In this document: positions 1 to 64,000 of the stretch, piece by piece
How positions within the stretch are numbered: the stretch's first letter is position 1
Layout of the letters: each line of letters begins with the position of its first letter
Assembly: GCF_000270245.1 (NCBI RefSeq)
Contig: NC_015635.1
Location: 3,720,001 to 3,784,000, forward strand
Origin: Microlunatus phosphovorus NM-1
Lineage (GTDB): Bacteria; Actinomycetota; Actinomycetes; Propionibacteriales; Propionibacteriaceae
Length of the DNA stretch: 64,000 nucleotides
Direction of reading: 5' to 3'
Made by a program: the position numbers and the translations under genes
Notes under the pieces: generated by a model
Seen by the model: the letters and a program-made list of their open reading frames with translations, nothing else
What the model was told of the DNA's origin: nothing
The model's database searches: none

Positions 1-715
1 CGAAATCGATCAGCTTGACCTGACGCCGAGCGAACAGGGCGTTGCCAAGGTGCAGGTCGGCATGAATCAGCCCGACGTCACCAGCTTGCTCCAACAGGGT
101 CGAGGCCCGACGCCCCACGCCTTCGAACCGGACCCGGACCTCGGCCGGGAGCAGTTCCCAACAGCGTCCGGCCGTGATGTTGCCGTACACCATGACCGAT
201 CCGAAGAAGGTCTCCTGATCCCATCGCATCCGGATGAACTCTGCCGGCAACGTCCACGCATCAGCCTGCTCATGCAACTGGGCCATGGCCTCGCCGAGAC
301 GGCGCAGATGCACCGGACGCGGGGACGACTCGTGGATGCGGCCGTCCATCCAGCGGAGCACGGAGCAGGTCCGGGTCGCTCCGTCCGCGGATGCCTCGAC
401 GGTCGCTGAGCCGTCGAGTGCGTCGAGCGGTTGAGGGACGGCAAGCTCAGTGTCGGCCCGGATCGCACGAAGCCAGGCCAGCTCGGAGCGAATAGCTGCA
501 GCGGAATCGACACCCCGGCCATGTCGCTGCGGCCGGTGGACCCGGATGAGATGGCGACCTGCCGCGCTGTCGTGGCGATAGGTGGTGTTCTCGCCGTGCG
601 ACACGAACTCGAGCCGCCCAGCCGGCAACGGATACTGCTCGATCGCAGCCACAGCTACGCGGCGCAACTGCGCCAGCTGGGCTCGGCGAGTCATCATCCG
701 ATCAGGTTGTCGCAT
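1..715 (-). CDS. Phosphotransferase (APH/choline-kinase fold), 3' end beyond window
   Basis: Open reading frame from ATG at 715 running off the left edge; 238 residues are visible. It carries the kinase signature LIHADLHLGNALF followed by VKLIDF, i.e. the catalytic HxDLHxxN loop and the metal-binding (I)D(F) of the aminoglycoside phosphotransferase / homoserine-kinase-like family, and an N-terminal half with the expected nucleotide-binding segment (ENTTYRH). Family members phosphorylate hydroxyls of small molecules or protein Ser/Thr (RdoA/SrkA type); the substrate cannot be told from sequence. The gene lies 32 bp downstream of the comEC remnant on the same strand. The C-terminal part is missing only because of the window edge. 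Confidence 0.85.
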   Translation of the reverse strand, partial: MRQPDRMMTRRAQLAQLRRVAVAAIEQYPLPAGRLEFVSHGENTTYRHDSAAGRHLIRVHRPQRHGRGVDSAAAIRSELAWLRAIRADTELAVPQPLDALDGSATVEASADGATRTCSVLRWMDGRIHESSPRPVHLRRLGEAMAQLHEQADAWTLPAEFIRMRWDQETFFGSVMVYGNITAGRCWELLPAEVRVRFEGVGRRASTLLEQAGDVGLIHADLHLGNALFARRQVKLIDF

Positions 716-747
716 CAGAGTTGATCGTGACAACAGCTTTACGTGGA

Positions 748-2133
748 CTATCTGGCGTTGATCGTGGTGACCGCGCCGAGCTGGCCGTCACGCTCGGTGA
801 TCGCGACGCTGCCTTGCTGGTCGGTGCGCAGCACGCTCATCCCCAGGCCGGTGGCCAGCCGCACCGTGCTCGGCGCCGGATGCCCGTACAAGTTGTCCTT
901 CCCGGCACTGGCGATCGCCACTCTCGCACCGGTCGCGGCGAAGAACCTCGGATCCTGCCGACTCGAGCCGTGATGTGGCAGCTTCAACACGTCCGCGTGC
1001 AGATCGACACCGGTCGCCAGGATCCGCGCCTGCCCGGCCGGTTCCACATCCCCGGTCAACAACACCGTCAGTCCAGCGACGCCGACTCGCAGCACCAGAC
1101 TCGCATCGTTCTCCGCGCCGGACTCCGCCGACTCCCCGACCTCGGCAGTCTCCCCCGACACCGCGCCCACTGGTCCCAGCACCTGCCACCAGACCTCGCC
1201 CGCTCTGCCGGTCTCCCCCAATGCCGGCGACCGGAGCGCAACGCCCGCCGCCAGGGTCAGCTCACGAACCTCCGCAGCCTCCGCAACCGGAGACGCATGA
1301 GGGCTCACCCACACCTGACCCACCGGCACCCGACCCACCACCCCCGACAGCCCGCCGACATGGTCGGCATGGAAGTGGGTCAACACCACCACCGGAACCG
1401 AACGGATCCGCAGCTCAGCCAGACAGCGTCGGATCACAGCCGGGTCCGGCCCGACATCCACCACCACCGCCTGCCGCGGGCCGGCCCGCAGGAACAGACC
1501 GTCGCCCTGCCCCACATCGCAGGCAACGATCCGCCAGTCCCGCGGCGGCCAGCCCGGTCGTACCGGGCCGGTCAGCATCGATGCCACCAGCAGCACCGAG
1601 GCGCCGACCGCCAGCCAGCGATGCTGGGCCAGCAGCCGTACCGACATGCCCAGCACGATCGCCGCCAGCGCGAGAACTCCCAGCGCGATCGGGGTCGCTG
1701 GCCACTTCCAAGCGGCCCCCGGCAACGCCGCACCCGCGTGGGCGACCCAGATGATCAGCTGGGCACACCACGAGGCACCCCATCCCGCGATCCCGGCCAG
1801 CCAGGGACTCACCAGCGACAGCCCTGCCGCGGCGAACCCCAGCACCGTTGCCGGACCGACGAACGGTCCGGCCAGCGCGTTCGCCAGCAGGCCGGACACA
1901 CTCACCGCACCCGAGATGGCTGCCACCACCGGCAACGTGGCCAAATGCGCCGCCAACGGCACCGCGATCGCCTCCGCCAATGGCCGCGGACACCAGGTCG
2001 CCACCGCCGCCCAGGCAGACGCCCACCACACGATGCCGGCACTGGCCAGCACCGACAGCGCGAACCCGATCGTCCGAGCCAGGAACGGATCCACCAGCAC
2101 CAAGAGCAACACCGCCACCGCCAGATGCCGCAG
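748..2133 (-). pseudogene. comEC: comEC 3' fragment (C-terminal transmembrane part and metallo-beta-lactamase domain)
   Basis: C-terminal ~460 residues of the DNA-uptake channel ComEC/Rec2. The fragment begins with hydrophobic helices of the Competence domain and ends with a metallo-beta-lactamase-like domain: CDVGQGDG, THFHADHVGG (metal-ligand motif), LLTGD and LKLPHHGS are all visible. It has no start of its own apart from an internal GTG at 2118. It is cut from its 5' part by the IS3-family element at 2134-3423. Joining 4420-3424 to 2129-748 (one copy of the 4-bp duplication removed) gives an uninterrupted 792-codon frame (GGGRKGL-RHLAVAVLLL), so the gene was intact before the insertion. 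ComEC acts in the membrane, passing single-stranded DNA into the cytoplasm. Confidence 0.93.
2130..2133. repeat. Target-site duplication GCAG (left copy)
   Basis: GCAG directly outside the TG end of the IS3 element. It is matched by GCAG at 3424-3427 outside the other end, and removing one copy restores the comEC frame. Confidence 0.88.
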
Positions 2134-2160
2134 TGAGGTTCCCCCTGTTCCACGGACACT
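2134..2160 (-). repeat. IS3 element terminal inverted repeat downstream of orfB (IRR)
   Basis: 27-bp imperfect inverted repeat, paired with 3397-3423. About 19 positions match, including TTCCCCC and ACGGACAC. It lies 12 bp beyond the orfB stop codon. Confidence 0.88.
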
Positions 2161-2172
2161 CGGGGTTGAGGG

Positions 2173-3063
2173 TCAGCCCGGACGGTCTGACCCTGTGGAA
2201 CGGGTTTCAAACTCTATCGGCGACAGCATTCCAATACTCGAATGCCGACGTCTCCGATTATACCATGATTCTATCCATCGAAACATCGCGTTGGCAAGCT
2301 CGTCCCGGGTGAACCATACCTGCGAATCGAGCAGCTCGAGTTGCATTCTCTCCCAGAAGGACTCCATCATCGCATTGTCGTAGCAGTCGCCCACACTGCC
2401 CATCGACGGCACCAGCCCGGCATCATAGACTTTCTGACTGAATGCCCACGATGTGAATTGCGACCCGTGATCGGAATGCATGATCGTGTTATTGTCGACG
2501 TCCATCGGGTTGCGCCGCAGCACCGCCATCCCGAGCGCGTCGACCACGAGCTCCTTCCGCATGTTGTCGTCGATGGACCAGCCCAGGACCCGGCGGGACC
2601 AGGCGTCCATGACCGCGGCGCAGTACACCTTGCCCTCCACCGTCGGGTGCTCGGTGATGTCGGTCAGCCACAACCGGTTCGGACCGTCCACCGTGAACCG
2701 GCGGTTGACGAGGTCCTTGGCGGGGATGGCGTGCGGGTCCCGGATCGTGGTCCACGACCGACGCCGCCGGTACAGGCCCTGGATGCCGGCCTGGCGCATC
2801 AGCCGGGCGACCCGCTTCTGGTTCACCTGCAGGTCGTGCCCCAAGACCAGCTCGGCGTGCACCCGCGGCGCCCCGTACGTCTTCATGTCCTCATCGGCAT
2901 GGATCTCCTCGATCAGCTTCAACAGCAGCGTGTTCTCCTGTTCCCGTGCCGATGCAGGCCGGCCGCGCCAGTCGTAGTATCCCGACCGCGACACATTCAG
3001 CACCCGGCAAGCCACCGCGACATCAATCCCGTCATCGGCCATTTCATGGACCAGCCCGTACAC
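2173..3063 (-). CDS. IS3-family transposase OrfB (DDE integrase core)
   Basis: 296 residues from a GTG that overlaps the orfA stop (TAGTG). An N-terminal HTH_21 segment (VSRSGYYDWR) precedes the rve integrase core; the catalytic acidic residues are recognisable as WLTDITEH (first Asp), HSDHGSQF (second Asp) and MMESFWERM (Glu), with the YNRRRRHSSIG tail usual for the family. It catalyses strand transfer of the insertion sequence. In IS3 elements the active enzyme is an OrfAB fusion made by -1 slippage; an A-run (CCAAAATAG) at the end of orfA would allow this and read ...LPKIVYGLVHEM. Whether it slips or re-initiates at GTG cannot be told from the sequence. Confidence 0.95.
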   Translation of the reverse strand: MYGLVHEMADDGIDVAVACRVLNVSRSGYYDWRGRPASAREQENTLLLKLIEEIHADEDMKTYGAPRVHAELVLGHDLQVNQKRVARLMRQAGIQGLYRRRRSWTTIRDPHAIPAKDLVNRRFTVDGPNRLWLTDITEHPTVEGKVYCAAVMDAWSRRVLGWSIDDNMRKELVVDALGMAVLRRNPMDVDNNTIMHSDHGSQFTSWAFSQKVYDAGLVPSMGSVGDCYDNAMMESFWERMQLELLDSQVWFTRDELANAMFRWIESWYNRRRRHSSIGMLSPIEFETRSTGSDRPG

Positions 3064-3356
3064 TATTTTGGGAGAACATTCTCCTGGGCAAAATAGGCGG
3101 CCGCCCTTTTCAAGATCTCGACTTCCATCTCCAGGCGCCGTTTATCCCGGCGCAGCTCGACCAGCTCCTTCTTCTCCCGACTGGTCAACGCCGTCTCGCT
3201 ACCACCGGCAGCGTCGGTCTCGGACTGCTCCATCCAGCGACGCAGACACGATTCGGAAATTCCCAGATCTTTCGCCAACTCAGCAACTGGCTTGGACCGC
3301 TCACGAGCAAGCTCGACCGCACGACGGCGGAACTCAGGCGGGTGAGGAGCAGGCAC
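3063..3356 (-). CDS. IS3-family transposase OrfA (helix-turn-helix)
   Basis: 97 residues, GTG start. An N-terminal HTH_Tnp_1 domain (FRRRAVELARE..., LGISESCLRRW) is followed by a leucine-zipper-like coiled coil (KKELVELRRDKRRLEMEVEILKR is partly heptad-spaced), as in other IS3 OrfA proteins, where it binds the terminal repeats and mediates dimerisation. It ends LPK-stop on an A-rich stretch that is a plausible -1 frameshift site into orfB. Confidence 0.93.
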   Translation of the reverse strand: MPAPHPPEFRRRAVELARERSKPVAELAKDLGISESCLRRWMEQSETDAAGGSETALTSREKKELVELRRDKRRLEMEVEILKRAAAYFAQENVLPK

Positions 3357-3396
3357 AACGACATCCTCCCTGGTGACCAGTGGCCACCTCAGGTCA

Positions 3397-3423
3397 GGTG
3401 TCCGTCAAACGGGGGGAAGTCCA
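3397..3423 (-). repeat. IS3 element terminal inverted repeat upstream of orfA (IRL)
   Basis: Partner of 2134-2160. It ends ...AAGTCCA on the + strand and is followed by the GCAG target duplication at 3424-3427. Confidence 0.88.
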
Positions 3424-3427
3424 GCAG
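3424..3427. repeat. Target-site duplication GCAG (right copy)
   Basis: Second copy of the 4-bp duplication flanking the IS3 element. Confidence 0.88.
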
Positions 3428-4407
3428 ACCCTTGCGCCCGCCACCAGCACCCAGCGCGGCCAAGGTCACCAGGCCCATCGCCGCCGCGCGCAGCACACTC
3501 GGCTCAGTCCGGCACAGCGCCACGAACACGACTACCCCGGCCAATCCCACGACCCGCAACCAGCGACCCCGCACACCGAGCCACTTGGCACCAAACAGCA
3601 CAAACGCCAACAGCAGCGAGAGATTGGCACCCGAGACAGCAGTCAAATGAGTCAGACCGGTGGTCTGAAAGCTCTGCCGCAGGTCGTCGGTGATCGCCGA
3701 GGTGTCGCCGAGCACCAGCGCCGGCACCAGAGCACGCGGCTCCGCCGGACGGCCGGCCACGGCTGCCCGGAGTCCGGTGCGCACCCGCTCGACCAGTAGC
3801 AGGGAGCGACCGGGCGGGGCGCGGATGTCCGGTCCGGCGCGGACCCGGAGCACGGCCGCGACATCGGAGCCTCGCTCTGTGGTCTCCAGCCGGCCGGTCA
3901 CCCGCACGGTGCTCCCCACGATCACCCGCCGCCAGGCCCCGACCGTCTTGTCCCCGCTGACGATGATGAGCAACGGAGTCCGAACCTGCCACGTCTGGCC
4001 ACGTCCGGAGACCTCGCTGGCACGCACCCTGACAGTTGCGTAGTCACCGAACTGTCCCGTACGGACCTGCGGATCAGTGCGCACCACCGCGTCGACGGTC
4101 ACCACGGCCCGAGTCGGCGCCAGATCCGCAACGGGCCCCGATCCCACCCGCCAGGCAGCGAGCGTGCCCACCGTGACCGTGCCGACCAGCGCCACCGCGA
4201 CCGCACCGGCGATCAGCACGCGGCGCCGGACCGCGAAGACCATGAGCACGACTACGCCAACCAGTACACCGAGCAGGACGAGAGCAGACCAGCGATCAGC
4301 GCTCGAGAGACTCGTGCCGAACCAGGCACCGGCCCAGGCTGCCGCAGCGATCGGGACCAGACGGAGATCATGGGCCGGGCTGTCTGCGTTGGTCGGAGGC
4401 GACATGG

Positions 4408-5256
4408 TCAGACTCGACACAGCGGCGCCAGCTTGGCGTATGTCTTCGGACCCACACCGGAGATCTCTTGCAGCTCCTCGACCCGGCTGAAGCGGCCGTT
4501 CTCCGTGCGCCAGGCGATGATCTTGCCCGCCATCACCGGGCCGACACCGGGTAGCTCCTCCAGTTGGGCCTGGGTGGCCGTGTTCAGGTTCACCGGCTGC
4601 GGACCGGCGGCGCCGCCCGACGAGCCACTCGATCCAGTCGTGCCGCTCGAACCACCGCCGCTCGTACCGTCACGCACTTCGCCGTTGGGTTTACCCTTCG
4701 TGCCCACCACGATCTGCTGGCCGTCCGACACGGGCTGGGCGAGGTTAAGTTCGCCAGGATCGGCCTTCCCGGTCAGCCCACCTGCCTTTTGCAGTGCGTC
4801 CTGGACTCTGCTCCCGGTGGCCAGCTTGACGACACCGGGCTTCTTCACCGCTCCTAGCACGTGCACGAACAACTCGGCGGTGTTCGCCGAGGGGGCAGGA
4901 TCGCTCGGAGCGCTGGACGCGGATGCTGTCGGCCCCGCCGTGGGCGGGGTGACCGCGACGGCGACCGGTCTCGCCCGCAGCACCGCCCACCCAGCCAGCA
5001 GGATGCCGAGCACCACGATCGCGGCCACGATGATCACATGCGGTCGACGAAACGACCCGAAGACGCTCACCACGGCGGCACCGGCCCGATCGGCTCTCGT
5101 GCTCGGCGATGACGTGGTCCGGGGAACCCGCCTGGGCGGGATCGGGGTTTCGTCAGCCTCGGCCGCTGGCCCCGGGCCGTTCTCCTGCAGCAGCCGTTGG
5201 AGCCGCTGCTCCACCACTCGGGCGGTGTCAGGGTCTATCCGCTCGCGACGCACCAT
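4408..5256 (-). CDS. comEA: ComEA, DNA-binding competence protein
   Basis: 282 residues. A cytoplasmic ~70-residue N-terminus precedes one membrane helix (about residues 72-92, VIIVAAIVVLGILLAGWAV), then an SLBB domain (ELFVHVLGAVKKPGVVKL..., about 127-185), a Gly/Ser-rich linker, and a C-terminal helix-hairpin-helix pair (NLNTATQAQLEELPGVGPVMA, about 222-282). This is the standard Gram-positive/actinobacterial ComEA, which binds double-stranded DNA outside the membrane and hands it to ComEC. It overlaps the start of comEC by 13 bp, so the two form an operon. The gene itself is intact although its partner is broken. Confidence 0.93.
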   Translation of the reverse strand: MVRRERIDPDTARVVEQRLQRLLQENGPGPAAEADETPIPPRRVPRTTSSPSTRADRAGAAVVSVFGSFRRPHVIIVAAIVVLGILLAGWAVLRARPVAVAVTPPTAGPTASASSAPSDPAPSANTAELFVHVLGAVKKPGVVKLATGSRVQDALQKAGGLTGKADPGELNLAQPVSDGQQIVVGTKGKPNGEVRDGTSGGGSSGTTGSSGSSGGAAGPQPVNLNTATQAQLEELPGVGPVMAGKIIAWRTENGRFSRVEELQEISGVGPKTYAKLAPLCRV

Positions 5257-5351
5257 GCCCGGACACTAAGGACGTCGACACCATCTCGTACGGGCCGATC
5301 ACAGACCTGTGGACGAGGCTCGAGGTCGCCTTTCAGCTTGTGGATAAGGGG

Positions 5352-6224
5352 TCAGGTCCGCGGCGACACCACCAGGCCGACCGTTCCCGGCCCGCAGTGC
5401 ACACCGAGCACCGCGCTGACCTCTGACACGGTGACAGCCCCCGGAACCAGCGCAGTGTGCCCGGTCAGTGCCCGAGCAAGCCGATCCGCGGCCGATCGAT
5501 TGTCCAGGTGCACCGCCGCGACATCCGCGCCAACACCCTCCAACTCGTCCAGCACGCTCATCGCCAACTGCTCGAGCCTGCCGAGCGCTCGCGACATGGT
5601 CCGTACCCGCTCGAACGGCGCGATCTTGCCGTCGGTCACCGTCAAGAGGGGCTTCACCGCCAGCGCTGAGCCGAGCATCGCCTGCGCGGCACCGATCCGT
5701 CCACCCCGCCGCAGGTAGTCCAGATTCTCCACACAGAACCAGGTCGACGCCGCAGCCGCTCGACGTCGAGCCGTCTCCGCCACCTCATCCGGTGATCCGC
5801 CGGCACGAGCCACCCGGGCAGCCTCCAAGGCAGCAAAGCCGCACGCCGGCGCGACCGTCCTCGAATCCACCACGATCACCGGCACCGATGCTGACCGCGC
5901 CGCCGTCATGGCCGCATCGCACGTACCGGAGATCCCCGCGCTCAGGTGCACCGAGACGATCGCCGAAGCACCGGCAGCCGCAACAGACTCGTACGCGCTG
6001 GTGAACGCCTCGGGTGCCGGCCGCGAGGTCGACACCGAGCGGCCCTCCCGTAGCGCGGCCGCAACCGCACCGGGCGTGATCGATCCGTGGTCCGGACGAA
6101 AGGACTCGGGTCGGCTCCTGCCGTCGACGATCACCTGGAGCGGGACGACCACCAGCCCCGCCTCGTTTGCGGCCGATGGCACCAAAGACGACGTAGAGTC
6201 TGTGACCACCGCTACGCCGGACAT
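5352..6224 (-). CDS. DegV family protein (fatty-acid-binding)
   Basis: 290 residues, ATG start. N-terminal VAVVTDSTSSLV and the following SISxxRP-type loop (SVSTSRPAPEAF) are the DegV signatures; STWFCVENLDYLRRGGRIG is the second conserved block. DegV/FakB-type proteins hold a single fatty acid in a hydrophobic pocket; FakB members deliver it to the kinase FakA. No FakA homologue lies beside it, so the partner is unknown. It is the same orientation as comEA, ~95 bp upstream of it, with no clear operator in the gap. Confidence 0.88.
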   Translation of the reverse strand: MSGVAVVTDSTSSLVPSAANEAGLVVVPLQVIVDGRSRPESFRPDHGSITPGAVAAALREGRSVSTSRPAPEAFTSAYESVAAAGASAIVSVHLSAGISGTCDAAMTAARSASVPVIVVDSRTVAPACGFAALEAARVARAGGSPDEVAETARRRAAAASTWFCVENLDYLRRGGRIGAAQAMLGSALAVKPLLTVTDGKIAPFERVRTMSRALGRLEQLAMSVLDELEGVGADVAAVHLDNRSAADRLARALTGHTALVPGAVTVSEVSAVLGVHCGPGTVGLVVSPRT

Positions 6225-6284
6225 GGCGCAACCCTAGGCCAGCGGAGCGGTATCAGTCAGGCACGGACACGAGGAGACACAGGC

Positions 6285-7247
6285 ATGGCCGTCCGGACCC
6301 GGCGCGTCTGGCGCGTGTCGCCGACGACTCTCACCGTGGTCTGGATCTTTGTCGTGGCCGCCGGCGTTGGCGTCCCCTTGTTGGCGGTCCTGGCCTGGCT
6401 CCGGGCCGACGAACCGTTCATTGCCGTCTTTCTCGTGCTGCTCGGTGCCGGAGCAGTGATCTACGGCTGGCGGTTCGGCCTGCATCCGCGCCTCGTCGCC
6501 AGCCCCAACGGCATCGAGGTCGTCAACCCGGGTCGTCCGGCCCACATCGACTGGAACGAGCTGACCGTCATCGCTCCTGGCGAGAACGGGCTGATCCTCG
6601 GCACCGAAGACATCCGCAGCGAGGCCTGGTGCATCCAGAAGTCCAGGTCGGCCGCCCGGAAAGGGCGAAGCACCCGGGCGGACGCCGTCGTCGCCGAACT
6701 CGAGCAGCTGCAGGACCGCTTCGATCCGCCGCTGGAGGACGAGCAGACCGGCATCACGATCCGCCGGGGACGACAGGCCGATCTCGACCTGCTGACCTCG
6801 ATCGAGCGCGCCGCCAGCGAAGCCGCGCTGAAGCACATCTTCGATCCGGCGAAGCACCCGTACCCCACCGACGAGGTCCGGCGCCGCTGGCGCCGACTGC
6901 TCCGCGATCGGCGGACGCACATCCGCATCCTGGAGGAGTACGGCAAACCGGCTGGTCTGGTGGTCTGGGACGGCGACGGTCATCTGCGGCAGCTGGCAGT
7001 TCCCCCGCAGTACGCCCATCAGGGGCACGGTTCCCTGCTGCTGCAGTACGCCACCGAGGAGCTGATGTTCGGCGGCGCGCCTGAACTCTCGCTGTGGGTG
7101 CTCGAAGACAATCTCGCGGCGCGAGGGTTCTATCGCAGTCGTGGGTGGCGTGACACCGAGGAGCGTTCGGAGAGCGAGTATCCACCGCATCCGTCTCAGA
7201 TCAAGATGGTGCACACGAATCCCAAGGCGCCGAGGCGAAGCGCGTGA
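6285..7247 (+). CDS. PH-domain-like membrane protein fused to GNAT acetyltransferase
   Basis: 320 residues. ATG at 6285 was chosen because GAGGAG lies 8 nt upstream; the open frame extends further upstream but lacks supporting signals. Two hydrophobic helices (about residues 15-60) and a bacterial PH-like segment (RLVASPNGIEVVNPGRPAHIDWNEL, to about 145) resemble the PH-6/YdbT-type module common in actinobacteria. Residues about 155-310 form a GNAT domain: GITIRRGRQADLDLL at the start, QLAVPPQYAHQGHGSLLL as the acetyl-CoA pyrophosphate loop, and VLEDNLAARGFYRSRGW at the end. The acceptor is unknown. The fusion of the two modules is unusual. It overlaps the next gene by 4 bp (GTGA). Confidence 0.78.
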   Translation: MAVRTRRVWRVSPTTLTVVWIFVVAAGVGVPLLAVLAWLRADEPFIAVFLVLLGAGAVIYGWRFGLHPRLVASPNGIEVVNPGRPAHIDWNELTVIAPGENGLILGTEDIRSEAWCIQKSRSAARKGRSTRADAVVAELEQLQDRFDPPLEDEQTGITIRRGRQADLDLLTSIERAASEAALKHIFDPAKHPYPTDEVRRRWRRLLRDRRTHIRILEEYGKPAGLVVWDGDGHLRQLAVPPQYAHQGHGSLLLQYATEELMFGGAPELSLWVLEDNLAARGFYRSRGWRDTEERSESEYPPHPSQIKMVHTNPKAPRRSA

Positions 7248-8287
7248 GCCACCAGTCGCAGACCGCCCGGACCGGGCGGCCCGGCGGGACGTGGGATGCA
7301 CCGCCGCGGGTGCGTGCCGGTCAGGGGCTGCTGGTCGTTCTCGGGCTCCTCTCGCTGATCCCGGCAGCCGTGGCCACCGGCCTGCGGACTTTCCCACCGA
7401 CCGACGCGCTCCCTGCCCTGCTGGCGTCCTTCGTCCCGTACGGGCTGGTGTTCTGGCTGCCCGCCGCATTGTTCCTGACCATCGCAGCAGTACGCGCTCG
7501 TCGTAGTCGCGCGTTCGCCAGAGTGAGCCTGCTGCTGCTCGCACTGGTCACGATCGTCGGCCTGCTTGCCTCAGCAGCCTGGGAAGTGCCCGCGTTCATC
7601 CCCAACGGCGGCGCGACGAGCACGGAATCCGTGACCGTGGTCAGTCTGAATGTCCGGCACGGCGGTGCCGATCCCGAGGCGACAGCTGCCGGCACCGTCA
7701 GCGCTGATGTGGTGATGTTCGTCGAGGCGACCCCCGATTGGGTGCAGTCACTCCCGGAGAGCTTTGGTCATGAGTTTCCGCACGCCGTCGGGGCGCCGCT
7801 GCAGTACGACAACGGATCCGTGATCTTCTCGCGCTATCCCATCACGTCGTCGGAGGCGCTGCCCGCCAGCTCGTTCCAGCAGTGGTCGGCGATCGTCGAC
7901 ACGCCACAGCTGGGCCCGCTGCGAATGGTCTCGGTGCATCCGTGCAACCCCTACTGCGGACCCGGGCTGTGGACCGCCGAGCACACCGAGCTGCGCAACT
8001 GGCTGGAGCGGCAAGATGACCTGGCGACCGTCGTAGCCGGCGACTTCAATGCCGTCGACGACCACGGGCCGATGCGCACCCTCTATGCCGAAGGGTGGCG
8101 CAGCGCCGCCGATCTGGCCGGCGCCGGGTTCATCCGGACCTATCCAGCCAACCGACGGATTCCACCGCTGATCGGCATCGACCATGTGCTGCTCAACAGC
8201 AAGCTCACCGCGACGTCATTCGAGACCTTCAATGTGCCCGGCACTGATCACCTCGGCGTCCGTGCCGTGATCGCCGGCAGCGGTTAA
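7244..8287 (+). CDS. Endonuclease/exonuclease/phosphatase family protein with N-terminal membrane segments
   Basis: 347 residues, GTG start within the stop of the preceding gene (GTGA), so translation is likely coupled. Three hydrophobic helices (about residues 28-118) are followed by an exo_endo_phos domain facing outside: VVSLNVRHGG, VVMFVEATPDW, AGDFNAVDDHGPM and GIDHVLL ... TDHLGVRAVI carry the metal-binding and catalytic Asn/Glu/Asp/His set. Substrate could be DNA, phospholipid or a sugar phosphate; actinobacterial relatives are simply annotated as endonuclease/exonuclease/phosphatase family. Its last 72 bp overlap the convergent sixA. Confidence 0.87.
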   Translation: MSHQSQTARTGRPGGTWDAPPRVRAGQGLLVVLGLLSLIPAAVATGLRTFPPTDALPALLASFVPYGLVFWLPAALFLTIAAVRARRSRAFARVSLLLLALVTIVGLLASAAWEVPAFIPNGGATSTESVTVVSLNVRHGGADPEATAAGTVSADVVMFVEATPDWVQSLPESFGHEFPHAVGAPLQYDNGSVIFSRYPITSSEALPASSFQQWSAIVDTPQLGPLRMVSVHPCNPYCGPGLWTAEHTELRNWLERQDDLATVVAGDFNAVDDHGPMRTLYAEGWRSAADLAGAGFIRTYPANRRIPPLIGIDHVLLNSKLTATSFETFNVPGTDHLGVRAVIAGSG

Positions 8288-8770
8288 CGCACGAGCCAGC
8301 CGCGCGCCCCTCAGCTCAGACCAGTCATCAACGGTGAGCGCAGCGAGTGTCGCGGGCGGGAAACGGGTCGAGACCACCGACGAGGCAGAGGGGTCCGCCG
8401 CTGTCTGTTCGACCAGTTCCCACAGCACACTGGGGATCCCTGGCGCGTGACCGACCACGAGCACGCAATGGACCCTGTCCGGCAGCGTCTCGATCAACTC
8501 GACGATGCTGTCGCTGCCCGCGTTGTACAGGCTGTCGACGACCTCGACCACCGGATCTCCTGTCAGCGCCAGGCCGCCAAGGGTCTCCCGAGTGCGTACG
8601 GCCGGCGAGCACAGCACCTGATCGACCGTCCAGCCCTCGGCGCGGATCGCGTCACCTACCGCCTTGGCCTGCTCACGCCCGCGCTCCGTCAGCCGCCGAT
8701 CCCGGTCCCGAAACCCAGGCCGGGTCGTCTCGGCCTCGGCATGTCGCAGCAGGAGCAAAGTGCGCGTCAC
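8216..8770 (-). CDS. sixA: Phosphohistidine phosphatase SixA-like
   Basis: 184 residues, ATG start. The N-terminal LLLLRHAEAE is the histidine-phosphatase RHG-type motif (RHA); the second conserved His is in VLVVGHAPGI and Arg in SPAVRTRET. This is the short one-domain form of the histidine phosphatase superfamily. SixA removes phosphate from His of HPt proteins or PtsO; in this window an HPt gene exists at ~36.6 kb, but no direct link can be shown. The last 24 codons overlap the convergent upstream gene. Confidence 0.88.
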   Translation of the reverse strand: MTRTLLLLRHAEAETTRPGFRDRDRRLTERGREQAKAVGDAIRAEGWTVDQVLCSPAVRTRETLGGLALTGDPVVEVVDSLYNAGSDSIVELIETLPDRVHCVLVVGHAPGIPSVLWELVEQTAADPSASSVVSTRFPPATLAALTVDDWSELRGARLARALTAAGDHGTDAEVISAGHIEGLE

Positions 8771-8820
8771 AAGACAAACTTACTGAACCAACGCCGTCAC
8801 GAGCGCCAGCGAGGGACGAA

Positions 8821-11310
8821 TCACGCAGGCACGATCGAGACCAGCTTGGGCGCGCGGATGATCACCTTGGCGATGTCCCGGCCGGCCAGGCTGCGTACGA
8901 CGCCGTCCGCCGACAGGGCCAGCTCCTTCAACTCGCCGTCGGAGATGTCGGGCGACACCTCCAACCTGGCGCGGACCTTGCCCTGCACCTGGACAACGCA
9001 GGTGACCGCTTCGGTGATCAGCAGCGACGGATCCACGATCGGCCACGACGCATCGGCCACCGAAGGAGCGTGCCCCAGGGCCTCCCACATCTCTTCCGCG
9101 ATGTAGGGCGCCACCAGACTCAGCACGATGGTGACCACCTCGGCCGCCTCACGCACGGCGGGATCCGCGGGACCGGCACCAGTGTCGACGACCTTGCGGG
9201 CAGCGTTCACCAGCTCCATCACCCGGGCCACCATCACATTGAAGCGTTGCCCGGCCAGGCAGTCGTCGATCTCGGTCAGCAGCTTGTGCGTGGTCGACCG
9301 CAGCGCAGCGTCGCCGCCGGCAAAGTCGACACCGGGCAACGAGGTCACCTCACTGGCCAGCCGGTACGCGCGCTGCAGGAACTTCGCCGACCCTCCCGGT
9401 GACACGTCGGCCCAATCGATGTCGTCCTCCGGCGGGCCGGCGAACACCACAGTCAGCCGGACCGCGTCGACGCCGTACAGGTCGATCTGCTCGCCCAGGT
9501 CGACCCCGTTGCCCAGCGACTTGCTCATCGACTTGCCCTGGTTGATCACCTGGCCCTGGTTCAACAGCCGGCGCATCGGCTCGTCGAAGTCGACCATGCC
9601 CATGTCGTGCAGCACCTTGGTGAAGAACCGCATGTACAGCAGATGCAGGATCGCGTGCTCGACGCCGCCGACGTACTGCGCCACCGGCATCCAGCGGCGT
9701 ACGTCCTCGGGATCGAACGGGCCCTCGACATCGCCCGGCGAGCAATAGCGGAAGAAGTACCAGGAGGAGTCGACGAAGGTGTCCATCGTGTCGGTGTCCC
9801 GGGTCGCCGGGCCGCCGCAGGACGGGCAGTCGACGTTCACCCACTCGGTTGCCGACGCCAACGGGGAGATCCCCTTCGGCGCCAGTGCCGCTCCGGTCAG
9901 CGGCGGCAACTCGACCGGCAGCTGATCGTCCGGTACGGCCACCTCACCGCACGAGACACAGTGGACGATCGGGATCGGCGCGCCCCAATAGCGCTGCCGG
10001 CTCAGCAGCCAGTCGCGCAGGCGGTAGGTGACCGCACCCTTGCCGACCCCGGCCTCCTCCAGCTGGCCGATGATGGTCGACACCCCGGTCGCCTTGTCGG
10101 TCAACCCGTCCAATGGGCCCGAGTTGATATACGTACCGTCGCCGGGCGTCGCGATCCCGGAGTCCGCCGGATCCGGCTCGCCGGTCGAGACAACCTCGAC
10201 CACCGGCAGATCGTACGTCCGGGCGAAGTCCAGGTCGCGCTGATCATGCGCCGGAACGGCCATCACCGCGCCGGTGCCGTAGTCGGCCAGCACGTAGTCG
10301 GCGGCGTACACCGGGATCCGCTCGTTGTTCACCGGATTGGTCGCATAGACGCCCAGGAACACCCCGGTCTTCGGCCGGTCAGTCGACTGACGCTCGATCT
10401 CGGTCTCCAGCTTCACCCGCTCCAGGTAGGCCTCGAACTCCGCCCGCTGACCGTCCGCGACGATGGCCGACGCCAGTTCGCCCTCCGGAGCGACCACGAA
10501 GAAGGTGGCGCCATACAGGGTGTCGGGACGCGTGGTGAACACCGTTACCGGCTCGTCGACACCGTCGATCTCGAAGTCGACGTAGGCCCCCTCGGACCGG
10601 CCGATCCAGTTGCGCTGCATGGCCAGCACCCGCTCCGGCCAGCCGCCCTCCAGGTCGGCCATGTCGTCCAGCAGCCGTTGCGCGTACTCGGTGGTCTTGA
10701 AATACCACTGGGTCAACTGCCGCTTGGTGACCGTCGCACCGCACCGCTCGCAGGCTCCGTTGACCACCTGCTCGTTGGCCAGCACCGTCTGATCGACCGG
10801 ACACCAGTTCACATAGCTGCCCTTGCGGTACGCCAGCCCCCGCTCCCGGAACCGCAGGAACAGCCACTGGGTCCAGCGGTAGTACTCGGGATCGGAGGTG
10901 TGCAGCCGACGGCTCCAGTCGAAGCTCAGCCCGTAGCGCTTGAAGGAGGTCGCCTGGGTCTCGATGTTGCGATCGGTCCACTCGGCCGGGTGGGTGTCGT
11001 TCTTGATCGCGGCGTTCTCCGCCGGCAGCCCGAAGGAGTCCCAGCCGATCGGGTGCAGCACGTCGTAGCCGCGCAGCTTCAGGTGCCGGGCCACGATGTC
11101 GCCCATCACGAAGGCCTCGGCATGGCCCATGTGCAGATCGCCCGACGGGTACGGGAACATGTCCAGCACATAGCGCCGCTCACGGCTGCCGTCGTCGGCC
11201 GGCACGAACGTCTGCTCGGCGGCCCAATACTCCTGCCAACGCTGCTGCGCGGCGACCGGGTCGTAACGCCGTGCTTCCGTGACTGGCTCTACCACGCTCT
11301 GCTCCGTCAT
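8821..11310 (-). CDS. leuS: Leucyl-tRNA synthetase
   Basis: 829 residues, ATG start. Class I synthetase: HMGH at residues 60-63 is the HIGH motif, SMSKS near residue 595 the KMSKS loop. The CP1 editing domain ([12 protein letters not shown], and the [16 protein letters not shown] block) and a zinc-ribbon type segment ([14 protein letters not shown]) are present. It charges tRNA-Leu and hydrolyses mischarged products. Length is normal for a bacterial LeuS. The gene is preceded by a leader peptide and a rho-independent hairpin (11359-11393), suggesting leucine-dependent transcription attenuation. Confidence 0.97.
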
Positions 11311-11358
11311 CTCTCTCCTCGTACGTCGTGCTCCCCCGCCCTGGGGTCATCGGGCATG

Positions 11359-11393
11359 AAAAAACCCCTCCGGCCGACTTTCGGCGTGAGGGG
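11359..11393 (-). terminator. Attenuator hairpin in the leuS leader
   Basis: On the minus strand CCCCTC is complementary to GAGGGG (11388-11393 with 11365-11370), with an additional GCCG/CGGC inner pairing, followed directly by six T residues (11364-11359). It lies between a short Leu-containing leader ORF and leuS, 49 nt before the leuS ATG, so it would stop transcription inside the leader and not after a gene. Confidence 0.75.
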
Positions 11394-11396
11394 CTG

Positions 11397-11420
11397 CCGC
11401 GCAGAACTGCGACTGCGCGG
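11397..11420 (-). promoter_or_regulatory. Leader stem upstream of the leuS attenuator
   Basis: Perfect 8-bp inverted repeat CCGCGCAG / CTGCGCGG with an 8-nt loop. It begins immediately after the leader-peptide stop codon, where a ribosome at that stop would cover it. The position suits a pause or competitor hairpin in an attenuation leader; its exact role is inferred. Confidence 0.55.
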
Positions 11421-11447
11421 CTAGGTAAGGAGCACTCGGCGATGCAT
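11421..11447 (-). CDS. Putative leuS leader peptide MHRRVLLT
   Basis: Eight-codon ORF (ATG 11447, TAG 11421) with a strong Shine-Dalgarno (AAGGTGAGG) 2-3 nt upstream. It contains consecutive Leu codons CTC CTT just before the stop, followed by a hairpin and the U-tailed terminator before leuS. The arrangement matches ribosome-mediated attenuation by charged tRNA-Leu. Only two Leu codons are present, fewer than in classical leu leaders. Confidence 0.6.
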   Translation of the reverse strand: MHRRVLLT

Positions 11448-11483
11448 GCCCTCACCTTAGCGCAGGGTGTGCTTCCCGCGCCG

Positions 11484-12917
11484 CTACGTTTCAGCCGGCT
11501 CCTTGGCTTCGGCCACCTTCTTCGGACGAGCGGGCAACATCAGACACACGGCGATGGCGACGACGGTGAAGCCGACGGCCCACCAGAAGGCGATGTCGAA
11601 GCCGTACGCCAGGTCGGCCAACCCGGTCGCGCCGGACGTCGCCCGCTCCAGAATCACGGCCAGGATCGCCGTACCGAAGGCACCGCCGAGCTGTTGCGCA
11701 AGCCGGGTGATGATGCTCGCATGCGGCACCTCGTCGCGCTCGAGCCCGAGATAGGCGACGGACATGACCGGGATCATCACCGCGCCCTGGCCGAGGCCGC
11801 GGACGAGCAGCACGCTCATCAGCCACCACTGATTGGTGCCGGCACCGGCGAGGGCGAACGGGATGGTCGCCAGCCCCATCACCAGGAAGCCACCGATGGC
11901 GACCACCCGAGCACCAATGGAGTCGGTGAGCCGACCGGCCAGCGTCCGGCTGAGCAGCGCACCAACGCCTTGCGGAATCAGCAACAAGGCCGCGGTCAGG
12001 GCATCGGTCCCCCGGACGACCTGGAAGAACAACGGCAGCAGCAGCATCGCGCCATACAGCGAGGCACCGGAGAGGAACAGCACCGCCGACGAGGACGCCA
12101 CCGGGCGACGCTTCAGCAGACCCAGATCCACCAGAGCAGCAGCCGGGCGGCGCAGCTGGGTGAGAGCGAACAAGGTCAGCAGCACCAGTCCCAGGGCCAC
12201 GGGCAGCCAGACCTGCATCGAGCCCAGCCCACCGACCCGACTGACGTTGGACAACCCGTACAAGATCCCGACGAGCGCCGGCGAGATCAACGCGAGCCCG
12301 GTCCAATCCAGCACCGACTTGCCGCGTGGCTCGTCGGCAGGCAGCACCTTCCAGGCGAGCAGGAAGCCGATCAGGCACAGCGGCACGTTCACCCAGAACA
12401 GCCACCGCCAATCCAGCCAGGTCAAGATGAGGCCGCCGATGGTCGGCCCGAGAATCGGCCCCAGCGCGGCAGGCAGGCTGACCACGGCCATCAGCCGGCC
12501 GAGTCCGACGCCACCTGGCACCTGCTGGATCGCCAGCGTCGCCATCAGCGGCATCATCAGACCGCCGCCGAGCCCCTGCACCACTCGGAAGGCGATCAGG
12601 CTGGGGGCATCCCAGGCGAGGCTGCAGGCGATCGAGGCCAGGCCGAAGACGGTCAGCGCGACCAACCACAGCCGTTTGCCGCCGAATCGCGCCTGTGCCC
12701 AGCCGACCACCGGAATGGCTACCGCGAGCGCGAGCAGATAGCCCGTCACGACCCACTGAATCGTGCTGACCGACACCTGCAGCTCGATCGCGAGAGTCTT
12801 GAGCGCGATGCTCATGATCGTGCTGTCGAAGATCACCGCCAGACCGCCGACCAACAGCACGAGCGCTGTCACCACCGCCTGCCGAGGAACGGCAGGCGCC
12901 GACGTCGTAGACATCAT
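11484..12917 (-). CDS. MFS multidrug transporter, DHA2 (14-TMS) family
   Basis: 477 residues, ATG start (two consecutive ATGs) after a good Shine-Dalgarno (AAGGAAG). Many hydrophobic helices span the whole length; FDSTIMSIALKTLA, VVTGYLLALAVAIPVVGW and GPTIGGLILTWLDWRWLFWVNVP are the motif D1/C hallmarks of drug:H+ antiporters of the EmrB/QacA group. It is divergent from a TetR gene 65 bp away, the usual repressor-efflux pair, so it is probably induced by a ligand of that regulator. leuS follows on the same strand after a 173-bp leader. Confidence 0.92.
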   Translation of the reverse strand: MMSTTSAPAVPRQAVVTALVLLVGGLAVIFDSTIMSIALKTLAIELQVSVSTIQWVVTGYLLALAVAIPVVGWAQARFGGKRLWLVALTVFGLASIACSLAWDAPSLIAFRVVQGLGGGLMMPLMATLAIQQVPGGVGLGRLMAVVSLPAALGPILGPTIGGLILTWLDWRWLFWVNVPLCLIGFLLAWKVLPADEPRGKSVLDWTGLALISPALVGILYGLSNVSRVGGLGSMQVWLPVALGLVLLTLFALTQLRRPAAALVDLGLLKRRPVASSSAVLFLSGASLYGAMLLLPLFFQVVRGTDALTAALLLIPQGVGALLSRTLAGRLTDSIGARVVAIGGFLVMGLATIPFALAGAGTNQWWLMSVLLVRGLGQGAVMIPVMSVAYLGLERDEVPHASIITRLAQQLGGAFGTAILAVILERATSGATGLADLAYGFDIAFWWAVGFTVVAIAVCLMLPARPKKVAEAKEPAET

Positions 12918-12940
12918 TCACTTCCTTAAGAGACGCATCT

Positions 12941-12978
12941 GTATCTAATTGAGAGGGTACGTCGCCGTGTTAAGATAC
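12941..12978. promoter_or_regulatory. Probable TetR operator in the MFS/tetR divergent promoter
   Basis: Inverted arms GTATCT(A)A at 12941-12948 and TTAAGATAC at 12970-12978 lie in the 65-bp intergenic region and bracket the predicted tetR promoter. Arms are 24 bp apart, longer than a standard TetR palindrome, so this is a candidate only. Confidence 0.35.
12949..12976 (+). promoter_or_regulatory. tetR promoter (leaderless transcript)
   Basis: TTGAGA (12949-12954), 16-bp spacer, TAAGAT (12971-12976). The GTG start of tetR is 7 nt past the -10 box, so transcription should begin at or next to the start codon. Confidence 0.6.
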
Positions 12979-12982
12979 GCAA

Positions 12983-13588
12983 GTGGATCTTACGGAGGAT
13001 GCTCGTCATGACGGCGTACGTCGTCGCCGAGGAGCCGCCCTGGAGGAAGCGATCCTCGAAGCGGCCTGGCAGCAGCTGATCGACGGCGGCTACGGCAGCT
13101 TCACCATCGACGCCATCGCCGAACGCGCCGGCACCAGCAGATCCGTTCTCTATCGCCGCTGGACCGACCGTAACGACCTGCTCGAGGCCGCCCTCGGCTA
13201 CGGTCTGCGACGCGATCGGGTCACGGCGCCGGACACCGGTAGCCTGCGCGGCGATGTGCTCGAGGTGCTACGTCGCTCGAACGCCACGCGTGCCCCCCTC
13301 GCCCCGCTGATGAGTGTGTTCGTCGGCAGCTATTTCGCCGAGTCCGGCCGCAGCTTCGCCGACCTGCGACAGAAGGCGTTCGGCGAGCAGCCCCGCGGCG
13401 CGATGGACGAGATCTTGGATCGCGCCGTGGCCCGCGGCGAGATCGACCCGGACCGGCTGACCCCGCGGGTCCGAACCGTCGCCTTCGACCTGATCCGGCA
13501 CGAGTTGCTGATGACCCTGGAGCCGGTCCAGGACGCCACCATCATCGCGATCGTGGATGAGATCTTCCTGCCGCTCGTAAGCCCGTAA
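12983..13588 (+). CDS. TetR/AcrR family transcriptional regulator
   Basis: 201 residues. GTG at 12983 was chosen because a promoter with its -10 box ends 7 nt upstream (leaderless) and the reading frame from there keeps the N-terminal arm. The TetR_N helix-turn-helix lies at about residues 17-63 (AILEAAWQQLIDGGYGSFTIDAIAERAGTSRS, VLYRRW). The C-terminal ligand-binding half resembles the TetR_C_16/11 type (FAESGRSFADLRQKAF). It most likely represses the divergent MFS efflux gene and itself. The ligand is unknown. Confidence 0.9.
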   Translation: MDLTEDARHDGVRRRRGAALEEAILEAAWQQLIDGGYGSFTIDAIAERAGTSRSVLYRRWTDRNDLLEAALGYGLRRDRVTAPDTGSLRGDVLEVLRRSNATRAPLAPLMSVFVGSYFAESGRSFADLRQKAFGEQPRGAMDEILDRAVARGEIDPDRLTPRVRTVAFDLIRHELLMTLEPVQDATIIAIVDEIFLPLVSP

Positions 13589-13699
13589 AGGGACTTCTGG
13601 CCCGCGCGTCTTGGGCCTGCTGTCCTTGACCCGAGCGCACGCCTACCATCAGCATTTGACGTCAGTGGCCGTTCCCAACCACGAGGACGTTAACAGCGC

Positions 13700-15589
13700 A
13701 TGAACCCTATCCGCCGACGACCCCATATCGACTACGAGTTGGATGCGGGCGGTCGCCGCTCGTTGTGGCAGACCCTTCCCACGCTCACCCCCGGTCTCGG
13801 CGTGCTGCGACACTACGAACGCCGCTGGCTCCGGCTGGACGGTTTCGCCGGCATCGCCGTCGTCGCCTACATGGTGCCGCAGGTGATGGCGTACACGGCC
13901 ATCGTCAACGTCCCACCTGTGGTCGGCCTGTGGACTGCCCTCGCCGCCTGCGTGGTCTACGCGATCATCGGCGGATCGCGGGTGCTGTCGGTGGGGCCGG
14001 AGTCGACGGTGGCGCTGATGGCCGGCGCCGCCATCGCGCCGCTGGCCGGCGGCGACCCGGAGCGCGCCATCGTGCTCAGCTCCGCGCTGTGTCTGGTGGT
14101 CGCCGGCTGGTGCCTGCTCGCCCGGCTCTTCCGGCTCGGCATCATCGCCGATCTGCTGTCCCAGCCGCTGCTGGTCGGCTATCTGGCCGGCGGTGCCGTG
14201 CTGATGGTCGTCGGCCAGCTCGGCCGCGTGACCGGCACCGACGTCGAGGGCGAGACCATCGTCGCCCAGCTGCGGTCCTTCTTCTCTGTGGTGGGCGACA
14301 CCCACTTGCCTACCCTCGCCGTGGCGGCCGGCACGCTGACCCTGTTGCTGGCAATCGTGATCCTGCGGCCGCGTTGGCCTGGGCCGCTCATCGCGGTCGC
14401 CGCGGCCACCATCGCCGCGGTGGTGCTCGATCTGCCGGCGTACGGCGTTGCGGAGACCGGACCGGTGCCGGTCGGCCTGCCGCTGCCGCACCTGCCGATC
14501 ATCAGCTGGGCGGACCTGCAGACCCTGCTACTGGCTGGTCTCGGCGTCGCGGTGGTCGCCTACAGCGACAACACCCTGATCGGCCGGGCCTTCAAGCCCA
14601 AGACCGAGCCCGGCGAGAAGTCGGTGCCCGACGTCGATCCCCAGCAGGAGCTGGTCGCGATGAGCGGTGTCCACGTCGCTGCCGGGCTGTTCGGCGGCTT
14701 CCCGATGTCATCGTCGGGCTCGCGGACCGCACTGGCCATCGCCTCGGGCGCCAGAACTCAGGTCTATTCCCTGGTTGCCGCCGTCTGCATCATCGCCGTG
14801 CTGTTCTTTGCCGGCCCGCTGCTGGAGCCTCTGCCGTCGGCCGCCCTGGGCGCGGTGGTCATCTACGCGGCCAGCAAGCTGGTCTCCATCCCCGACATCA
14901 AGCGACTGGCCAGGTTCCGTACCTCCGAGCTGGTGCTGGCCATCGTCGCCTGCCTCGGCACCGTGCTGATCGGCATCCTGGCCGGCGTGGGGATCGCCAT
15001 CGCATTGTCGATCCTGGAGATGGTGCAGCGACTGGCTCGCCCGCACGAAGGTGTGCTCGGTCGGGTCGAAGGCATAGCCGGCATGCACGACGTCGACGAC
15101 TACGACCAGGCCACCACGCTGCCCGGGTTGGTGGTCTACCGCTACGACGCGCCGCTGTTCTTCATCAACGTGGGCGATCTGCGCCGCCGGGCCCTGCTGG
15201 CCGTGGAGAAGGAGAACGAGGGCGACCCTGACCATCCGGTCCGCTGGTTCATCCTCAACGCCGAGGCGAACGTGGAGATCGACATCTCTGCCACCGACGG
15301 GTTGAAGGCACTCCACGACGACCTGTCGGAGCGTGGTATCCGGTTCGGTCTGGCCCGAGTCAAGCAGGATCTCCGGACTCCGCTGGAGCGGGCCGGGCTG
15401 GTCGAGCTGATCGGCGAGGACATGATGTTCCCGACGCTGCCCGTCATGGAGAAGGCGTACCTGACCTGGGCGGCCGAGCAAGCCGTACGGGAGCAGACGG
15501 CCCTGGAACACCAGGCCGTCCCGGGAGCCGACGAGCCCGCTGGCACGCCACCAGCCAGGCCCGTCGACACCAACGAGTCGGACCGGTAG
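13700..15589 (+). CDS. SulP family anion permease with STAS domain
   Basis: 629 residues, ATG start. Residues about 45-440 form the SulP (SLC26) membrane domain with 12-14 helices: GIAVVAYMVPQVMAYTAI matches the SulP signature and GGFPMSSSGSRTALAIASG the conserved substrate-site region. Residues about 455-585 are a C-terminal STAS domain (LVVYRYDAPLFFINVGDLRRR, DISATDGLKALHDDL). Family members carry sulfate, bicarbonate or other anions with H+ or Na+; the substrate here is undetermined. A Pro/Ala-rich tail follows the STAS domain. It converges with the decarboxylase gene 8 bp beyond its stop. Confidence 0.93.
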   Translation: MNPIRRRPHIDYELDAGGRRSLWQTLPTLTPGLGVLRHYERRWLRLDGFAGIAVVAYMVPQVMAYTAIVNVPPVVGLWTALAACVVYAIIGGSRVLSVGPESTVALMAGAAIAPLAGGDPERAIVLSSALCLVVAGWCLLARLFRLGIIADLLSQPLLVGYLAGGAVLMVVGQLGRVTGTDVEGETIVAQLRSFFSVVGDTHLPTLAVAAGTLTLLLAIVILRPRWPGPLIAVAAATIAAVVLDLPAYGVAETGPVPVGLPLPHLPIISWADLQTLLLAGLGVAVVAYSDNTLIGRAFKPKTEPGEKSVPDVDPQQELVAMSGVHVAAGLFGGFPMSSSGSRTALAIASGARTQVYSLVAAVCIIAVLFFAGPLLEPLPSAALGAVVIYAASKLVSIPDIKRLARFRTSELVLAIVACLGTVLIGILAGVGIAIALSILEMVQRLARPHEGVLGRVEGIAGMHDVDDYDQATTLPGLVVYRYDAPLFFINVGDLRRRALLAVEKENEGDPDHPVRWFILNAEANVEIDISATDGLKALHDDLSERGIRFGLARVKQDLRTPLERAGLVELIGEDMMFPTLPVMEKAYLTWAAEQAVREQTALEHQAVPGADEPAGTPPARPVDTNESDR

Positions 15590-15597
15590 ACCCCGCG

Positions 15598-18474
15598 CTA
15601 CTTCCCGTCGTTGCCGGCTTTGGCTCCAGCGCCGGCACGGGCTCGACCCGAACGCGCGGGCTTCGGCGCTGCCGCAGGCGCGGCTCCCGCACCATCGGCA
15701 TCCGATGCCCCGCCGGCGTCGCCGTTGGTCGCGGCCGGAGCGGACACCGAAGTCGACTCAGCCGGCGCCTGCGCACCGGGCAGCGCCGAGGGACGGTACA
15801 CGCGGTAGCCGACCTCAGCCTCGTAGCCGTGCACCTCCGGAGTGTCGAGGCGCGCCATGAACTCGAGCACGTCCTCGGTGATCACCTGGCCGGGCACCAG
15901 CACCGGGAATCCGGGCGGGTACGGGGTGACGAAGGTGGCCGAGACCAGCTTCTCGCCCGCCGCGACCCGCTTCTCGACATCGGCCTGCAGCACGTACTCG
16001 CACGAGCCGTCGACATAGGTCCCGAAGAAGGCCTTGCGCATATCGCCCTCGGGGGTCTGGGGGTCGGAGTAGCTACGGAACGCCTCGTGGAAGCCGCCGA
16101 AGTTGGGCAGCGGCGCCGACGCGGTGGTGAGTCGAGTCACCGCGCGGCGGTAGGCATCGAACTCCCAGGGGCTCATCTCGTCGAACTTGCGCTCCAGATC
16201 CCGGGCGATCGCGACCAGCGCCTCGATCAGGTACGCGACCGAGCTGCGCGAGGTGCCGATATTGGTCATGAAGAGCACCGTGTTGCGCGAGGTCTTGTTG
16301 ATCTGGATGCCGAACCGGTCCATCAACTGCTGGCTCTTGAAGGTGGCGCCGTCGATGCCGGTGGCCGCGATGAAGAGCGTGATCCGGGACGGGTCCAACA
16401 CGAACTCGTCGTGATCCCAGGCGTTGATCATGTTCCGCAGACCACTCCGCAGCGGCTGCGCGATGCCGGACGGACGGTAGACCTCCGGGATCAGATCCGC
16501 CGTGGAGAGGCACCGCATGTATTTGCTGAGCAGCGGATGGTGGTCGATCGCATCGCGCAACCGCATCGCGAACTCGAGCTGCTTCTGCACCAGCTCGTAA
16601 CCCTCCAGCGCCGCCTGCCGACGGCCGATGTCCAGCGAGGCCAGGATCTGGTAGTTCGGCGACGTGGAGGTGTGCGCCATGTACGCCTCATGGAAGGCCT
16701 CGGAGACCTTGCCGCTGAAGTCCTGGTCGAACACATGGATCATCGACCCCTGCCGCAGCGAGGTGAGCGTCTTGTGGGTCGACTGCGTGGCATACACCCG
16801 CACGCGAGCACGATCGGGATCGGGCAGCAGTCGGGTGTTCAACAGGGTCTCGTCGTCGGCGTCGTCGCCGAGCGCCGCGGACTGCTGCTCGAAGCGCGCC
16901 CGCAACTCGGGACTGCGCAGATCATCGACGAGCCGCTCCGCCGAGTACATGGCCGTCCGGGTGCGATACACGGGGTGGAAGCGGCCGAACGCGAACCACG
17001 CCTCGTCCCAGAGGAAGATCAGGTCGGGCTTGATGGCGAGGCACTCCTCCATCACCCGCTGCACGTCGTAGAGGATCCCGTCGAAGGTGCAGTTGGTGAG
17101 CATCAACATCTTGACCCGGTCGAGCTTGCCCGCCCGCCTCAGGTCCAGCAGCTTGCCCTTGATCTCCGACAGCGGCACCGCTCCATACATTGCGTATTCG
17201 TTGAGCGGGTACGCGTCGAGGTAGCTGACCTGCGCACCGGCGAGCATCAGTCCGTAGTGATGCGACTGGTGACAGTTGCGGTCGACGAGCACGATGTCGT
17301 TGGGCGCCACATTGGCCTGGCCGACGATCTTGTTCGCGGTCGAGGTGCCATTGGTGACGAAGTACGACCGCGCCGAGCCGAACGCCTCCGACGCCAGCTG
17401 TTGGGCATCACGCAGCGGTCCGGTCGGCTCCAGCAGCGAGTCGAGCCCGCCGCCCGTGGCCGAGGTCTCGGCGAGAAAGATGTTGAGGCCGTAGAAGTCG
17501 ACCATGTCTTTGATCCAGTGCGAGGTGACCACCGACTTGCCCTGGCCGATCGGCAGTGCGTGGAACGAGCCGGTGGGTCGATGCGCATAGGAGCGCAGCG
17601 CGTCGAAGAACGGCGTGCGATAGCGGTGCGCCACCCCATCGAGGATGCTGAGATGCAACTCCAGCAGCCCCTCCCGAGCATGGAAGACCCGACGGAAGTT
17701 CGGGCTGAGACTGCCGGCAACCTCTTCGACAGCGACCTCGGTCATCAGGTAGAGGTCGATCTCGGGGCGGATCCTGGCCAGTTCGTTGGCCAGGATCTCC
17801 GCTCGCTCGTGCGGCGAGTGCCGGTCCAGGCGCTCGCGTACGGATGGATCCAGGAACTGCGCGAGCCGGCTCAGATCGTTGGCCGAGGCATGGCCGAACC
17901 GGCGCCGGATGACACAGGCCTGGATCGTCGGGTTGATCCACATTGCGACGACAGCCTCTTCGCCGCTGCCGACCACGACGATGTCGTAGATGAACTCGTC
18001 ATCCGGCCGGCGCCAACGGCGCAGGTCTTCGCGGAGCGCGCGCTCCTGCTCCACGGTCATCCGCTCGACGACCAGTACCTCGAAGTAGCGCTGACGCCCG
18101 CTCCCGGCCTCGTTCTGCTCGGCGCCCACGGGATCCGACACTGCGTCGGTGGAGGTGCGGACCTCCGTGGCGCCATAGGAATAGTCCGCGCTGAGCATCC
18201 GCTTGACCTGGGCCACCGCCCGCGCGAACTCGACCGGGCCACCGGTCCGGAAGAGCTCCTGGATCCGCAGGAACCCATCCTTGCCCGGGTAGGCCCAGTA
18301 GCGCTCGATGGTCGCCAGCAGGTCGAGGTCCTTCTCGATCGCGGCGGTCATGGCCGCGGCACGGGCCGGATCGACCGATCTCACGCGTCGATCGGCTTCC
18401 TCCTCGACCTGTGACCACGCATCGAGGCGTGCCTGCCACCAGGCGTTGTATGCCTGTGCCGAGAAATCCGACAT
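15598..18474 (-). CDS. Orn/Lys/Arg decarboxylase, PLP-dependent
   Basis: 958 residues from ATG at 18474, chosen because GGAGG lies just upstream; an upstream GTG adds 33 weakly supported residues. A long N-terminal region (about 1-290) precedes the fold-type I PLP domain (about 300-780), where YATQSTHKTLTSLRQGS gives the Schiff-base Lys near residue 567 and FLWDEAWFAFGRFHP the cofactor-pyridine Asp. Then a C-terminal domain (TPYPPGFPVLVPGQVI, the active-site lid element). It decarboxylates a basic amino acid to a polyamine or cadaverine; arginine, lysine and ornithine cannot be told apart by eye. The last ~65 residues are Ala/Pro/Lys-rich and low complexity, beyond the family's usual end. Confidence 0.92.
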   Translation of the reverse strand: MSDFSAQAYNAWWQARLDAWSQVEEEADRRVRSVDPARAAAMTAAIEKDLDLLATIERYWAYPGKDGFLRIQELFRTGGPVEFARAVAQVKRMLSADYSYGATEVRTSTDAVSDPVGAEQNEAGSGRQRYFEVLVVERMTVEQERALREDLRRWRRPDDEFIYDIVVVGSGEEAVVAMWINPTIQACVIRRRFGHASANDLSRLAQFLDPSVRERLDRHSPHERAEILANELARIRPEIDLYLMTEVAVEEVAGSLSPNFRRVFHAREGLLELHLSILDGVAHRYRTPFFDALRSYAHRPTGSFHALPIGQGKSVVTSHWIKDMVDFYGLNIFLAETSATGGGLDSLLEPTGPLRDAQQLASEAFGSARSYFVTNGTSTANKIVGQANVAPNDIVLVDRNCHQSHHYGLMLAGAQVSYLDAYPLNEYAMYGAVPLSEIKGKLLDLRRAGKLDRVKMLMLTNCTFDGILYDVQRVMEECLAIKPDLIFLWDEAWFAFGRFHPVYRTRTAMYSAERLVDDLRSPELRARFEQQSAALGDDADDETLLNTRLLPDPDRARVRVYATQSTHKTLTSLRQGSMIHVFDQDFSGKVSEAFHEAYMAHTSTSPNYQILASLDIGRRQAALEGYELVQKQLEFAMRLRDAIDHHPLLSKYMRCLSTADLIPEVYRPSGIAQPLRSGLRNMINAWDHDEFVLDPSRITLFIAATGIDGATFKSQQLMDRFGIQINKTSRNTVLFMTNIGTSRSSVAYLIEALVAIARDLERKFDEMSPWEFDAYRRAVTRLTTASAPLPNFGGFHEAFRSYSDPQTPEGDMRKAFFGTYVDGSCEYVLQADVEKRVAAGEKLVSATFVTPYPPGFPVLVPGQVITEDVLEFMARLDTPEVHGYEAEVGYRVYRPSALPGAQAPAESTSVSAPAATNGDAGGASDADGAGAAPAAAPKPARSGRARAGAGAKAGNDGK

Positions 18475-18585
18475 CTTGACCTCCGTGTCGTGCCGTGCTA
18501 ACGCCGCTGGCAGCACACCGGGGCCATGTTTGCACACTATGTTTCTGCGGGCCGTTCGACCCTGGACAAACACCGCCTCGTAGGC

Positions 18586-19350
18586 TTAGTAGACGGTGTA
18601 GCCGCCGTCCATCACCAGCACCGAGCCGGTCATGAACGCCGACGCCTCCGAGGCCAGGAACACCACGGCCGGCGCCAACTCCTGCGGCAGCGCAAACCGC
18701 TGCTGCGGAGCGTCGTCGAGCCAACGGGCCTTGAACTCAGGTCGGTCGACCGGCGCCATCTCGGTCTTGATGTAGCCGGGTGCCAGCGCGTTGACCCGGA
18801 TGTCGTACGGCGCCCACTCGGCGGCCAACGACTTGGTGAGTTGATGCACCGCCGCCTTCGATGCGTTGTATGCCGGCTGCCACTGCGGTCGGTTGACGAT
18901 GATCGCCGAGATCGATCCGATGTTGACGATGGCGCCGCCACCGTGGTCCTTGAAGTGCCGCGCCGCCGCGCGGGACACCTGCCACAGCGCCTTGACGTTG
19001 AGATCGAAGACGTCGTCCCACTCGCTGTCCGGCACCTCCAACGCCGGCCGGTGATAGCAGATCCCGGCGTTGTTGACCACGATGTCGAGACCGCCGAGCG
19101 CATCGACCGCGTGCTGCACGACATCGTTCGCGGAGGTGGTGACGTCACCGACGAGAGCGACGGTCTCGAGTCCGGCGTCGCCGAGCGTCTGCTGAGCCGC
19201 CTGATTTGCCTCCGCACTACGGGACGCGAAGGCGACCGAGGCGCCTGCTTCGGCCAGCCCCTGGGTCAAGGCGAACCCGATGCCGCGGTTGCCGCCGGTC
19301 ACCAGAGCCTTCTTGCCGGCCAGCGAGAACGTGTCGAGGACACCAGTCAT
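18586..19350 (-). CDS. Short-chain dehydrogenase/reductase (classical SDR)
   Basis: 254 residues, ATG at 19350. The open frame continues far upstream, but the N-terminal Rossmann motif TGGNRGIG at residues 17-24 fixes the start here. Other SDR landmarks are NNAG, the catalytic Ser (NIGSISAII), YNASK (Tyr/Lys near 158/162) and APGYIKTEM. The DGGYTVY end is typical of gluconate 5-dehydrogenase / sorbose-reductase-like members. It is an NAD(P)-dependent oxidoreductase, probably on a sugar or polyol. It is divergent from the winged-helix gene 42 bp away. Confidence 0.93.
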   Translation of the reverse strand: MTGVLDTFSLAGKKALVTGGNRGIGFALTQGLAEAGASVAFASRSAEANQAAQQTLGDAGLETVALVGDVTTSANDVVQHAVDALGGLDIVVNNAGICYHRPALEVPDSEWDDVFDLNVKALWQVSRAAARHFKDHGGGAIVNIGSISAIIVNRPQWQPAYNASKAAVHQLTKSLAAEWAPYDIRVNALAPGYIKTEMAPVDRPEFKARWLDDAPQQRFALPQELAPAVVFLASEASAFMTGSVLVMDGGYTVY

Positions 19351-19392
19351 GGTCGAGAACCTATCGGGCCCCGGCCGTCTACGCTGCCCGGC

Positions 19393-20508
19393 ATGCGGCG
19401 GTGGAGTAGCGACGATCTGCGGCGGGCGACGCTTCGGCGCCAGTTCCCCGAGTCCACCAGCGTGCTCGACTTGATGGCCGATCTGGCGCCGATTCAATCC
19501 CAGGTGCCGCGGGCGCCGTTCCTGACCATGGCCTCGCGCCGCCCGGGCACCACGGACGCGGAGCTGGTCACCCTGTTCGAGGCGCACCAGCTGATCAAGG
19601 CCAGCACCCTGCGCGGCACGGTGTTCACCAGCGATCTCCAGCAGTTCGCCTGGTCGCAGCGGATCGCGCGAGAAGGTCGACAACAACTGCTGGCTGCGCT
19701 GACGAAGGTGCCGGTCGAGCACGTCGGTGAGCTGCTGACCGCGGTCGAGGAGCAGGCCGCGGACTGGCGAGCTTGGGAGGATCTGCTCGACCATGCCCGC
19801 GGGCTGATGACCGCGGGCCCGCCCGAACTGGCCTCCCGGGTCGATCAGGTCAGGTTCTTGCTGTGGGGTCAGGCCGGGCTGATCCGCCGACCGCCCGATG
19901 CGGCGTGGCACAAACGCACTGACGTGCTCCGCCGCGCGGCTCGGGTGGCGCTGCCGGAGCTGCCGACCGTCGGGTTCGACGAGTCGGTGGTCGCGATGGT
20001 GGGGCAGCACCTCAGGGCGTACGGGCCGGTGACCAAGGACGACAGCTGCTTCTATCTGGGTATCCGCAAGACCCCGCTCAACCAAGCCTTGGCCGCCTTG
20101 GGCGACCGAGTGCTGGTCGGCGAGGGACCGGACGGCCGGCTGATGTGCGACTGGGCCGATGATCTCTCTGAGTCGACTGGTGATCCGGAGGCTGCCAGTG
20201 GGGTGCGGCTGCTCGCGGACTTCGACGGCTGCCTGCTGGGCTATGCCGGCCCGGGGCGGCTGCGCTTCTGCACCCCCGAACAGTTGGCGTTGGTCTGGAA
20301 TGCAAAGAACGCGGTCTGCGCCCCGACCGTGCTGCATGACGGTCGAATCGTAGCCCGCTGGAAGACTGTCGGAACCGGACGCCGCGTCCGGATCGAGGTG
20401 ACGATGCTGCCACCGCATCGGCCACTGCGCGAGGCAGCGTTCGACGACGCGGTTGCCGCCCTCGCAGCCGTGCTGGATCTTGAGATTCACGCGGTCCGGG
20501 TCACCTGA
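19393..20508 (+). CDS. Winged helix DNA-binding domain protein (HTH_42 / AlkZ-like family)
   Basis: 371 residues, ATG at 19393. The pattern matches the HTH_42 family: an N-terminal R.DLRRATLRRQ helix, LAPIQSQVPRAPFLTMASRRPG, then TLRGTVFTSDL (the TLRGT signature) and a C-terminal LLADFDGCLLGYAGPGRL with LHDGRIVARWK. Relatives include AlkZ/YcaQ, glycosylases acting on crosslinked or intercalated DNA, and proteins encoded near antibiotic clusters. The catalytic Gln pair of AlkZ (QxQ) could correspond to QSQ near residue 36. No close functional context is seen here. Confidence 0.85.
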   Translation: MRRWSSDDLRRATLRRQFPESTSVLDLMADLAPIQSQVPRAPFLTMASRRPGTTDAELVTLFEAHQLIKASTLRGTVFTSDLQQFAWSQRIAREGRQQLLAALTKVPVEHVGELLTAVEEQAADWRAWEDLLDHARGLMTAGPPELASRVDQVRFLLWGQAGLIRRPPDAAWHKRTDVLRRAARVALPELPTVGFDESVVAMVGQHLRAYGPVTKDDSCFYLGIRKTPLNQALAALGDRVLVGEGPDGRLMCDWADDLSESTGDPEAASGVRLLADFDGCLLGYAGPGRLRFCTPEQLALVWNAKNAVCAPTVLHDGRIVARWKTVGTGRRVRIEVTMLPPHRPLREAAFDDAVAALAAVLDLEIHAVRVT

Positions 20509-20567
20509 TGTGAGACGTCCGTCTGGTCGCGTTGGTCGGCATCGGTGACGGCAGGCACACTCATCCC

Positions 20568-21044
20568 GTGGAGCATGACGGCAACGGCTGGGTTCGTTGC
20601 GATCTGGGTCACCGGCACTGGGGACGCTACGGCGCGGCCGGGCTGTTGCTCGTCGACCGGCGAACGCCCGCCGGCGAGCCACTCGTGTTGCTGCAACACC
20701 GCGCGGCGTGGACGGCCAACGGGGACACCTGGGGCATTCCCGGCGGCGCCCGCGATTCCCATGAGACTCCTGCCGAGGGCGCCCTTCGCGAGGCCCACGA
20801 AGAGACCGGGATCGGCTCGGCAGCCGTCCGGATCCGGATCGGCGGCGAGCTGCTCGACGACCACGGGAGCTGGTCCTATACGACCGTGCTCGCCGAGCTG
20901 GCGGCACCGGTGACCCTGGTGCCGCAGGAGGAGTCCGCAGAACTGCGCTGGGTGCCCGTGCCGGAGGTGGCTTCGCTGGACCTGCATCCAGGTTTCGCCA
21001 AGACCTGGCCGATCCTCCGCCAGCGGCTGGCTGCGCCGACCTAG
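20568..21044 (+). CDS. NUDIX hydrolase
   Basis: 158 residues from GTG at 20568; an in-frame TTG at 20532 would add 12 residues, and neither start has a clear ribosome site. A NUDIX box of the form Gx5Ex7REUxEExGU runs from GARDSHETPAEG to LREAHEETGI (about residues 60-85). N-terminal CDLGHRHWGRYGAAGLLL is typical of the actinobacterial MutT-like branch, which hydrolyses nucleoside diphosphates linked to another moiety. The exact substrate is not indicated. Confidence 0.9.
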   Translation: MEHDGNGWVRCDLGHRHWGRYGAAGLLLVDRRTPAGEPLVLLQHRAAWTANGDTWGIPGGARDSHETPAEGALREAHEETGIGSAAVRIRIGGELLDDHGSWSYTTVLAELAAPVTLVPQEESAELRWVPVPEVASLDLHPGFAKTWPILRQRLAAPT

Positions 21045-21075
21045 CAATCGCGGTCAGCTCGGATCGCCCACTGAT

Positions 21076-23088
21076 CTAGGCAGTGGTTTCCCAGAGGTGG
21101 GTGGCCCAGTCGGTGTGGCCGAGGGTGAGGGTGCCTTGGTTGGTGGTGATCATGATCCAGCCTTGGGGTGATTGCCACAGGTAGGTGCCTGGTTCGGGTT
21201 GTTTCGACCGCCAGTTCCCGATCGTTTTGGCCCGGTGTTCACATCGGGCGAGGGGTCCGAGGGTGTGCATGCCGGTTTGTCCGGGTGGCCCGTTGTGGAG
21301 GTAGGCGGGGGTGTGATCGAGATCGGTACGTCCGGTGGTGGGTGAGTGCGGGAACACCGATCGGGGATGCCGAATCTGCATGGCACGACGCAGCCGGAGC
21401 GGCGTCTCATATCCGTCGGCGGACGCGGTCTCGGCCGGATCCACGACGGGATACACCGTGAGGTGGGCTTCGTGCTGGACCAGGAACCGTTGCAGTTGTT
21501 CGATCAGGATCGGTCCCCAGTCGGTCCGCACCACCCCGTGACCATCCCGCAGGGTCTGCTCACTGAGGTGGACGTGCAACACCACCGTGGGCGCGCACGC
21601 GGCCAACTGGGCCGGGGTCAAGGGTCGCCAACCGGGTGGCCGGAACCCCTCCGGTAGCGGTGGTCGCACTGGGCCGGTCCGTGCCGGGCCGGTCGGGTCG
21701 GTGTCGCTGGTGTCGGGATCATCGGGATCGCTGCGTCGCGGGTTGTCGTGACCGGTGGTGTTCTGGTCGCCTGCCGTTGTGGCGCCCGTCCAGTCGCGAC
21801 TGGTCTGCTTGGTGCTAGGGCGATCCCCGCCGTTCGGACTGGTGCCGACGCTGCCGGGACCACTTTGGCCGGCATTGTTCGGTCCGGTGTCGCCTGGACC
21901 ACCGCCACTTCGACTGGGGTCTGCTTGGCCGGAATCGGCGCCACTGCTCGGCTGGTCGACCGCGGGGGTGTCGTCGCTGGCACTGTCACGGCCGGCACTG
22001 TCACGGCTGGCACTGTCACGGCTGGCACTGTCGCGGCCGGCATCACCGTCACTGGTGCCGTCGTGCTGGTGCTGAAACCAGGCCAGGTCGTCGGGATCGG
22101 GCGGCGGATCCGCCGGCCAATAGTCAGGCTCGCCGTCGGGGCCGGGTCCGGGCTGGCCGGGGCGGGGTTGGGTCCACCACTCATCCTCATCAAAGGCGGG
22201 CTGATGATAGTTGCCGTGTTGGGCGGTCTCCCAGCCTGCAGCCGGAAGGTCATCCGCCCACGGATCAGTGTCGTCGGCGGCGTGCGCAGCAGTCTGTTCC
22301 CACGGATCCCGGTGCGGGTCCGGATCGGTCGCGTGCCGAGCCAACAGGTCCAGGACCCGGGCGGGATGCGCGATCCAACCCATCGCCTTCGACATCCGCA
22401 CCGGCAACGGGTCCTCATCACCCTCGTCGGCTAAGCATTCCGCGACACGTTGATGCAGGGCGAGGAGCATCGCCACATCCCCGGCCTCACCCCGAGCAAT
22501 CAGGGTGCGGAGCCCGTCTTCGGATTGGGTGGCGCGAACCTCACGTTTCGCGGCGATGATCTTCTCCCGCTCCCGATAGGAGGTTTCATCCACCTCGAGC
22601 ATGGTGGCATCCAAGTTCTTCAGGAACGTCTGCCACGGCAACTGGGTGACCCAGCCGGCGGTCTGCTCATCCACCATCCCCACGATCGCGATCGACAGGT
22701 GGGCGGTCAGATTCGCGACCTTCCGGGCCTGCCACGCATGGATCTCACCCGCCTGGACGCGTTCCCACAACCTGGGGAGTCGGTGCCGGACCGTCAAGGC
22801 ATCAGACATCCAAGACCGGGCGGAGCCGGTCGAGGTGCCGAACGGGCCGATCAATCCCTCAGGGGCGAACTCCGCCACCGGCGGTGTCCCGACCGGCCCG
22901 ATCTTGACGAGCCGTTCGACCAACACCCCACCCTCGAGATGATCCACCTCCGAATGCGCATCGGCCCACGCGGCGGCGACCACAAGCTTGCGACACCCCC
23001 ACCGTTTCGACTGCTGCTCGGCCCGGGCGGCGAGGTCGGCCAGGACGCGCCGGTCCCCGAGCGCCGCCTCCAACCGATCCTCGAACAT
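21076..23088 (-). CDS. DUF222 (13E12-repeat) protein with degenerate HNH domain
   Basis: 670 residues from ATG 23088, which sits 7 nt past a TAGAAT -10 box (leaderless); ATG 23097 would add three residues. The DUF222 domain covers roughly residues 1-240 (RKVANLTAHLS, PARVLDLLARHATDP). A ~210-residue Ser/Gly/Asp/Pro-rich disordered linker follows, including RDSAS-type repeats coded by 15-bp units at 21976-22039. The C-terminal HNH region keeps DLDHTPAYLHNGPP and RCEHRAKT, but the zinc cysteine pair usual in this family (CVFPGC) reads SVFPHS, so nuclease activity is uncertain. A SOS box lies in its promoter. Homologues are multicopy and DNA-damage inducible in mycobacteria. Confidence 0.87.
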   Translation of the reverse strand: MFEDRLEAALGDRRVLADLAARAEQQSKRWGCRKLVVAAAWADAHSEVDHLEGGVLVERLVKIGPVGTPPVAEFAPEGLIGPFGTSTGSARSWMSDALTVRHRLPRLWERVQAGEIHAWQARKVANLTAHLSIAIVGMVDEQTAGWVTQLPWQTFLKNLDATMLEVDETSYREREKIIAAKREVRATQSEDGLRTLIARGEAGDVAMLLALHQRVAECLADEGDEDPLPVRMSKAMGWIAHPARVLDLLARHATDPDPHRDPWEQTAAHAADDTDPWADDLPAAGWETAQHGNYHQPAFDEDEWWTQPRPGQPGPGPDGEPDYWPADPPPDPDDLAWFQHQHDGTSDGDAGRDSASRDSASRDSAGRDSASDDTPAVDQPSSGADSGQADPSRSGGGPGDTGPNNAGQSGPGSVGTSPNGGDRPSTKQTSRDWTGATTAGDQNTTGHDNPRRSDPDDPDTSDTDPTGPARTGPVRPPLPEGFRPPGWRPLTPAQLAACAPTVVLHVHLSEQTLRDGHGVVRTDWGPILIEQLQRFLVQHEAHLTVYPVVDPAETASADGYETPLRLRRAMQIRHPRSVFPHSPTTGRTDLDHTPAYLHNGPPGQTGMHTLGPLARCEHRAKTIGNWRSKQPEPGTYLWQSPQGWIMITTNQGTLTLGHTDWATHLWETTA
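21976..22039 (-). repeat. 15-bp tandem repeat inside the DUF222 gene
   Basis: About 4.3 copies of GCTGGCACTGTCACG (+ strand), in frame, coding for RDSAS/RDSAG repeats in the disordered linker. Slippage here would change linker length without shifting the frame. Confidence 0.8.
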
Positions 23089-23095
23089 GTCACCC

Positions 23096-23124
23096 ATTCT
23101 AGTCGAACAAGTGTACGATGACTA
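23096..23124 (-). promoter_or_regulatory. Promoter of the DUF222 gene with LexA/SOS box in the spacer
   Basis: TCGAAC-AAGT-GTACGA at 23103-23118 differs at one base from the mycobacterial SOS box TCGAAC(N4)GTTCGA. On the minus strand it fills the 17-bp spacer between TAGTCA (-35, 23124-23119) and TAGAAT (-10, 23101-23096), an arrangement that would let LexA block RNA polymerase. Confidence 0.7.
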
Positions 23125-23228
23125 GTGTTTGAGCCCACGTTTTTCCTGTCCACACACGGAAAACACTTGTCATCCGCCTGGGCAAGTCGGCGGGTTCCCG
23201 TGGGATGCTGGATCCGCTCGCGGTCGTC

Positions 23229-23632
23229 TGTGGCCCGTGGGTGCGAAACGTACCGGCGGCCCGCCTGGCACGCGATCGTTTGTGGCCCGCGGGCGCGAAA
23301 CGTACCCACAGCCCGCATGTGTCGCGATCGTCTGTGGCCCCGGGGTCGCGAAACGTGCCCGCTGCACGCCTGCCCCGCGATCATGTGTGGCCCGCCGGCG
23401 CGAAACGTACCGGCGGCCCGACTGGCTCGCGTCCATATGTGGCCCGGGGGCGCGAAACGTGCCCGCCGCCCGCCTGCCCCGCGATCAGCTATGGCCCGGC
23501 GGCGCAGGACGTACGCGCGGCCCGACTGGCTCGCGTCCATGTGTGGCCCGGGGGCGCGAAACGTTCCCGCCGCCCGCCTGCCCCGCGATCAGCTATGGCC
23601 CGGCGGCGCAGGACGTACGCGCGGCCCGCGGC
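23229..23632. repeat. 52-bp tandem repeat array (about 7.8 units)
   Basis: Units begin at 23229, 23281, 23333, 23386, 23438, 23490, 23542 and 23594 (52 bp apart, one spacing 53). Core: TGTGGCCCG.GGGCGCGAAACGT, then a GC-rich half ending near CGCGATC. Units 5-6 and 7-8 are near-identical 104-bp pairs, showing a later higher-order duplication. There are no unique spacers, so it is not CRISPR. 52 is not a multiple of three, so the array is not conserved coding DNA, although its last unit supplies the C-terminal codons of the ArsR gene. The 130 bp between the DUF222 start and the array holds the SOS promoter and nothing else recognised. Confidence 0.9.
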
Positions 23633-23997
23633 GGGTCACCGCCCGCAGCATCACCAGTCGATCGACGGCGCTCCCGGCGGCCACGGGCGAGCTCGGTTTC
23701 CAGCGCGTCGAGGGGCTGCCGCCACTGGTCTCCGAACCGGTTGAACTGATCGAACCAGGCTGCCGCGTCGGCGAGTCGTTCGGCATCGATCCGATACAGG
23801 CGCGACGTGCCCACAGCTCGCATCTGCAGCAGCCCGGACTCGCGTAGCACTTTCAGGTGCTGGGAACATCCGGGCTGCGACAGCCCGAGTTCGTCGCGCA
23901 GGGCGTCGGCGATCACGCCGGCCGCCACCTCTGTGTCGGCGATGATCTCGAGGATGCGCCGGCGTACGGGCTCGCCCAGTGCGTCGAGCGCCTGCAC
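23593..23997 (-). CDS. ArsR family transcriptional regulator
   Basis: 134 residues from GTG 23997, two bases past the SRPBCC stop (TGAC-GTG); the frame extends upstream but only from this start does the protein have the normal ArsR N-terminus (ALDALGEPVRRRILEII). Winged helix: LGLSQPGCSQHLKVLRESGLLQMRAVGTSRLYRID. No metal-binding cysteine motif (CxC) is seen, so it is unlikely to be a metal sensor. Pairing with an AHSA1/SRPBCC protein is a common actinobacterial operon. Its last ~13 residues are encoded by the final unit of the 52-bp repeat array, an unusual C-terminus. Confidence 0.88.
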   Translation of the reverse strand: MQALDALGEPVRRRILEIIADTEVAAGVIADALRDELGLSQPGCSQHLKVLRESGLLQMRAVGTSRLYRIDAERLADAAAWFDQFNRFGDQWRQPLDALETELARGRRERRRSTGDAAGGDPPRAARTSCAAGP

Positions 23998-23998
23998 G

Positions 23999-24655
23999 TC
24001 AGTGCGACTCCCCCGACTCGCCGCGATAGAAGGCACCCGTGTTGCGCCCCGCCGCCCGAGCCGCATCCTCGTCGGCACCGCCGGCGATGTCGGCCTCGGC
24101 CCAACCCTCGGCACTGCCGGTGACGAAGACCTTGCCGGCCTCAGAAATCGACCAGGCCTCGAACTCGGCTGGATCGAGCTGGGCCGCACCGGCCAGATGC
24201 AACCCGAGCCCGATCAGGCTGAGGTCCCATCCCACGCCGGTCGCGCCCGGACCGTATTGCCGCCAGAAATCATGGTCGCTGTGCTGGGTGTGCCGCAGTT
24301 CCACCTGCGTCCCGTCGGCGACCTCGCAGAGTTCGACAGCCAGCCAGCTGATCGCACCCATCGCCTCCCAGGTGACCTGAAACTCCCGCGGCGGATCGCA
24401 GCTGCGGACCTCTCCACCGGCATTGCCTTCCAGCTGGTAGCGGCCCCCGACGGCCAGTTCACCGCTGATCGGCAGGAACCAGCGCGGCAGCCGTTCGGGG
24501 TTGGTCAGCGCGTCCCAGACATCGTCGACGGCCGCGCCACGGTAGGTCCGGCGGGCAGTGACGACGCGGGCCGGCTGGCCGCTGACCTCGGTGGGGACGA
24601 CGCGACGCTCGATCGCACCGACCAGCGCGATCGGATCCTCGGTGGGTGTGGTCAT
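23999..24655 (-). CDS. SRPBCC / AHSA1-family protein
   Basis: 218 residues, ATG start. The START-like fold is indicated by ARRTYRGAAVDDVWDALTNPERLPRWFLP, then GGRYQLEGNAGGEV and VTWEAMGAISWLAVELCEV, the pattern of Activator of Hsp90 ATPase homologue 1-like proteins. These form a hydrophobic ligand pocket; function here is unknown. It is the first gene of a two-gene operon with the ArsR regulator and has a good promoter immediately upstream. Confidence 0.88.
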   Translation of the reverse strand: MTTPTEDPIALVGAIERRVVPTEVSGQPARVVTARRTYRGAAVDDVWDALTNPERLPRWFLPISGELAVGGRYQLEGNAGGEVRSCDPPREFQVTWEAMGAISWLAVELCEVADGTQVELRHTQHSDHDFWRQYGPGATGVGWDLSLIGLGLHLAGAAQLDPAEFEAWSISEAGKVFVTGSAEGWAEADIAGGADEDAARAAGRNTGAFYRGESGESH

Positions 24656-24695
24656 GAGTGAAACCTCTCGGGAGTGCAGGAGTTGGTTTCAGGTC

Positions 24696-24724
24696 ACTAT
24701 ATTCGTTATGACTTATATAAGCAA
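24696..24724 (-). promoter_or_regulatory. Promoter of the SRPBCC-ArsR operon
   Basis: On the minus strand TTGCTT (24724-24719), 17-bp spacer, TATAGT (24701-24696), in an AT-rich patch that stands out from the GC-rich genome. The spacer contains the palindrome TTATATAA, a possible site for the ArsR protein. Confidence 0.65.
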
Positions 24725-24765
24725 GACCTGAATAAGACGCCGCTGAAATCGGACCGGAACCGCAG

Positions 24766-24812
24766 GAAACAGAGCTGTCACATGCCAGCCGAAGGTGTCA
24801 CCCGCTCGTAAC
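24766..24812 (+). promoter_or_regulatory. Candidate GlnR-binding region upstream of amt
   Basis: GAAAC-N6-GTCAC at 24766-24781 and GTCAC-N6-GTAAC at 24797-24812 resemble the actinobacterial GlnR half-site pairs (GTnAC / GAAAC with 6-nt spacers). They lie 141-187 bp before amt, a classic GlnR target. The two pairs are not in perfect 11-bp register. The rest of the 297-bp gap before amt shows nothing else certain. Confidence 0.4.
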
Positions 24813-24952
24813 CTGCAGCGACCTCGGCGCAACACAGGGCTAGCAGAGTTGGCACAACCGCGCGTGTTCACGGATCCGGGCGCGCACACTCCAGTTGTCC
24901 AGCCACAACCCCTCATGTCCAGCTCCAACTCCTCTCACCGAAAGTCACAAGC

Positions 24953-28982
<4,030 letters not shown>

Positions 28983-29000
28983 CACCGAGCGAGCGCAGCC

Positions 29001-29969
29001 TCACAGCGAGCGACGACTGGCACCGATCAAGGCGTCGACCTCGGCCGTGTTCGGCGGCTGGGCGCCACGCCGAGAACAGACGATGGAGGCTGCGGCCGCA
29101 CCGCGGACCAAGGCCGAATGCAGATCCAACTCACGATTGACGTACCCGTCCAAGAATCCGGCCATGAAGGTATCGCCGGCGCCGACGGTGTCGACCAGTT
29201 TGGTCGGGAAACCGGCCGCGTGCGTCCGATTTCCCCCCGCGTCGATAGCGGCCACGCCGTCCGGGCCGAGGGTGACCACGCCGAGGCTGGCACCGTACTG
29301 CGCCACCCACTCGCCCAGCAGATCCAATGGGTCGGCTCCGGGCGACGTGGCCTGGGCGAGGAAGGCGATGTCCTCGTCGCTGGCCTTGAGAATGCCCTTG
29401 CGCTGGCCGACGATCCGCAGCCAGGGCCGCACCCTCGCCCAGTACTCCTCCGGATCGGTGATGACGGTCGGTCGGACGTTGATGTCGTAGGAGATCCCCG
29501 ACGGCACGCCGTGCGCCCAGGCGAGCAGCACATCGCTACCGGGACTGACGACACAGGCGAGCGAGGCGATGTGCAGCCAGTCGTCCGACGTCAGGTTCGG
29601 CAGGTCAGCCTCCTGCCAACCGAAGTTCGCGGTGTCGGTGAAGTGGAAGGTGTAGCTCGCCTTGCCCTCCGCGTCCAGGCTGACCACCGCCAGTGACGTC
29701 GCCTGCGAAGACTCGGTGGCCAGGTCGAGCGACACCCCGGAGGTCTCGATGTGGCCGCGGAGCTGCTTACCGAAGGAGTCGCGAGACAAGCGACCGAGGA
29801 AGTGCACGTCGGCGCCAAGGTCACCGAGGGCGACCGCGCTGTTCATCGGCCCGCCGGCGGACGTGGCGGCCCACGTCGAGCTGACATAGCCTTCGTTCTG
29901 GCCGCCAGCCTGGATCAGGTCGATGAGGGTCTCTCCGCACACGACGAATCGCTTTGTCATGCGGGCCAA
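29001..29969 (-). CDS. PfkB family carbohydrate kinase
   Basis: 322 residues; ATG at 29960 is an alternative start three codons in. Ribokinase fold: N-terminal CGETLIDLI, GGPMNSAVALGDLGADVHFLGRLSRD, and C-terminal DTVGAGDTFMAGFLDG with the catalytic Asp. Overall most like bacterial fructokinases or 2-keto-3-deoxygluconate kinases. It phosphorylates a sugar or sugar acid in the cytoplasm. It is convergent with glnD and stands alone on its strand next to the DUF4192 gene. Confidence 0.9.
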   Translation of the reverse strand: MARMTKRFVVCGETLIDLIQAGGQNEGYVSSTWAATSAGGPMNSAVALGDLGADVHFLGRLSRDSFGKQLRGHIETSGVSLDLATESSQATSLAVVSLDAEGKASYTFHFTDTANFGWQEADLPNLTSDDWLHIASLACVVSPGSDVLLAWAHGVPSGISYDINVRPTVITDPEEYWARVRPWLRIVGQRKGILKASDEDIAFLAQATSPGADPLDLLGEWVAQYGASLGVVTLGPDGVAAIDAGGNRTHAAGFPTKLVDTVGAGDTFMAGFLDGYVNRELDLHSALVRGAAAASIVCSRRGAQPPNTAEVDALIGASRRSL

Positions 29970-30008
29970 ACTAGCGGAGATGACCTCCCGTCCGGCACCG
30001 GGCTCCCC

Positions 30009-31001
30009 TCACCATCCCGACGCGATGCGCAACTGGTCGGCGATCTGGTCGAGGTACCGCGGTGGGATGGCGTTGTTGCTGATCTGCTTGCACAGCTCCA
30101 GCAGGCCGTAGTCCGGCGCCACCTGCTCGAGACGGTCGATGCAACAGTTGAGCAACGCTCCGTTCCCGTCCAGCCAACCTGCCCAGCCGAGCATGGCCAG
30201 CGGCGCCGGCTCGTACGGCCAGACGCTGATGGCGACCACCCGACGCCACAACGCCACGTACGCCTCGGCGTCCTGGCGCGTCATCATCGCCCAGACCTCG
30301 TCGCGGACGCCGATGTCGCGAACCAGCACTGCGATCTCCACTGCCTCAGCGTCGGTCGGCCCGTCGGCGGACAGCACCCGGTCGACCAGTTGTCGCACCC
30401 GTCGCCGTCGGCGGCGCCGACTCAGCTGGTCGACCTTGCCGGCACATTCCTCCGCGGCCGCGGTGAGCCGGTCCCGCTCAGCCGCCGGCGGTCCTGCGGT
30501 GAGTGCCATGATGTCGTCGCGGGTGCCGGTCGCGGATATCCCGGCCATCACCGCCTCGACCGCCAGCGGATGGGCCTCGATGTCATAGGCCTGGCCTTCG
30601 GCTGGGCAGCAGTCCCCGTCACAGCACACCGACCACCACCGGTCGCCCGACACTGCCAAGACATCGACCAGATCGAACGGGATCACGTCGGCCAGGCCGC
30701 GCATCACATCCCGGACGCTCTCGTCGGCGCTGTAGCCGACGAGCACTATTGCGCGGGTGTCCACCTGATCGGCGACCAACTCGAACTGGTCGATCAGCGC
30801 CTCCAGATCAGCGGTCGCGGCCAGATCCACCCGGGCCGTCACCACCACCCGGCGTTGGCGGACGAACGCGGCCACCAAGGACTCAGCGGGGTGGAACCCC
30901 AGCAGATAGGGAATCAAGCCCAGGATGTCACCTGGCTCACGAATCCGGAGGACGGTCGGCGCCGCACTCGCGGTGCGGGAAGAAGAAGTACGTCGTGTCA
31001 T
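30009..31001 (-). CDS. DUF4192 domain-containing protein
   Basis: 330 residues from ATG at 31001; upstream in-frame starts add a non-conserved extension. The N-terminal half matches DUF4192, an actinobacteria-specific family: LRIREPGDILGLIPYLLGFHPAESLVAAFVR is the signature. The middle has a CxxDxCxP segment (CCDGDCCPAEGQ) and an Arg-rich stretch (RRRRRRRVRQL). Function of the family is unknown. No signal peptide or membrane helix is visible. Confidence 0.85.
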   Translation of the reverse strand: MTRRTSSSRTASAAPTVLRIREPGDILGLIPYLLGFHPAESLVAAFVRQRRVVVTARVDLAATADLEALIDQFELVADQVDTRAIVLVGYSADESVRDVMRGLADVIPFDLVDVLAVSGDRWWSVCCDGDCCPAEGQAYDIEAHPLAVEAVMAGISATGTRDDIMALTAGPPAAERDRLTAAAEECAGKVDQLSRRRRRRRVRQLVDRVLSADGPTDAEAVEIAVLVRDIGVRDEVWAMMTRQDAEAYVALWRRVVAISVWPYEPAPLAMLGWAGWLDGNGALLNCCIDRLEQVAPDYGLLELCKQISNNAIPPRYLDQIADQLRIASGW

Positions 31002-31109
31002 ACCCAGACATAAAGGATGCCGGCCGGATTCGACCGGGCAGTCAGGCAATCTGTGGACAGCGCTTCCTGGCCCGACTGACCTGTGGACAACCCAGGTAGC
31101 GTGACGGGG

Positions 31110-31790
31110 GTGAGCGAGTCGACCGGGCCTGGCATGGGCCGTCCGAGCGGACCGGACTTCGCCGGTCCCCCAGTGCCCGGCGCCGGATCCCCGTCCGCCG
31201 GGTCCGGCTGGTCGCCTCGGCAGCCATCGGCCGAGCCGCCCCCATCAGCGCCTCGGCCCCCGAGACCACCACGCAGTCGACTGCCTGCTGTGCTCACGGC
31301 GATGGCGATCGCCGTGGTCGGACTCGTCGTCGTGCTGGCCAGCGTCTGGGCCGTGCACCAGGATGCCCGGCAAGCCGCAGCGCCGCAGCCGGTGCCGAGC
31401 CCGCCGGCGACCGCCAGCCCGTCGCCGGCCAGGCAGATCGAGTTCACCAGCGACACCGGCAGTGGGGTCTTACGGATCGTGCGCCACAGCTGGGACCCGG
31501 CAGGCTCGACGGCCGACGGCAAGTCGCTGCTCACCCTGGAGATCGCGGTGAGCTGCACCAGCGGCACCCTGCGGTACGGCCCCGACTCCTTCGAGGCATT
31601 CGATCAGCATGGCGGGCTGTTCGAGTCCACGTACGACCCGGACTCCTCGACCGCGCTGGAGCTGATCCGGCTTTCGGCCGGAGAGGAGGTCAGCGGCACC
31701 GTCACGTTCGAGATCCCACGCGGTGAGGTGACGTTGCTGTTGAGCGATGATCTGTCCCGACCGGTCACGGCGCTCAAAGTGCCCGACTGA
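31110..31790 (+). CDS. Membrane-anchored protein, DUF4352-like extracellular domain
   Basis: 226 residues from GTG 31110, which follows a TAGCGT -10-like box by 7 nt; GTG 31083 is an alternative. A Pro/Gly/Ser-rich cytoplasmic N-terminus (about 60 residues) is followed by one membrane helix (LTAMAIAVVGLVVVLASVWAV, about 69-90), a Pro/Ala-rich stalk and a beta-sandwich-like domain (residues ~115-226) with LLTLEIAVSC, YGPDSFEAFD and GTVTFEIPRGE, as in DUF4352/telokin-like proteins. Function unknown. Confidence 0.65.
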   Translation: MSESTGPGMGRPSGPDFAGPPVPGAGSPSAGSGWSPRQPSAEPPPSAPRPPRPPRSRLPAVLTAMAIAVVGLVVVLASVWAVHQDARQAAAPQPVPSPPATASPSPARQIEFTSDTGSGVLRIVRHSWDPAGSTADGKSLLTLEIAVSCTSGTLRYGPDSFEAFDQHGGLFESTYDPDSSTALELIRLSAGEEVSGTVTFEIPRGEVTLLLSDDLSRPVTALKVPD

Positions 31791-31817
31791 CCGCCCGCAT
31801 CGCTCTATCCTGTCCGG

Positions 31818-32786
31818 GTGCCTGACCTCGAAGAGCTGGTCGTCCGCGGTTGGGAGGTCCTTCGCCTGACCTCGGACAGCCTGGTGGTGGAGTTGGTGCC
31901 GGCGCTCGGCGGCACTGTCACCTCGCTACGCCGCCGCGCCGACGATCTCGAGCTGCTCTGGCAGACTCCGTGGGGACTGCGTCGCCGGCAGGCGATCGAG
32001 CTGCCCGGCTCGACGGAGGTGACCAGGTACACCAACTCTCCCGGCGGCTGGCATCCGGTCTTCCCGAACGGCGGTGACGGCACCTCGGTCCACGGAGCCG
32101 AGTGGGGTTTCGACGGTGAGGCGCGGGTGACCTGGCTGGACTGGCGATTGACCGGTGACTCGCTGGTCCTGCAAGGCCGGCTCACCCGCTCGCCGTTCGA
32201 GCTGACCCGGGAGGTCACGCTGCGCGACGATCAGGTCACCGTTGCCGACACCGTGGTCAACGTGGGTGCGGAGCACATCGATGTGATGTGGGGTCAGCAG
32301 ATCGCCTTCGGCGCCGGCCTGCTCGGACCGGACACCGTCGTGCACTCCGGCTGCACCACCGTCCGTCCGGACGGCCGGCTCGCCACCTCGGCCTCGTACG
32401 ACGACCTGCTGCCCTGGCCGCGCGCGTACGGGCGGCACGGCTTGGTGAACCTGCGCGGCATCGGCGACGGCCCGGAGACCAGGATGGCCTATCTGTGCGA
32501 CTTCGCCGATGCCTCGATCCGCGTCCAGCGGCCCAGCGCCGGCCTCTCCGTCGAACTGCAGTGGGACGAGTTCAGCTGGCCGCACGTCTGGTACGAACTG
32601 GAGACCGGCGCCCGAAAAGGGTTTCCCTGGTATGGCACCGGTCGATATCTCGCCTTCACTCCATGCTCGAGCTGGCCGGCACACGGTCTGCACGATGCTC
32701 GGCGCGTCTCATCGACCCTGATGCGCATCCACGAGGGAGGCGAACGGACCTCCTATCTGAGGGTACGAGTGCAGTCCACAGGCTGA
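31818..32786 (+). CDS. Aldose 1-epimerase family protein
   Basis: 322 residues, GTG start. Galactose-mutarotase-like superfamily fold: LVPALGGTVTSLRRR at the N-terminus, NSPGGWHPVFPNGGDG, HGAEWGF with a likely catalytic His, and ELQWDEFSWPHVWYELETG near the C-terminus. Members interconvert anomers of sugars or bind them; this branch is divergent from GalM proper, so the substrate is open. Its 3' end overlaps the convergent oxidoreductase by 34 bp, and it probably belongs functionally to that sugar locus. Confidence 0.8.
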   Translation: MPDLEELVVRGWEVLRLTSDSLVVELVPALGGTVTSLRRRADDLELLWQTPWGLRRRQAIELPGSTEVTRYTNSPGGWHPVFPNGGDGTSVHGAEWGFDGEARVTWLDWRLTGDSLVLQGRLTRSPFELTREVTLRDDQVTVADTVVNVGAEHIDVMWGQQIAFGAGLLGPDTVVHSGCTTVRPDGRLATSASYDDLLPWPRAYGRHGLVNLRGIGDGPETRMAYLCDFADASIRVQRPSAGLSVELQWDEFSWPHVWYELETGARKGFPWYGTGRYLAFTPCSSWPAHGLHDARRVSSTLMRIHEGGERTSYLRVRVQSTG

Positions 32787-33778
32787 CCGGTTCGCACCGA
32801 CTCGTACGCGGCCAGCACCACCGCCAGGCTGCGCGTCCCAGCGACTCCATCCGGCACCGCGACCGCCTCACCGGCGACAACCCGCAGGAATGCGTCGAGC
32901 AGCAGCGCGTCCAGCTCCGGCCCGTAGCCGATCCAGGCGGCGTTGCCGGTCGAGTTCAGGTGACCGCCGATCCGGCCGGCGAACGGGTCCAGGTCCACGA
33001 TGCCGCCCGTGCCGGTCACCCGCAGCGTCAGCCCACCCCAGGTCGCGAAGCCGTCGGGCCGGGACCAGCTCGCATCGATCACCACCGGCACGTCGCGGCC
33101 GCCGAGCTCCAGCCGCAGAGCCGCCAACCCGACGGTCTCGACCGCGACCTCGGGATGCAGCAGCCGGTTCGCCACCGCATAGACGCTGCGGACCCGACTG
33201 TCCGGCCACAGACAGTCCACCAGGTCGAGCACATGCACCAGGTGATCGGTCAGGGCACCACCGCCCGCGGCTGCGGGATCGACGAACCAGGCTCGCTCGC
33301 CGTGCGGGATGCGACCGTTGTTGGTGCCGGCGATGCTGACGATCTCCCCCAGCGGTCCGGCGGCCAGCTGTCGGAGCTCGGCGACCGCCGGGGAGAAGCG
33401 CACCGGGTGGGCGATCATGAGCTGTACGCCGGCCGCCGCGCACGCGGTGGTCATCGCCTGGGCATCGGCCAGCGTGGTGGCGATCGGCTTCTCGCACAGC
33501 ACGTGTGCTCCGGCGGCAGCGGCCAGTTCGACCAGCGGGCGATGCGCGGCGTTCTCCGCGCAGATGATCACCGCATCAGGGCGAGCGGCGAGCAGGGCGG
33601 CATAGTCGGCCTCGTAAGCCACCCCGAGCGCGTCGGCCAGCTCCGCGCCGCCGGACTCGCCGGGGCGCCGTGCATGGTCGGGGTCGGTGGCCAGCACTTC
33701 GACTCCAGGTATCACCGCCAGCAGCCGGGCGTACGACGCGGCGTGCAGATGCGCGAAGGACATCACCCCGACCCTCAT
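32753..33778 (-). CDS. Gfo/Idh/MocA family oxidoreductase
   Basis: 341 residues from ATG 33778, which overlaps the stop of the upstream paralogue (GATGAG). N-terminal Rossmann domain (MRVGVMSFAHLHAASYARLL; the usual GxGxxG is replaced by SFAHLH as in a known subgroup), with the family's EKP motif (VLCEKPIATT). The C-terminal domain carries GGALTDHLVHVLDLVDCL. NAD(P)-dependent oxidation of sugars or inositols is the family role. Second gene of a two-gene operon. Confidence 0.88.
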   Translation of the reverse strand: MRVGVMSFAHLHAASYARLLAVIPGVEVLATDPDHARRPGESGGAELADALGVAYEADYAALLAARPDAVIICAENAAHRPLVELAAAAGAHVLCEKPIATTLADAQAMTTACAAAGVQLMIAHPVRFSPAVAELRQLAAGPLGEIVSIAGTNNGRIPHGERAWFVDPAAAGGGALTDHLVHVLDLVDCLWPDSRVRSVYAVANRLLHPEVAVETVGLAALRLELGGRDVPVVIDASWSRPDGFATWGGLTLRVTGTGGIVDLDPFAGRIGGHLNSTGNAAWIGYGPELDALLLDAFLRVVAGEAVAVPDGVAGTRSLAVVLAAYESVRTGQPVDCTRTLR

Positions 33779-34755
33779 CGCGCCACCTCCGTACCGGCCA
33801 CCGGTTCCGCCTGTCCACTGACCAGCGAGCATTGCGCGGCCTCGGCGATCCGGATCGCGGCCAGCCCGTCGCGGGCGCCGACCCGTGGCAGGGGTCCGCC
33901 ACGCAAAGCGGCCAAGAATTCCCCCAGCTCGGTTTGGAAGGGACTCTCGTACGCCATCGCGGGCAACAGTCCACGGCCTGTACCGGCAACCGGCTGATCG
34001 CCGAAGTCGGTCTGCAGCAGAGGGTGCTCAGCCGAATCATGCGTCAGCACCCCACCGGTGCCTGCGATGTCGAAGGTGGTCCGAAACCTCGTGCCCGGTC
34101 GAGCCCAGGTGCCACACACGTTGCTCAGCGCGCCGCTTCGATGCGCGAGCAGCACCTGGACACTGCGCACACCGCCGGCCATCGACTCCTGTGCGTACGC
34201 GGTAGCGACCTCGCCGGCAGTCCAGCGAGCGAAGTCCAGATCGTGCAGGCACTGATCCAGCACGATCCCGCCGGACTGCGCGTCATCGTGGAACCAGGCT
34301 GCCGTTGGTGCCGACCCGGTCCTGGTGAACCGCTGCACCGCAACCTCCCCGATCGCGCCGGCGGAGACTGCCGCCCGGGCGGCGGCGTACTCGCTGAAGT
34401 AGCGCACCACATGACCGGGATACAGCGGCAGATCAGCGGCTTCGAACGCCTCGATCACCCGCTCCGCCTCGGCTGCGGTCCGCGCCAAGGGCTTCTCGCA
34501 GACGACCGGCAGCCCGGCGTGCAACGCGGCCAGCGCGAGGTCGCCGTGCGTCGGTGTCGGGGTCGCGATGTCGACGACATCGGCGCAGCCGAGCAGTTCC
34601 GACAAGGTTGCGACCTCGGTGCCACCGAGCTCGGCGATCAGCCCGGCTGCGCCCGCGTGGGAGAAGACCGAGACCTCGACCCCGAGCGAGCGCCACGCCG
34701 ACAGGTGCTCACGAGCGATCCCACCAGCGCCGATCAGGCCGATCCACAGACTCAT
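33775..34755 (-). CDS. Gfo/Idh/MocA family oxidoreductase
   Basis: 326 residues, ATG start. N-terminal GLIGAGGIAREHL is a canonical nucleotide-binding motif; VVCEKPLARTAAEAERVIEAF contains the catalytic EKP lysine; IVLDQCLHDLDFARWTAGEV is the C-terminal signature with the family His/Asp. It overlaps the following paralogue by 4 bp, so both are co-translated. Neighbouring PfkB and aldose-epimerase genes suggest a sugar or polyol catabolic set; the substrate is unknown. Confidence 0.9.
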   Translation of the reverse strand: MSLWIGLIGAGGIAREHLSAWRSLGVEVSVFSHAGAAGLIAELGGTEVATLSELLGCADVVDIATPTPTHGDLALAALHAGLPVVCEKPLARTAAEAERVIEAFEAADLPLYPGHVVRYFSEYAAARAAVSAGAIGEVAVQRFTRTGSAPTAAWFHDDAQSGGIVLDQCLHDLDFARWTAGEVATAYAQESMAGGVRSVQVLLAHRSGALSNVCGTWARPGTRFRTTFDIAGTGGVLTHDSAEHPLLQTDFGDQPVAGTGRGLLPAMAYESPFQTELGEFLAALRGGPLPRVGARDGLAAIRIAEAAQCSLVSGQAEPVAGTEVAR

Positions 34756-34782
34756 AGGGAGGAATCTGCCGCATCACCTCTC

Positions 34783-35793
34783 TCAGGCGGCGACCAGCCC
34801 CGGTCGCGCACTGCGCTCGGCCAGATCCCGAGCGAGCGCCAGCTGCCTGGTGAGCCGGGTCGCCTCGCCGGCGTAGCCCGCTGCCGGGTGCATCGTCGCC
34901 GGGTGAGTGGCCCGCTGGTCCAACGCTGCTGCGACCTGCCAGGCCCGTCCGACGACTCGCAGAGCCCTGGTGCCGGCGGTGACCACTGCAGGGCCACCAG
35001 CGCGCCGGTAGCCCTGCAGCAGATAGTCACGCAGACAGACCTCGCTGGCACTCCCCCATGGTGCTCGCGATCCCCCGGTCAATTCCGCGACTGTCTCCAC
35101 CGCTCCGGCCAGGTCCCACCCTGGATCGCCCAGCCCTGCGATGCTCAGATCCACGAACCGCACCCGGACCTCGGGCGTGCGCTGCACCAGCACCCGGTCC
35201 GCGCTCAACTCACCGTGGATCCAACGATCAGCAGTCCAGCGGTCGGCGACCCGGTCGACAGTGCGCCGCAGTGCTCGGTCGCTGCTCAGGGTCCGCAGCA
35301 CGAATGCACGGGCGCTGGCAGCCGGCAACTGGCGCATCGAGCGTGGCAGCCGCTCCGGATCCAACACCCAGGGCCGCGGCGCGGCAGGCGCCTGTGCGCC
35401 GGCCGGGATGCCGCACCGGTGCAGCGCCGCCACCGCCGAACCCCAAGCCTGACAGACATCGGCCAGCTCAGCCATCGTCCCGCGCAGCTCCGACAGCCGC
35501 GCACCCGGCAGCGCCAGCACCCAGTCGACGTCATCACTGCCCGACACCGATTCTGGCACCAGTCCAGAGCCGGAGAGCCCGCGCAGGCAGACCGGCTCGC
35601 GCTGGGCCGCACCGGTCCAGCCAAGCCCGTGCCGGGCGTACGCGATCGTCCGTCCGTGCAGCATCAGGCGGGAGCCCTCGACCACCACTGCACCGGCAGC
35701 GACCTCAAAGCTGGTGATCAGGCCGGCCACCACGGCGCTCCGGATCAGGTCGGCGCTGCCCTGTGCTGCGGGTCTCGCTTCGGTGATGATCAT
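34783..35793 (-). CDS. Phosphotransferase-fold (APH-like) protein lacking the usual catalytic Asp
   Basis: 336 residues from ATG 35793, preceded by GGACGAGAG. The C-terminal half has the layout of an aminoglycoside-phosphotransferase kinase lobe: RWIHGELSADRVLV in place of HGDLHxxN, then VRFVDLSIAGLGDPGWDLA with the metal-binding Asp and the family's GDPxxDLA end. The catalytic Asp of HGD is Glu here and the following His/Asn are also changed, so it may be a pseudokinase or a diverged enzyme. Unrelated to the neighbours by strand overlap; it ends 27 bp before the oxidoreductase operon and may be its first gene. Confidence 0.7.
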   Translation of the reverse strand: MIITEARPAAQGSADLIRSAVVAGLITSFEVAAGAVVVEGSRLMLHGRTIAYARHGLGWTGAAQREPVCLRGLSGSGLVPESVSGSDDVDWVLALPGARLSELRGTMAELADVCQAWGSAVAALHRCGIPAGAQAPAAPRPWVLDPERLPRSMRQLPAASARAFVLRTLSSDRALRRTVDRVADRWTADRWIHGELSADRVLVQRTPEVRVRFVDLSIAGLGDPGWDLAGAVETVAELTGGSRAPWGSASEVCLRDYLLQGYRRAGGPAVVTAGTRALRVVGRAWQVAAALDQRATHPATMHPAAGYAGEATRLTRQLALARDLAERSARPGLVAA

Positions 35794-35941
35794 GGCTCTC
35801 GTCCGGTTCTCCCCCGGTCCGGTCGGTCCGGACCCCGTTACCTCCCAAGAGCCCTCATCGAAGGGGCAGATACGGGTTCTGCGGACCCATCGGTGTGCTC
35901 TGTGTGACAGCGCGCTTGCCCGGCTGGGGCACTCTGGAGAC

Positions 35942-36580
35942 ATGAGCCAGCCGTACGCCAGTGCTCCCGCCCGCCGGACGAGCCCGTCGCCGGGCGCGGC
36001 GGTCGTGGTGATGACGGTCCTGCTGGCTGCACTCTGGCTGCTGGAGATCGCCGATCAGGTGACCGGTGAGCAACTCGACTACTACGGCATCCGCGCCCGC
36101 GAGCTCGACGGCCTGCCCGGGATTCTCACCTCACCGTTTCTACACGCCGGGTTCGACCATCTGGCCAGCAACTCGCTGCCGTTCTGGGTGCTCGGCTTCT
36201 TGGTGCTGCTCGGCGGACTGGCCCGCTGGCTGATCACCACGACGATCACCGTGATCAGTGCCGGACTCACCGCTTGGCTGCTCACCCCGGCCGACACGAT
36301 CATCGTCGGGGCCAGCGGTTTGATCTTCGGCTGGCTCACGTACCTGTTGGCTCGCGGCATCTGGTCCCGTTCGGCCGGTCAAATCCTGGTCGCGATCGGG
36401 GTGCTCGTGGTCTACGGCGGACTGATCTGGGGGGTGCTGCCGAGCCAGGCGGGCGTGTCGTGGCAGGCCCATCTCGGCGGTGCCGTCGGCGGGGTGCTGG
36501 CGGCCTGGTTGCTGCATCGGCGGTCGAGCCGGTCGGCGCCGCCCTCGTACGCGGCCCAACCGCGCACCTGGTCTCAGTAG
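35942..36580 (+). CDS. Rhomboid family intramembrane serine protease
   Basis: 212 residues, ATG 35942. Six hydrophobic segments. LTSPFLHAGFDHLASNSLPFWVLG holds the conserved HxxxN in helix 2, VGASGLIFGW the catalytic Ser in GxSG, and SWQAHLGGAVGGVLAAWLL the catalytic His. The dyad is complete, so activity is expected; substrates are unknown. A short cytoplasmic Pro/Ser-rich N-terminus precedes the first helix. Its end overlaps the convergent HPt gene by 7 bp. Confidence 0.92.
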   Translation: MSQPYASAPARRTSPSPGAAVVVMTVLLAALWLLEIADQVTGEQLDYYGIRARELDGLPGILTSPFLHAGFDHLASNSLPFWVLGFLVLLGGLARWLITTTITVISAGLTAWLLTPADTIIVGASGLIFGWLTYLLARGIWSRSAGQILVAIGVLVVYGGLIWGVLPSQAGVSWQAHLGGAVGGVLAAWLLHRRSSRSAPPSYAAQPRTWSQ

Positions 36581-36948
36581 TCCAGCTGGAGATCATCGGC
36601 CAACTGAGCGCTGGCCTCCTCGAGCGCGACCCGGGCAGCCGTGAGCCGCTCCGGGTCTGGTGTGGTCCCGGCGGTATCGGCGAAGAAGTGCTCGAGCTGG
36701 CGTGCTCGTTCGGAGACCCCGGCGAATCCGAAGGTCCCTGCCGACCCGGCGAGTTGATGGGCGGTTCGCTCCGCGACCCCCCAGCCGGCTCGATCCAGCC
36801 CGTGCTCGCCGGCCCGTTCCAAGGCGGCGCGAAGCTGTTCGATCCGCACCTGATTGGTCCGCCGAGCCTGGCCGGCGATCGTGGCCAGCAGCCGGGAGAT
36901 CGGCTCCTTCGGCCCTGACTCCGGTGACCGGGACTCTGTCTCACTCAC
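36574..36948 (-). CDS. HPt domain protein (histidine phosphotransfer)
   Basis: 124 residues from GTG 36948, which overlaps the receiver-gene stop; a longer frame starts at 36978. An HPt four-helix domain is indicated by RTAHQLAGSAGTFGFAGVSERARQLE, with phospho-accepting His at residue 64 and the conserved GSAGxFG. It relays phosphate between receivers. Co-translated with the receiver gene directly upstream, so the two probably exchange phosphate with each other and with the divergent kinase. Confidence 0.85.
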   Translation of the reverse strand: MSETESRSPESGPKEPISRLLATIAGQARRTNQVRIEQLRAALERAGEHGLDRAGWGVAERTAHQLAGSAGTFGFAGVSERARQLEHFFADTAGTTPDPERLTAARVALEEASAQLADDLQLDY

Positions 36949-37324
36949 TGTTCCACCCGGCGATCCGGTTGATCTCATCGGCGAGTGACATCGGATCGAA
37001 TGGCTTGTTGATCACTCCGAGCAGATTGGGTAGCCGGCCCAGCTGGTCGGTGGCCAGCGGCGTCTTGGCGGTCAGGAAGATCACCGGCAGCTCACGGGTC
37101 GTGGGATCGAGGCGTAGCAGCGCCGCCGTGCTGGGTCCGTCCAAGGACGGCATCATGACATCCAACAGCACGAGGTCGAGCCGCTGCTGGCACGCCACTC
37201 GACGCGCCTCCTCGCCATTGCGCGCGGTGCTCACCTGCCAGCCGGCGACCGACTCCAAGGCGATCTTGGCTACCTCGCGAATCATGTCGTCGTCATCGAC
37301 GACAAGCACTTTGCGAGAGCTCAC
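36941..37324 (-). CDS. Stand-alone response-regulator receiver
   Basis: 127 residues from GTG 37324; an upstream frame exists but the receiver begins right here (KVLVVDDDDMIREVAKIALE). Acidic pocket DDDD, phospho-Asp in LLDVMMPSLDG (residue 55) and Lys in INKPFDP are present. There is no output domain, as in CheY-like or phosphorelay intermediates. Divergent from the histidine kinase 101 bp away and overlapping the HPt gene, which suggests a kinase-receiver-HPt-regulator relay. Confidence 0.9.
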   Translation of the reverse strand: MSSRKVLVVDDDDMIREVAKIALESVAGWQVSTARNGEEARRVACQQRLDLVLLDVMMPSLDGPSTAALLRLDPTTRELPVIFLTAKTPLATDQLGRLPNLLGVINKPFDPMSLADEINRIAGWNSE

Positions 37325-37425
37325 CAGACCATCCTCATCGTCGCCGATACCGGGCGCAGCCCGGCACCCGGTTCTGATCGTTGCTCCATCGTAATCATCG
37401 CCGGAGGCTGCTAGCGTCACCGGTC

Positions 37426-39507
37426 ATGGCGGAGCCCGCGGTATCGGAGAGGTTCCAGCCGCCCCGCACAGTGCTGATCGCGACCGTGCTCGCGCTCATC
37501 CTGGTGGCTTTGGTGCTGGCCAGCGGTCTGCCGCAGCCGGTCCGTCGGGCAACTTCCGGCGTCGCGCTGCTGATCAGCTGCAGCAGTCTGGCGACCGTGT
37601 GTCTGGTGCGTTCGCGTCGGTCTCAGACCGGCCGGCGGCAAGCCTGGGCTCTGTTCGGCGCGGCGGCCGGGGCCGCCGCCTTGGGCAATGCGTGGCTCAC
37701 GGTGGTCGATCTCGCCGGCCTGATCGAGCTCTCGCAGGTCGGCGACGCGCTGATCCTGGCCTCGGTCGCGCTCATCCTGGTGGGTCTGCTCGCGTACCCA
37801 TTCGGACCGCGACACCTCTACGACTTCGTGCGGCTGCTGCTGGATACCATCGTGCTCGGCGGCTCGATCCTGCTGATCTTGAGCAACACCGTGCTGCCCA
37901 GGGTCGCGGAGCATCCGACCTCGGGCACCATCGCGCTGGTCCTGGCGCCGGTCATCGACATCATCATGGCCACCGTGATCTGGTTGCTGGTGCTTCGCGC
38001 CCGGCCCGCTGACCGGATCGGGCTCGCCCTGACCGCAGCTGGTTTCGTGCTGTTCTCCCTCTCCGAGATCGCTGCGGCGATCGGCCGTTCCCACGGCGCC
38101 TTCTCCTTCGGCAGCGTCACCGACATCGGCTGGATCACCGGCTATGCGCTGCTGACGATCGCCATCATGTGGTCGCCGTCGACCTTCCCCACGCCACCGG
38201 ATGTCGACAGCATCGACCGTTCCCCCGTGGTGAGGTCCCTGGTCATCTTCGCGGTCTTCATGGTTGCAGGCTGGCTGTCCCTCAACACGATGTCTCGCGG
38301 CACCGACCCGCTGACCGTGCTCGTCCTGCTCGCCACCGTGACCGTGGCCATCCTGGTGCGCCAGATGCTGCTGCTGGCAGACAATGACCGGCTGCGAGCA
38401 CGGTTGGAGCAGCGGGTCGCCGAACGGAGCACCGAGCTCGCCGAGGTCACCCAGCGCACCGACCTGATGGTGAACTCCGTCGAGGACGGGGTCTACGGCG
38501 TCGACAGCCTGGGACGGGTCACCTTCATGAACCCGGCCGGCGACCGGCTGCTCGGCACGCGCCGCAACGAGCTCCTCGGCCTGCCCGCACATCAGCGCTT
38601 TCACTCACATCCGCCCGGCGACTGCTATCTGCGTGCCATCCTGCACACCGGGGTCGCGATCACCGGCATCGAGGACTCGTACTGGACCACTGACGGCCGA
38701 CAGGTGCCGGTCGAAGTGAGTGCGAGCCCGATGACCGACAGTCGCGGGGTTCGAGGGGTGGTGGTCGTGTTCCGCGACATCACCCGCCGCCGTGAGGTGG
38801 ATCAGCTCAAGAACGAGTTCGTCTCGATGGTGAGTCATGAGCTGAAGACCCCGCTGACCGCCATCCGCGGGTCGTTGGGACTGCTGGCCGGCGGAGCGCT
38901 GGGTGAGTTGACCCCGCCGGCGACGCGGATGGTCGAGATCGCGGTGGAGAGCAGTGAGCGGCTCACTCGGCTGATCAACGAGATCCTCGACATGGAACGG
39001 ATCGAGGCCGGCTCGCTGCCCATGGAGATCGGCTCGCACGCCAGCGCTGACCTGCTCGGAGCGGCGCACGACCAGGTCCAGGTGCTGGCCGCCGATGCCG
39101 AAGTCGGGGTGCTGATCGAACGCGCTGAGGGCACCGTGCTTGCTGATGCCGATCGGGTCGTGCAGACCCTGATCAACCTGGTCGGCAACGCGATCAAGTT
39201 CTCTCCGCCCGGCAGCCAGGTGGTGATGGAGGCCGCACCGGAGGATCGGATGGTGGCCTTCCGGGTGATCGACCAGGGTCGAGGCATCCCCGCCGATCGA
39301 CTGAACCTCATCTTCGAACGGTTCGAACAGGTCGACTCCTCCGATGCCCGAGACAAAGGCGGCACCGGTCTCGGCTTGGCGATCAGCCGGAGCATCGTCC
39401 ACCGCCTGGGCGGCCGCATCTGGGCCGAGAACAATCCTGATCGTGGCTCGACGTTCACCTTCACCCTGCCCGCCGACTCCGACGGGCAAGTCGAAGACGG
39501 GCGGTGA
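37426..39507 (+). CDS. Membrane sensor histidine kinase with PAS domain
   Basis: 693 residues from ATG 37426; a TAGCGT -10-like box ends 8 nt upstream. Residues 1-310 hold about eight membrane helices (MASE-like sensor). A coiled-coil linker (LRARLEQRVAERSTELAEV) leads to a PAS domain (LMVNSVEDGVYGVDSLGRVTFMNPAG, about 345-455), HisKA with His471 (SMVSHELKTPLTAI) and HATPase_c (LVGNAIKFSPPGSQVV, DQGRGIPADRLNLIFERF, GGTGLGLAIS, to 690). All kinase boxes are intact. The OmpR-type regulator follows 75 bp downstream and is the likely partner. Confidence 0.93.
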   Translation: MAEPAVSERFQPPRTVLIATVLALILVALVLASGLPQPVRRATSGVALLISCSSLATVCLVRSRRSQTGRRQAWALFGAAAGAAALGNAWLTVVDLAGLIELSQVGDALILASVALILVGLLAYPFGPRHLYDFVRLLLDTIVLGGSILLILSNTVLPRVAEHPTSGTIALVLAPVIDIIMATVIWLLVLRARPADRIGLALTAAGFVLFSLSEIAAAIGRSHGAFSFGSVTDIGWITGYALLTIAIMWSPSTFPTPPDVDSIDRSPVVRSLVIFAVFMVAGWLSLNTMSRGTDPLTVLVLLATVTVAILVRQMLLLADNDRLRARLEQRVAERSTELAEVTQRTDLMVNSVEDGVYGVDSLGRVTFMNPAGDRLLGTRRNELLGLPAHQRFHSHPPGDCYLRAILHTGVAITGIEDSYWTTDGRQVPVEVSASPMTDSRGVRGVVVVFRDITRRREVDQLKNEFVSMVSHELKTPLTAIRGSLGLLAGGALGELTPPATRMVEIAVESSERLTRLINEILDMERIEAGSLPMEIGSHASADLLGAAHDQVQVLAADAEVGVLIERAEGTVLADADRVVQTLINLVGNAIKFSPPGSQVVMEAAPEDRMVAFRVIDQGRGIPADRLNLIFERFEQVDSSDARDKGGTGLGLAISRSIVHRLGGRIWAENNPDRGSTFTFTLPADSDGQVEDGR

Positions 39508-39582
39508 ACACCCCACCCCCGTTGGGTGATGGATGACCCCATTCGGATGATGTAGAACCCGTGTCCGACTACGGTAGTGGCC

Positions 39583-40398
39583 ATGGTGACGGGTCAGGAG
39601 CGGACGGCGGTGGTGATCGAGGACGATGTCGACGTCCGCAACCTGTTGGCCGCCATTCTCAACGAGGCCGGGTTCCACGCCGTTCCTGCGGCCACCGGCA
39701 TCGAGGGCATCAACGCCGTACGTCAGCACCAACCCATCCTCACCACGCTCGACGTGAGCCTGCCGGGCATCGATGGCTTCGAGGTCGCTCGCCGGATCAG
39801 GAGCTTCTCCGACACGTACGTGATCATGTTGTCGGCCCGCAATGAAGAGATCGACACACTGATGGGCTTGGATGCCGGCGCGGACGACTATCTGACCAAG
39901 CCATTCCGGCCGCGCGAGCTGCGAGCGCGGATCGAAGCCATGATGCGCCGACGCAAGACCATGTGGAGCCGCCACCCCAGCCGACCGGAAGGCGACGTCA
40001 ACAACGCAACTCCGCTCGTGGTGGCCGCCACCCCGGCGCCGACACCGGACACGACCGCCGCGGACTCCACCGGCTGGTTGACGCACAACGGCTTGCGGAT
40101 CAACGGCGACATGTGGCTGTGCGACCTTGACGGTGCGCCGGTGGAACTGACCCGCAGTGAGTTCGATCTGCTGTTGACCTTGATGGCGGGAAAACGTCGG
40201 GTGATCAGCAAAGACACGTTGGCTCTGGAGCTACGTGGCGAAACCTCGGGCGCCTATGTCTCCGACTCGGATCGGCGGGCGGTCGAGGTGCATATGGCGA
40301 ACCTGCGCCGCAAGCTCAGCGACAATGCCACCTCACCGCGCTACATCGAGACGGTCCGTGGCGTGGGCTATCGGATCGCGGAGCCGCGAGTCCGCTAG
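39583..40398 (+). CDS. OmpR-type response regulator
   Basis: 271 residues from ATG 39583 (GTG 39577 also in frame); a TACGGT -10-like box ends 7 nt upstream. Receiver with DD pair (VVIEDDVDVRN), phospho-Asp57 (TTLDVSLPGIDG) and Lys (YLTKPFRPRELRARIEAMM). A ~50-residue Pro/Thr/Asn-rich linker, longer than usual, joins it to a winged-helix Trans_reg_C domain (VELTRSEFDLLLTLMAGKRRVISKD ... VEVHMANLRRKLSD ... RYIETVRGVGYRI). It binds DNA as the output of the upstream kinase. Confidence 0.93.
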   Translation: MVTGQERTAVVIEDDVDVRNLLAAILNEAGFHAVPAATGIEGINAVRQHQPILTTLDVSLPGIDGFEVARRIRSFSDTYVIMLSARNEEIDTLMGLDAGADDYLTKPFRPRELRARIEAMMRRRKTMWSRHPSRPEGDVNNATPLVVAATPAPTPDTTAADSTGWLTHNGLRINGDMWLCDLDGAPVELTRSEFDLLLTLMAGKRRVISKDTLALELRGETSGAYVSDSDRRAVEVHMANLRRKLSDNATSPRYIETVRGVGYRIAEPRVR

Positions 40399-40410
40399 GC
40401 GAGCACCGGC

Positions 40411-40908
40411 TTACTGCGCCGCCCGCTCCAGATCCGCGCGGAAGCTCGTCGCAGCGTGCTCGACCGACGACATCAGTGCGTGCCGCTGCATGGCTGAACT
40501 GAGATCCAATTGAGACCGCAACTCAGCGAGGCTGGCAGTGAGCGGGTTCTTGCCAAGCATCAGACTGCTCGACTCCAGACTCAGGATCGCGACCCGGGCG
40601 CCTTCCATGTCGCTGTCCGCAAGACAGCGACGGATCGCGTCGAGTCGCCCGTCCAGCAGTTGCAGATAGTCGGTGACGAACTGCTTCATGGCGTCCTGAC
40701 CGGGATCCAGGGCCACGAATCGGTCATCGGCCGCCGCCGGAGCCGGCGCGGGCAGTCCCCCGACTGACCCGACCGGCTCCGCGGCTGGCAGCGTCTCGCC
40801 CGTCCCCCCGGGCTGCGCTGTCGCCGGACAGCCGACCGCGTCTGCAGCGCACAAGGCGGCGACGTGATGAGTCAGCACGACTGTCCCTTCTTCTGCCCGG
40901 ATCCCCAT
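40411..40908 (-). CDS. HPt-like protein lacking the phospho-accepting His
   Basis: 165 residues, ATG 40908 (GTG 40878 possible). Residues about 65-160 follow the helical pattern of an HPt domain: the segment ILSLESSSLMLGKNPL aligns with the AHTLKGSAGMLGA-type motif, but the His is Leu (residue 109). The N-terminal ~60 residues are Ala/Pro/Gly-rich. It may act as a non-phosphorylatable binding partner of a receiver in the adjacent two-component cluster; convergent with the OmpR-type regulator, 12 bp apart. Assignment rests on pattern only. Confidence 0.5.
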   Translation of the reverse strand: MGIRAEEGTVVLTHHVAALCAADAVGCPATAQPGGTGETLPAAEPVGSVGGLPAPAPAAADDRFVALDPGQDAMKQFVTDYLQLLDGRLDAIRRCLADSDMEGARVAILSLESSSLMLGKNPLTASLAELRSQLDLSSAMQRHALMSSVEHAATSFRADLERAAQ

Positions 40909-41035
40909 CCGGGTTGTGGACCGCCCCCACGGCCCTGCAAGAGAGCATCGATGATCCGCCTCATCAGGTGCCGCGCGGTGCCCGAAGAGCGGCTCAAGAT
41001 TTCCTCAGGATTGTCCGCCCTGACACAATCTCGGG

Positions 41036-42448
41036 GTGGACCAGTCGTCTGAGGACACAGCCAACTCTGCTTCGGCAAACCCTGTCCTGGGCAGATCGCA
41101 ACGGCTCGATCGGCTGCCGTTCAGCCGACAGCACGGCAAGCTGCTCGTCGGCTCGGGTATCGGCTGGGCGCTGGATGCCATGGACATCGGCCTGGTGTCC
41201 TTCGTGCTGGCTGCCCTGGCCACCCAGTGGTCTCTCTCGCCCGGCGAGCTCTCCGCGATCGCCTCGATCGGCTTCGTCGGGATGGCGATCGGCGCCAGCC
41301 TCGGCGGGCTGCTCGCCGACCGGATCGGTCGCCGCCAGGTCTTCGCTTTGACCCTGCTGGTGTATGGATTGGCCACCGGTGCCTCGGCGCTGGCCACCGG
41401 CGTGGGCATGCTGCTGATGCTGCGGTTCCTGGTCGGTCTCGGGCTGGGCGCCGAACTGCCGGTGGCCTCCACCCTGGTCAGCGAATATGCACCAGCCAGG
41501 ATCCGCGGTCGAGTCGTCGTCGCCTTGGAGGCGTTCTGGGCCCTCGGCTGGCTGGCCGCGGCGGTGATCGGCTACCTGGTGGTGCCCTCCTCGGCCGACG
41601 GGTGGCGATGGGCGTTTGCGTTGGGTGTGGTCCCGGCGGCGTACGCGCTGGTGGTCCGCTGGGGATTGCCGGAGTCGGTGCGGTTCCTGGAGCGCCGTGG
41701 CCGAGACGCCGATGCCGAAGCGGCGGTCCGCCGGTTCGAGAGCTCGGCCGGAGTTCCGGCGCCGAGTCCTATCGATCAGCTCGCGGCTGTCCAGGTCTCC
41801 GCCGGCCAGAATCCGATCGGCCAGGGCACGAACGGCCAGAGTGCGAGCGCGCCGCCGTCGTGGCTGGCGCTGTGGTCGCCGGCCTATCGACGCCGGACGC
41901 TCGCCTTGTGGCTGACCTGGTTCGGCACCAACTTCTCCTACTACGGCGCGTTCATCTGGCTCCCGACGCTGCTGGTGGCCTCGGGTTTCACGCTGGTGAA
42001 GTCATTCGAGTTCACGCTGATCATCACGCTGGCTCAGCTGCCCGGCTATGCGCTCTCCGCGATCCTGATCGAGCGCTGGGGCCGCCGACCGACGCTGGCG
42101 CTCTTTCTGGCCGGCTCGGCCCTGAGCGCCGTCGCTTTCGGCCTGGCCGGCTCCGTACCGGCCGTGCTCGCCACCGGGATGGCCCTGTCGTTCTGCAATC
42201 TCGGCGCCTGGGGCGCGCTGTATGCGGTGACCCCCGAGGTCTATCCGACACAGCTGCGGGCCACCGGTGCCGGCAGCGCGGCCGCCTTCGGCCGGCTCGC
42301 CTCGATCATCGCGCCCCTGCTGGTGCCGTTGCTGAGCACGACCACTGGTCTCACCGGGCTGTTCGCGATTTTCGCGCTGGCCTTCGCCATCGCCGCCGTC
42401 GCCGCACTGGCACTGCCGGAGTTGCGCGGCCGGGCATTGGAAGACTGA
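41036..42448 (+). CDS. MFS transporter (sugar/aromatic-acid-type symporter branch)
   Basis: 470 residues, GTG 41036; CACAAT ends 7 nt upstream, so a leaderless transcript is likely. Twelve helices: GWALDAMDIGLVSFVLAAL at helix 1 (DxxD-type motif), GLLADRIGRRQVF (MFS motif A), GLGLGAELPVASTLVSEYAP and the second-half repeats (ERWGRRPTLAL, TPEVYPTQLRATGAGSA). The STEYAPARIRGR / PEVYPTQLRATG patterns are those of the metabolite:H+ symporter (AAHS/SP) branch. The central loop has a Gln/Asn/Ser-rich insertion (about 240-265). The substrate is unknown. Confidence 0.88.
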   Translation: MDQSSEDTANSASANPVLGRSQRLDRLPFSRQHGKLLVGSGIGWALDAMDIGLVSFVLAALATQWSLSPGELSAIASIGFVGMAIGASLGGLLADRIGRRQVFALTLLVYGLATGASALATGVGMLLMLRFLVGLGLGAELPVASTLVSEYAPARIRGRVVVALEAFWALGWLAAAVIGYLVVPSSADGWRWAFALGVVPAAYALVVRWGLPESVRFLERRGRDADAEAAVRRFESSAGVPAPSPIDQLAAVQVSAGQNPIGQGTNGQSASAPPSWLALWSPAYRRRTLALWLTWFGTNFSYYGAFIWLPTLLVASGFTLVKSFEFTLIITLAQLPGYALSAILIERWGRRPTLALFLAGSALSAVAFGLAGSVPAVLATGMALSFCNLGAWGALYAVTPEVYPTQLRATGAGSAAAFGRLASIIAPLLVPLLSTTTGLTGLFAIFALAFAIAAVAALALPELRGRALED

Positions 42449-42462
42449 CGACTCAGAGCCAT

Positions 42463-42617
42463 CTTGAAGGAGCCGATAGTCGCCACTCGATTTGACGTAT
42501 CTGGCGGGTAGCGGTTGAGCGGCGACTTCCGGCTGTTTCGCGGCAATTGAAACAACGAGTTCTCGCCTCTCGACGTGGGACTTCATATCGAGTGGCGACT
42601 TTCAGCTGCTTCACCGC
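42463..42617. repeat. Left degenerate inverted-repeat block flanking the DUF559 gene
   Basis: Contains three copies of a ~25-bp motif related to TCGAGTGGCGACT(A/T)TCGGCTGCTTCGCGGC: minus strand at 42463-42494, plus strand at 42518-42546 and 42585-42617, with CTCGCCTCTCG between the last two. The same islands occur in the same order, inverted, at 43690-43830. Outer ends match over about 25 of 32 positions. Confidence 0.75.
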
Positions 42618-42650
42618 GCCAGCAGGGTGGCCACACACAAAGCGGCTGAG

Positions 42651-42710
42651 GTGTCGTCCGTTTCAGTGGGGTGTTGTCGTTTTCTGCAGGGTGTTGTCCG
42701 TTTCGCTGAA
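42651..42710 (+). repeat. Three tandem 20-bp repeats before the DUF559 gene
   Basis: Units begin GTGTCGTCCGTTTC, GTGTTGTCGTTTTC and GTGTTGTCCGTTTC at 42651, 42671 and 42691, exactly 20 bp apart, about two helical turns. They end 40 bp before the ATG, in a position suited to a regulator binding site; no regulator is known. Confidence 0.7.
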
Positions 42711-42749
42711 CCTCTGGTGGGCTCGGGTCTGGTCAGTCAGGGTAGGCGC

Positions 42750-43694
42750 ATGCCAGCCCGTCGCAAGCCCTTGCCGCAGGAGTTGACGACAGGCGCGTTC
42801 GGACCCGGTCGGGCTGCGGCCGCAGGCATCAAACCAGGTGCTCTGCGTGGGCCGGGCGTCCAACGGATCGGGCGGGGACTGTTCCTGGCCGCCAGCTGTG
42901 ACCCGACGTACCAGACGCTGGTTGCGGCCTATTTGACGGTGCTTCCGTCGGGTGTGACTGCCGTCGACGGGGTGAGTGCGCTGCGGCTGTGGGGTGTCGA
43001 GGTCGGCACAGAGCGACCGTACCGGTATGTGACGACTGCCAAGCATCACTCGGTGCGCGGCGAGGTACGGGTCCGTCGGACGAGTCAGGGGTTGCCGCCT
43101 TGTCAGCACCAGGTGCTGCTGCCGTTGCCGGCACTGGTCGCAGCCCGACATGATCTGGATCTGGTGAGTCTGGTGGTCGCCGGAGATTGGCTGATCCGAG
43201 CGCGGCATGCGACGCTGAGCGAGGTGCAGGCTGCGCTGGCGGCCGCCGAGGGGCGGGACTGTTGCCGGGCTCGTCGCGCCGCCGAGCTTGTTCGTGCGGG
43301 GAGTGAGTCGCCACGCGAGACCCGGCTCCGGCTGCTCATGGTGTTGGCCGGGTTGCCTGAGCCGGAGTGCAATGTCGAGCTCGGTGATGAGCGTGGCTTC
43401 ATCGCGCGGGTCGACCTCTATCTCAGAACCTGGCGGGTAGCCGGGGAGTATGAGGGCGATCAGCATCGCACCGATCCCGACACCTATGCGAGGGATCTGC
43501 GACGGTACGAGCGCCTCGTCGCGTTCGGGGTGGTTCCGGTGCGTGTCGCGAAGGCGCATCTGAAGCGTCCGCGCGACGTCGTCATGCGGATCTTCGAGGC
43601 ATTGGTATCTCGCGGATACGACGGTCCGCCCCCGATATTCGGTCCCGAGTGGTGCGAGGCATTCGAGCCACGGCGCCGGTCCCCCACGTCCTGA
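42750..43694 (+). CDS. DUF559-type (Vsr-like) endonuclease-fold protein with AbiEi-like N-terminus
   Basis: 314 residues from ATG 42750, chosen for AGGGTAGG upstream and because the frame before it lies in repeats. Residues about 20-190 resemble the winged-helix/AbiEi-type N-terminus seen in many actinobacterial proteins (RIGRGLFLAAS, VTAVDGVSALRLWGV). Residues about 200-300 match DUF559/Vsr-like PD-(D/E)xK fold: SPRETRLRLLMVLAGLPEPECN, RVDLYLRTWRVAGEYEGDQHRTD, RDLRRYERLVAFGVVPVRV, so the acidic residues and H are in place. Nuclease activity is plausible but untested. The gene is enclosed by inverted repeat blocks (42463-43830). Confidence 0.75.
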   Translation: MPARRKPLPQELTTGAFGPGRAAAAGIKPGALRGPGVQRIGRGLFLAASCDPTYQTLVAAYLTVLPSGVTAVDGVSALRLWGVEVGTERPYRYVTTAKHHSVRGEVRVRRTSQGLPPCQHQVLLPLPALVAARHDLDLVSLVVAGDWLIRARHATLSEVQAALAAAEGRDCCRARRAAELVRAGSESPRETRLRLLMVLAGLPEPECNVELGDERGFIARVDLYLRTWRVAGEYEGDQHRTDPDTYARDLRRYERLVAFGVVPVRVAKAHLKRPRDVVMRIFEALVSRGYDGPPPIFGPEWCEAFEPRRRSPTS

Positions 43695-43830
43695 CACCCG
43701 AAAGTCACCACTCGATTCGGTGCCGCTCACCGAGAGGCGAGGATTGGTCCTTTCCCGGGCCGCGAAGCAGCCGATAGTCGCCATTCGAAACAGGACCACA
43801 TATCGACTGGCGACTTATGGCTCCATCAAA
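43690..43830. repeat. Right degenerate inverted-repeat block flanking the DUF559 gene
   Basis: Inverted counterpart of 42463-42617: motif copies at 43693-43713 and 43763-43789 (minus strand) and 43799-43830 (plus strand), with CGAGAGGCGAG between the first two. Together the blocks bound a 1368-bp unit. No clear target duplication is seen outside. Confidence 0.75.
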
Positions 43831-43955
43831 CCGACGGATCCGGATGTCGCCGCTTGTGGCTGGTGGTCATCGCCAAGGATGAGCCCGATAGTGGCCGCAC
43901 AACCATCGGATCCGCCCTCTTGCTCGAGAGGCTCATCTTTGAGAGGAGGACCAGC

Positions 43956-44054
43956 ATGCCCAAGACCATCAAGTACGCGATCGCAACCCTCATCGTTGCG
44001 GCATCATCGCTCATCCCGCTCGCCGCAGAGGCCACGAAGACCGTCGGTGGCTGA
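43956..44054 (+). CDS. 32-aa secreted or membrane peptide precursor ending TKTVGG
   Basis: ATG 43956 follows a very strong Shine-Dalgarno (GAGAGGAGGA, 43941-43950). The product has a positively charged start (MPKTIK), a hydrophobic core (YAIATLIVAASSLIPLA) and an AEA-type signal peptidase site, leaving only TKTVGG (or ATKTVGG) at the C-terminus. The next annotated gene, a subtilase, contains TVGG followed by three TKTIGV repeats, so the tail resembles part of that protein. It could be a signal peptide releasing a hexapeptide, or a small membrane-bound regulator. Not a known family by inspection. The 125 bp before it (after the repeat block) must carry the promoter; no confident -35/-10 pair was found. 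Confidence 0.65.
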   Translation: MPKTIKYAIATLIVAASSLIPLAAEATKTVGG

Positions 44055-44190
44055 TACAGCCGACGACGGGAGGGCACGCCAGGTGCCGAGTCGGCGGACT
44101 CCGAGTCGGGCCGCATCGCGGCAGCTCCGCCGGCGCCGGCACCAGCAACTCGTGAACCGAATCCACTTCGGATCGGGATTCTCGGTTTGA
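44047..44190 (+). CDS. Possible 47-aa Arg-rich small protein, overlapping the peptide gene
   Basis: GTG 44047 overlaps the stop of the 32-aa peptide by 8 nt, a coupling-type layout. The product is Arg/Gln-rich (RAASRQLRRRRHQQLVNR) and ends HFGSGFSV, faintly like VGFSDEY in the protease. It has no Shine-Dalgarno of its own and no recognised domain, so it may be chance. Confidence 0.25.
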   Translation: MADTADDGRARQVPSRRTPSRAASRQLRRRRHQQLVNRIHFGSGFSV

Positions 44191-44192
44191 AA

Positions 44193-44252
44193 ATGACCGA
44201 GGAGCACGGACAAAAGTTCGTGGTCTATCGAACCCGTGGCCCCCTACGCTGA
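44193..44252 (+). CDS. Possible 19-aa peptide MTEEHGQKFVVYRTRGPLR
   Basis: ATG 44193 lies 2 nt after the previous stop. No Shine-Dalgarno. It lies 30 bp before the subtilase and might be a leftover 5' exon-like remnant of a longer protease N-terminus, or chance. Confidence 0.2.
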   Translation: MTEEHGQKFVVYRTRGPLR

Positions 44253-44282
44253 CACGAGCAGCGGACGAAATCGGGGGAGATC

Positions 44283-45842
44283 ATGAGTCCAGTGCAGCAG
44301 CGATACCACGGCATGTACGACCCGCTTGCGGCGTACAACGCCCGGGCGCTCGAGCCCGGCAAAGCGATTCGGACCTCGGACAGCAGCGCATCGTCAACGC
44401 TGTACATCGCCGACAGCATCCTTGTCGAGGGCGCTCCGGAGAGCGACGAGATCACCGACTTCCAAGCTTGGCTTCTGGAGAACAAGCACATCCTTGCGGT
44501 CCCTGACCGTCGAAATGTTGCCGTCTTCAACACTCGGGTCAGGGACGAGCGCACAACGCCCTGGGTCACCCCGATGACGTTGGCTCCGGCCCCCGGACAT
44601 GCCGTCACGATCGACTCCTGGACGCTGATCCAGCAATACCGCGCGGCGGTGCAGCGTGGCGAAGGCGACGATCACAAGCGGGCGACACCTGAGCGGGATC
44701 CTGCTGCCGATGCTCCAGCGGCGGCTGAACGCGAGATGCCAGAACGTACCGAATGCGGGGAGCGGCCGATCCTGGCGCCGACAAGGGTGGGCTTGGATCA
44801 CCTGATGGGGGCGAGTATCCTCGGCCAGTCGATGACCGTCGGCGGCACCAAGACGATCGGCGTGACCAAGACCATCGGCGTCACGAAAACGATCGGCGTC
44901 GGGTTCAGCGATGAATACGCGATCCCAGGCCTCGGTGGACGGACGCCTGTGTCCTACGTCGGTGCCGATCCACTCCGGAGTGGGCGGAAGGACGCACCGG
45001 TTGTCGCCCTGTTCGACACCGGTATCGGCAAGCACCGTTGGCTGGAGCAGGGAGTCACCGTCGTCGGATCGAACCCCGGATCGGTCTGCGCGGAGGACAC
45101 CGGCATCTGTCACGATCAACTCGAAGGCCGACTGGACGACTTCGCCGGACACGGCACCTTCATCGCCGGCCTGCTCCGGCAGACCTGTCCAGATGCCAGT
45201 CTGATCATGTTCCCGGTGATGGATTCCAGCGGGTACGTGCCGGAGTCGGCCATGATCACCGCCTTCGAAGAACTCGCCGCCATGCGGATCAAGGGCACTG
45301 CGGTCGACGCGATCTCGATGTCGTTCGGCTACTACCACGAGGAAGAGGACAAGTCGAAGACGGCGTCGCTCTACAACACCTTGAAGAACCTCTCGACCGA
45401 GAAGGACCGGCGTGGCAGGACCGTAGTCATGGTCGCTTCCGCCGGCAACGACGCCACCGACCGGCCACTGCTGCCCGCGGCCTTCGCCGACGACGTCGAC
45501 AACCTGACGAGCGTGGGTGCCCGCAACCCGAACGACACCGTGGCCCTGTTCAGCAACGCCGGCGCTTGGGTCAAGACCTATTGGACGGGCTCCCAACTGA
45601 TGAGCACCCTGCCGGAGACGTTCACCAAAGGCGGCATCCAGCCCACGGCGCGCACCGAGTGGGATCAGCGCCAGCGTGAGTCGCTGGACCTCGATGACTT
45701 CAGTTCGGGGTTTGCGACCTGGTCTGGAACCTCGTTCGCAGCGCCTGCCTTCCTCGGCCGTTGCCTGCAGGTCCACCTGGATGAGCCGGGCTCCGAACTA
45801 GCGAACGTCGTACGCGATGTCGCCGAAAAACACAGTCATTGA
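44283..45842 (+). CDS. Cytoplasmic S8 (subtilisin-like) peptidase with TKTIGV repeats
   Basis: 519 residues, ATG after GGGGGAG. No signal peptide or membrane helix, so it should act inside the cell. Residues 1-~165 form an N-terminal domain without a recognised family (LYIADSILVEGAPESDEITDFQAWLLEN). Residues 185-207 hold TVGG plus three TKTIGV units. The Peptidase_S8 domain (~235-505) has the full triad: Asp245 (LFDTGIG), His290 (GHGTFIAG), Ser484 (GTSFAAP), and the oxyanion Asn in SAGNDATD. It overlaps the CHAT gene by 26 bp in another frame, so the two are one operon. Protease cascades in bacterial conflict systems pair such enzymes; substrate unknown. Confidence 0.9.
   Translation: MSPVQQRYHGMYDPLAAYNARALEPGKAIRTSDSSASSTLYIADSILVEGAPESDEITDFQAWLLENKHILAVPDRRNVAVFNTRVRDERTTPWVTPMTLAPAPGHAVTIDSWTLIQQYRAAVQRGEGDDHKRATPERDPAADAPAAAEREMPERTECGERPILAPTRVGLDHLMGASILGQSMTVGGTKTIGVTKTIGVTKTIGVGFSDEYAIPGLGGRTPVSYVGADPLRSGRKDAPVVALFDTGIGKHRWLEQGVTVVGSNPGSVCAEDTGICHDQLEGRLDDFAGHGTFIAGLLRQTCPDASLIMFPVMDSSGYVPESAMITAFEELAAMRIKGTAVDAISMSFGYYHEEEDKSKTASLYNTLKNLSTEKDRRGRTVVMVASAGNDATDRPLLPAAFADDVDNLTSVGARNPNDTVALFSNAGAWVKTYWTGSQLMSTLPETFTKGGIQPTARTEWDQRQRESLDLDDFSSGFATWSGTSFAAPAFLGRCLQVHLDEPGSELANVVRDVAEKHSH
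44835..44900 (+). repeat. TVGG plus three 18-bp in-frame repeats encoding TKTIGV
   Basis: Units at 44847-44864, 44865-44882 and 44883-44900. All base differences among them (ACC/ACG, AAG/AAA, GTG/GTC) are synonymous, so the peptide is kept while the DNA has diverged. TKTVGG at the end of the 43956-44054 peptide is a close match. Confidence 0.9.
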
Positions 45843-48435
45843 GCCGATCCCAGCCTCGGTTCTCGCCCGCGCACAGGACTATCAGCATCGCGCCGCCATC
45901 GAGAACAGCTCGGGCCATGTGGCGCGCGGACACCGTCTGGCCACCGCCGGCTGGGCGCTGCTGAAGCTCCCTGACGTTCACAGCGAAGCGATCTGTGAGC
46001 CAGTTCGGTGCCGCCTGGCAACTAGGATGCTGGCCACCATGGCGAAGGCCGCCGTCGAGATGAGCGGTATCGAAGTCGCATTGGCCACCATGGAACGCTC
46101 CCTGGACTGGTCGACCTGCCTCGCCGACCAGGAATTGACTGCGCTGATGCTCAGCCAGAAGGCCCTCATCCTGTTTCGTGGCGGGCGACTCGAGGAAGCC
46201 GAGCAGACGTTCGCCGACGCCCTCGACCTGATGCGCGAAGGCGACCGCGATGCCATCCGAGTGCTCCTCAATCGCGGCGCGCTCTTCGTGGAGATGGGCG
46301 TGATCGGCCGTGCTCGTCTGGATCTGGCGACGGCGGTTCAGCTCTCCCGCCCGCTCGGCGATACCCAGTTCCAGCACATCGCCCTGCATAACCTGGGCTG
46401 CCTGGAGTTCACCTCCGGCGATCTACCAACGGCCCTGCGGCTGATGCAGGAAGCGCTCGAGGTCGACAGCCAGACGCTGGAAGGGCTCACCCATCTCGAT
46501 CGGTCCCGGGTGCTGCTGGCGGCGGGACTCCCCGATGAAGCTGACGCCGCACTGGCCCAGGCGGGCGAGCTTTTCCGGCGGGATCGGTGCTGGCAGGACC
46601 TGGCCGAGGTGGATCTGACCCGAGCAGAGGTGGCGCTGCTGACCGGCCGGGTCGCCGAGGCGCGGCTGTTGGCGGGCCGGGCGCGGGATCGCTTCCGGCG
46701 GCACGGGAACGACCGCTGGCGACGCAACGCCGAGTTGGTGCTGCTGCACGCCGACCAGGCTGCCGGGCGGCCACCGGCCCGGCTGCTCCCGCCGACGCGG
46801 CGACTGGCGGCCGAGTTCGCCGCGGCCGACTTCGGCCAGCAGGCGCGGAGCACGCTGCTGCTGGCGGCCGAACTCGAACTCGAGCGGCACCAGACCGATG
46901 CGGCCGACATTCTGCTCGACCAGATCGGCACAGTCGGCAGGACCGAGCCGATCGCCGTCCGGCTGCATCATCGCCTGGTTCGGGCGGTCAGCTTGGAACG
47001 GCACGATCGGCTGCCGGCGGCACGCCGCTCGCTCGCTCAAGGGTTGCGAGAACTCGCCGCCTATCAGGCCCAGTTCGGCGGCATCGACCTGCAAAGCGCG
47101 AGCGCAATTCACGGTCGCAGGCTGGTGGAGCACGACGTCGACCTCGCGATCCGCTCCGGCCGCGCCGTCGCCGTGCTGGCCGCCGTCGAACGGTCGCGAG
47201 CCGTCACCAGCCGAATTCAACCGGTCACCCCGCCGGCCGACGAGGCCACCGCCGGGCTGCTCACCGCGCTGCGGCGCGCCGCCGAGACGGCTGCCGACGA
47301 CGTGCAAGCCGGCGCCCGACCACTGTCGGCGACAGGGACGCGGAGGGCTCCGGCGTCGCCGGCCCTGCGGCAGGTCGCCGACCTACAAGCACAACTGCGT
47401 ACCCGCTCCTGGTTGAACAGCGGCAGCCGCGCCTGGCAGCCGCCGGCACCGGTCCGTGACCTGCGCGCCGCGGCCGCCACGGACGGTTGTCATCTGGTCA
47501 CCGTCATCGAGCACCGCGGGCACATCGGCTCCGTCACCATCACCGAGGGCGGCCGGATGCGACTGCGGGAACTCGCCGACGCGGAAACCGTCCGTGGCTG
47601 GCAGCGCCGGCTGGCTGCCGACCTGGACGTGCTGGCCAATGCCGGGCTGCCCGAGGCGATGAAAGCAGCCGTCAGGCGTTCCCTGCGGCACAGCGCAGCC
47701 GAGCTCGGCCGGCTGCTCGGTCCAGCGATCGTCGACGACGACCGGCCGGTGGTGCTCAGTTCACCCGGCAGCCTGCTGACACTGCCCTGGTCGCTGCTGC
47801 CGCCGTTGGCCGGACGCCCGCTGACTGTGGCTCCCTCGCTCAGTGGCTGGCTCCGCGGGCGTACCAGATTGGCCGGCGCCGCCCCCGCGGATCGCTGGTC
47901 GATGACGGCCGTGGCAGGACCAGGGCTGGCCCGCGCCCAGGAAGAGGCCGCCGACGTGGCCGCCAGCTGGTCGGCCGGTGCCGACGTACGCCAGCTGCCG
48001 GGGGCGACGCCCGCCGAGCTGCTGGAGGCGATGGCGACCAGCCGACTCGTCCACGTCGCCGCCCACGGCGTCCACCGGAGCGAGAACCCGATGTTCTCGT
48101 CGCTGTCCCTGACCTCCGGACCGCTGTTCGCCTACGAGCTGGACCAGCGCCCGCAGCTGCCCGAGCACGTCGTGTTGTCGGCTTGCGATGCCGGACAAAG
48201 CACTGTGCGAGCCACCGAGACCTTGGGCCTGACCAGCGTTCTGCTCCAGCTGGGCACGGCCAGCGTGGTCGCCGGAGTCGCCCGCGTGCACGACGACACC
48301 GCCGCCAAGATCATGACCGGCTACCACCGCCACCTGGTTCGGGGGGCAAATGCGGCCGAGGCGTTGTGCGCCGCCGCGGCCGGAGTCGAGGAGCCGAGTC
48401 CGTTCGTCTGCTTCGGCACGGCCTGGCGCGCCTGA
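45817..48435 (+). CDS. TPR-CHAT protein (caspase-like protease)
   Basis: 872 residues, ATG 45817 inside the end of the subtilase gene. The N-terminal ~480 residues are tetratricopeptide-like helices (MLSQKALILFRGGRLEEAEQTFADAL, LHNLGCLEFTSGDLPTALRLMQEAL), a sensor or scaffold. The C-terminal CHAT domain (~600-870) has His750 (LVHVAAHGVHR) and Cys790 (VVLSACDAGQS), the catalytic dyad of caspase/separase-like clan CD proteases, both present. The tail ends ...PFVCFGTAWRA as in other CHAT proteins. Bacterial CHAT proteases act in immunity (gasdermin or Craspase-type systems). With the subtilase it forms a two-protease operon; direction of any cleavage is unknown. Confidence 0.92.
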   Translation: MSPKNTVIEPIPASVLARAQDYQHRAAIENSSGHVARGHRLATAGWALLKLPDVHSEAICEPVRCRLATRMLATMAKAAVEMSGIEVALATMERSLDWSTCLADQELTALMLSQKALILFRGGRLEEAEQTFADALDLMREGDRDAIRVLLNRGALFVEMGVIGRARLDLATAVQLSRPLGDTQFQHIALHNLGCLEFTSGDLPTALRLMQEALEVDSQTLEGLTHLDRSRVLLAAGLPDEADAALAQAGELFRRDRCWQDLAEVDLTRAEVALLTGRVAEARLLAGRARDRFRRHGNDRWRRNAELVLLHADQAAGRPPARLLPPTRRLAAEFAAADFGQQARSTLLLAAELELERHQTDAADILLDQIGTVGRTEPIAVRLHHRLVRAVSLERHDRLPAARRSLAQGLRELAAYQAQFGGIDLQSASAIHGRRLVEHDVDLAIRSGRAVAVLAAVERSRAVTSRIQPVTPPADEATAGLLTALRRAAETAADDVQAGARPLSATGTRRAPASPALRQVADLQAQLRTRSWLNSGSRAWQPPAPVRDLRAAAATDGCHLVTVIEHRGHIGSVTITEGGRMRLRELADAETVRGWQRRLAADLDVLANAGLPEAMKAAVRRSLRHSAAELGRLLGPAIVDDDRPVVLSSPGSLLTLPWSLLPPLAGRPLTVAPSLSGWLRGRTRLAGAAPADRWSMTAVAGPGLARAQEEAADVAASWSAGADVRQLPGATPAELLEAMATSRLVHVAAHGVHRSENPMFSSLSLTSGPLFAYELDQRPQLPEHVVLSACDAGQSTVRATETLGLTSVLLQLGTASVVAGVARVHDDTAAKIMTGYHRHLVRGANAAEALCAAAAGVEEPSPFVCFGTAWRA

Positions 48436-48459
48436 CCGGTCTGAACTCAGCTGCCGGGC

Positions 48460-49278
48460 TCAGTCGTTGCGTGGCACGACCACCAGCGGACAGTGCGTCC
48501 AGCGCACCGCCGTACGGGAGACCGAGTCGGTCCAGCCGCGTCTGCGCTGCGGGTGGCGAGGGCTGCCGACGACCAGCTGACTGGCCCGCCGGGATGCCTC
48601 GATGATGGCGTTGTCCGGCTCCCCGACCAGCACGTCCACATCGATGGTGAGCTCGGGGTAGTCCTGCTTCCAGCCGGCCAACAACTCGTGCACGGCCCGA
48701 CGCGACAGCTCGGGCTCGCCGAGCGCCGACGGCGCCACGACATGCGTCGCCACCAGGGGCGCCTGCCAGCGGGCGGCCTCCTCGCAGGCGTAGGCGAGGA
48801 CCTCGTTTGCCTCGGTCGTCGCATCGAGCGCGACGATCACCGGTCGGCTGGTCCACGGCGGCGGGGTCCAGCCGGCCGGCACCACGACCAGCGGTCGGCG
48901 CACTGAGGCCACCAGCTGCGCCGCGAGACTGCCGAGAATGCTGTGCTCGGGCCGGTCGGTCCGGCGCCGGCCCACGACCAGCATCGCGGCATCGTCCTCG
49001 ATCTCCTTCAGCAGGACAGCCGGCGAGAGCTGGTCCAGCACCGTATGGACCTCCACGCTCGGGGCGATCCGCAACTGAGACTGAACCCGGGCCAGCTGCC
49101 ACGCCGACGACGCCGTTGTCGCCGGCGGGCACACCGCATGGCAGAGCGTCAGGCTGAGACCGCGCAACTCAGCTGCCTTGGCCCCGAACCTCGCCGCCGC
49201 CAGCGATTCCGGCGAGGAGTCGACGCCGACCGCGATGGTCCGCGGTCGTCCCGATTCCATCTCACCCTCCTCCGGCAT
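48460..49278 (-). CDS. Universal stress protein, tandem UspA domains
   Basis: 272 residues, ATG start (second ATG at 49260 possible). Two Usp domains at about 12-137 and 147-270: first IAVGVDSSPESLAAARFGAKAA and LVVGRRRTDRPEHSILGSLAAQLVASVRRPLVVVP, second VIVALDATTEANEVLAYACEEAARW and LVVGSPR...THCPLVVVP. The first domain keeps a G2xG9-G-S/T-like ATP motif (VGRRRTDR...LGSLA); the second is less complete. Convergent with the CHAT gene, 24 bp apart, with no hairpin between. Confidence 0.93.
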   Translation of the reverse strand: MPEEGEMESGRPRTIAVGVDSSPESLAAARFGAKAAELRGLSLTLCHAVCPPATTASSAWQLARVQSQLRIAPSVEVHTVLDQLSPAVLLKEIEDDAAMLVVGRRRTDRPEHSILGSLAAQLVASVRRPLVVVPAGWTPPPWTSRPVIVALDATTEANEVLAYACEEAARWQAPLVATHVVAPSALGEPELSRRAVHELLAGWKQDYPELTIDVDVLVGEPDNAIIEASRRASQLVVGSPRHPQRRRGWTDSVSRTAVRWTHCPLVVVPRND

Positions 49279-49392
49279 TCGCTGGCTACTTCGACCGTGC
49301 CAGCAGGCCCATCGGTGTCCCGAGAGGCGATCGACCAGGACCCTCAGGACTTAGGTCCCGACAGCCGGAGCCGTGGTGCGAGGATGGCACCC

Positions 49393-49926
49393 ATGAACGC
49401 ACCGCACGCGGCGCTGGTGCTGCCCTATGACGGCCGCCAGCCGACCATTCACGCCGATGCCTGGCTCGCGCCCACCGCGACCGTGATCGGCGACGCAACG
49501 ATCGAGTCCACGGCCAGTGTGTTCTACGGCGCGGTGGTCCGAGCCGATATGGACAAGGTCACGCTCGGCGCCGGCAGCAACCTGCAGGACAACGTCGTGG
49601 TGCACACCGACTACGGTTTTCCTACCTGGATCGGGTCCGGCGTGTCGGTCGGACACGCCGCCGTGGTGCACGGCTGCACCGTCGAGGATGACTGCCTGAT
49701 CGGGATGAACGCCACCATCCTGAACGGCGCGCGGGTCGGCGCCGGCTCCCTCGTGGCGGCCGGCACCGTGGTGCTGGAGGGCACCGTCATCCCGCCGCGG
49801 TCCTTGGTGGCCGGGGTCCCCGGCAAGGTCCGTCGCCAGCTCAGCGACACCGAGTTCGACCGGGTGGTCGCCAACGCCCAGATCTATCTGGAGTTGGCTG
49901 CCCAGCACCGGCTTGTCACGGGCTGA
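49393..49926 (+). CDS. Gamma-class carbonic anhydrase / LbetaH-fold protein
   Basis: 177 residues from ATG 49393, chosen for GAGG nine nt upstream; ATG 49384 is also in frame. Left-handed beta-helix hexapeptide repeats cover residues ~20-150 (ATVIGDATIESTASVFYGAVVRAD...). The zinc-binding His set is present: VVVHTDYG and SVGHAAVVHGC. Similar to the YrdA/PaaY branch. It overlaps an in-frame extension of the aldo/keto reductase frame by 14 bp, and that gene follows 37 bp downstream. Confidence 0.9.
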   Translation: MNAPHAALVLPYDGRQPTIHADAWLAPTATVIGDATIESTASVFYGAVVRADMDKVTLGAGSNLQDNVVVHTDYGFPTWIGSGVSVGHAAVVHGCTVEDDCLIGMNATILNGARVGAGSLVAAGTVVLEGTVIPPRSLVAGVPGKVRRQLSDTEFDRVVANAQIYLELAAQHRLVTG

Positions 49927-49963
49927 ATCAGCAACACTTGTCCCCAGTGATAGGCAGGCGGGT

Positions 49964-50935
49964 ATGGAGTACACCCATCTCGGCCGCACCGGCCTGACAG
50001 TCTCCCGTCTCTGCCTGGGCACGATGAACTTCGGCCCGCAGACCTCCGAGCCCGATGCCCACGCGATCATGGACACCGCGCACCAGCTCGGAATCAACTT
50101 CTTCGACACCGCGAACGCGTACGGCGGCACCGACCACCGGGGGCACACCGAGGAGATCATCGGCCGCTGGTTCGCCTCCGGCGGAGGTCGCCGCGAGCGC
50201 ACCGTGCTGGCCACCAAGCTGTACGGCGACATGGATCCCTGGCCGAACAACGGGAAGCTGTCCGCACTCAACATCCGCCGGGCGTTGGACGCCAGCCTGC
50301 GGCGGCTGCAGACGGACTACATCGACCTCTACCAGTTCCATCACATCGACCGTGGCACCCCCTGGGAGGAGATCTGGCAGGCCATCGAGGTCGCGGTCCA
50401 GCAGGGCAAGATCCTGTACACCGGCAGCAGCAACTTCGCCGGCTGGCACATCGCGCAGGCCCAGGAGGCCGCTCGGTCCCGGCACTACCTCGGTCTGGTC
50501 AGCGAGCAGTCGCTCTACAATCTGATGGCCCGCACCATCGAACTGGAGGTGCTGCCGGCCGCCGAGCACTATGGCTTGGGCGTCATTCCTTGGTCTCCGT
50601 TGCACGGCGGTCTGCTCGGCGGCGTCATCCGTCAGCAGGACCAAGGGGTACGCCGGCTCGAGGGTCGTGCCGCGGAGACGCTGGAACAGCATCGCAGCCA
50701 GGTGCAGGCGTACGAGGACCTGGCCGCCGAACTGGGTGCGCCGCCCGGTGAACTCGCTCTGGCGTGGTTGCTGACCCGTCCCGCCGTGACCGCACCGATC
50801 ATCGGCCCGCGGGTCGCCGACCAGCTGCACAGCGCAGTTCGGGCGACCGAACTGTCGCTGGACTCAGGAACGCTGGATCGGCTGGACGAGATCTTTCCCG
50901 GTCGGCGTACCGCCCCGGAGGACTACGCCTGGTGA
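49964..50935 (+). CDS. Aldo/keto reductase
   Basis: 323 residues from ATG 49964; GGCAGGCGGG upstream gives a fair ribosome site. TIM-barrel AKR: LGRTGLTVSRLCLGTMNFG, INFFDTANAYGG (catalytic Asp and Tyr), TVLATKLYGD (Lys), LYQFHHID (His) and the NADPH-binding SLGTGS-like IIGPRVADQL. Of the YajO/YghZ type (AKR13/14). Its last 72 bp overlap the 3' end of the convergent SNF2 gene, so the final codons are read on both strands. Confidence 0.93.
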   Translation: MEYTHLGRTGLTVSRLCLGTMNFGPQTSEPDAHAIMDTAHQLGINFFDTANAYGGTDHRGHTEEIIGRWFASGGGRRERTVLATKLYGDMDPWPNNGKLSALNIRRALDASLRRLQTDYIDLYQFHHIDRGTPWEEIWQAIEVAVQQGKILYTGSSNFAGWHIAQAQEAARSRHYLGLVSEQSLYNLMARTIELEVLPAAEHYGLGVIPWSPLHGGLLGGVIRQQDQGVRRLEGRAAETLEQHRSQVQAYEDLAAELGAPPGELALAWLLTRPAVTAPIIGPRVADQLHSAVRATELSLDSGTLDRLDEIFPGRRTAPEDYAW

Positions 50936-53900
50936 GTTAGCCAGTCCCAGCAGGGATCGGATCTCGTCGGCGCCGAAGGCCGCCGACGAGAGCGAGTCGC
51001 CGCCAAGGACAGCGTCGAAGACCGCGCTCTTGCGCTCCTTCAGCGCCATCACCTTCTCCTCGATCGTGCCTTGGGCCACCAGCCGGTAGACCATCACCGG
51101 TCTGGTCTGGCCCAGCCGGTGCGCCCGATCCACGGCCTGCTGTTCCACCGCCGGGTTCCACCACGGATCGAGCACGAAGCAGTAGTCGGCTTCGGTCAGG
51201 TTGAGCCCGAACCCGCCGGCCCGGAGGCTGATCAAGAACACGTCCGCCTCACCGGCTCGGAACTCCTCGATCACCGACTGTCGATCGGCGGTGCCCCCGT
51301 CGAGGTAGACCGTCCGGAGGCCGGCCTCGGCAAGACGTGCCTCGACCCGCCGCAGATAGCTGGTGAACTGACTGAAGACGAGGGCGCGATGTCCCTCGCC
51401 GACCACCTCCCTCAGCAGCTCGAGCAGCAGTTCGGTCTTGCTGGCCGTCGCTCCGACATGCGACTCGTCGACCAGCACCGGGTCGAGGGCTAGCTGCCGC
51501 AACAAGGTGAGAGAGCGCAGGATGGTGAATCGGTTGTCGTCCAAGTCGTCGAGCAGGCCGAGCACCTTCTGTCGCTCCCGCTGCAGATGGGTCTGATAGA
51601 TCCGCGCATGCTTGGGCTGCAGCGGCACCTGGAGCACCTGCTCCTGCTTCGGCGGCAGCTCACCGGCCACCAGATCCTTCGTCCGTCGCAGCACCAGCGG
51701 CGCGATCCGTCGTCGCAGCTGGGCAAGTCGCAGGCTGCTGCCATCCCGCTCGATCGGGCGGAGGTAATAGTCGCTGAACCGCTCAGCGCTCGGAAACAGG
51801 CCCGGAGCGGTGAGCGACAGCATCGACCACAGATCCAGCAGACTGTTCTCCACCGGGGTGCCGGTGATCGCCAGCTTCAGCCGGGCCGGGACCAGGCGGG
51901 CGGCCTGATAGGTCTTGGAACGGTGGTTCTTCACGAACTGCGCCTCGTCCAGGATCAGACCGCTCCACTGCTGCGCGGCATAGGCCTGGTGGTCGATGCG
52001 CAGCAGGGCGTACGAGGTCACCACGATGTCCGCATCCGCAAGATCCTCGATCAGCGGCCGCCCGCTCTTGCCTCGCGACCGGGTCACGGTGCGGACCGTC
52101 AAACCCGGCACGAACGAGGCCGCCTCGCCCGCCCAGGTGGTCACCACGCTGGTCGGAGCGACCACCAGGAACGGTGCTGCATCCGGCTCGCACTCCCGGG
52201 CGTACGCGATCATCGCCAGAGTCTGGACGGTCTTGCCCAGACCCATGTCGTCGGCGAGGATGCCGCCGAGCCGATGCCGCCACAGGCTCACCAACCAGCC
52301 GTAGCCGTCCCGCTGGTACGGCCGCAGGTCCGCCCGCAGACCGGCCGGCTCTACGACGTCCGCGGAGGCATCGGGCACCGCCAGCGCGCGCACCGTCTGC
52401 TGCCACGCCTCGGCCTGGCCCATCACCACCGCCACCTGCGTGAGCTCGTCCCAGAGCGCGGTCTGGAACCGATTGATCCGCAACTGGGAGCCGTCTCCGT
52501 CCCGCTCCTGCAGCAGCTGGGCTTCCTCGATCAGCTCGCGCAGCCGATCCAGCACCGGACTGTCCAGCGACACATAGACCCCGGTCTCCAGGACCAGGAA
52601 CTCCGCACCCGTGCTGAGCGCCACGAACAGCTGGTCGAAGGGCACCGGCTCGCCGTCGATCCGCACCAGGACGTGCAGGTCGAACCAGTCGCTGGCCTCC
52701 GTCGCCGCGGTCGAGACGGTGATCTCGGGATCGCTCGTGGCCGGACGATAGTCCACGACCTCCCCGTCAGTCTCGACCACCACGCCTTGTTCGATCAGCC
52801 GCGGCAACACATCGTGGACGAACTGCGCAGCGTGCGACCCGCCCAACAGCGCATGGGCAGCAGGCCGTCGGGGAACATCCGGGTCTGCGAGCTGCGGGAG
52901 CTCGCCGTAGGGCAGGTCCAGGCCAGCCAACAGGTCGTGCTCGGCAACCGGGTCGCGCAGCCCGTGGCTCACGACCGGGGACTCATCGATCCCGAACCGC
53001 TGTTCCGACTCCCCCGCACCGTCTTGTTCGGACCGGCGGTAACGCACCGTCCAGTCGAGCCGCACTCGATGCTCCGGCCGGAAGCCCACCCGCAGGAGAA
53101 GCTCGGGCACCGGCACCGCGGGCAGCACCAGGGACGGATCATCGGAGATGACCGGCACCGCCCGACGAAGAGCCGGCAGATAGTCGGCGAGGAACCGGTC
53201 GCGATCCTCCGGCGGGATCTGGATCGTCGCCTGCTGCTGTGCAAGTCGATGCAGTTCGGTAGGCAACGGACGAGCCAGCCGAGCCAGCACCAGATCGCGC
53301 GGGCCCTCGGGTGTCGCCGGTGCCGCGAGCCAGTAGGCGCCGTGGGCCGGATTGCCCAGCAGCCCGAAAGCCTGGCTGCTCTCCGACACCTCGAACAGCT
53401 CGCTGGGCCGCAGCACCTCAGGCGGCAGCCCCACCGATCCCCGCAGGCCGCCGTCGGCAGTCGCCGTCAGCTCCAAGCGAACTGCGACCCGCTCGGTCAG
53501 CACCATCGGTTGGCCGCCCTTCTCCCCGACCAGCGTCAGACCTGCCCGGCCGGCGCTGGCCAGCGGCCACCAGATCATGGTGGAGGCATCGTCGAGGGCC
53601 AGCCAGGCGCTCCGCGGGCTGCTGAAGCGCGCCGCCGATCCGGCTGCCGCCCGCAACTGCAGCAACAGTTCACGTACGTCGTCGGACCAGGCGTCCGACG
53701 GATAGTCCAGGTCAGACCACGAGGCTCCCGAATAGACCCACCGGTCCCGGTTGCCGCGACGGACCGGGCGCATCAGCAGCCGGGGTGCCGACTGAAACTC
53801 TCCGTAGACCCGGCCGGCGTCGACGGCCAACTCCAGGCCGATCTCGGCCGGAGCCAGGCTGGGCGCCGGAGCCTCCCGCACCATCCGGGTGACCGCCTGT

Positions 53901-54226
53901 TCCCATTCCGGCCGCGCCGCCTGGGCCGCCGTGGCAAGTGTCGCCCGCGCGACGATCAGCACCGCCGCGGCGTGCTTGCAGTCCCGAACCACCGGACAGG
54001 TGCAGGTGGACCGATGACCGGTGTGCTCACCGGTGTCGACCAACTGGATCCGGACCTGATAGCGACGCCGCCCGCCACCCAGCACCTGACCGGTGACAGC
54101 GAGTTGCTTCGCATCGACCCGGACATCGGCGACGTTGCCGTTGTTGGCATAGACCATCCCGCGAGCGAACGCCTCATGCCCGACCATGGCAATGATCGCG
54201 TCGCTGGAGAGCAGTCGGGCCCACAT
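50864..54226 (-). CDS. SNF2/Rad54-family helicase with N-terminal SWIM zinc finger
   Basis: 1120 residues, ATG start. A SWIM finger (CTCPVVRDCKHAAAV, about residues 74-90) precedes a ~550-residue central region (SNF2_assoc-like). The helicase core starts near residue 635: LRPYQRDGYGWLVSLW, DDMGLGKTVQTLAM (Walker A ~658), LILDEAQFVKN (DExH), ITGTPVENSLLDLWS, LVFSQFTSYLRR, LRAGGFGLNLTEADYCFVLDPWWNPAVEQQAVDRAHRLGQ. The family remodels DNA-protein complexes using ATP. Such SWIM-SNF2 proteins are widespread in actinobacteria with no assigned role. Complete length, no truncation. Confidence 0.95.
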   Translation of the reverse strand: MWARLLSSDAIIAMVGHEAFARGMVYANNGNVADVRVDAKQLAVTGQVLGGGRRRYQVRIQLVDTGEHTGHRSTCTCPVVRDCKHAAAVLIVARATLATAAQAARPEWEQAVTRMVREAPAPSLAPAEIGLELAVDAGRVYGEFQSAPRLLMRPVRRGNRDRWVYSGASWSDLDYPSDAWSDDVRELLLQLRAAAGSAARFSSPRSAWLALDDASTMIWWPLASAGRAGLTLVGEKGGQPMVLTERVAVRLELTATADGGLRGSVGLPPEVLRPSELFEVSESSQAFGLLGNPAHGAYWLAAPATPEGPRDLVLARLARPLPTELHRLAQQQATIQIPPEDRDRFLADYLPALRRAVPVISDDPSLVLPAVPVPELLLRVGFRPEHRVRLDWTVRYRRSEQDGAGESEQRFGIDESPVVSHGLRDPVAEHDLLAGLDLPYGELPQLADPDVPRRPAAHALLGGSHAAQFVHDVLPRLIEQGVVVETDGEVVDYRPATSDPEITVSTAATEASDWFDLHVLVRIDGEPVPFDQLFVALSTGAEFLVLETGVYVSLDSPVLDRLRELIEEAQLLQERDGDGSQLRINRFQTALWDELTQVAVVMGQAEAWQQTVRALAVPDASADVVEPAGLRADLRPYQRDGYGWLVSLWRHRLGGILADDMGLGKTVQTLAMIAYARECEPDAAPFLVVAPTSVVTTWAGEAASFVPGLTVRTVTRSRGKSGRPLIEDLADADIVVTSYALLRIDHQAYAAQQWSGLILDEAQFVKNHRSKTYQAARLVPARLKLAITGTPVENSLLDLWSMLSLTAPGLFPSAERFSDYYLRPIERDGSSLRLAQLRRRIAPLVLRRTKDLVAGELPPKQEQVLQVPLQPKHARIYQTHLQRERQKVLGLLDDLDDNRFTILRSLTLLRQLALDPVLVDESHVGATASKTELLLELLREVVGEGHRALVFSQFTSYLRRVEARLAEAGLRTVYLDGGTADRQSVIEEFRAGEADVFLISLRAGGFGLNLTEADYCFVLDPWWNPAVEQQAVDRAHRLGQTRPVMVYRLVAQGTIEEKVMALKERKSAVFDAVLGGDSLSSAAFGADEIRSLLGLANSPGVVLRGGTPTGKDLVQPIQRS

Positions 54227-54543
54227 GCCGCGAAGGCTAGCTCTCGCTACCGACAGTGCTAGTCGTCAGTCGTTAAACATCACGATTTCGTAACGAACCG
54301 GGAGGTTCGGGCACCAGTTCTGGCGGATTCCTGAAGGCGGGCTATGCAACGCATCGCCGTTCGATCAACCCCCGATCAGGCGACAGAGGGGCAGATTGAC
54401 TGCGCGAGAAGCACCCGGAGTATGGGTCTGTTGCACATCGGAGGGCTTGGCGCCGTCGCGATCTCCGGCCCGACGGGTGTGGCACGCTTAACTGTCGATA
54501 AAAAGTCGGGGCCCGGGAGCACTCGCACCCGGAGGGGGAACGA
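54227..54543. other. 317-bp intergenic region upstream of the PLD-like gene
   Basis: No gene seen. It contains a palindrome TTCGT-A-ACGAA (54284-54294), a short hairpin CGAACC/GGTTCG close by, a relatively AT-rich segment TTAACTGTCGATAAAAA (about 54488-54504) that could hold the promoter, and a strong Shine-Dalgarno (GGAGGGGGAA) at 54531-54540. Long for this genome; a regulatory RNA cannot be excluded. Confidence 0.5.
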
Positions 54544-55866
54544 ATGAGGGGTAACGCAGTGAAACGTCTATGGATGGCGCTGGTCACCGCGATCTGCGGG
54601 ATCGGGTTGCTGAGCGTCTATCTGGTGCCGACCGCAGAGGCGGTGCCTTTCACACCCAAGACGGGTGTCACCTTCAACAACGCCGCCGGCAACAAGACTG
54701 CGGAACGGCGCATCCAGACCAGGCTCGACAAGACGATCGTCGCCACCCCGAAGGGCGCGACGATCACCATGGGGATGTACCTGTTCAGCGAGAAGTCCAC
54801 CGCGGACCGGCTGATCGCCGCCCACAAGCGCGGCGTGAACGTGCGGTTCCTGATCGACAACGGCGCGTGGGACACCTCACAGATCAAGCGGCTGCGCAAG
54901 GCGTTCGGCACCAGCACGAGTGGCCGCAGCTTCGTGGTCAAGTGCAATCGCGGCGCCTGCATGTCGGACTACCCGTACGGCACCATCCACGTGAAGTACT
55001 ACCTGTTCTCCCAGTCCGGCACCGCCAAGAACGTCTCCATCATCAGTTCGGCCAACCCGCACCGGGTGAACATCTACAACAGCTTCAACAACTCCCACAT
55101 CATCGCCAACAACCAGGTGATCTACGACCGGCTGATGACGTACTTCAGCGACATGATCAAGAACAAGCAGGACCACAAGTACGGCAACGGGAAGAACACG
55201 ACCTCGGGCCCGTACACCTTGTACTTCTACCCGCAGCGCACGGCTAGTGGTGGTGAGGTCATCCAGTACCTGGATGTGCTGAAGACCGTGAGGTGCAAGA
55301 CCGCGAAGAACATGGGCAGCAAGGGCCGCACGGTCGTCCGGATGTCCATGTGGGGCTTCACCAACCCGCGGATGGACGTGGCCAAGCAGCTCTGGTCGCT
55401 GCACAACAAGGGCTGCAAGGTCGATGTCACGCTCAACCGTGGCCGGGCCAGCCGGACGATCATGCGGCAGTTGCTGAAGAAGTCGAAGAGCCACGGCCAG
55501 ATGGTTGTCGAGGACGCGTGGAAGGACAAGAACCGCAACGACTATGCGGAGCAGTACACCCACCACAAGGCCATGATCGTCAACGGCTACGTCGAGGGTA
55601 CGAACCAGCGCGTGGTGTGGACCGGCTCGCAGAACCTGACCAGCAACGGGTCGCTGTACAACGACGACATGGTGTTGCGGGTGCTTGGCAGCACCAACTA
55701 CTTCGCCTACAGCAAGAACTTCAGCTACATCCAGAAGAAGTCCAAGCGACTGCGTTCCACGCCCCCGCCGATCATCCTGAAGAGCAAGCGCAGCGATGAC
55801 GGGATCTCCTTGAACTCCGGTGGTGACTACGCCTCGCAGCGCGCCGAGATGGAGGACGGCGGCTAG
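54544..55866 (+). CDS. Secreted phospholipase D-like domain protein
   Basis: 440 residues, ATG after a strong Shine-Dalgarno. A Sec signal peptide covers about residues 1-33 (KRLWMALVTAICGIGLLSVYLVP, cleavage after AEA). Two PLD-type halves: HVKYYLFS ... SSANPH and HHKAMIVNG ... TGSQNLTSNG. The HxK motifs are present, but the Asp of HxKxxxxD is Ser and Asn respectively; the downstream Asn/Ser are kept. Extracellular phosphodiesterase or nuclease activity is likely. Lys-rich overall (basic), suiting a nucleic acid or anionic lipid. The C-terminal ~40 residues look disordered. Confidence 0.87.
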   Translation: MRGNAVKRLWMALVTAICGIGLLSVYLVPTAEAVPFTPKTGVTFNNAAGNKTAERRIQTRLDKTIVATPKGATITMGMYLFSEKSTADRLIAAHKRGVNVRFLIDNGAWDTSQIKRLRKAFGTSTSGRSFVVKCNRGACMSDYPYGTIHVKYYLFSQSGTAKNVSIISSANPHRVNIYNSFNNSHIIANNQVIYDRLMTYFSDMIKNKQDHKYGNGKNTTSGPYTLYFYPQRTASGGEVIQYLDVLKTVRCKTAKNMGSKGRTVVRMSMWGFTNPRMDVAKQLWSLHNKGCKVDVTLNRGRASRTIMRQLLKKSKSHGQMVVEDAWKDKNRNDYAEQYTHHKAMIVNGYVEGTNQRVVWTGSQNLTSNGSLYNDDMVLRVLGSTNYFAYSKNFSYIQKKSKRLRSTPPPIILKSKRSDDGISLNSGGDYASQRAEMEDGG

Positions 55867-55889
55867 TCGGCCAACCCGCTGCTCAAGGC

Positions 55890-55921
55890 AGCGCCCGGTG
55901 ACCTCGTCACCGGGCGCTGTT
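55890..55921. terminator. Bidirectional rho-independent terminator
   Basis: Perfect 13-bp stem AGCGCCCGGTGAC / GTCACCGGGCGCT with a 3-nt loop, followed by GTTTG. It lies between the stop of the PLD gene and the convergent CoA-transferase subunit B stop (55927) and can serve both. Confidence 0.85.
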
Positions 55922-55926
55922 TGCGT

Positions 55927-56562
55927 TCAGGAGATCAGGGGCGGCTCGGTCTTGGCACGCACTTCCTCGAGCCCGACGCCGGGAGCCAGTTCGACGACAA
56001 CCAGCTCGCCACCATCACCAGGAATGTCGATCACCGCGAGATCGGTGATGATCCGCTGCACGACTCCCCGCCCCGTCAACGGCAGCGAGCAGGAGTCGAC
56101 GATCTTGTAGGAGCCGTCCTTGGCGACGTGCTCCATCAAGACGACCACCTTCTTCGCACCGTGCACGAGGTCCATGGCCCCGCCCATGCCTTTGATCATC
56201 TTGCCCGGGATCATCCAGTTGGCGATGTCACCGGTTCGCGAGACCTGCATCGCACCGAGGATGGCGGCGTCGATCTTGCCGCCCCGGATCATGCCGAAGG
56301 ACATCGCGGAGTCGAAGAACGAGGCGCCCTTGCGGAGGGTGACCGTCTCCTTGCCCGCGTTGATGAGGTCGGGATCCTCCTCGCCCTCGTACGGGTAGGG
56401 ACCGACGCCCAGGATGCCGTTCTCGCTCTGCAGCACCAGCTCGACGTCGTCGGGCACGAAGTTGGGCACCAGCGTCGGCAGCCCGATGCCCAGATTGACA
56501 TAGTCGCCGTCGCGCAGCTCAGCGGCGGCCCGGGCCGCCATCTCCTCCCGCGTCCAGCTCAT
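55927..56562 (-). CDS. scoB: 3-oxoacid CoA-transferase subunit B
   Basis: 211 residues, ATG start. [15 protein letters not shown] and the catalytic Glu in [12 protein letters not shown] are the subunit-B signatures, with [28 protein letters not shown]. It transfers CoA from succinyl-CoA to acetoacetate or a 3-oxoadipate-type acid, pairing with subunit A whose stop overlaps this ATG (ATGA). Confidence 0.94.
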
Positions 56563-57347
56563 CGGCCGACTCCTTCCGGCCGGGGACGCACCGTACGACG
56601 CTCGATCCGTTTCGCGGCCACCTGCTCGGTGGTCAGCGGGACCACTCGGTGCACGAAGACACCAGGTGTGTGGATCTGGTTGGGATCCAGTTCACCGGGC
56701 TCGACCAGTTCCTCCACCTCGGCGACGGTGATCCGCCCGCACATGGCCGCCAGCGGGTTGAAGTTGCGAGCCGAGTCACGGAACACCAGGTTGCCGTGCC
56801 GATCCCCTCGCCAAGCCCGGACGAGCCCGAAGTCGGCAATGATCGCCCGCTCCAGCACGAACTCCTTCGGCCCTTCGGGAGTGTCGAAGGACTGCGTCTG
56901 TTTGGCTGGAGAGGCGACCGCGACCGCCCCGCTGCTGTCGTACCGCCAGGGCAACCCGCCCTCGGCGACCTGGGTCCCCACGCCACTGGCCGTGAAGAAG
57001 GCCGGGATGCCCGAGCCGCCGGCCCGCATCCGCTCCGCCAAGGTCCCCTGCGGGGTGAGTTCCACCTCGAGCTCACCCGACAGGTACTGGCGGGCGAACT
57101 CCCGGTTCTCCCCCACATAGCTGGCAACCACTCGCCGCAGCCGGCCAGCACCGAGCAACAGCCCGAGTCCCCAGTCGTCGACTCCGGCGTTGTTGGAGAC
57201 CACCTCGAGATCCCCGACTCCGGCCTCGAAGAGTGCATTGATCAATACCGAAGGGATGCCGCACAGACCGAAGCCACCGACGGCCAGTCGGGCTCCAGGC
57301 CTGACATCGGCCACGGCCTCCTCGGCGGAACCGACCACCTTGTCCAC
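56559..57347 (-). CDS. scoA: 3-oxoacid CoA-transferase subunit A
   Basis: 262 residues from GTG 57347 after GGAGGCGG; the long upstream frame is not conserved. [33 protein letters not shown] is the subunit-A N-terminus; [28 protein letters not shown] and [28 protein letters not shown] follow as expected. It forms the heterodimeric or heterotetrameric SCOT enzyme with subunit B. Context does not decide between ketone-body and aromatic degradation roles. Confidence 0.94.
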
Positions 57348-57397
57348 AACCCGCCTCCCCTCCTGCCGCGACGACGCGGCTGGCTCTGCTGGACAAC

Positions 57398-58696
57398 CTA
57401 CCCACGTGCGGGCAGGGCCCGGTTCCAGCGTTCCTTCACAGGGTGCTCGACCACCATCTCCGGAGCCCGCGAGACCAGCAGCCAGGCCGGCAGAATGACG
57501 ATGCACAGCACCGGCAGCAGCGTGACCTGACCGGTGATGGCCACCGCCACGAAGAGGGAAACCCAGCCGTCCCGTGCGACCGCGAGCACCGCACCCAGAA
57601 CGCCGCAGGCCACGGCGAGCGCGACCGGCACGTCCGGCAGCAGTTGATGACCCAACAGTCCGAACGCGACCCCGATGAACACCGCCGGGAAGATACGACC
57701 ACCGCGGAAGCCGGAGGCCGCCGCCACGACCAGCGCCGCGAGCTTGATCAGCCCGAACACGACCAGCGCACCCACCGACCAGTCGTCGAGGTGAGCCAAC
57801 AGCTCACCGGTCTGGTGCAGCCCCTTGAACAAGGTGATCTCACCCCCCACAGCACCGAGCAGGCCGAGCAGGATGCCACCGAAGGTGGCGTACACCAACG
57901 GGTTGCGCAGCCGGTGAAAGAACGTATGCAGCGGAGGCAGGGCCACCACCCCCACCAAGGTGATCGCCAAACTCCCCGCCGCGATCAGCGCACCGGTCAC
58001 CAGGTCGATCGCTCGCGGACCGCCGTACGCGGGCAGCGAGAAGGCGAAGGAGGGCTGGTCCAGCATCACCATGGTGATCGAGCCGGCACCCGCGGCGACC
58101 AGGGGCAGGAACAGCTTGTCCCACAGCGCACCGCCGCCCGGGGTGCCGGCCACGACCCCGGTGAAGATCAGCGCTGCGGCCACCGGGGTGCCGAACAACG
58201 CGCCGATCGTCGCCGCCGTGGCCATCGCCATCACCAGCGCCGGGGGCACCCTCGGCGCCAGCCGAACGACCAGGGCGATGGACAGCGCGGCGTTGATCGC
58301 GATGATCGGATTCTCCGGGCCGAGGCTGACGCCACCGGCCAGGGTCAAGATCACCGCCAGCGCGAGACTCGGGAGCGCGCTGAGCGGCAACGGATCGGCT
58401 ACCAGTTCGGTGGTCGCCGAGTCACGACCACCATGACCGGGCAGCTTCCACACCACCAGACCGACGGCTGCCCCGGTCAGCGTCAGGATCGCAAAGATCC
58501 ACCAGCGGGAGCCGTCCGAGATCCCGAGAGCCTCCGGCGCGGCGTGCCAGAGGGCGTGCTCGATGACCTCGGCGACCTCATCGAGGGCCCACAGGACGCC
58601 CGCCGACAACACACCGACCAGCAGCGCGGGGATGGCCAGCAGCAACAGCTGGCGTGGACTTGGCGCTGGTGGCGCCGGCGGCGTGGTCTCCGTCAC
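57398..58696 (-). CDS. CLC-type ion channel/transporter family protein
   Basis: 432 residues, GTG/ATG start. 10-12 membrane helices. LAGGVSLGPENPIIAINAAL corresponds to the CLC selectivity segment (GREGP) but reads GPENP; GFRGGRIFPAVFIGVAFG is the GxFxP segment. This matches the YfeO-like 'ion channel protein' branch of the CLC family, whose selectivity may differ from chloride. The loss of the gating Glu position (E in GREGP shifts to N) is notable. Confidence 0.87.
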   Translation of the reverse strand: MTETTPPAPPAPSPRQLLLLAIPALLVGVLSAGVLWALDEVAEVIEHALWHAAPEALGISDGSRWWIFAILTLTGAAVGLVVWKLPGHGGRDSATTELVADPLPLSALPSLALAVILTLAGGVSLGPENPIIAINAALSIALVVRLAPRVPPALVMAMATAATIGALFGTPVAAALIFTGVVAGTPGGGALWDKLFLPLVAAGAGSITMVMLDQPSFAFSLPAYGGPRAIDLVTGALIAAGSLAITLVGVVALPPLHTFFHRLRNPLVYATFGGILLGLLGAVGGEITLFKGLHQTGELLAHLDDWSVGALVVFGLIKLAALVVAAASGFRGGRIFPAVFIGVAFGLLGHQLLPDVPVALAVACGVLGAVLAVARDGWVSLFVAVAITGQVTLLPVLCIVILPAWLLVSRAPEMVVEHPVKERWNRALPARG

Positions 58697-58783
58697 GACG
58701 TGATCCTAAAGCCGCGCTCGGCGCCGCCGACCACAGTTGAACCGTGGCACGCGGATGAGCACCAGCCCAGGTATGTTGACGCC

Positions 58784-59989
58784 ATGATCGGGTCTGGGAC
58801 GAGTCGTCCACCGTTTCCGGTGACGCTCGACAACTGGCAGTCGGAGGGCCAGCTCAACTGGACCTTCCAGCACATGGCCGAGATCTTTCCCACCGTCCCG
58901 ATCCGCCGTGCACCCGGTCATGCGCCGCAGCTGCCACGGATCGCGTACGAGCCGGACATCTTGCCGGTGACCACCTCCGACGGTAGCGTCATGTCGCTGC
59001 ACACCGTGATGGCCAGCACCGACACCGACGGCTGGATGGTCATTCACGATCATCCGAGCTGGGGTGCCCAGGTGATGGTGGAGCGTTATCCCAGCGGGAT
59101 GGATCCGTCCACGGTGCACCTGATGATGTCGGTGACCAAGTCGGTCGTCGGGATCGTGGTCGGCGCCTTGGCCGCCCAGGGCGTGATCGCCACCGAGGCC
59201 CCGCTCACCCACTATGTGCCGGAGTTGCAGGAGTCCGGCTATGCCGGCGCCACCGTACGGCACCTGCTCGACATGCGTTCCGGAATCCGTTTCTCCGAGG
59301 AGTATCTGGACCCGATGGCCGAGGTTCGGGTGCTCGAGCAGGCGTTCGGCTGGGCGCCGCGGCTCAACCCGGACGTGCCCAGCACCTTACGCACGTTCCT
59401 GCTCAGCCTGCACTCTGATCGCCCGCATGGCGGTCCGTTCGACTATCGCAGCTGCGAGTCCGACGTGCTCGGCTGGGTCGTCGAGGCTGCCACCGGCCGG
59501 CGCTTCGCCGACGTGGCCTCCGAACTGGTCTGGTCGAGGATCGGCGCAGAGTTCGACGCCAACATCGGCATCGACTCCGAAGGCAGCGGCATGTTCGACG
59601 GCGGCATGTCGGCCACCCTCGGCGATCTCGGCCGGTTCGGTCTGATGATCCTGCGCAACGGCACCTCGCTGACCGGCGAGCAGGTCGTCCCGTCCTGGTG
59701 GATCGAGGACAGCTTCCTCGGCGACCTCGACTCGGTGCGGGCCTTCGCCGACTCCCCCGGCGACAACCGGATGCCCGGTGGCTTCTATCGCAACCAGTTC
59801 TGGATCCCCGATGCCCGCCGCCCGGTGCTGCTGTGTCTCGGCATCCACGGCCAGATGATCTACGTCAATCGGCAGGCTCGGGTGGTGGCCGCGAAGCTCT
59901 CCAGCTGGCCCACCCCGCAGCATGCCTGGAAGCTGTTCTCGACTGTTGCCGCGTTCGACGCGATCAGCGCCGACCTCGCGGGGCTCTAG
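58784..59989 (+). CDS. Serine hydrolase, class C beta-lactamase-like
   Basis: 401 residues from ATG 58784; TATGTT ends 7 nt upstream, so it may be leaderless. The SxxK nucleophile is in MMSVTKSVVG; FDYRSCESDVLGW corresponds to the YxN/YxS motif, and a C-terminal HG(Q) (GIHGQMIY) replaces KTG. The beta-lactamase/transpeptidase fold family, here probably an esterase, amidase or peptidase. No signal peptide, so cytoplasmic. First gene of a probable operon with amine oxidase (31 bp) and ATP-grasp. Confidence 0.88.
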   Translation: MIGSGTSRPPFPVTLDNWQSEGQLNWTFQHMAEIFPTVPIRRAPGHAPQLPRIAYEPDILPVTTSDGSVMSLHTVMASTDTDGWMVIHDHPSWGAQVMVERYPSGMDPSTVHLMMSVTKSVVGIVVGALAAQGVIATEAPLTHYVPELQESGYAGATVRHLLDMRSGIRFSEEYLDPMAEVRVLEQAFGWAPRLNPDVPSTLRTFLLSLHSDRPHGGPFDYRSCESDVLGWVVEAATGRRFADVASELVWSRIGAEFDANIGIDSEGSGMFDGGMSATLGDLGRFGLMILRNGTSLTGEQVVPSWWIEDSFLGDLDSVRAFADSPGDNRMPGGFYRNQFWIPDARRPVLLCLGIHGQMIYVNRQARVVAAKLSSWPTPQHAWKLFSTVAAFDAISADLAGL

Positions 59990-60020
59990 GCCTCGCGGAT
60001 TCCAAAGGAGGAACACCGCC

Positions 60021-61976
60021 ATGACCGCCCATCCACTCGATCCACTCACCGAGGACGAGTTCCGCTCCACCGCAGCCGTGCTCCGCCGAGAGAGGGGTGT
60101 CGACCAGAGCTGGCGATTCGCCTCGATCGAGCTCGCCGAGCCGCCCAAGTCCGAGGTCAAGGCGTGGACCGTCGGGGACCCGATCGCGCGGAAGTCGCTG
60201 TCGGTGGTCTGGGAGAAGGCCAGCAACGACGTGTACGAGGCGGTCGTCGACCTGATCGCCGATCAGCTGGTTTCCTGGACCCACATCCCCGACGTGACGC
60301 CGAACTTCACCGTCGACGAGTACCACGACATCGATCACGCGCTGCACGAGCACGAGGGCGTCGCCGCGGCGCTGGCCGCACGCGGGATCACCGATCTGTC
60401 GCTGGTGCTGTTCGACGTCTGGACCTACGGCAAGCAGGTGATGCCCGAGCAGTGGCGTGACCGCCGCCTCGGCTGGTGCGACATCTGGGTGCGGGCCACC
60501 CCGGAAGGCAATCCGTACGGACATCCGGTGTCCGGGCTGAAGATCATCGTCGACATGAACACCAACGAGGTGCTCGACATCGAGGACCACCACGATTTCG
60601 GATTCCCGGACGTGCAGGCCGAGTACGACCCGGCCGTCAACGGTATCGCCGAGCGCACCGATCTCAAGACCCTGGAGATCACCCAGCCCGAGGGCGTCTC
60701 GTTCTCCCTGGACGGCAACGAACTGCGCTGGCAGAACTGGACCATGCGGCTGGGCTTCAACTACCGCGAGGGTCCGGTCATCTACCAGGTGAGCTTCGAC
60801 GATCCGATCAGCGGCACCACCCGCGACATCGCGTATCGGATGTCGTTCGCCGAGATGGTGGTCCCCTACCGGGACGCCAGCTACGACCACTACCGCCGGA
60901 CCGCGTTCGACATCGGCGAATGGGGTCTCGGCTATATGACGACCTCGCTGGAGCTGGGCTGCGACTGTCTGGGCGAGATCGTCTACGCCGACGCCGTGGT
61001 GCCGGACTCCGCCGGTCAGCCGCAGGTGATCAAGCAGGCGATCTGTCTGCACGAGGAGGACAACGCCGTGCTGTGGAAGCACGTCGACGCCGAGACCGGC
61101 GCGCAGGTCCGCCGGATGCGTCGGATGGTCGTCTCCGCGCACGCCACGGTCGCCAACTACGAATACCTGATCTACTGGCGGTTCTATCAGGACGGCAACA
61201 TCGAATGTGAGGTGCGGGCCACCGGCCTGATGGTCACCACCCCGATGGCCAGCGAGGGCGACTCGTCGGCCTGGGGAACCACGGTGGATGCACGGACGTA
61301 CGCGCCGTTCCACCAGCATTTCCTGATCGCCAAGCTGGATCTGGACATCGACGGCGAGGAGAACACCGTCCTCGAGGTCGACTCGTTCGCCGAGCCGATC
61401 ACCGCGGCGAACCCCTACGGACTGAACCTCACCACCAAGGCGACCACGATCTCCTCGGAGAGTGAGTCGGGCCGCGACTACAACTGGGAGACCCAGCGGG
61501 CCTGGAAGGTGGTCAACCCGGGCAAGAGGAACCGGCACGGCAGCAACACCGCGTACAAGCTCGTGCCGGGCGCGGCCTTCCCGGCGATGATCGACAAGGC
61601 CTCGCCGGTCTACGAGCGTGCGTCGGTGATCGGGCACACGCTCTGGGTCACCGCACAGGACGACCGGGAGCGCTGGCCGGCCGGTGACTATCCCACCCAG
61701 TCCGAGTCCGATCTGACCGCAGGTGCCGAGCCGCACGCCCAGGGGATCCGGCGCTGGACCGAAGACGATGAGTCACTGGTGAACACCGACGTGGTGCTGT
61801 GGTACGTGTTCGGCATCCACCACATCACCCGCGTCGAGGACTGGCCGATCATGCCGGCGGACACCATCTCCTTCTGGCTCAAGCCGTTCGGCTTCTTCGA
61901 CGCCAATCCGGCGTTGGACGCCCCCAGCACCAAGGGCGCCCACTGCGCCCCTGAATCCTCTTGCCATTCCCACTGA
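60021..61976 (+). CDS. Copper-containing primary-amine oxidase
   Basis: 651 residues, ATG after AAAGGAGG. Contains the topaquinone precursor Tyr380 in VANYEYLIYW (NYEY), the catalytic base Asp297 in TAFDIGEWGLG, copper ligands His in HQHFLIAKL and GIHHITRVEDWPIMP, all typical. No signal peptide. Converts primary amines to aldehydes with O2, giving ammonia and hydrogen peroxide. A possible decarboxylase product supplier is the Orn/Lys/Arg decarboxylase elsewhere in the window, but not adjacent. Followed 62 bp later by an ATP-grasp gene. Confidence 0.95.
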   Translation: MTAHPLDPLTEDEFRSTAAVLRRERGVDQSWRFASIELAEPPKSEVKAWTVGDPIARKSLSVVWEKASNDVYEAVVDLIADQLVSWTHIPDVTPNFTVDEYHDIDHALHEHEGVAAALAARGITDLSLVLFDVWTYGKQVMPEQWRDRRLGWCDIWVRATPEGNPYGHPVSGLKIIVDMNTNEVLDIEDHHDFGFPDVQAEYDPAVNGIAERTDLKTLEITQPEGVSFSLDGNELRWQNWTMRLGFNYREGPVIYQVSFDDPISGTTRDIAYRMSFAEMVVPYRDASYDHYRRTAFDIGEWGLGYMTTSLELGCDCLGEIVYADAVVPDSAGQPQVIKQAICLHEEDNAVLWKHVDAETGAQVRRMRRMVVSAHATVANYEYLIYWRFYQDGNIECEVRATGLMVTTPMASEGDSSAWGTTVDARTYAPFHQHFLIAKLDLDIDGEENTVLEVDSFAEPITAANPYGLNLTTKATTISSESESGRDYNWETQRAWKVVNPGKRNRHGSNTAYKLVPGAAFPAMIDKASPVYERASVIGHTLWVTAQDDRERWPAGDYPTQSESDLTAGAEPHAQGIRRWTEDDESLVNTDVVLWYVFGIHHITRVEDWPIMPADTISFWLKPFGFFDANPALDAPSTKGAHCAPESSCHSH

Positions 61977-62038
61977 TCGTCTACTCGTCAAACTCCGCCA
62001 TCCCCCACCACCCCCATCCCAACGCAGAATGAGGACAG

Positions 62039-63577
62039 ATGACCGACACTGAGATCGCCCACAGCAACGACGCCCAGTACGGCCCGACCGACGTCGGACC
62101 GTTGAGTCATCCACTTCGCAACATCTCCGAGGTGCGGCACTTCTTCCGCACCAACGAGGTGCCGATCTATTTCGTCGGCGCCACCCCGTTCAACCTGCTC
62201 GGCCTGGACCGCTGGGTCCGCAACTTCACCTACATCACCTACTACGACGGCTGGGACGGCGCGCACCCCCGGGTCTTCACGCCGCGGCGCAAGCCCTACA
62301 TCGAGTTCGAGTCCGGCGAGGAGATCAACAACTGGCTGCTCTCCAACGCGGAGGTGCTGGCCTTCATCAACAGCCGGCGGGCCCCCGGGGTGCGACCGAA
62401 GATCGCGATGGTCTTCTTCGACGAGGAGACCGAACGGATCTGCTCCGAACTCGGCTATGACCTGATCCTGCCGAAGGCAGCGCTGCGCGAGTATCTGGAC
62501 TCCAAGCTCGTCACCACCCGGCTCGGCAACGATGTCGGCGCCCCCAGCGTGCCCAACATCTTGACCACCGTCACCGACTACGACGATCTGGTCGCGCAGG
62601 CCACCGAGGCCGGCCTGGGCACCGATCTGGTCGTGCAGACCGCGTACGGCGACTCCGGCAAGACCACCTTCTTCATCGACGACGAGACCGGCTGGAAGAA
62701 GAACGCCAAGGAGATCGTCGACCAAGAGGTCAAGGTGATGAAGCGGATCAACAACCGCCCGATCGCCGTCGAGGCCGTGATCACGCGCAAGGGCACCATC
62801 GTCGGGCCGTTCATGACCGAGCTGACCGGTCATCGGGAGCTCACCCCCTACCGGGGTGGCTGGTGTGGCAACGAGATGTTCCCCGGCGTGCTCGACGACG
62901 ACCTGCGCCGGCGGGCCGGTGACCTGGTTCGCCGGCTCGGCGACCGGCTCGGCCAAGAGGGCTACCGGGGCTTCTTCGAGGTCGATGTGCTGGTCGACAT
63001 CGAGGACAACGAGTGCTACCTCGGTGAGTTGAACCCACGGATCAGCGGGGCCTCCGCGATCACCAATGTGACTGCCGGCTCGTACGCCGATGTGCCGCTG
63101 TTCTGCTTCCATCTGCTGGAGTACTCCGGGGTCGACTTCGAGCTCGACATCGACGAGATCAACGAGCGGTGGCGCGAGCTGGCCGCGGCCGACCTGTGGA
63201 GCCAGATGGTGATCAAGGAGACCTCGCCGGTGGTGGAGCTGATCACCGCCGACGCGCCGACCGGTCAGTACACCATCGACCGTTCCGGCTCGCTGGTGTT
63301 CAAGCGGGCCGCGCTGGACTGGCACCAGTTGCAGAACGAGCAGGAGGCGTTCTTCCTGCGGATCTACGGCGCCGGCGACTATCGCTGGAAGGGCGCCGAT
63401 CTCGGTGTCATCGTCACCAAGGGTCGGCTGCAGCACTCCGTCGGCGACGGCCCGTTCTCACTGACCATCCGGGCCAAGCACCTGATCAACGCGATCCGCG
63501 GTCAGTACTCCGGCGTGCCCCTGCGGGAGGCCAACCCGCCCGCCCCGCCGAGCGCGTCCAACAGCGCGATCAAGTAG
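62039..63577 (+). CDS. ATP-grasp domain protein (biotin-carboxylase-like)
   Basis: 512 residues, ATG after GAGGA. ATP-grasp core about residues 120-350: VVQTAYGDSGKTTFFI (P-loop-like glycine segment), GYRGFFEVDVLVD, and GELNPRISGASAITNVTAG with the Mg-binding Glu/Asn. The C-terminal ~150 residues (VVELITADAPTGQYTIDRS) are not a biotin-carboxylase C-domain, so it is more likely a carboxylate-amine or peptide ligase than a carboxylase. It follows the amine oxidase in the same direction; the pair may belong to one pathway, e.g. amine capture by ligation, but this is inference. Confidence 0.8.
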   Translation: MTDTEIAHSNDAQYGPTDVGPLSHPLRNISEVRHFFRTNEVPIYFVGATPFNLLGLDRWVRNFTYITYYDGWDGAHPRVFTPRRKPYIEFESGEEINNWLLSNAEVLAFINSRRAPGVRPKIAMVFFDEETERICSELGYDLILPKAALREYLDSKLVTTRLGNDVGAPSVPNILTTVTDYDDLVAQATEAGLGTDLVVQTAYGDSGKTTFFIDDETGWKKNAKEIVDQEVKVMKRINNRPIAVEAVITRKGTIVGPFMTELTGHRELTPYRGGWCGNEMFPGVLDDDLRRRAGDLVRRLGDRLGQEGYRGFFEVDVLVDIEDNECYLGELNPRISGASAITNVTAGSYADVPLFCFHLLEYSGVDFELDIDEINERWRELAAADLWSQMVIKETSPVVELITADAPTGQYTIDRSGSLVFKRAALDWHQLQNEQEAFFLRIYGAGDYRWKGADLGVIVTKGRLQHSVGDGPFSLTIRAKHLINAIRGQYSGVPLREANPPAPPSASNSAIK

Positions 63578-63601
63578 GCCGAAGTCGGGTCGAGCGTCGG
63601 C

Positions 63602-64000
63602 TCACAACCAGCCGGCGCTCGCCGCGACGGCGACCAGGATGGATGCCGCGCCGATACTCAGGCCGACCACCCGATTGGTGAGTTGAGCGCCATCGAACGG
63701 TCGCACCGGGAGCATGATCGAAGCGAACAATGCCACCGCCGCCATGGCAACGACCCGAGCCAACGGCACGGCCGAGATGACCGTGAGGGCAGTGAACGCG
63801 ACGGCGATGATCCCGGCGGTCATCGCCGGGGCCCACACCACCCGTCGTGGTTGCTCCACCGCACTGTCGGCGAGTCCAGGGTAGGGCGCCAGCGTCAGCC
63901 CGAAAGGCACGGCGACGAGACCGATCACTGCTGCCGAGGCGGATCCGACCTGACGCGGGCTGTCCCCGGCGGCGCGGACCATCAACTGGCGAACGGCGAT
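63602..64000 (-). CDS. C-terminal part of a membrane protein, M50-peptidase-like
   Basis: 133 codons visible from the right edge; the frame continues into the next sequence. Four hydrophobic helices; the block ASIMLPVRPFDGAQL resembles the (N)xxPxxPLDG motif of site-2-type zinc metalloproteases, where the Asp is a metal ligand. The HExxH motif would lie upstream, outside the window. Assigned tentatively. A stem GAGCG.CGGCT/AGCCGGCGCTC overlaps its stop codon and may terminate both convergent genes. Confidence 0.5.
   Translation of the reverse strand: MAVRQLMVRAAGDSPRQVGSASAAVIGLVAVPFGLTLAPYPGLADSAVEQPRRVVWAPAMTAGIIAVAFTALTVISAVPLARVVAMAAVALFASIMLPVRPFDGAQLTNRVVGLSIGAASILVAVAASAGWL

Follow-up and report, generated by a model that had tools for sequence, protein, structure and literature searches.

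Tandem hexapeptide units on a bacterial subtilase covary with TPR residues of the CHAT protease encoded next to it

The S8 subtilase and the TPR-CHAT protease encoded in the window, i.e. the 64,000-nucleotide stretch of the Microlunatus phosphovorus NM-1 genome analysed here (contig NC_015635.1), form a conserved pair in which the subtilase displays tandem copies of a short peptide unit, and the unit covaries with TPR residues of the partner protease. A tag that differs between most species and changes together with the groove of its partner suggests, at the sequence level, mutual recognition of the two proteases by a species-specific tag. We consider it probable that, through the array on its activation linker, a subtilase zymogen docks in a multivalent manner to the TPR groove of its partner.

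A first-pass annotation of this DNA had described a 32-aa ORF, a subtilase with TKTIGV repeats and an overlapping TPR-CHAT gene, and every one of these elements was recovered in its place (Table 1), with the two protease genes overlapping by 26 nt. The subtilase matched PF00082 with 63.7 bits (cut-off 21.8), contains the Asp-His-Ser triad and has no signal peptide discernible by eye. The catalytic residues named in that annotation are borne out by conservation, as S484 is invariant together with D245, H290 and N389 across 53 S8 proteins, and H750 and C790 are invariant across 74 CHAT proteins. No Pfam I9 match was found in the window S8; in a Foldseek comparison it aligned with unautoprocessed pro-subtilisin (3whi_B) over 510 columns including gaps (TM 0.45), and the N-terminal domain may be a homologous, I9-like inhibitory prodomain. 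The array (SMTVGG TKTIGV TKTIGV TKTIGV, residues 183–206) is of low confidence in the AF2 model and presumably disordered.

Table 1. Features of the S8/TPR-CHAT locus, numbered from the first nucleotide of the window.
Feature	Position	Strand	Remarks
Shine-Dalgarno-like AGAGGAGG	43942..43949	+	Serves the 32-aa ORF; from sequence
32-aa ORF, reads MPKTIKYAIATLIVAASSLIPLAAEATKTVGG	43956..44054	+	Signal-peptide layout by eye
TKTVGG tail of the 32-aa ORF	44034..44051	+	Length and register of an array unit
S8 subtilase, 519 aa	44283..45842	+	PF00082; catalytic D245, H290, S484
S8 N-terminal domain, residues 39–176	44397..44810	+	Beta-alpha-beta / beta-alpha-beta (AF2 secondary structure)
Degenerate first unit SMTVGG	44829..44846	+	From sequence
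Array TKTIGV x3	44847..44900	+	pLDDT <50; proposed TPR-groove docking ligand
TPR-CHAT protease, 872 aa	45817..48435	+	PF12770 and TPR models; catalytic H750, C790
TPR stretch covarying with the unit, TPR-CHAT residues 148–190	46258..46386	+	R148, A155, E159, F185, I188, L190

The pairing of the two proteases proved to be conserved as well: a TPR-CHAT match lies downstream on the same strand in 53/53 family loci and downstream of 51 of 52 further S8 genes, the exception (L132) being located at a contig end. Arrays were present in 102 of the 106 S8 proteins examined, with approximately 2–13 units of mostly 6 aa each (the remaining four being L084, with stop codons within the S8 match, L103, L104 and the masked L123), and in 49 of the 50 loci of a further set. 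The 131 six-residue arrays comprise 102 distinct units, and for 24 pairs at 10–20% S8 distance, 75% share an identical unit. Of 60 distinct units in the first set, 55 begin with proline, and P-[F/Y/V/I/M/L] is the common unit start. The unit of the window is an outlier to this consensus, having Lys rather than a hydrophobic residue at position 2.

Within the arrays pN was 0.030 compared to a pS of 0.476 (100 arrays, pN = 0 in 71; L035 and L038, with fewer than two whole periods, were left out), and a further 48 arrays gave 0.018 and 0.522, respectively (pN = 0 in 36). These values indicate that the repeats are under selection, in agreement with the functional role first ascribed to them. As the synonymous sites are strongly diverged and the amino acids near-identical, recent slippage does not explain the arrays. 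Such evolution is unusual in that the amino acids of the repeats are identical and change together though the DNA is not homogenised, and strong selection would thus be needed on every copy.

Unit positions of six-residue arrays (19 arrays of other periods were left out) were scanned against the columns of the S8 catalytic domain, the S8 N-terminal domain, the CHAT protein, the sigma factor and the third protein of the loci. The top pair of this five-way scan was CHAT residue 188 with unit position 4 (z 6.0, next best 4.0), and when 128 loci were used, residues 148–190 (37 of the 656 variable columns) accounted for each of the five best CHAT pairs; this stretch comprises two TPR helices, each with a near-invariant Asn. 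Residue 188 was basic in 31 of 33 loci with an acidic unit position 4, in 0/15 with a basic one and in 27/78 with other units. In an out-of-sample set, for which the prediction had been fixed beforehand, it was basic for 8/10 acidic (the other two lacking a basic residue there), 0/4 basic and 15/31 other units; L194 (no array), L179 (period 8) and L155, L187 and L197 (no residue at the column) were dropped from this set. Among 33 disjoint closest pairs differing in acid status, 18 were concordant, none discordant and 15 tied. A tree-based simulation over 81 loci (leaving out L068 and loci gapped at the column) reached the observed association in 2 of 5000 runs, a figure for a single pair, uncorrected for the scan. 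The scan-wide maximum was equalled or exceeded in 5 of 200 within-clade permutations, which leaves the top pair, taken by itself, with only moderate significance.

The TPR-CHAT protein contains TPR repeats and a CHAT domain with a His-Cys dyad, and in its TPR part N192 is conserved in 146/146 sequences, N152 in 95% and D228 in 97%. Alignment to an engineered TPR chain placed N152 and N192 at motif position 6 and residues 148 and 188 at position 2. Asn ladders are the subject of papers on peptide-binding TPR proteins. Besides designed TPRs, PDB sequence matches of this part included TOM70, OGT and kinesin light chains, with cargo sequences fused or present in some of the structures; unlike the protease, these three are eukaryotic and have no CHAT protease domain. 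From the alignment the TPR groove would be the surface that reads the unit, and covariation and conservation may reflect physical binding between the two.

According to the docking model, the subtilase would be a zymogen consisting of an I9-like prodomain, a flexible linker with the units and the subtilisin domain, and each unit would bind as an extended peptide in the concave TPR groove of the neighbouring TPR-CHAT protein. In successive TPR helices, a conserved Asn at position 6 would grip the unit backbone, and specificity for its side chains would come from the variable positions 2, 9 and 13; because unit and groove would drift together, most species would end up with a private tag. The CHAT protease, concentrated on the activation linker, could then cut or unmask it and release the subtilase, or alternatively several CHAT protomers could be activated by proximity on the array, with an ECF54-type sigma factor as the presumed transcriptional output. 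Of the models put forward in the first-pass annotation, action of the CHAT protease on the subtilase repeats fits best: the TPR-groove covariation backs a link between CHAT and repeats, and cleavage would be a further step. The ECF54 neighbourhood, known by context, thereby gains a testable mechanism with a named interface, i.e. which residues read which peptide, and natural species pairs with a matched change on either side are available, among them L117 (unit PFHDGN, groove residue Lys) with L118 (PFHQGN, Met) and L143 (PHNEPT, Lys) with L136 (PHNKPN, Met). If docking is true, about a hundred natural peptide/TPR specificity pairs would be at hand for a TPR recognition code and orthogonal docking tags.

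The array could instead consist of self-cleavage sites of the subtilase at the boundary between prodomain and mature enzyme, possibly releasing hexapeptide signals (Kex2 releases peptides from the yeast alpha-factor precursor), which we regard as unlikely. The array directly follows the prodomain-like fold, the common unit start resembles the subtilisin substrate AAPF, and identical units with diverged codons are expected of multi-copy peptide precursors. Self-cleavage is also favoured by two comparisons with the S8 catalytic domain: it gave the largest partial correlation with unit distance (0.154, vs 0.058 for CHAT), and the catalytic part of an S8 was matched somewhat better by its own array than by foreign ones, also outside the array (mean rank 0.441; 14 of 101 under 0.05 where 5 were expected, at scattered sites), leftover units explaining only part of the excess after the array. 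On the other hand, no column of the subtilase covaries with the unit as strongly as the TPR groove does (best z for the subtilase 3.6), and the Lys in the window unit does not suit a hydrophobic position 2. There is only slight likelihood that the array is a tripwire, a bait cut by foreign (phage) proteases to release the subtilase; the flexible linker and the sequence turnover of the units would agree with this, but it does not predict charge-matched covariation with the partner TPR, and the units are fairly stable in close relatives.

Two further readings appear very improbable. The proposal that the repeats are beta-stacking amyloid signalling motifs common to peptide and protease could draw on the reasoning that tandem identical units might stack in register, but the array is presumably disordered (low pLDDT), diverse in sequence and rich in proline at position 1, and its charge matching with the TPR groove points elsewhere. 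No homotypic motif common to the partner proteins was found when own and foreign arrays were compared in the sigma factor, the third protein and CHAT (mean ranks 0.46–0.54). Equally improbable is a neutral, low-complexity slippage product whose covariation is phylogenetic noise. The range in copy number, the array of L120, with an alternating two-unit codon pattern that resembles stepwise duplication, and the scan-wide permutation result are in its favour; against it stand the diverged synonymous sites of near-identical units, with a codon difference at same residues of 0.391 vs 0.461 for independent draws, the prediction that held out of sample and the closest pairs without a discordant case.

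The 32-aa ORF upstream of the subtilase carries A-E-A immediately before its TKTVGG tail, AxA being the cleavage rule of signal peptidase I, and the mature hexapeptide would equal exactly one unit. Its GC3 is 0.81, compared to 0.80–0.86 for three neighbours. A degenerate codon pattern encoding T[K/M]T[I/V]G[G/V], composed after the sites were known, occurs at three sites in the 5.68-Mb genome, one in the tail of the peptide and the others in two TKTIGV units of the array (the remaining TKTIGV unit has AAA for Lys), and the reversed control at none. Among RBS-bearing small ORFs, the C-terminus matched a non-cognate array at ≥4/6 positions in 42 of 17,776 ORF-array trials; hence approximately 0.007 such matches are expected for the three RBS-bearing small ORFs of the window. 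Pattern count and expectation, both uncorrected for the choice of the window among many, uphold the earlier view that the shared motif is unlikely to be due to chance. Over all 176 RBS-bearing small ORFs 0.42 own-array matches were expected and two seen, in the window and in L127. The L127 match is a 31-aa intergenic ORF between the stop of the third gene (−1824 from the S8 stop) and the likely S8 start (−1644); it appears unsecreted and ends PYEEPH, in register with the PYEETH unit of its array. It is the sole 5/6 match of a scan of 151 loci, and tail matches at ≥5/6 are rare, with only 3 in 17,776 non-cognate trials, so that about 0.03 would be expected for all 176 ORFs. Given this matching tail, a peptide is possible in some lineages.

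Elsewhere the relatives were at chance level, which speaks against the peptide as the defining part that the first-pass annotation had made of it. The nearest relative, G106, with the array TMTVGG x5 and 56% identity in S8, lacks any ORF with a tail of this kind close to the S8 gene, and its genome (96% complete) has the codon pattern at no further site; in the other 19 genomes of the genus the best match to the peptide was no better than E 0.36. No general signal was obtained for own-array 6-mers in six frames within ±5 kb (first 53 loci and the window) or for small-ORF C-termini against the own array (102 loci). In forward frames over 1.5 kb upstream of the array at 151 loci, skipping the S8 frame, in which the ORF of the window lies, own arrays were matched no better than foreign ones (0.788 vs 0.887 matches per locus at ≥4/6, 0.007 vs 0.006 at ≥5/6, 0.040 vs 0.034 at a stop). 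When the own unit was sought in 17 relatives, the array was the only place in six, and a looser pattern gave eight sites beyond the arrays in the other 11, compared to five in the control. In the loci searched, orthologous S8-CHAT pairs thus largely lack the small ORF, a result named beforehand as contrary to the proposal.

It is close to an even bet that the 32-aa ORF has no function and arose by chance or as a decayed fragment. Its absence from the relatives examined, the lack of an own-array excess upstream of the array and the absence of a sigma-70-like promoter from its region favour this, whereas the good ribosome site, a signal-peptide layout that stops exactly at the unit boundary, the coding-like GC3, a tail pattern found elsewhere in the genome only in the array and L127 as a possible second case argue for a gene. 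It may supply one secreted copy of the unit, which would compete for the groove, and for the lineage of the window it is possible, as had been proposed, that the peptide mimics the linker and regulates activation. More doubtful is a full private-key cascade, in which the species-specific tandem hexapeptide on the zymogen linker is read by the TPR groove of CHAT and, in this lineage and perhaps that of L127, a separate peptide, secreted in the window, can also switch the cascade, amounting to RRNPP-like control of proteolysis instead of transcription.

In RRNPP(A)/Rap-Phr systems, a TPR domain reads, with a conserved Asn as anchor, short peptides, often of six residues, whose secreted precursors have a signal peptide and in some cases tandem pheromones (as described in PMC11343458 and PMC9765709). 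The layout of the 32-aa ORF is that of such a precursor, and groove covariation and the Asn ladder were observed here at the sequence level. Unlike in these systems as described, a neighbouring protease presents the unit in many copies, the TPR protein is itself a CHAT protease and the hosts are Actinobacteria, not Bacillota; a conserved small secreted precursor gene beside the receptor was not found in most relatives, the window and the unsecreted-looking L127 being the only candidates. Type III-E Craspase/CASP, described as combining the TPR-CHAT protein Csx29 with Csx30 and CASP-sigma (PMC10028731), likewise ties a TPR-CHAT protease to a sigma factor and its regulator, but here no CRISPR effector was noted and the covarying ligand is a subtilase linker. 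The window and L055 proteins scored 12.8 and 21.7 bits with the Csx29 model NF041237 (cut-off 300) and are not of the Csx29 family, and the best PADLOC match had only E 0.007.

ECF54 sigma factors are described beside carboxypeptidase, subtilase and CHAT proteins, and their proteolytic control has been proposed from gene context (PMC8999054); section 3.3 of that description mentions neither a repeat array nor recognition between the parts. In the relatives, subtilase, CHAT and a carboxypeptidase-like protein are found beside a sigma factor (of the 101 loci scored, 94 have the sigma factor and 90 the third protein), and by context only we assign their module to ECF54. The sigma C-terminal tail, considered as a unit source on account of L047, L145 and L041/L045, was rejected since own arrays matched it no better than foreign ones (mean own-vs-foreign rank 0.53, 94 loci), and the third protein and CHAT gave no own-array signal either. 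A zf-UBP protein is encoded upstream in four loci. A related-locus search of the genome contigs returned nothing, and no sigma factor is among the ORFs of the window neighbourhood. Unlike in the ECF54 layout, a 50% identical sigma factor and third protein are encoded at 1.41 Mb, distant from the S8-CHAT pair, so that either the module is split in this genome or a second module once existed, of which the sigma pair remains. Counting the genome of the window, the system occurs in 53 of 198 family genomes, 91 of 341 genomes of a second family, 88 of 391 in an order sample and 8 of 396 in a phylum sample.

The first-pass annotation had linked three genes in the window, namely a 32-aa ORF ending in TKTVGG, a subtilase (S8) whose TKTIGV repeats share that motif, and an overlapping gene for a caspase-like TPR-CHAT protease; the positions of all three and the motif were confirmed, and the catalytic residues of both proteases are intact. 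The genome is complete (a single contig of 5,683,123 bp), and the T[K/M]T[I/V]G[G/V] codon pattern occurs in it only at the peptide tail and the repeat array. The gene context of ECF54 has been published previously, with proteolytic control proposed in section 3.3 of that paper (PMC8999054). The gene neighborhood is thus known; as no description of the array or its reader was found in titles and abstracts on subtilases, CHAT proteases, sigma factors, repeats or pheromones, a search largely confined to literature outside subscription, the novelty probably lies at the level of mechanism, in the array and its reader.

Features of the S8-CHAT locus in the window and of a related locus in the same genome
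Feature	Position	Strand	Length
32-aa ORF (candidate peptide gene)	43956..44054	+	32 aa
S8 subtilase	44283..45842	+	519 aa
TPR-CHAT protease	45817..48435	+	872 aa
L088, sigma factor and CarboxypepD_reg-like gene	G000:C1:1413897-1414454		

The S8 subtilase was found in 53 of 198 genomes of the family, including that of the window, in 88 of 391 genomes sampled from the order and in 8 of 396 from the phylum. Downstream of S8, each of the 53 family stretches has a TPR-CHAT match in the same orientation, and relatives usually encode a sigma-70/ECF factor and a third protein of ~155–170 aa, CarboxypepD_reg-like in its C-terminal part, between or before the two proteases. The main analysis was enlarged by 50 further stretches holding 52 subtilases, and 50 later stretches from a second family served as an out-of-sample set. 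L103 and L104, from another family, encode the whole operon yet lack a tandem array; their CHAT proteins lack the Asp matching D228 of the window protein (97% conserved elsewhere) but keep both groove Asn residues.

Ahead of the catalytic domain, 102 of 106 subtilases carry in their linker an array of ~2–13 copies of one unit (span divided by period), with a period of 6 aa in 83 arrays and 7–11 aa in 19. The units are highly diverse, with 102 distinct ones among 131 six-residue arrays (e.g. PYYVSM, PYLAGV, PFTRGA, PMWEPH, PFHDGN and TMTVGG), and follow the consensus P-[F/Y/V/I/M/L]-[T/H/W/Y/N]-x-[G/S/P]-[H/N], with the TKTIGV of the window as an outlier. Amino acids inside an array are nearly invariant despite synonymous divergence (pN 0.030 vs pS 0.476; 100 arrays, 458 units), with no amino-acid difference in 71 arrays, and codons for the same residue differ at 0.391 compared to 0.461 under independent draws; a further 48 arrays (215 units) gave pN 0.018 and pS 0.522. 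Since recent slippage or gene conversion would also homogenize synonymous sites, we read these patterns as selection acting on every copy to keep the amino acids identical. In L120, the codons of the twelve units partly alternate A-B-A-B, a sign of duplication two units at a time. The period 7–11 arrays (e.g. L037, L046, L065, L073) repeat a shorter core and are glycine-rich or spacer-containing, and may reveal the minimal docking core.

In the AlphaFold model of the window S8 (mean pLDDT 74), residues 39–176 form a beta-alpha-beta/beta-alpha-beta domain, the array site (residues 180–221) has pLDDT <50, and the subtilisin domain follows. The top Foldseek matches were subtilisins, and unautoprocessed pro-subtilisin (3whi_B) aligned over 510 columns including gaps (TM 0.45, rmsd 6.7); the N-terminal domain is a putative I9-like prodomain.

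A covariation scan over 82 loci (fewer for the sigma factor and third protein) paired unit positions 2–6 with variable columns from five proteins or domains. The strongest pair, unit position 4 and the TPR-CHAT column of window I188, reached z 6.0, with a runner-up in any protein of 4.0. Lys or Arg at residue 188 accompanies acidic units, and Thr, Gln, Ala, Glu or Met accompanies basic ones. Of 5000 simulations of independent evolution on the tree of 81 loci, 2 reached an association this strong, a figure uncorrected for the scan. When units were permuted within clades, the scan-wide maximum equaled or exceeded that observed in 5 of 200 runs, and the single best pair is therefore moderate evidence by itself. 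A charge prediction fixed before the new-family stretches were obtained gave a basic residue 188 in 8 of 10 loci with acidic units (exceptions L174 and L200), in 0 of 4 with basic units and in 15 of 31 with others. Once 128 loci were included, the five best CHAT pairs (I188 with unit position 4, A155 with 3, F185 with 4, L190 with 5 and R148 with 4) fell within 43 of 872 residues, a stretch containing 37 of the 656 variable columns (5e-7 by the hypergeometric distribution, for a region picked post hoc). Residue 148, like 188, was basic in none of 15 loci with a basic unit position 4, and 33 disjoint closest pairs comprised 18 concordant, 0 discordant and 15 ties. Clustering, charge logic, out-of-sample test and pair comparison together carry the case for a putative unit-reading groove.

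Alignment to an engineered TPR chain placed residues 148 and 188 at motif position 2, and N152 (95% conserved) and N192 (146 of 146) at position 6. Positions 2, 5, 9, 12 and 13 of TPRs face the ligand, and a ladder of position-6 Asn residues grips peptide backbones. In Rap receptors, hexapeptide pheromones are anchored by a conserved Asn (PMC11343458).

The array is probably a docking ligand for the TPR groove of the partner protease. Units bound in the groove would bring the CHAT protease onto the activation linker of the subtilase, whereupon the docked CHAT would release the subtilase or itself be activated by proximity, with the sigma factor as the putative output of the cascade. Private tags would further prevent cross-talk between modules sharing one genome. 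At L149 and L150, two S8-CHAT modules lie side by side with units PFTSGG and P[L/M]YDGH, although all four modules have Lys at residue 188 despite the differing units. Alternatively, the array could be cleaved by its own subtilase, which we consider unlikely. In its favor, arrays are more similar to their own S8 catalytic part than foreign arrays are, including at sites beyond the array (mean rank 0.441; 14 of 101 below 0.05, 5 expected), a result that makes docking slightly less sure and self-cleavage slightly likelier. The highest partial correlation of unit distance is likewise that with the S8 catalytic domain (0.154; CHAT 0.058). Short stretches closer to the own unit than foreign units are occur in the S8 catalytic part of L048/L064/L069, L117, L132, L145, L147 and others.

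The small precursor did not hold up as a general part of S8-CHAT loci, its occurrence in relatives not exceeding chance level. The nearest relative (G106) has no such ORF near S8 and the codon pattern at no other site, and across 19 further genomes from the genus no match was better than E 0.36. PYYVSM was confined to the array in six genomes with that unit, a looser unit pattern gave 8 sites outside arrays in 11 genomes compared to 5 for the control, and the region before the array held no excess of own-array matches at 151 loci. The sole further candidate, possibly a second case, is a 31-aa ORF at L127, in the gap separating S8 from the third gene (1775 to 1679 bases upstream of the S8 stop); it has no apparent signal peptide, and its tail PYEEPH keeps the register of the PYEETH array. 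The window peptide is accordingly a lineage-specific addition or a coincidence, and that its ORF arose by chance has close to even odds, slightly lowered by the L127 candidate. A-E-A immediately precedes TKTVGG, and signal peptidase cleavage follows an AxA rule, so that a cut here would free exactly one unit. With V at position 4 and G at both 5 and 6, the tail is similar to the array of the nearest relative (TMTVGG), and the groove of that relative is little different from the one in the window; a role as free ligand is therefore plausible.

L088, ~2.35 Mb from the S8-CHAT pair, has no S8 or CHAT within the 3.6 kb examined, and represents a split module or what is left of a second module; in G106, a full module occurs alongside an S8-CHAT pair. 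A UBP-type zinc-finger protein of ~110–135 aa (PF02148, checked on the L041 copy) is encoded upstream of S8 in L035, L038, L041 and L045. In 6 of 54 gene-scanned loci (L050, L051, L053, L056, L080 and L082), a protein of 719–752 aa, with no Pfam match above cut-off for the L050 copy, is encoded after TPR-CHAT, ~3.5–3.8 kb past the S8 stop, and is a possible substrate or effector.
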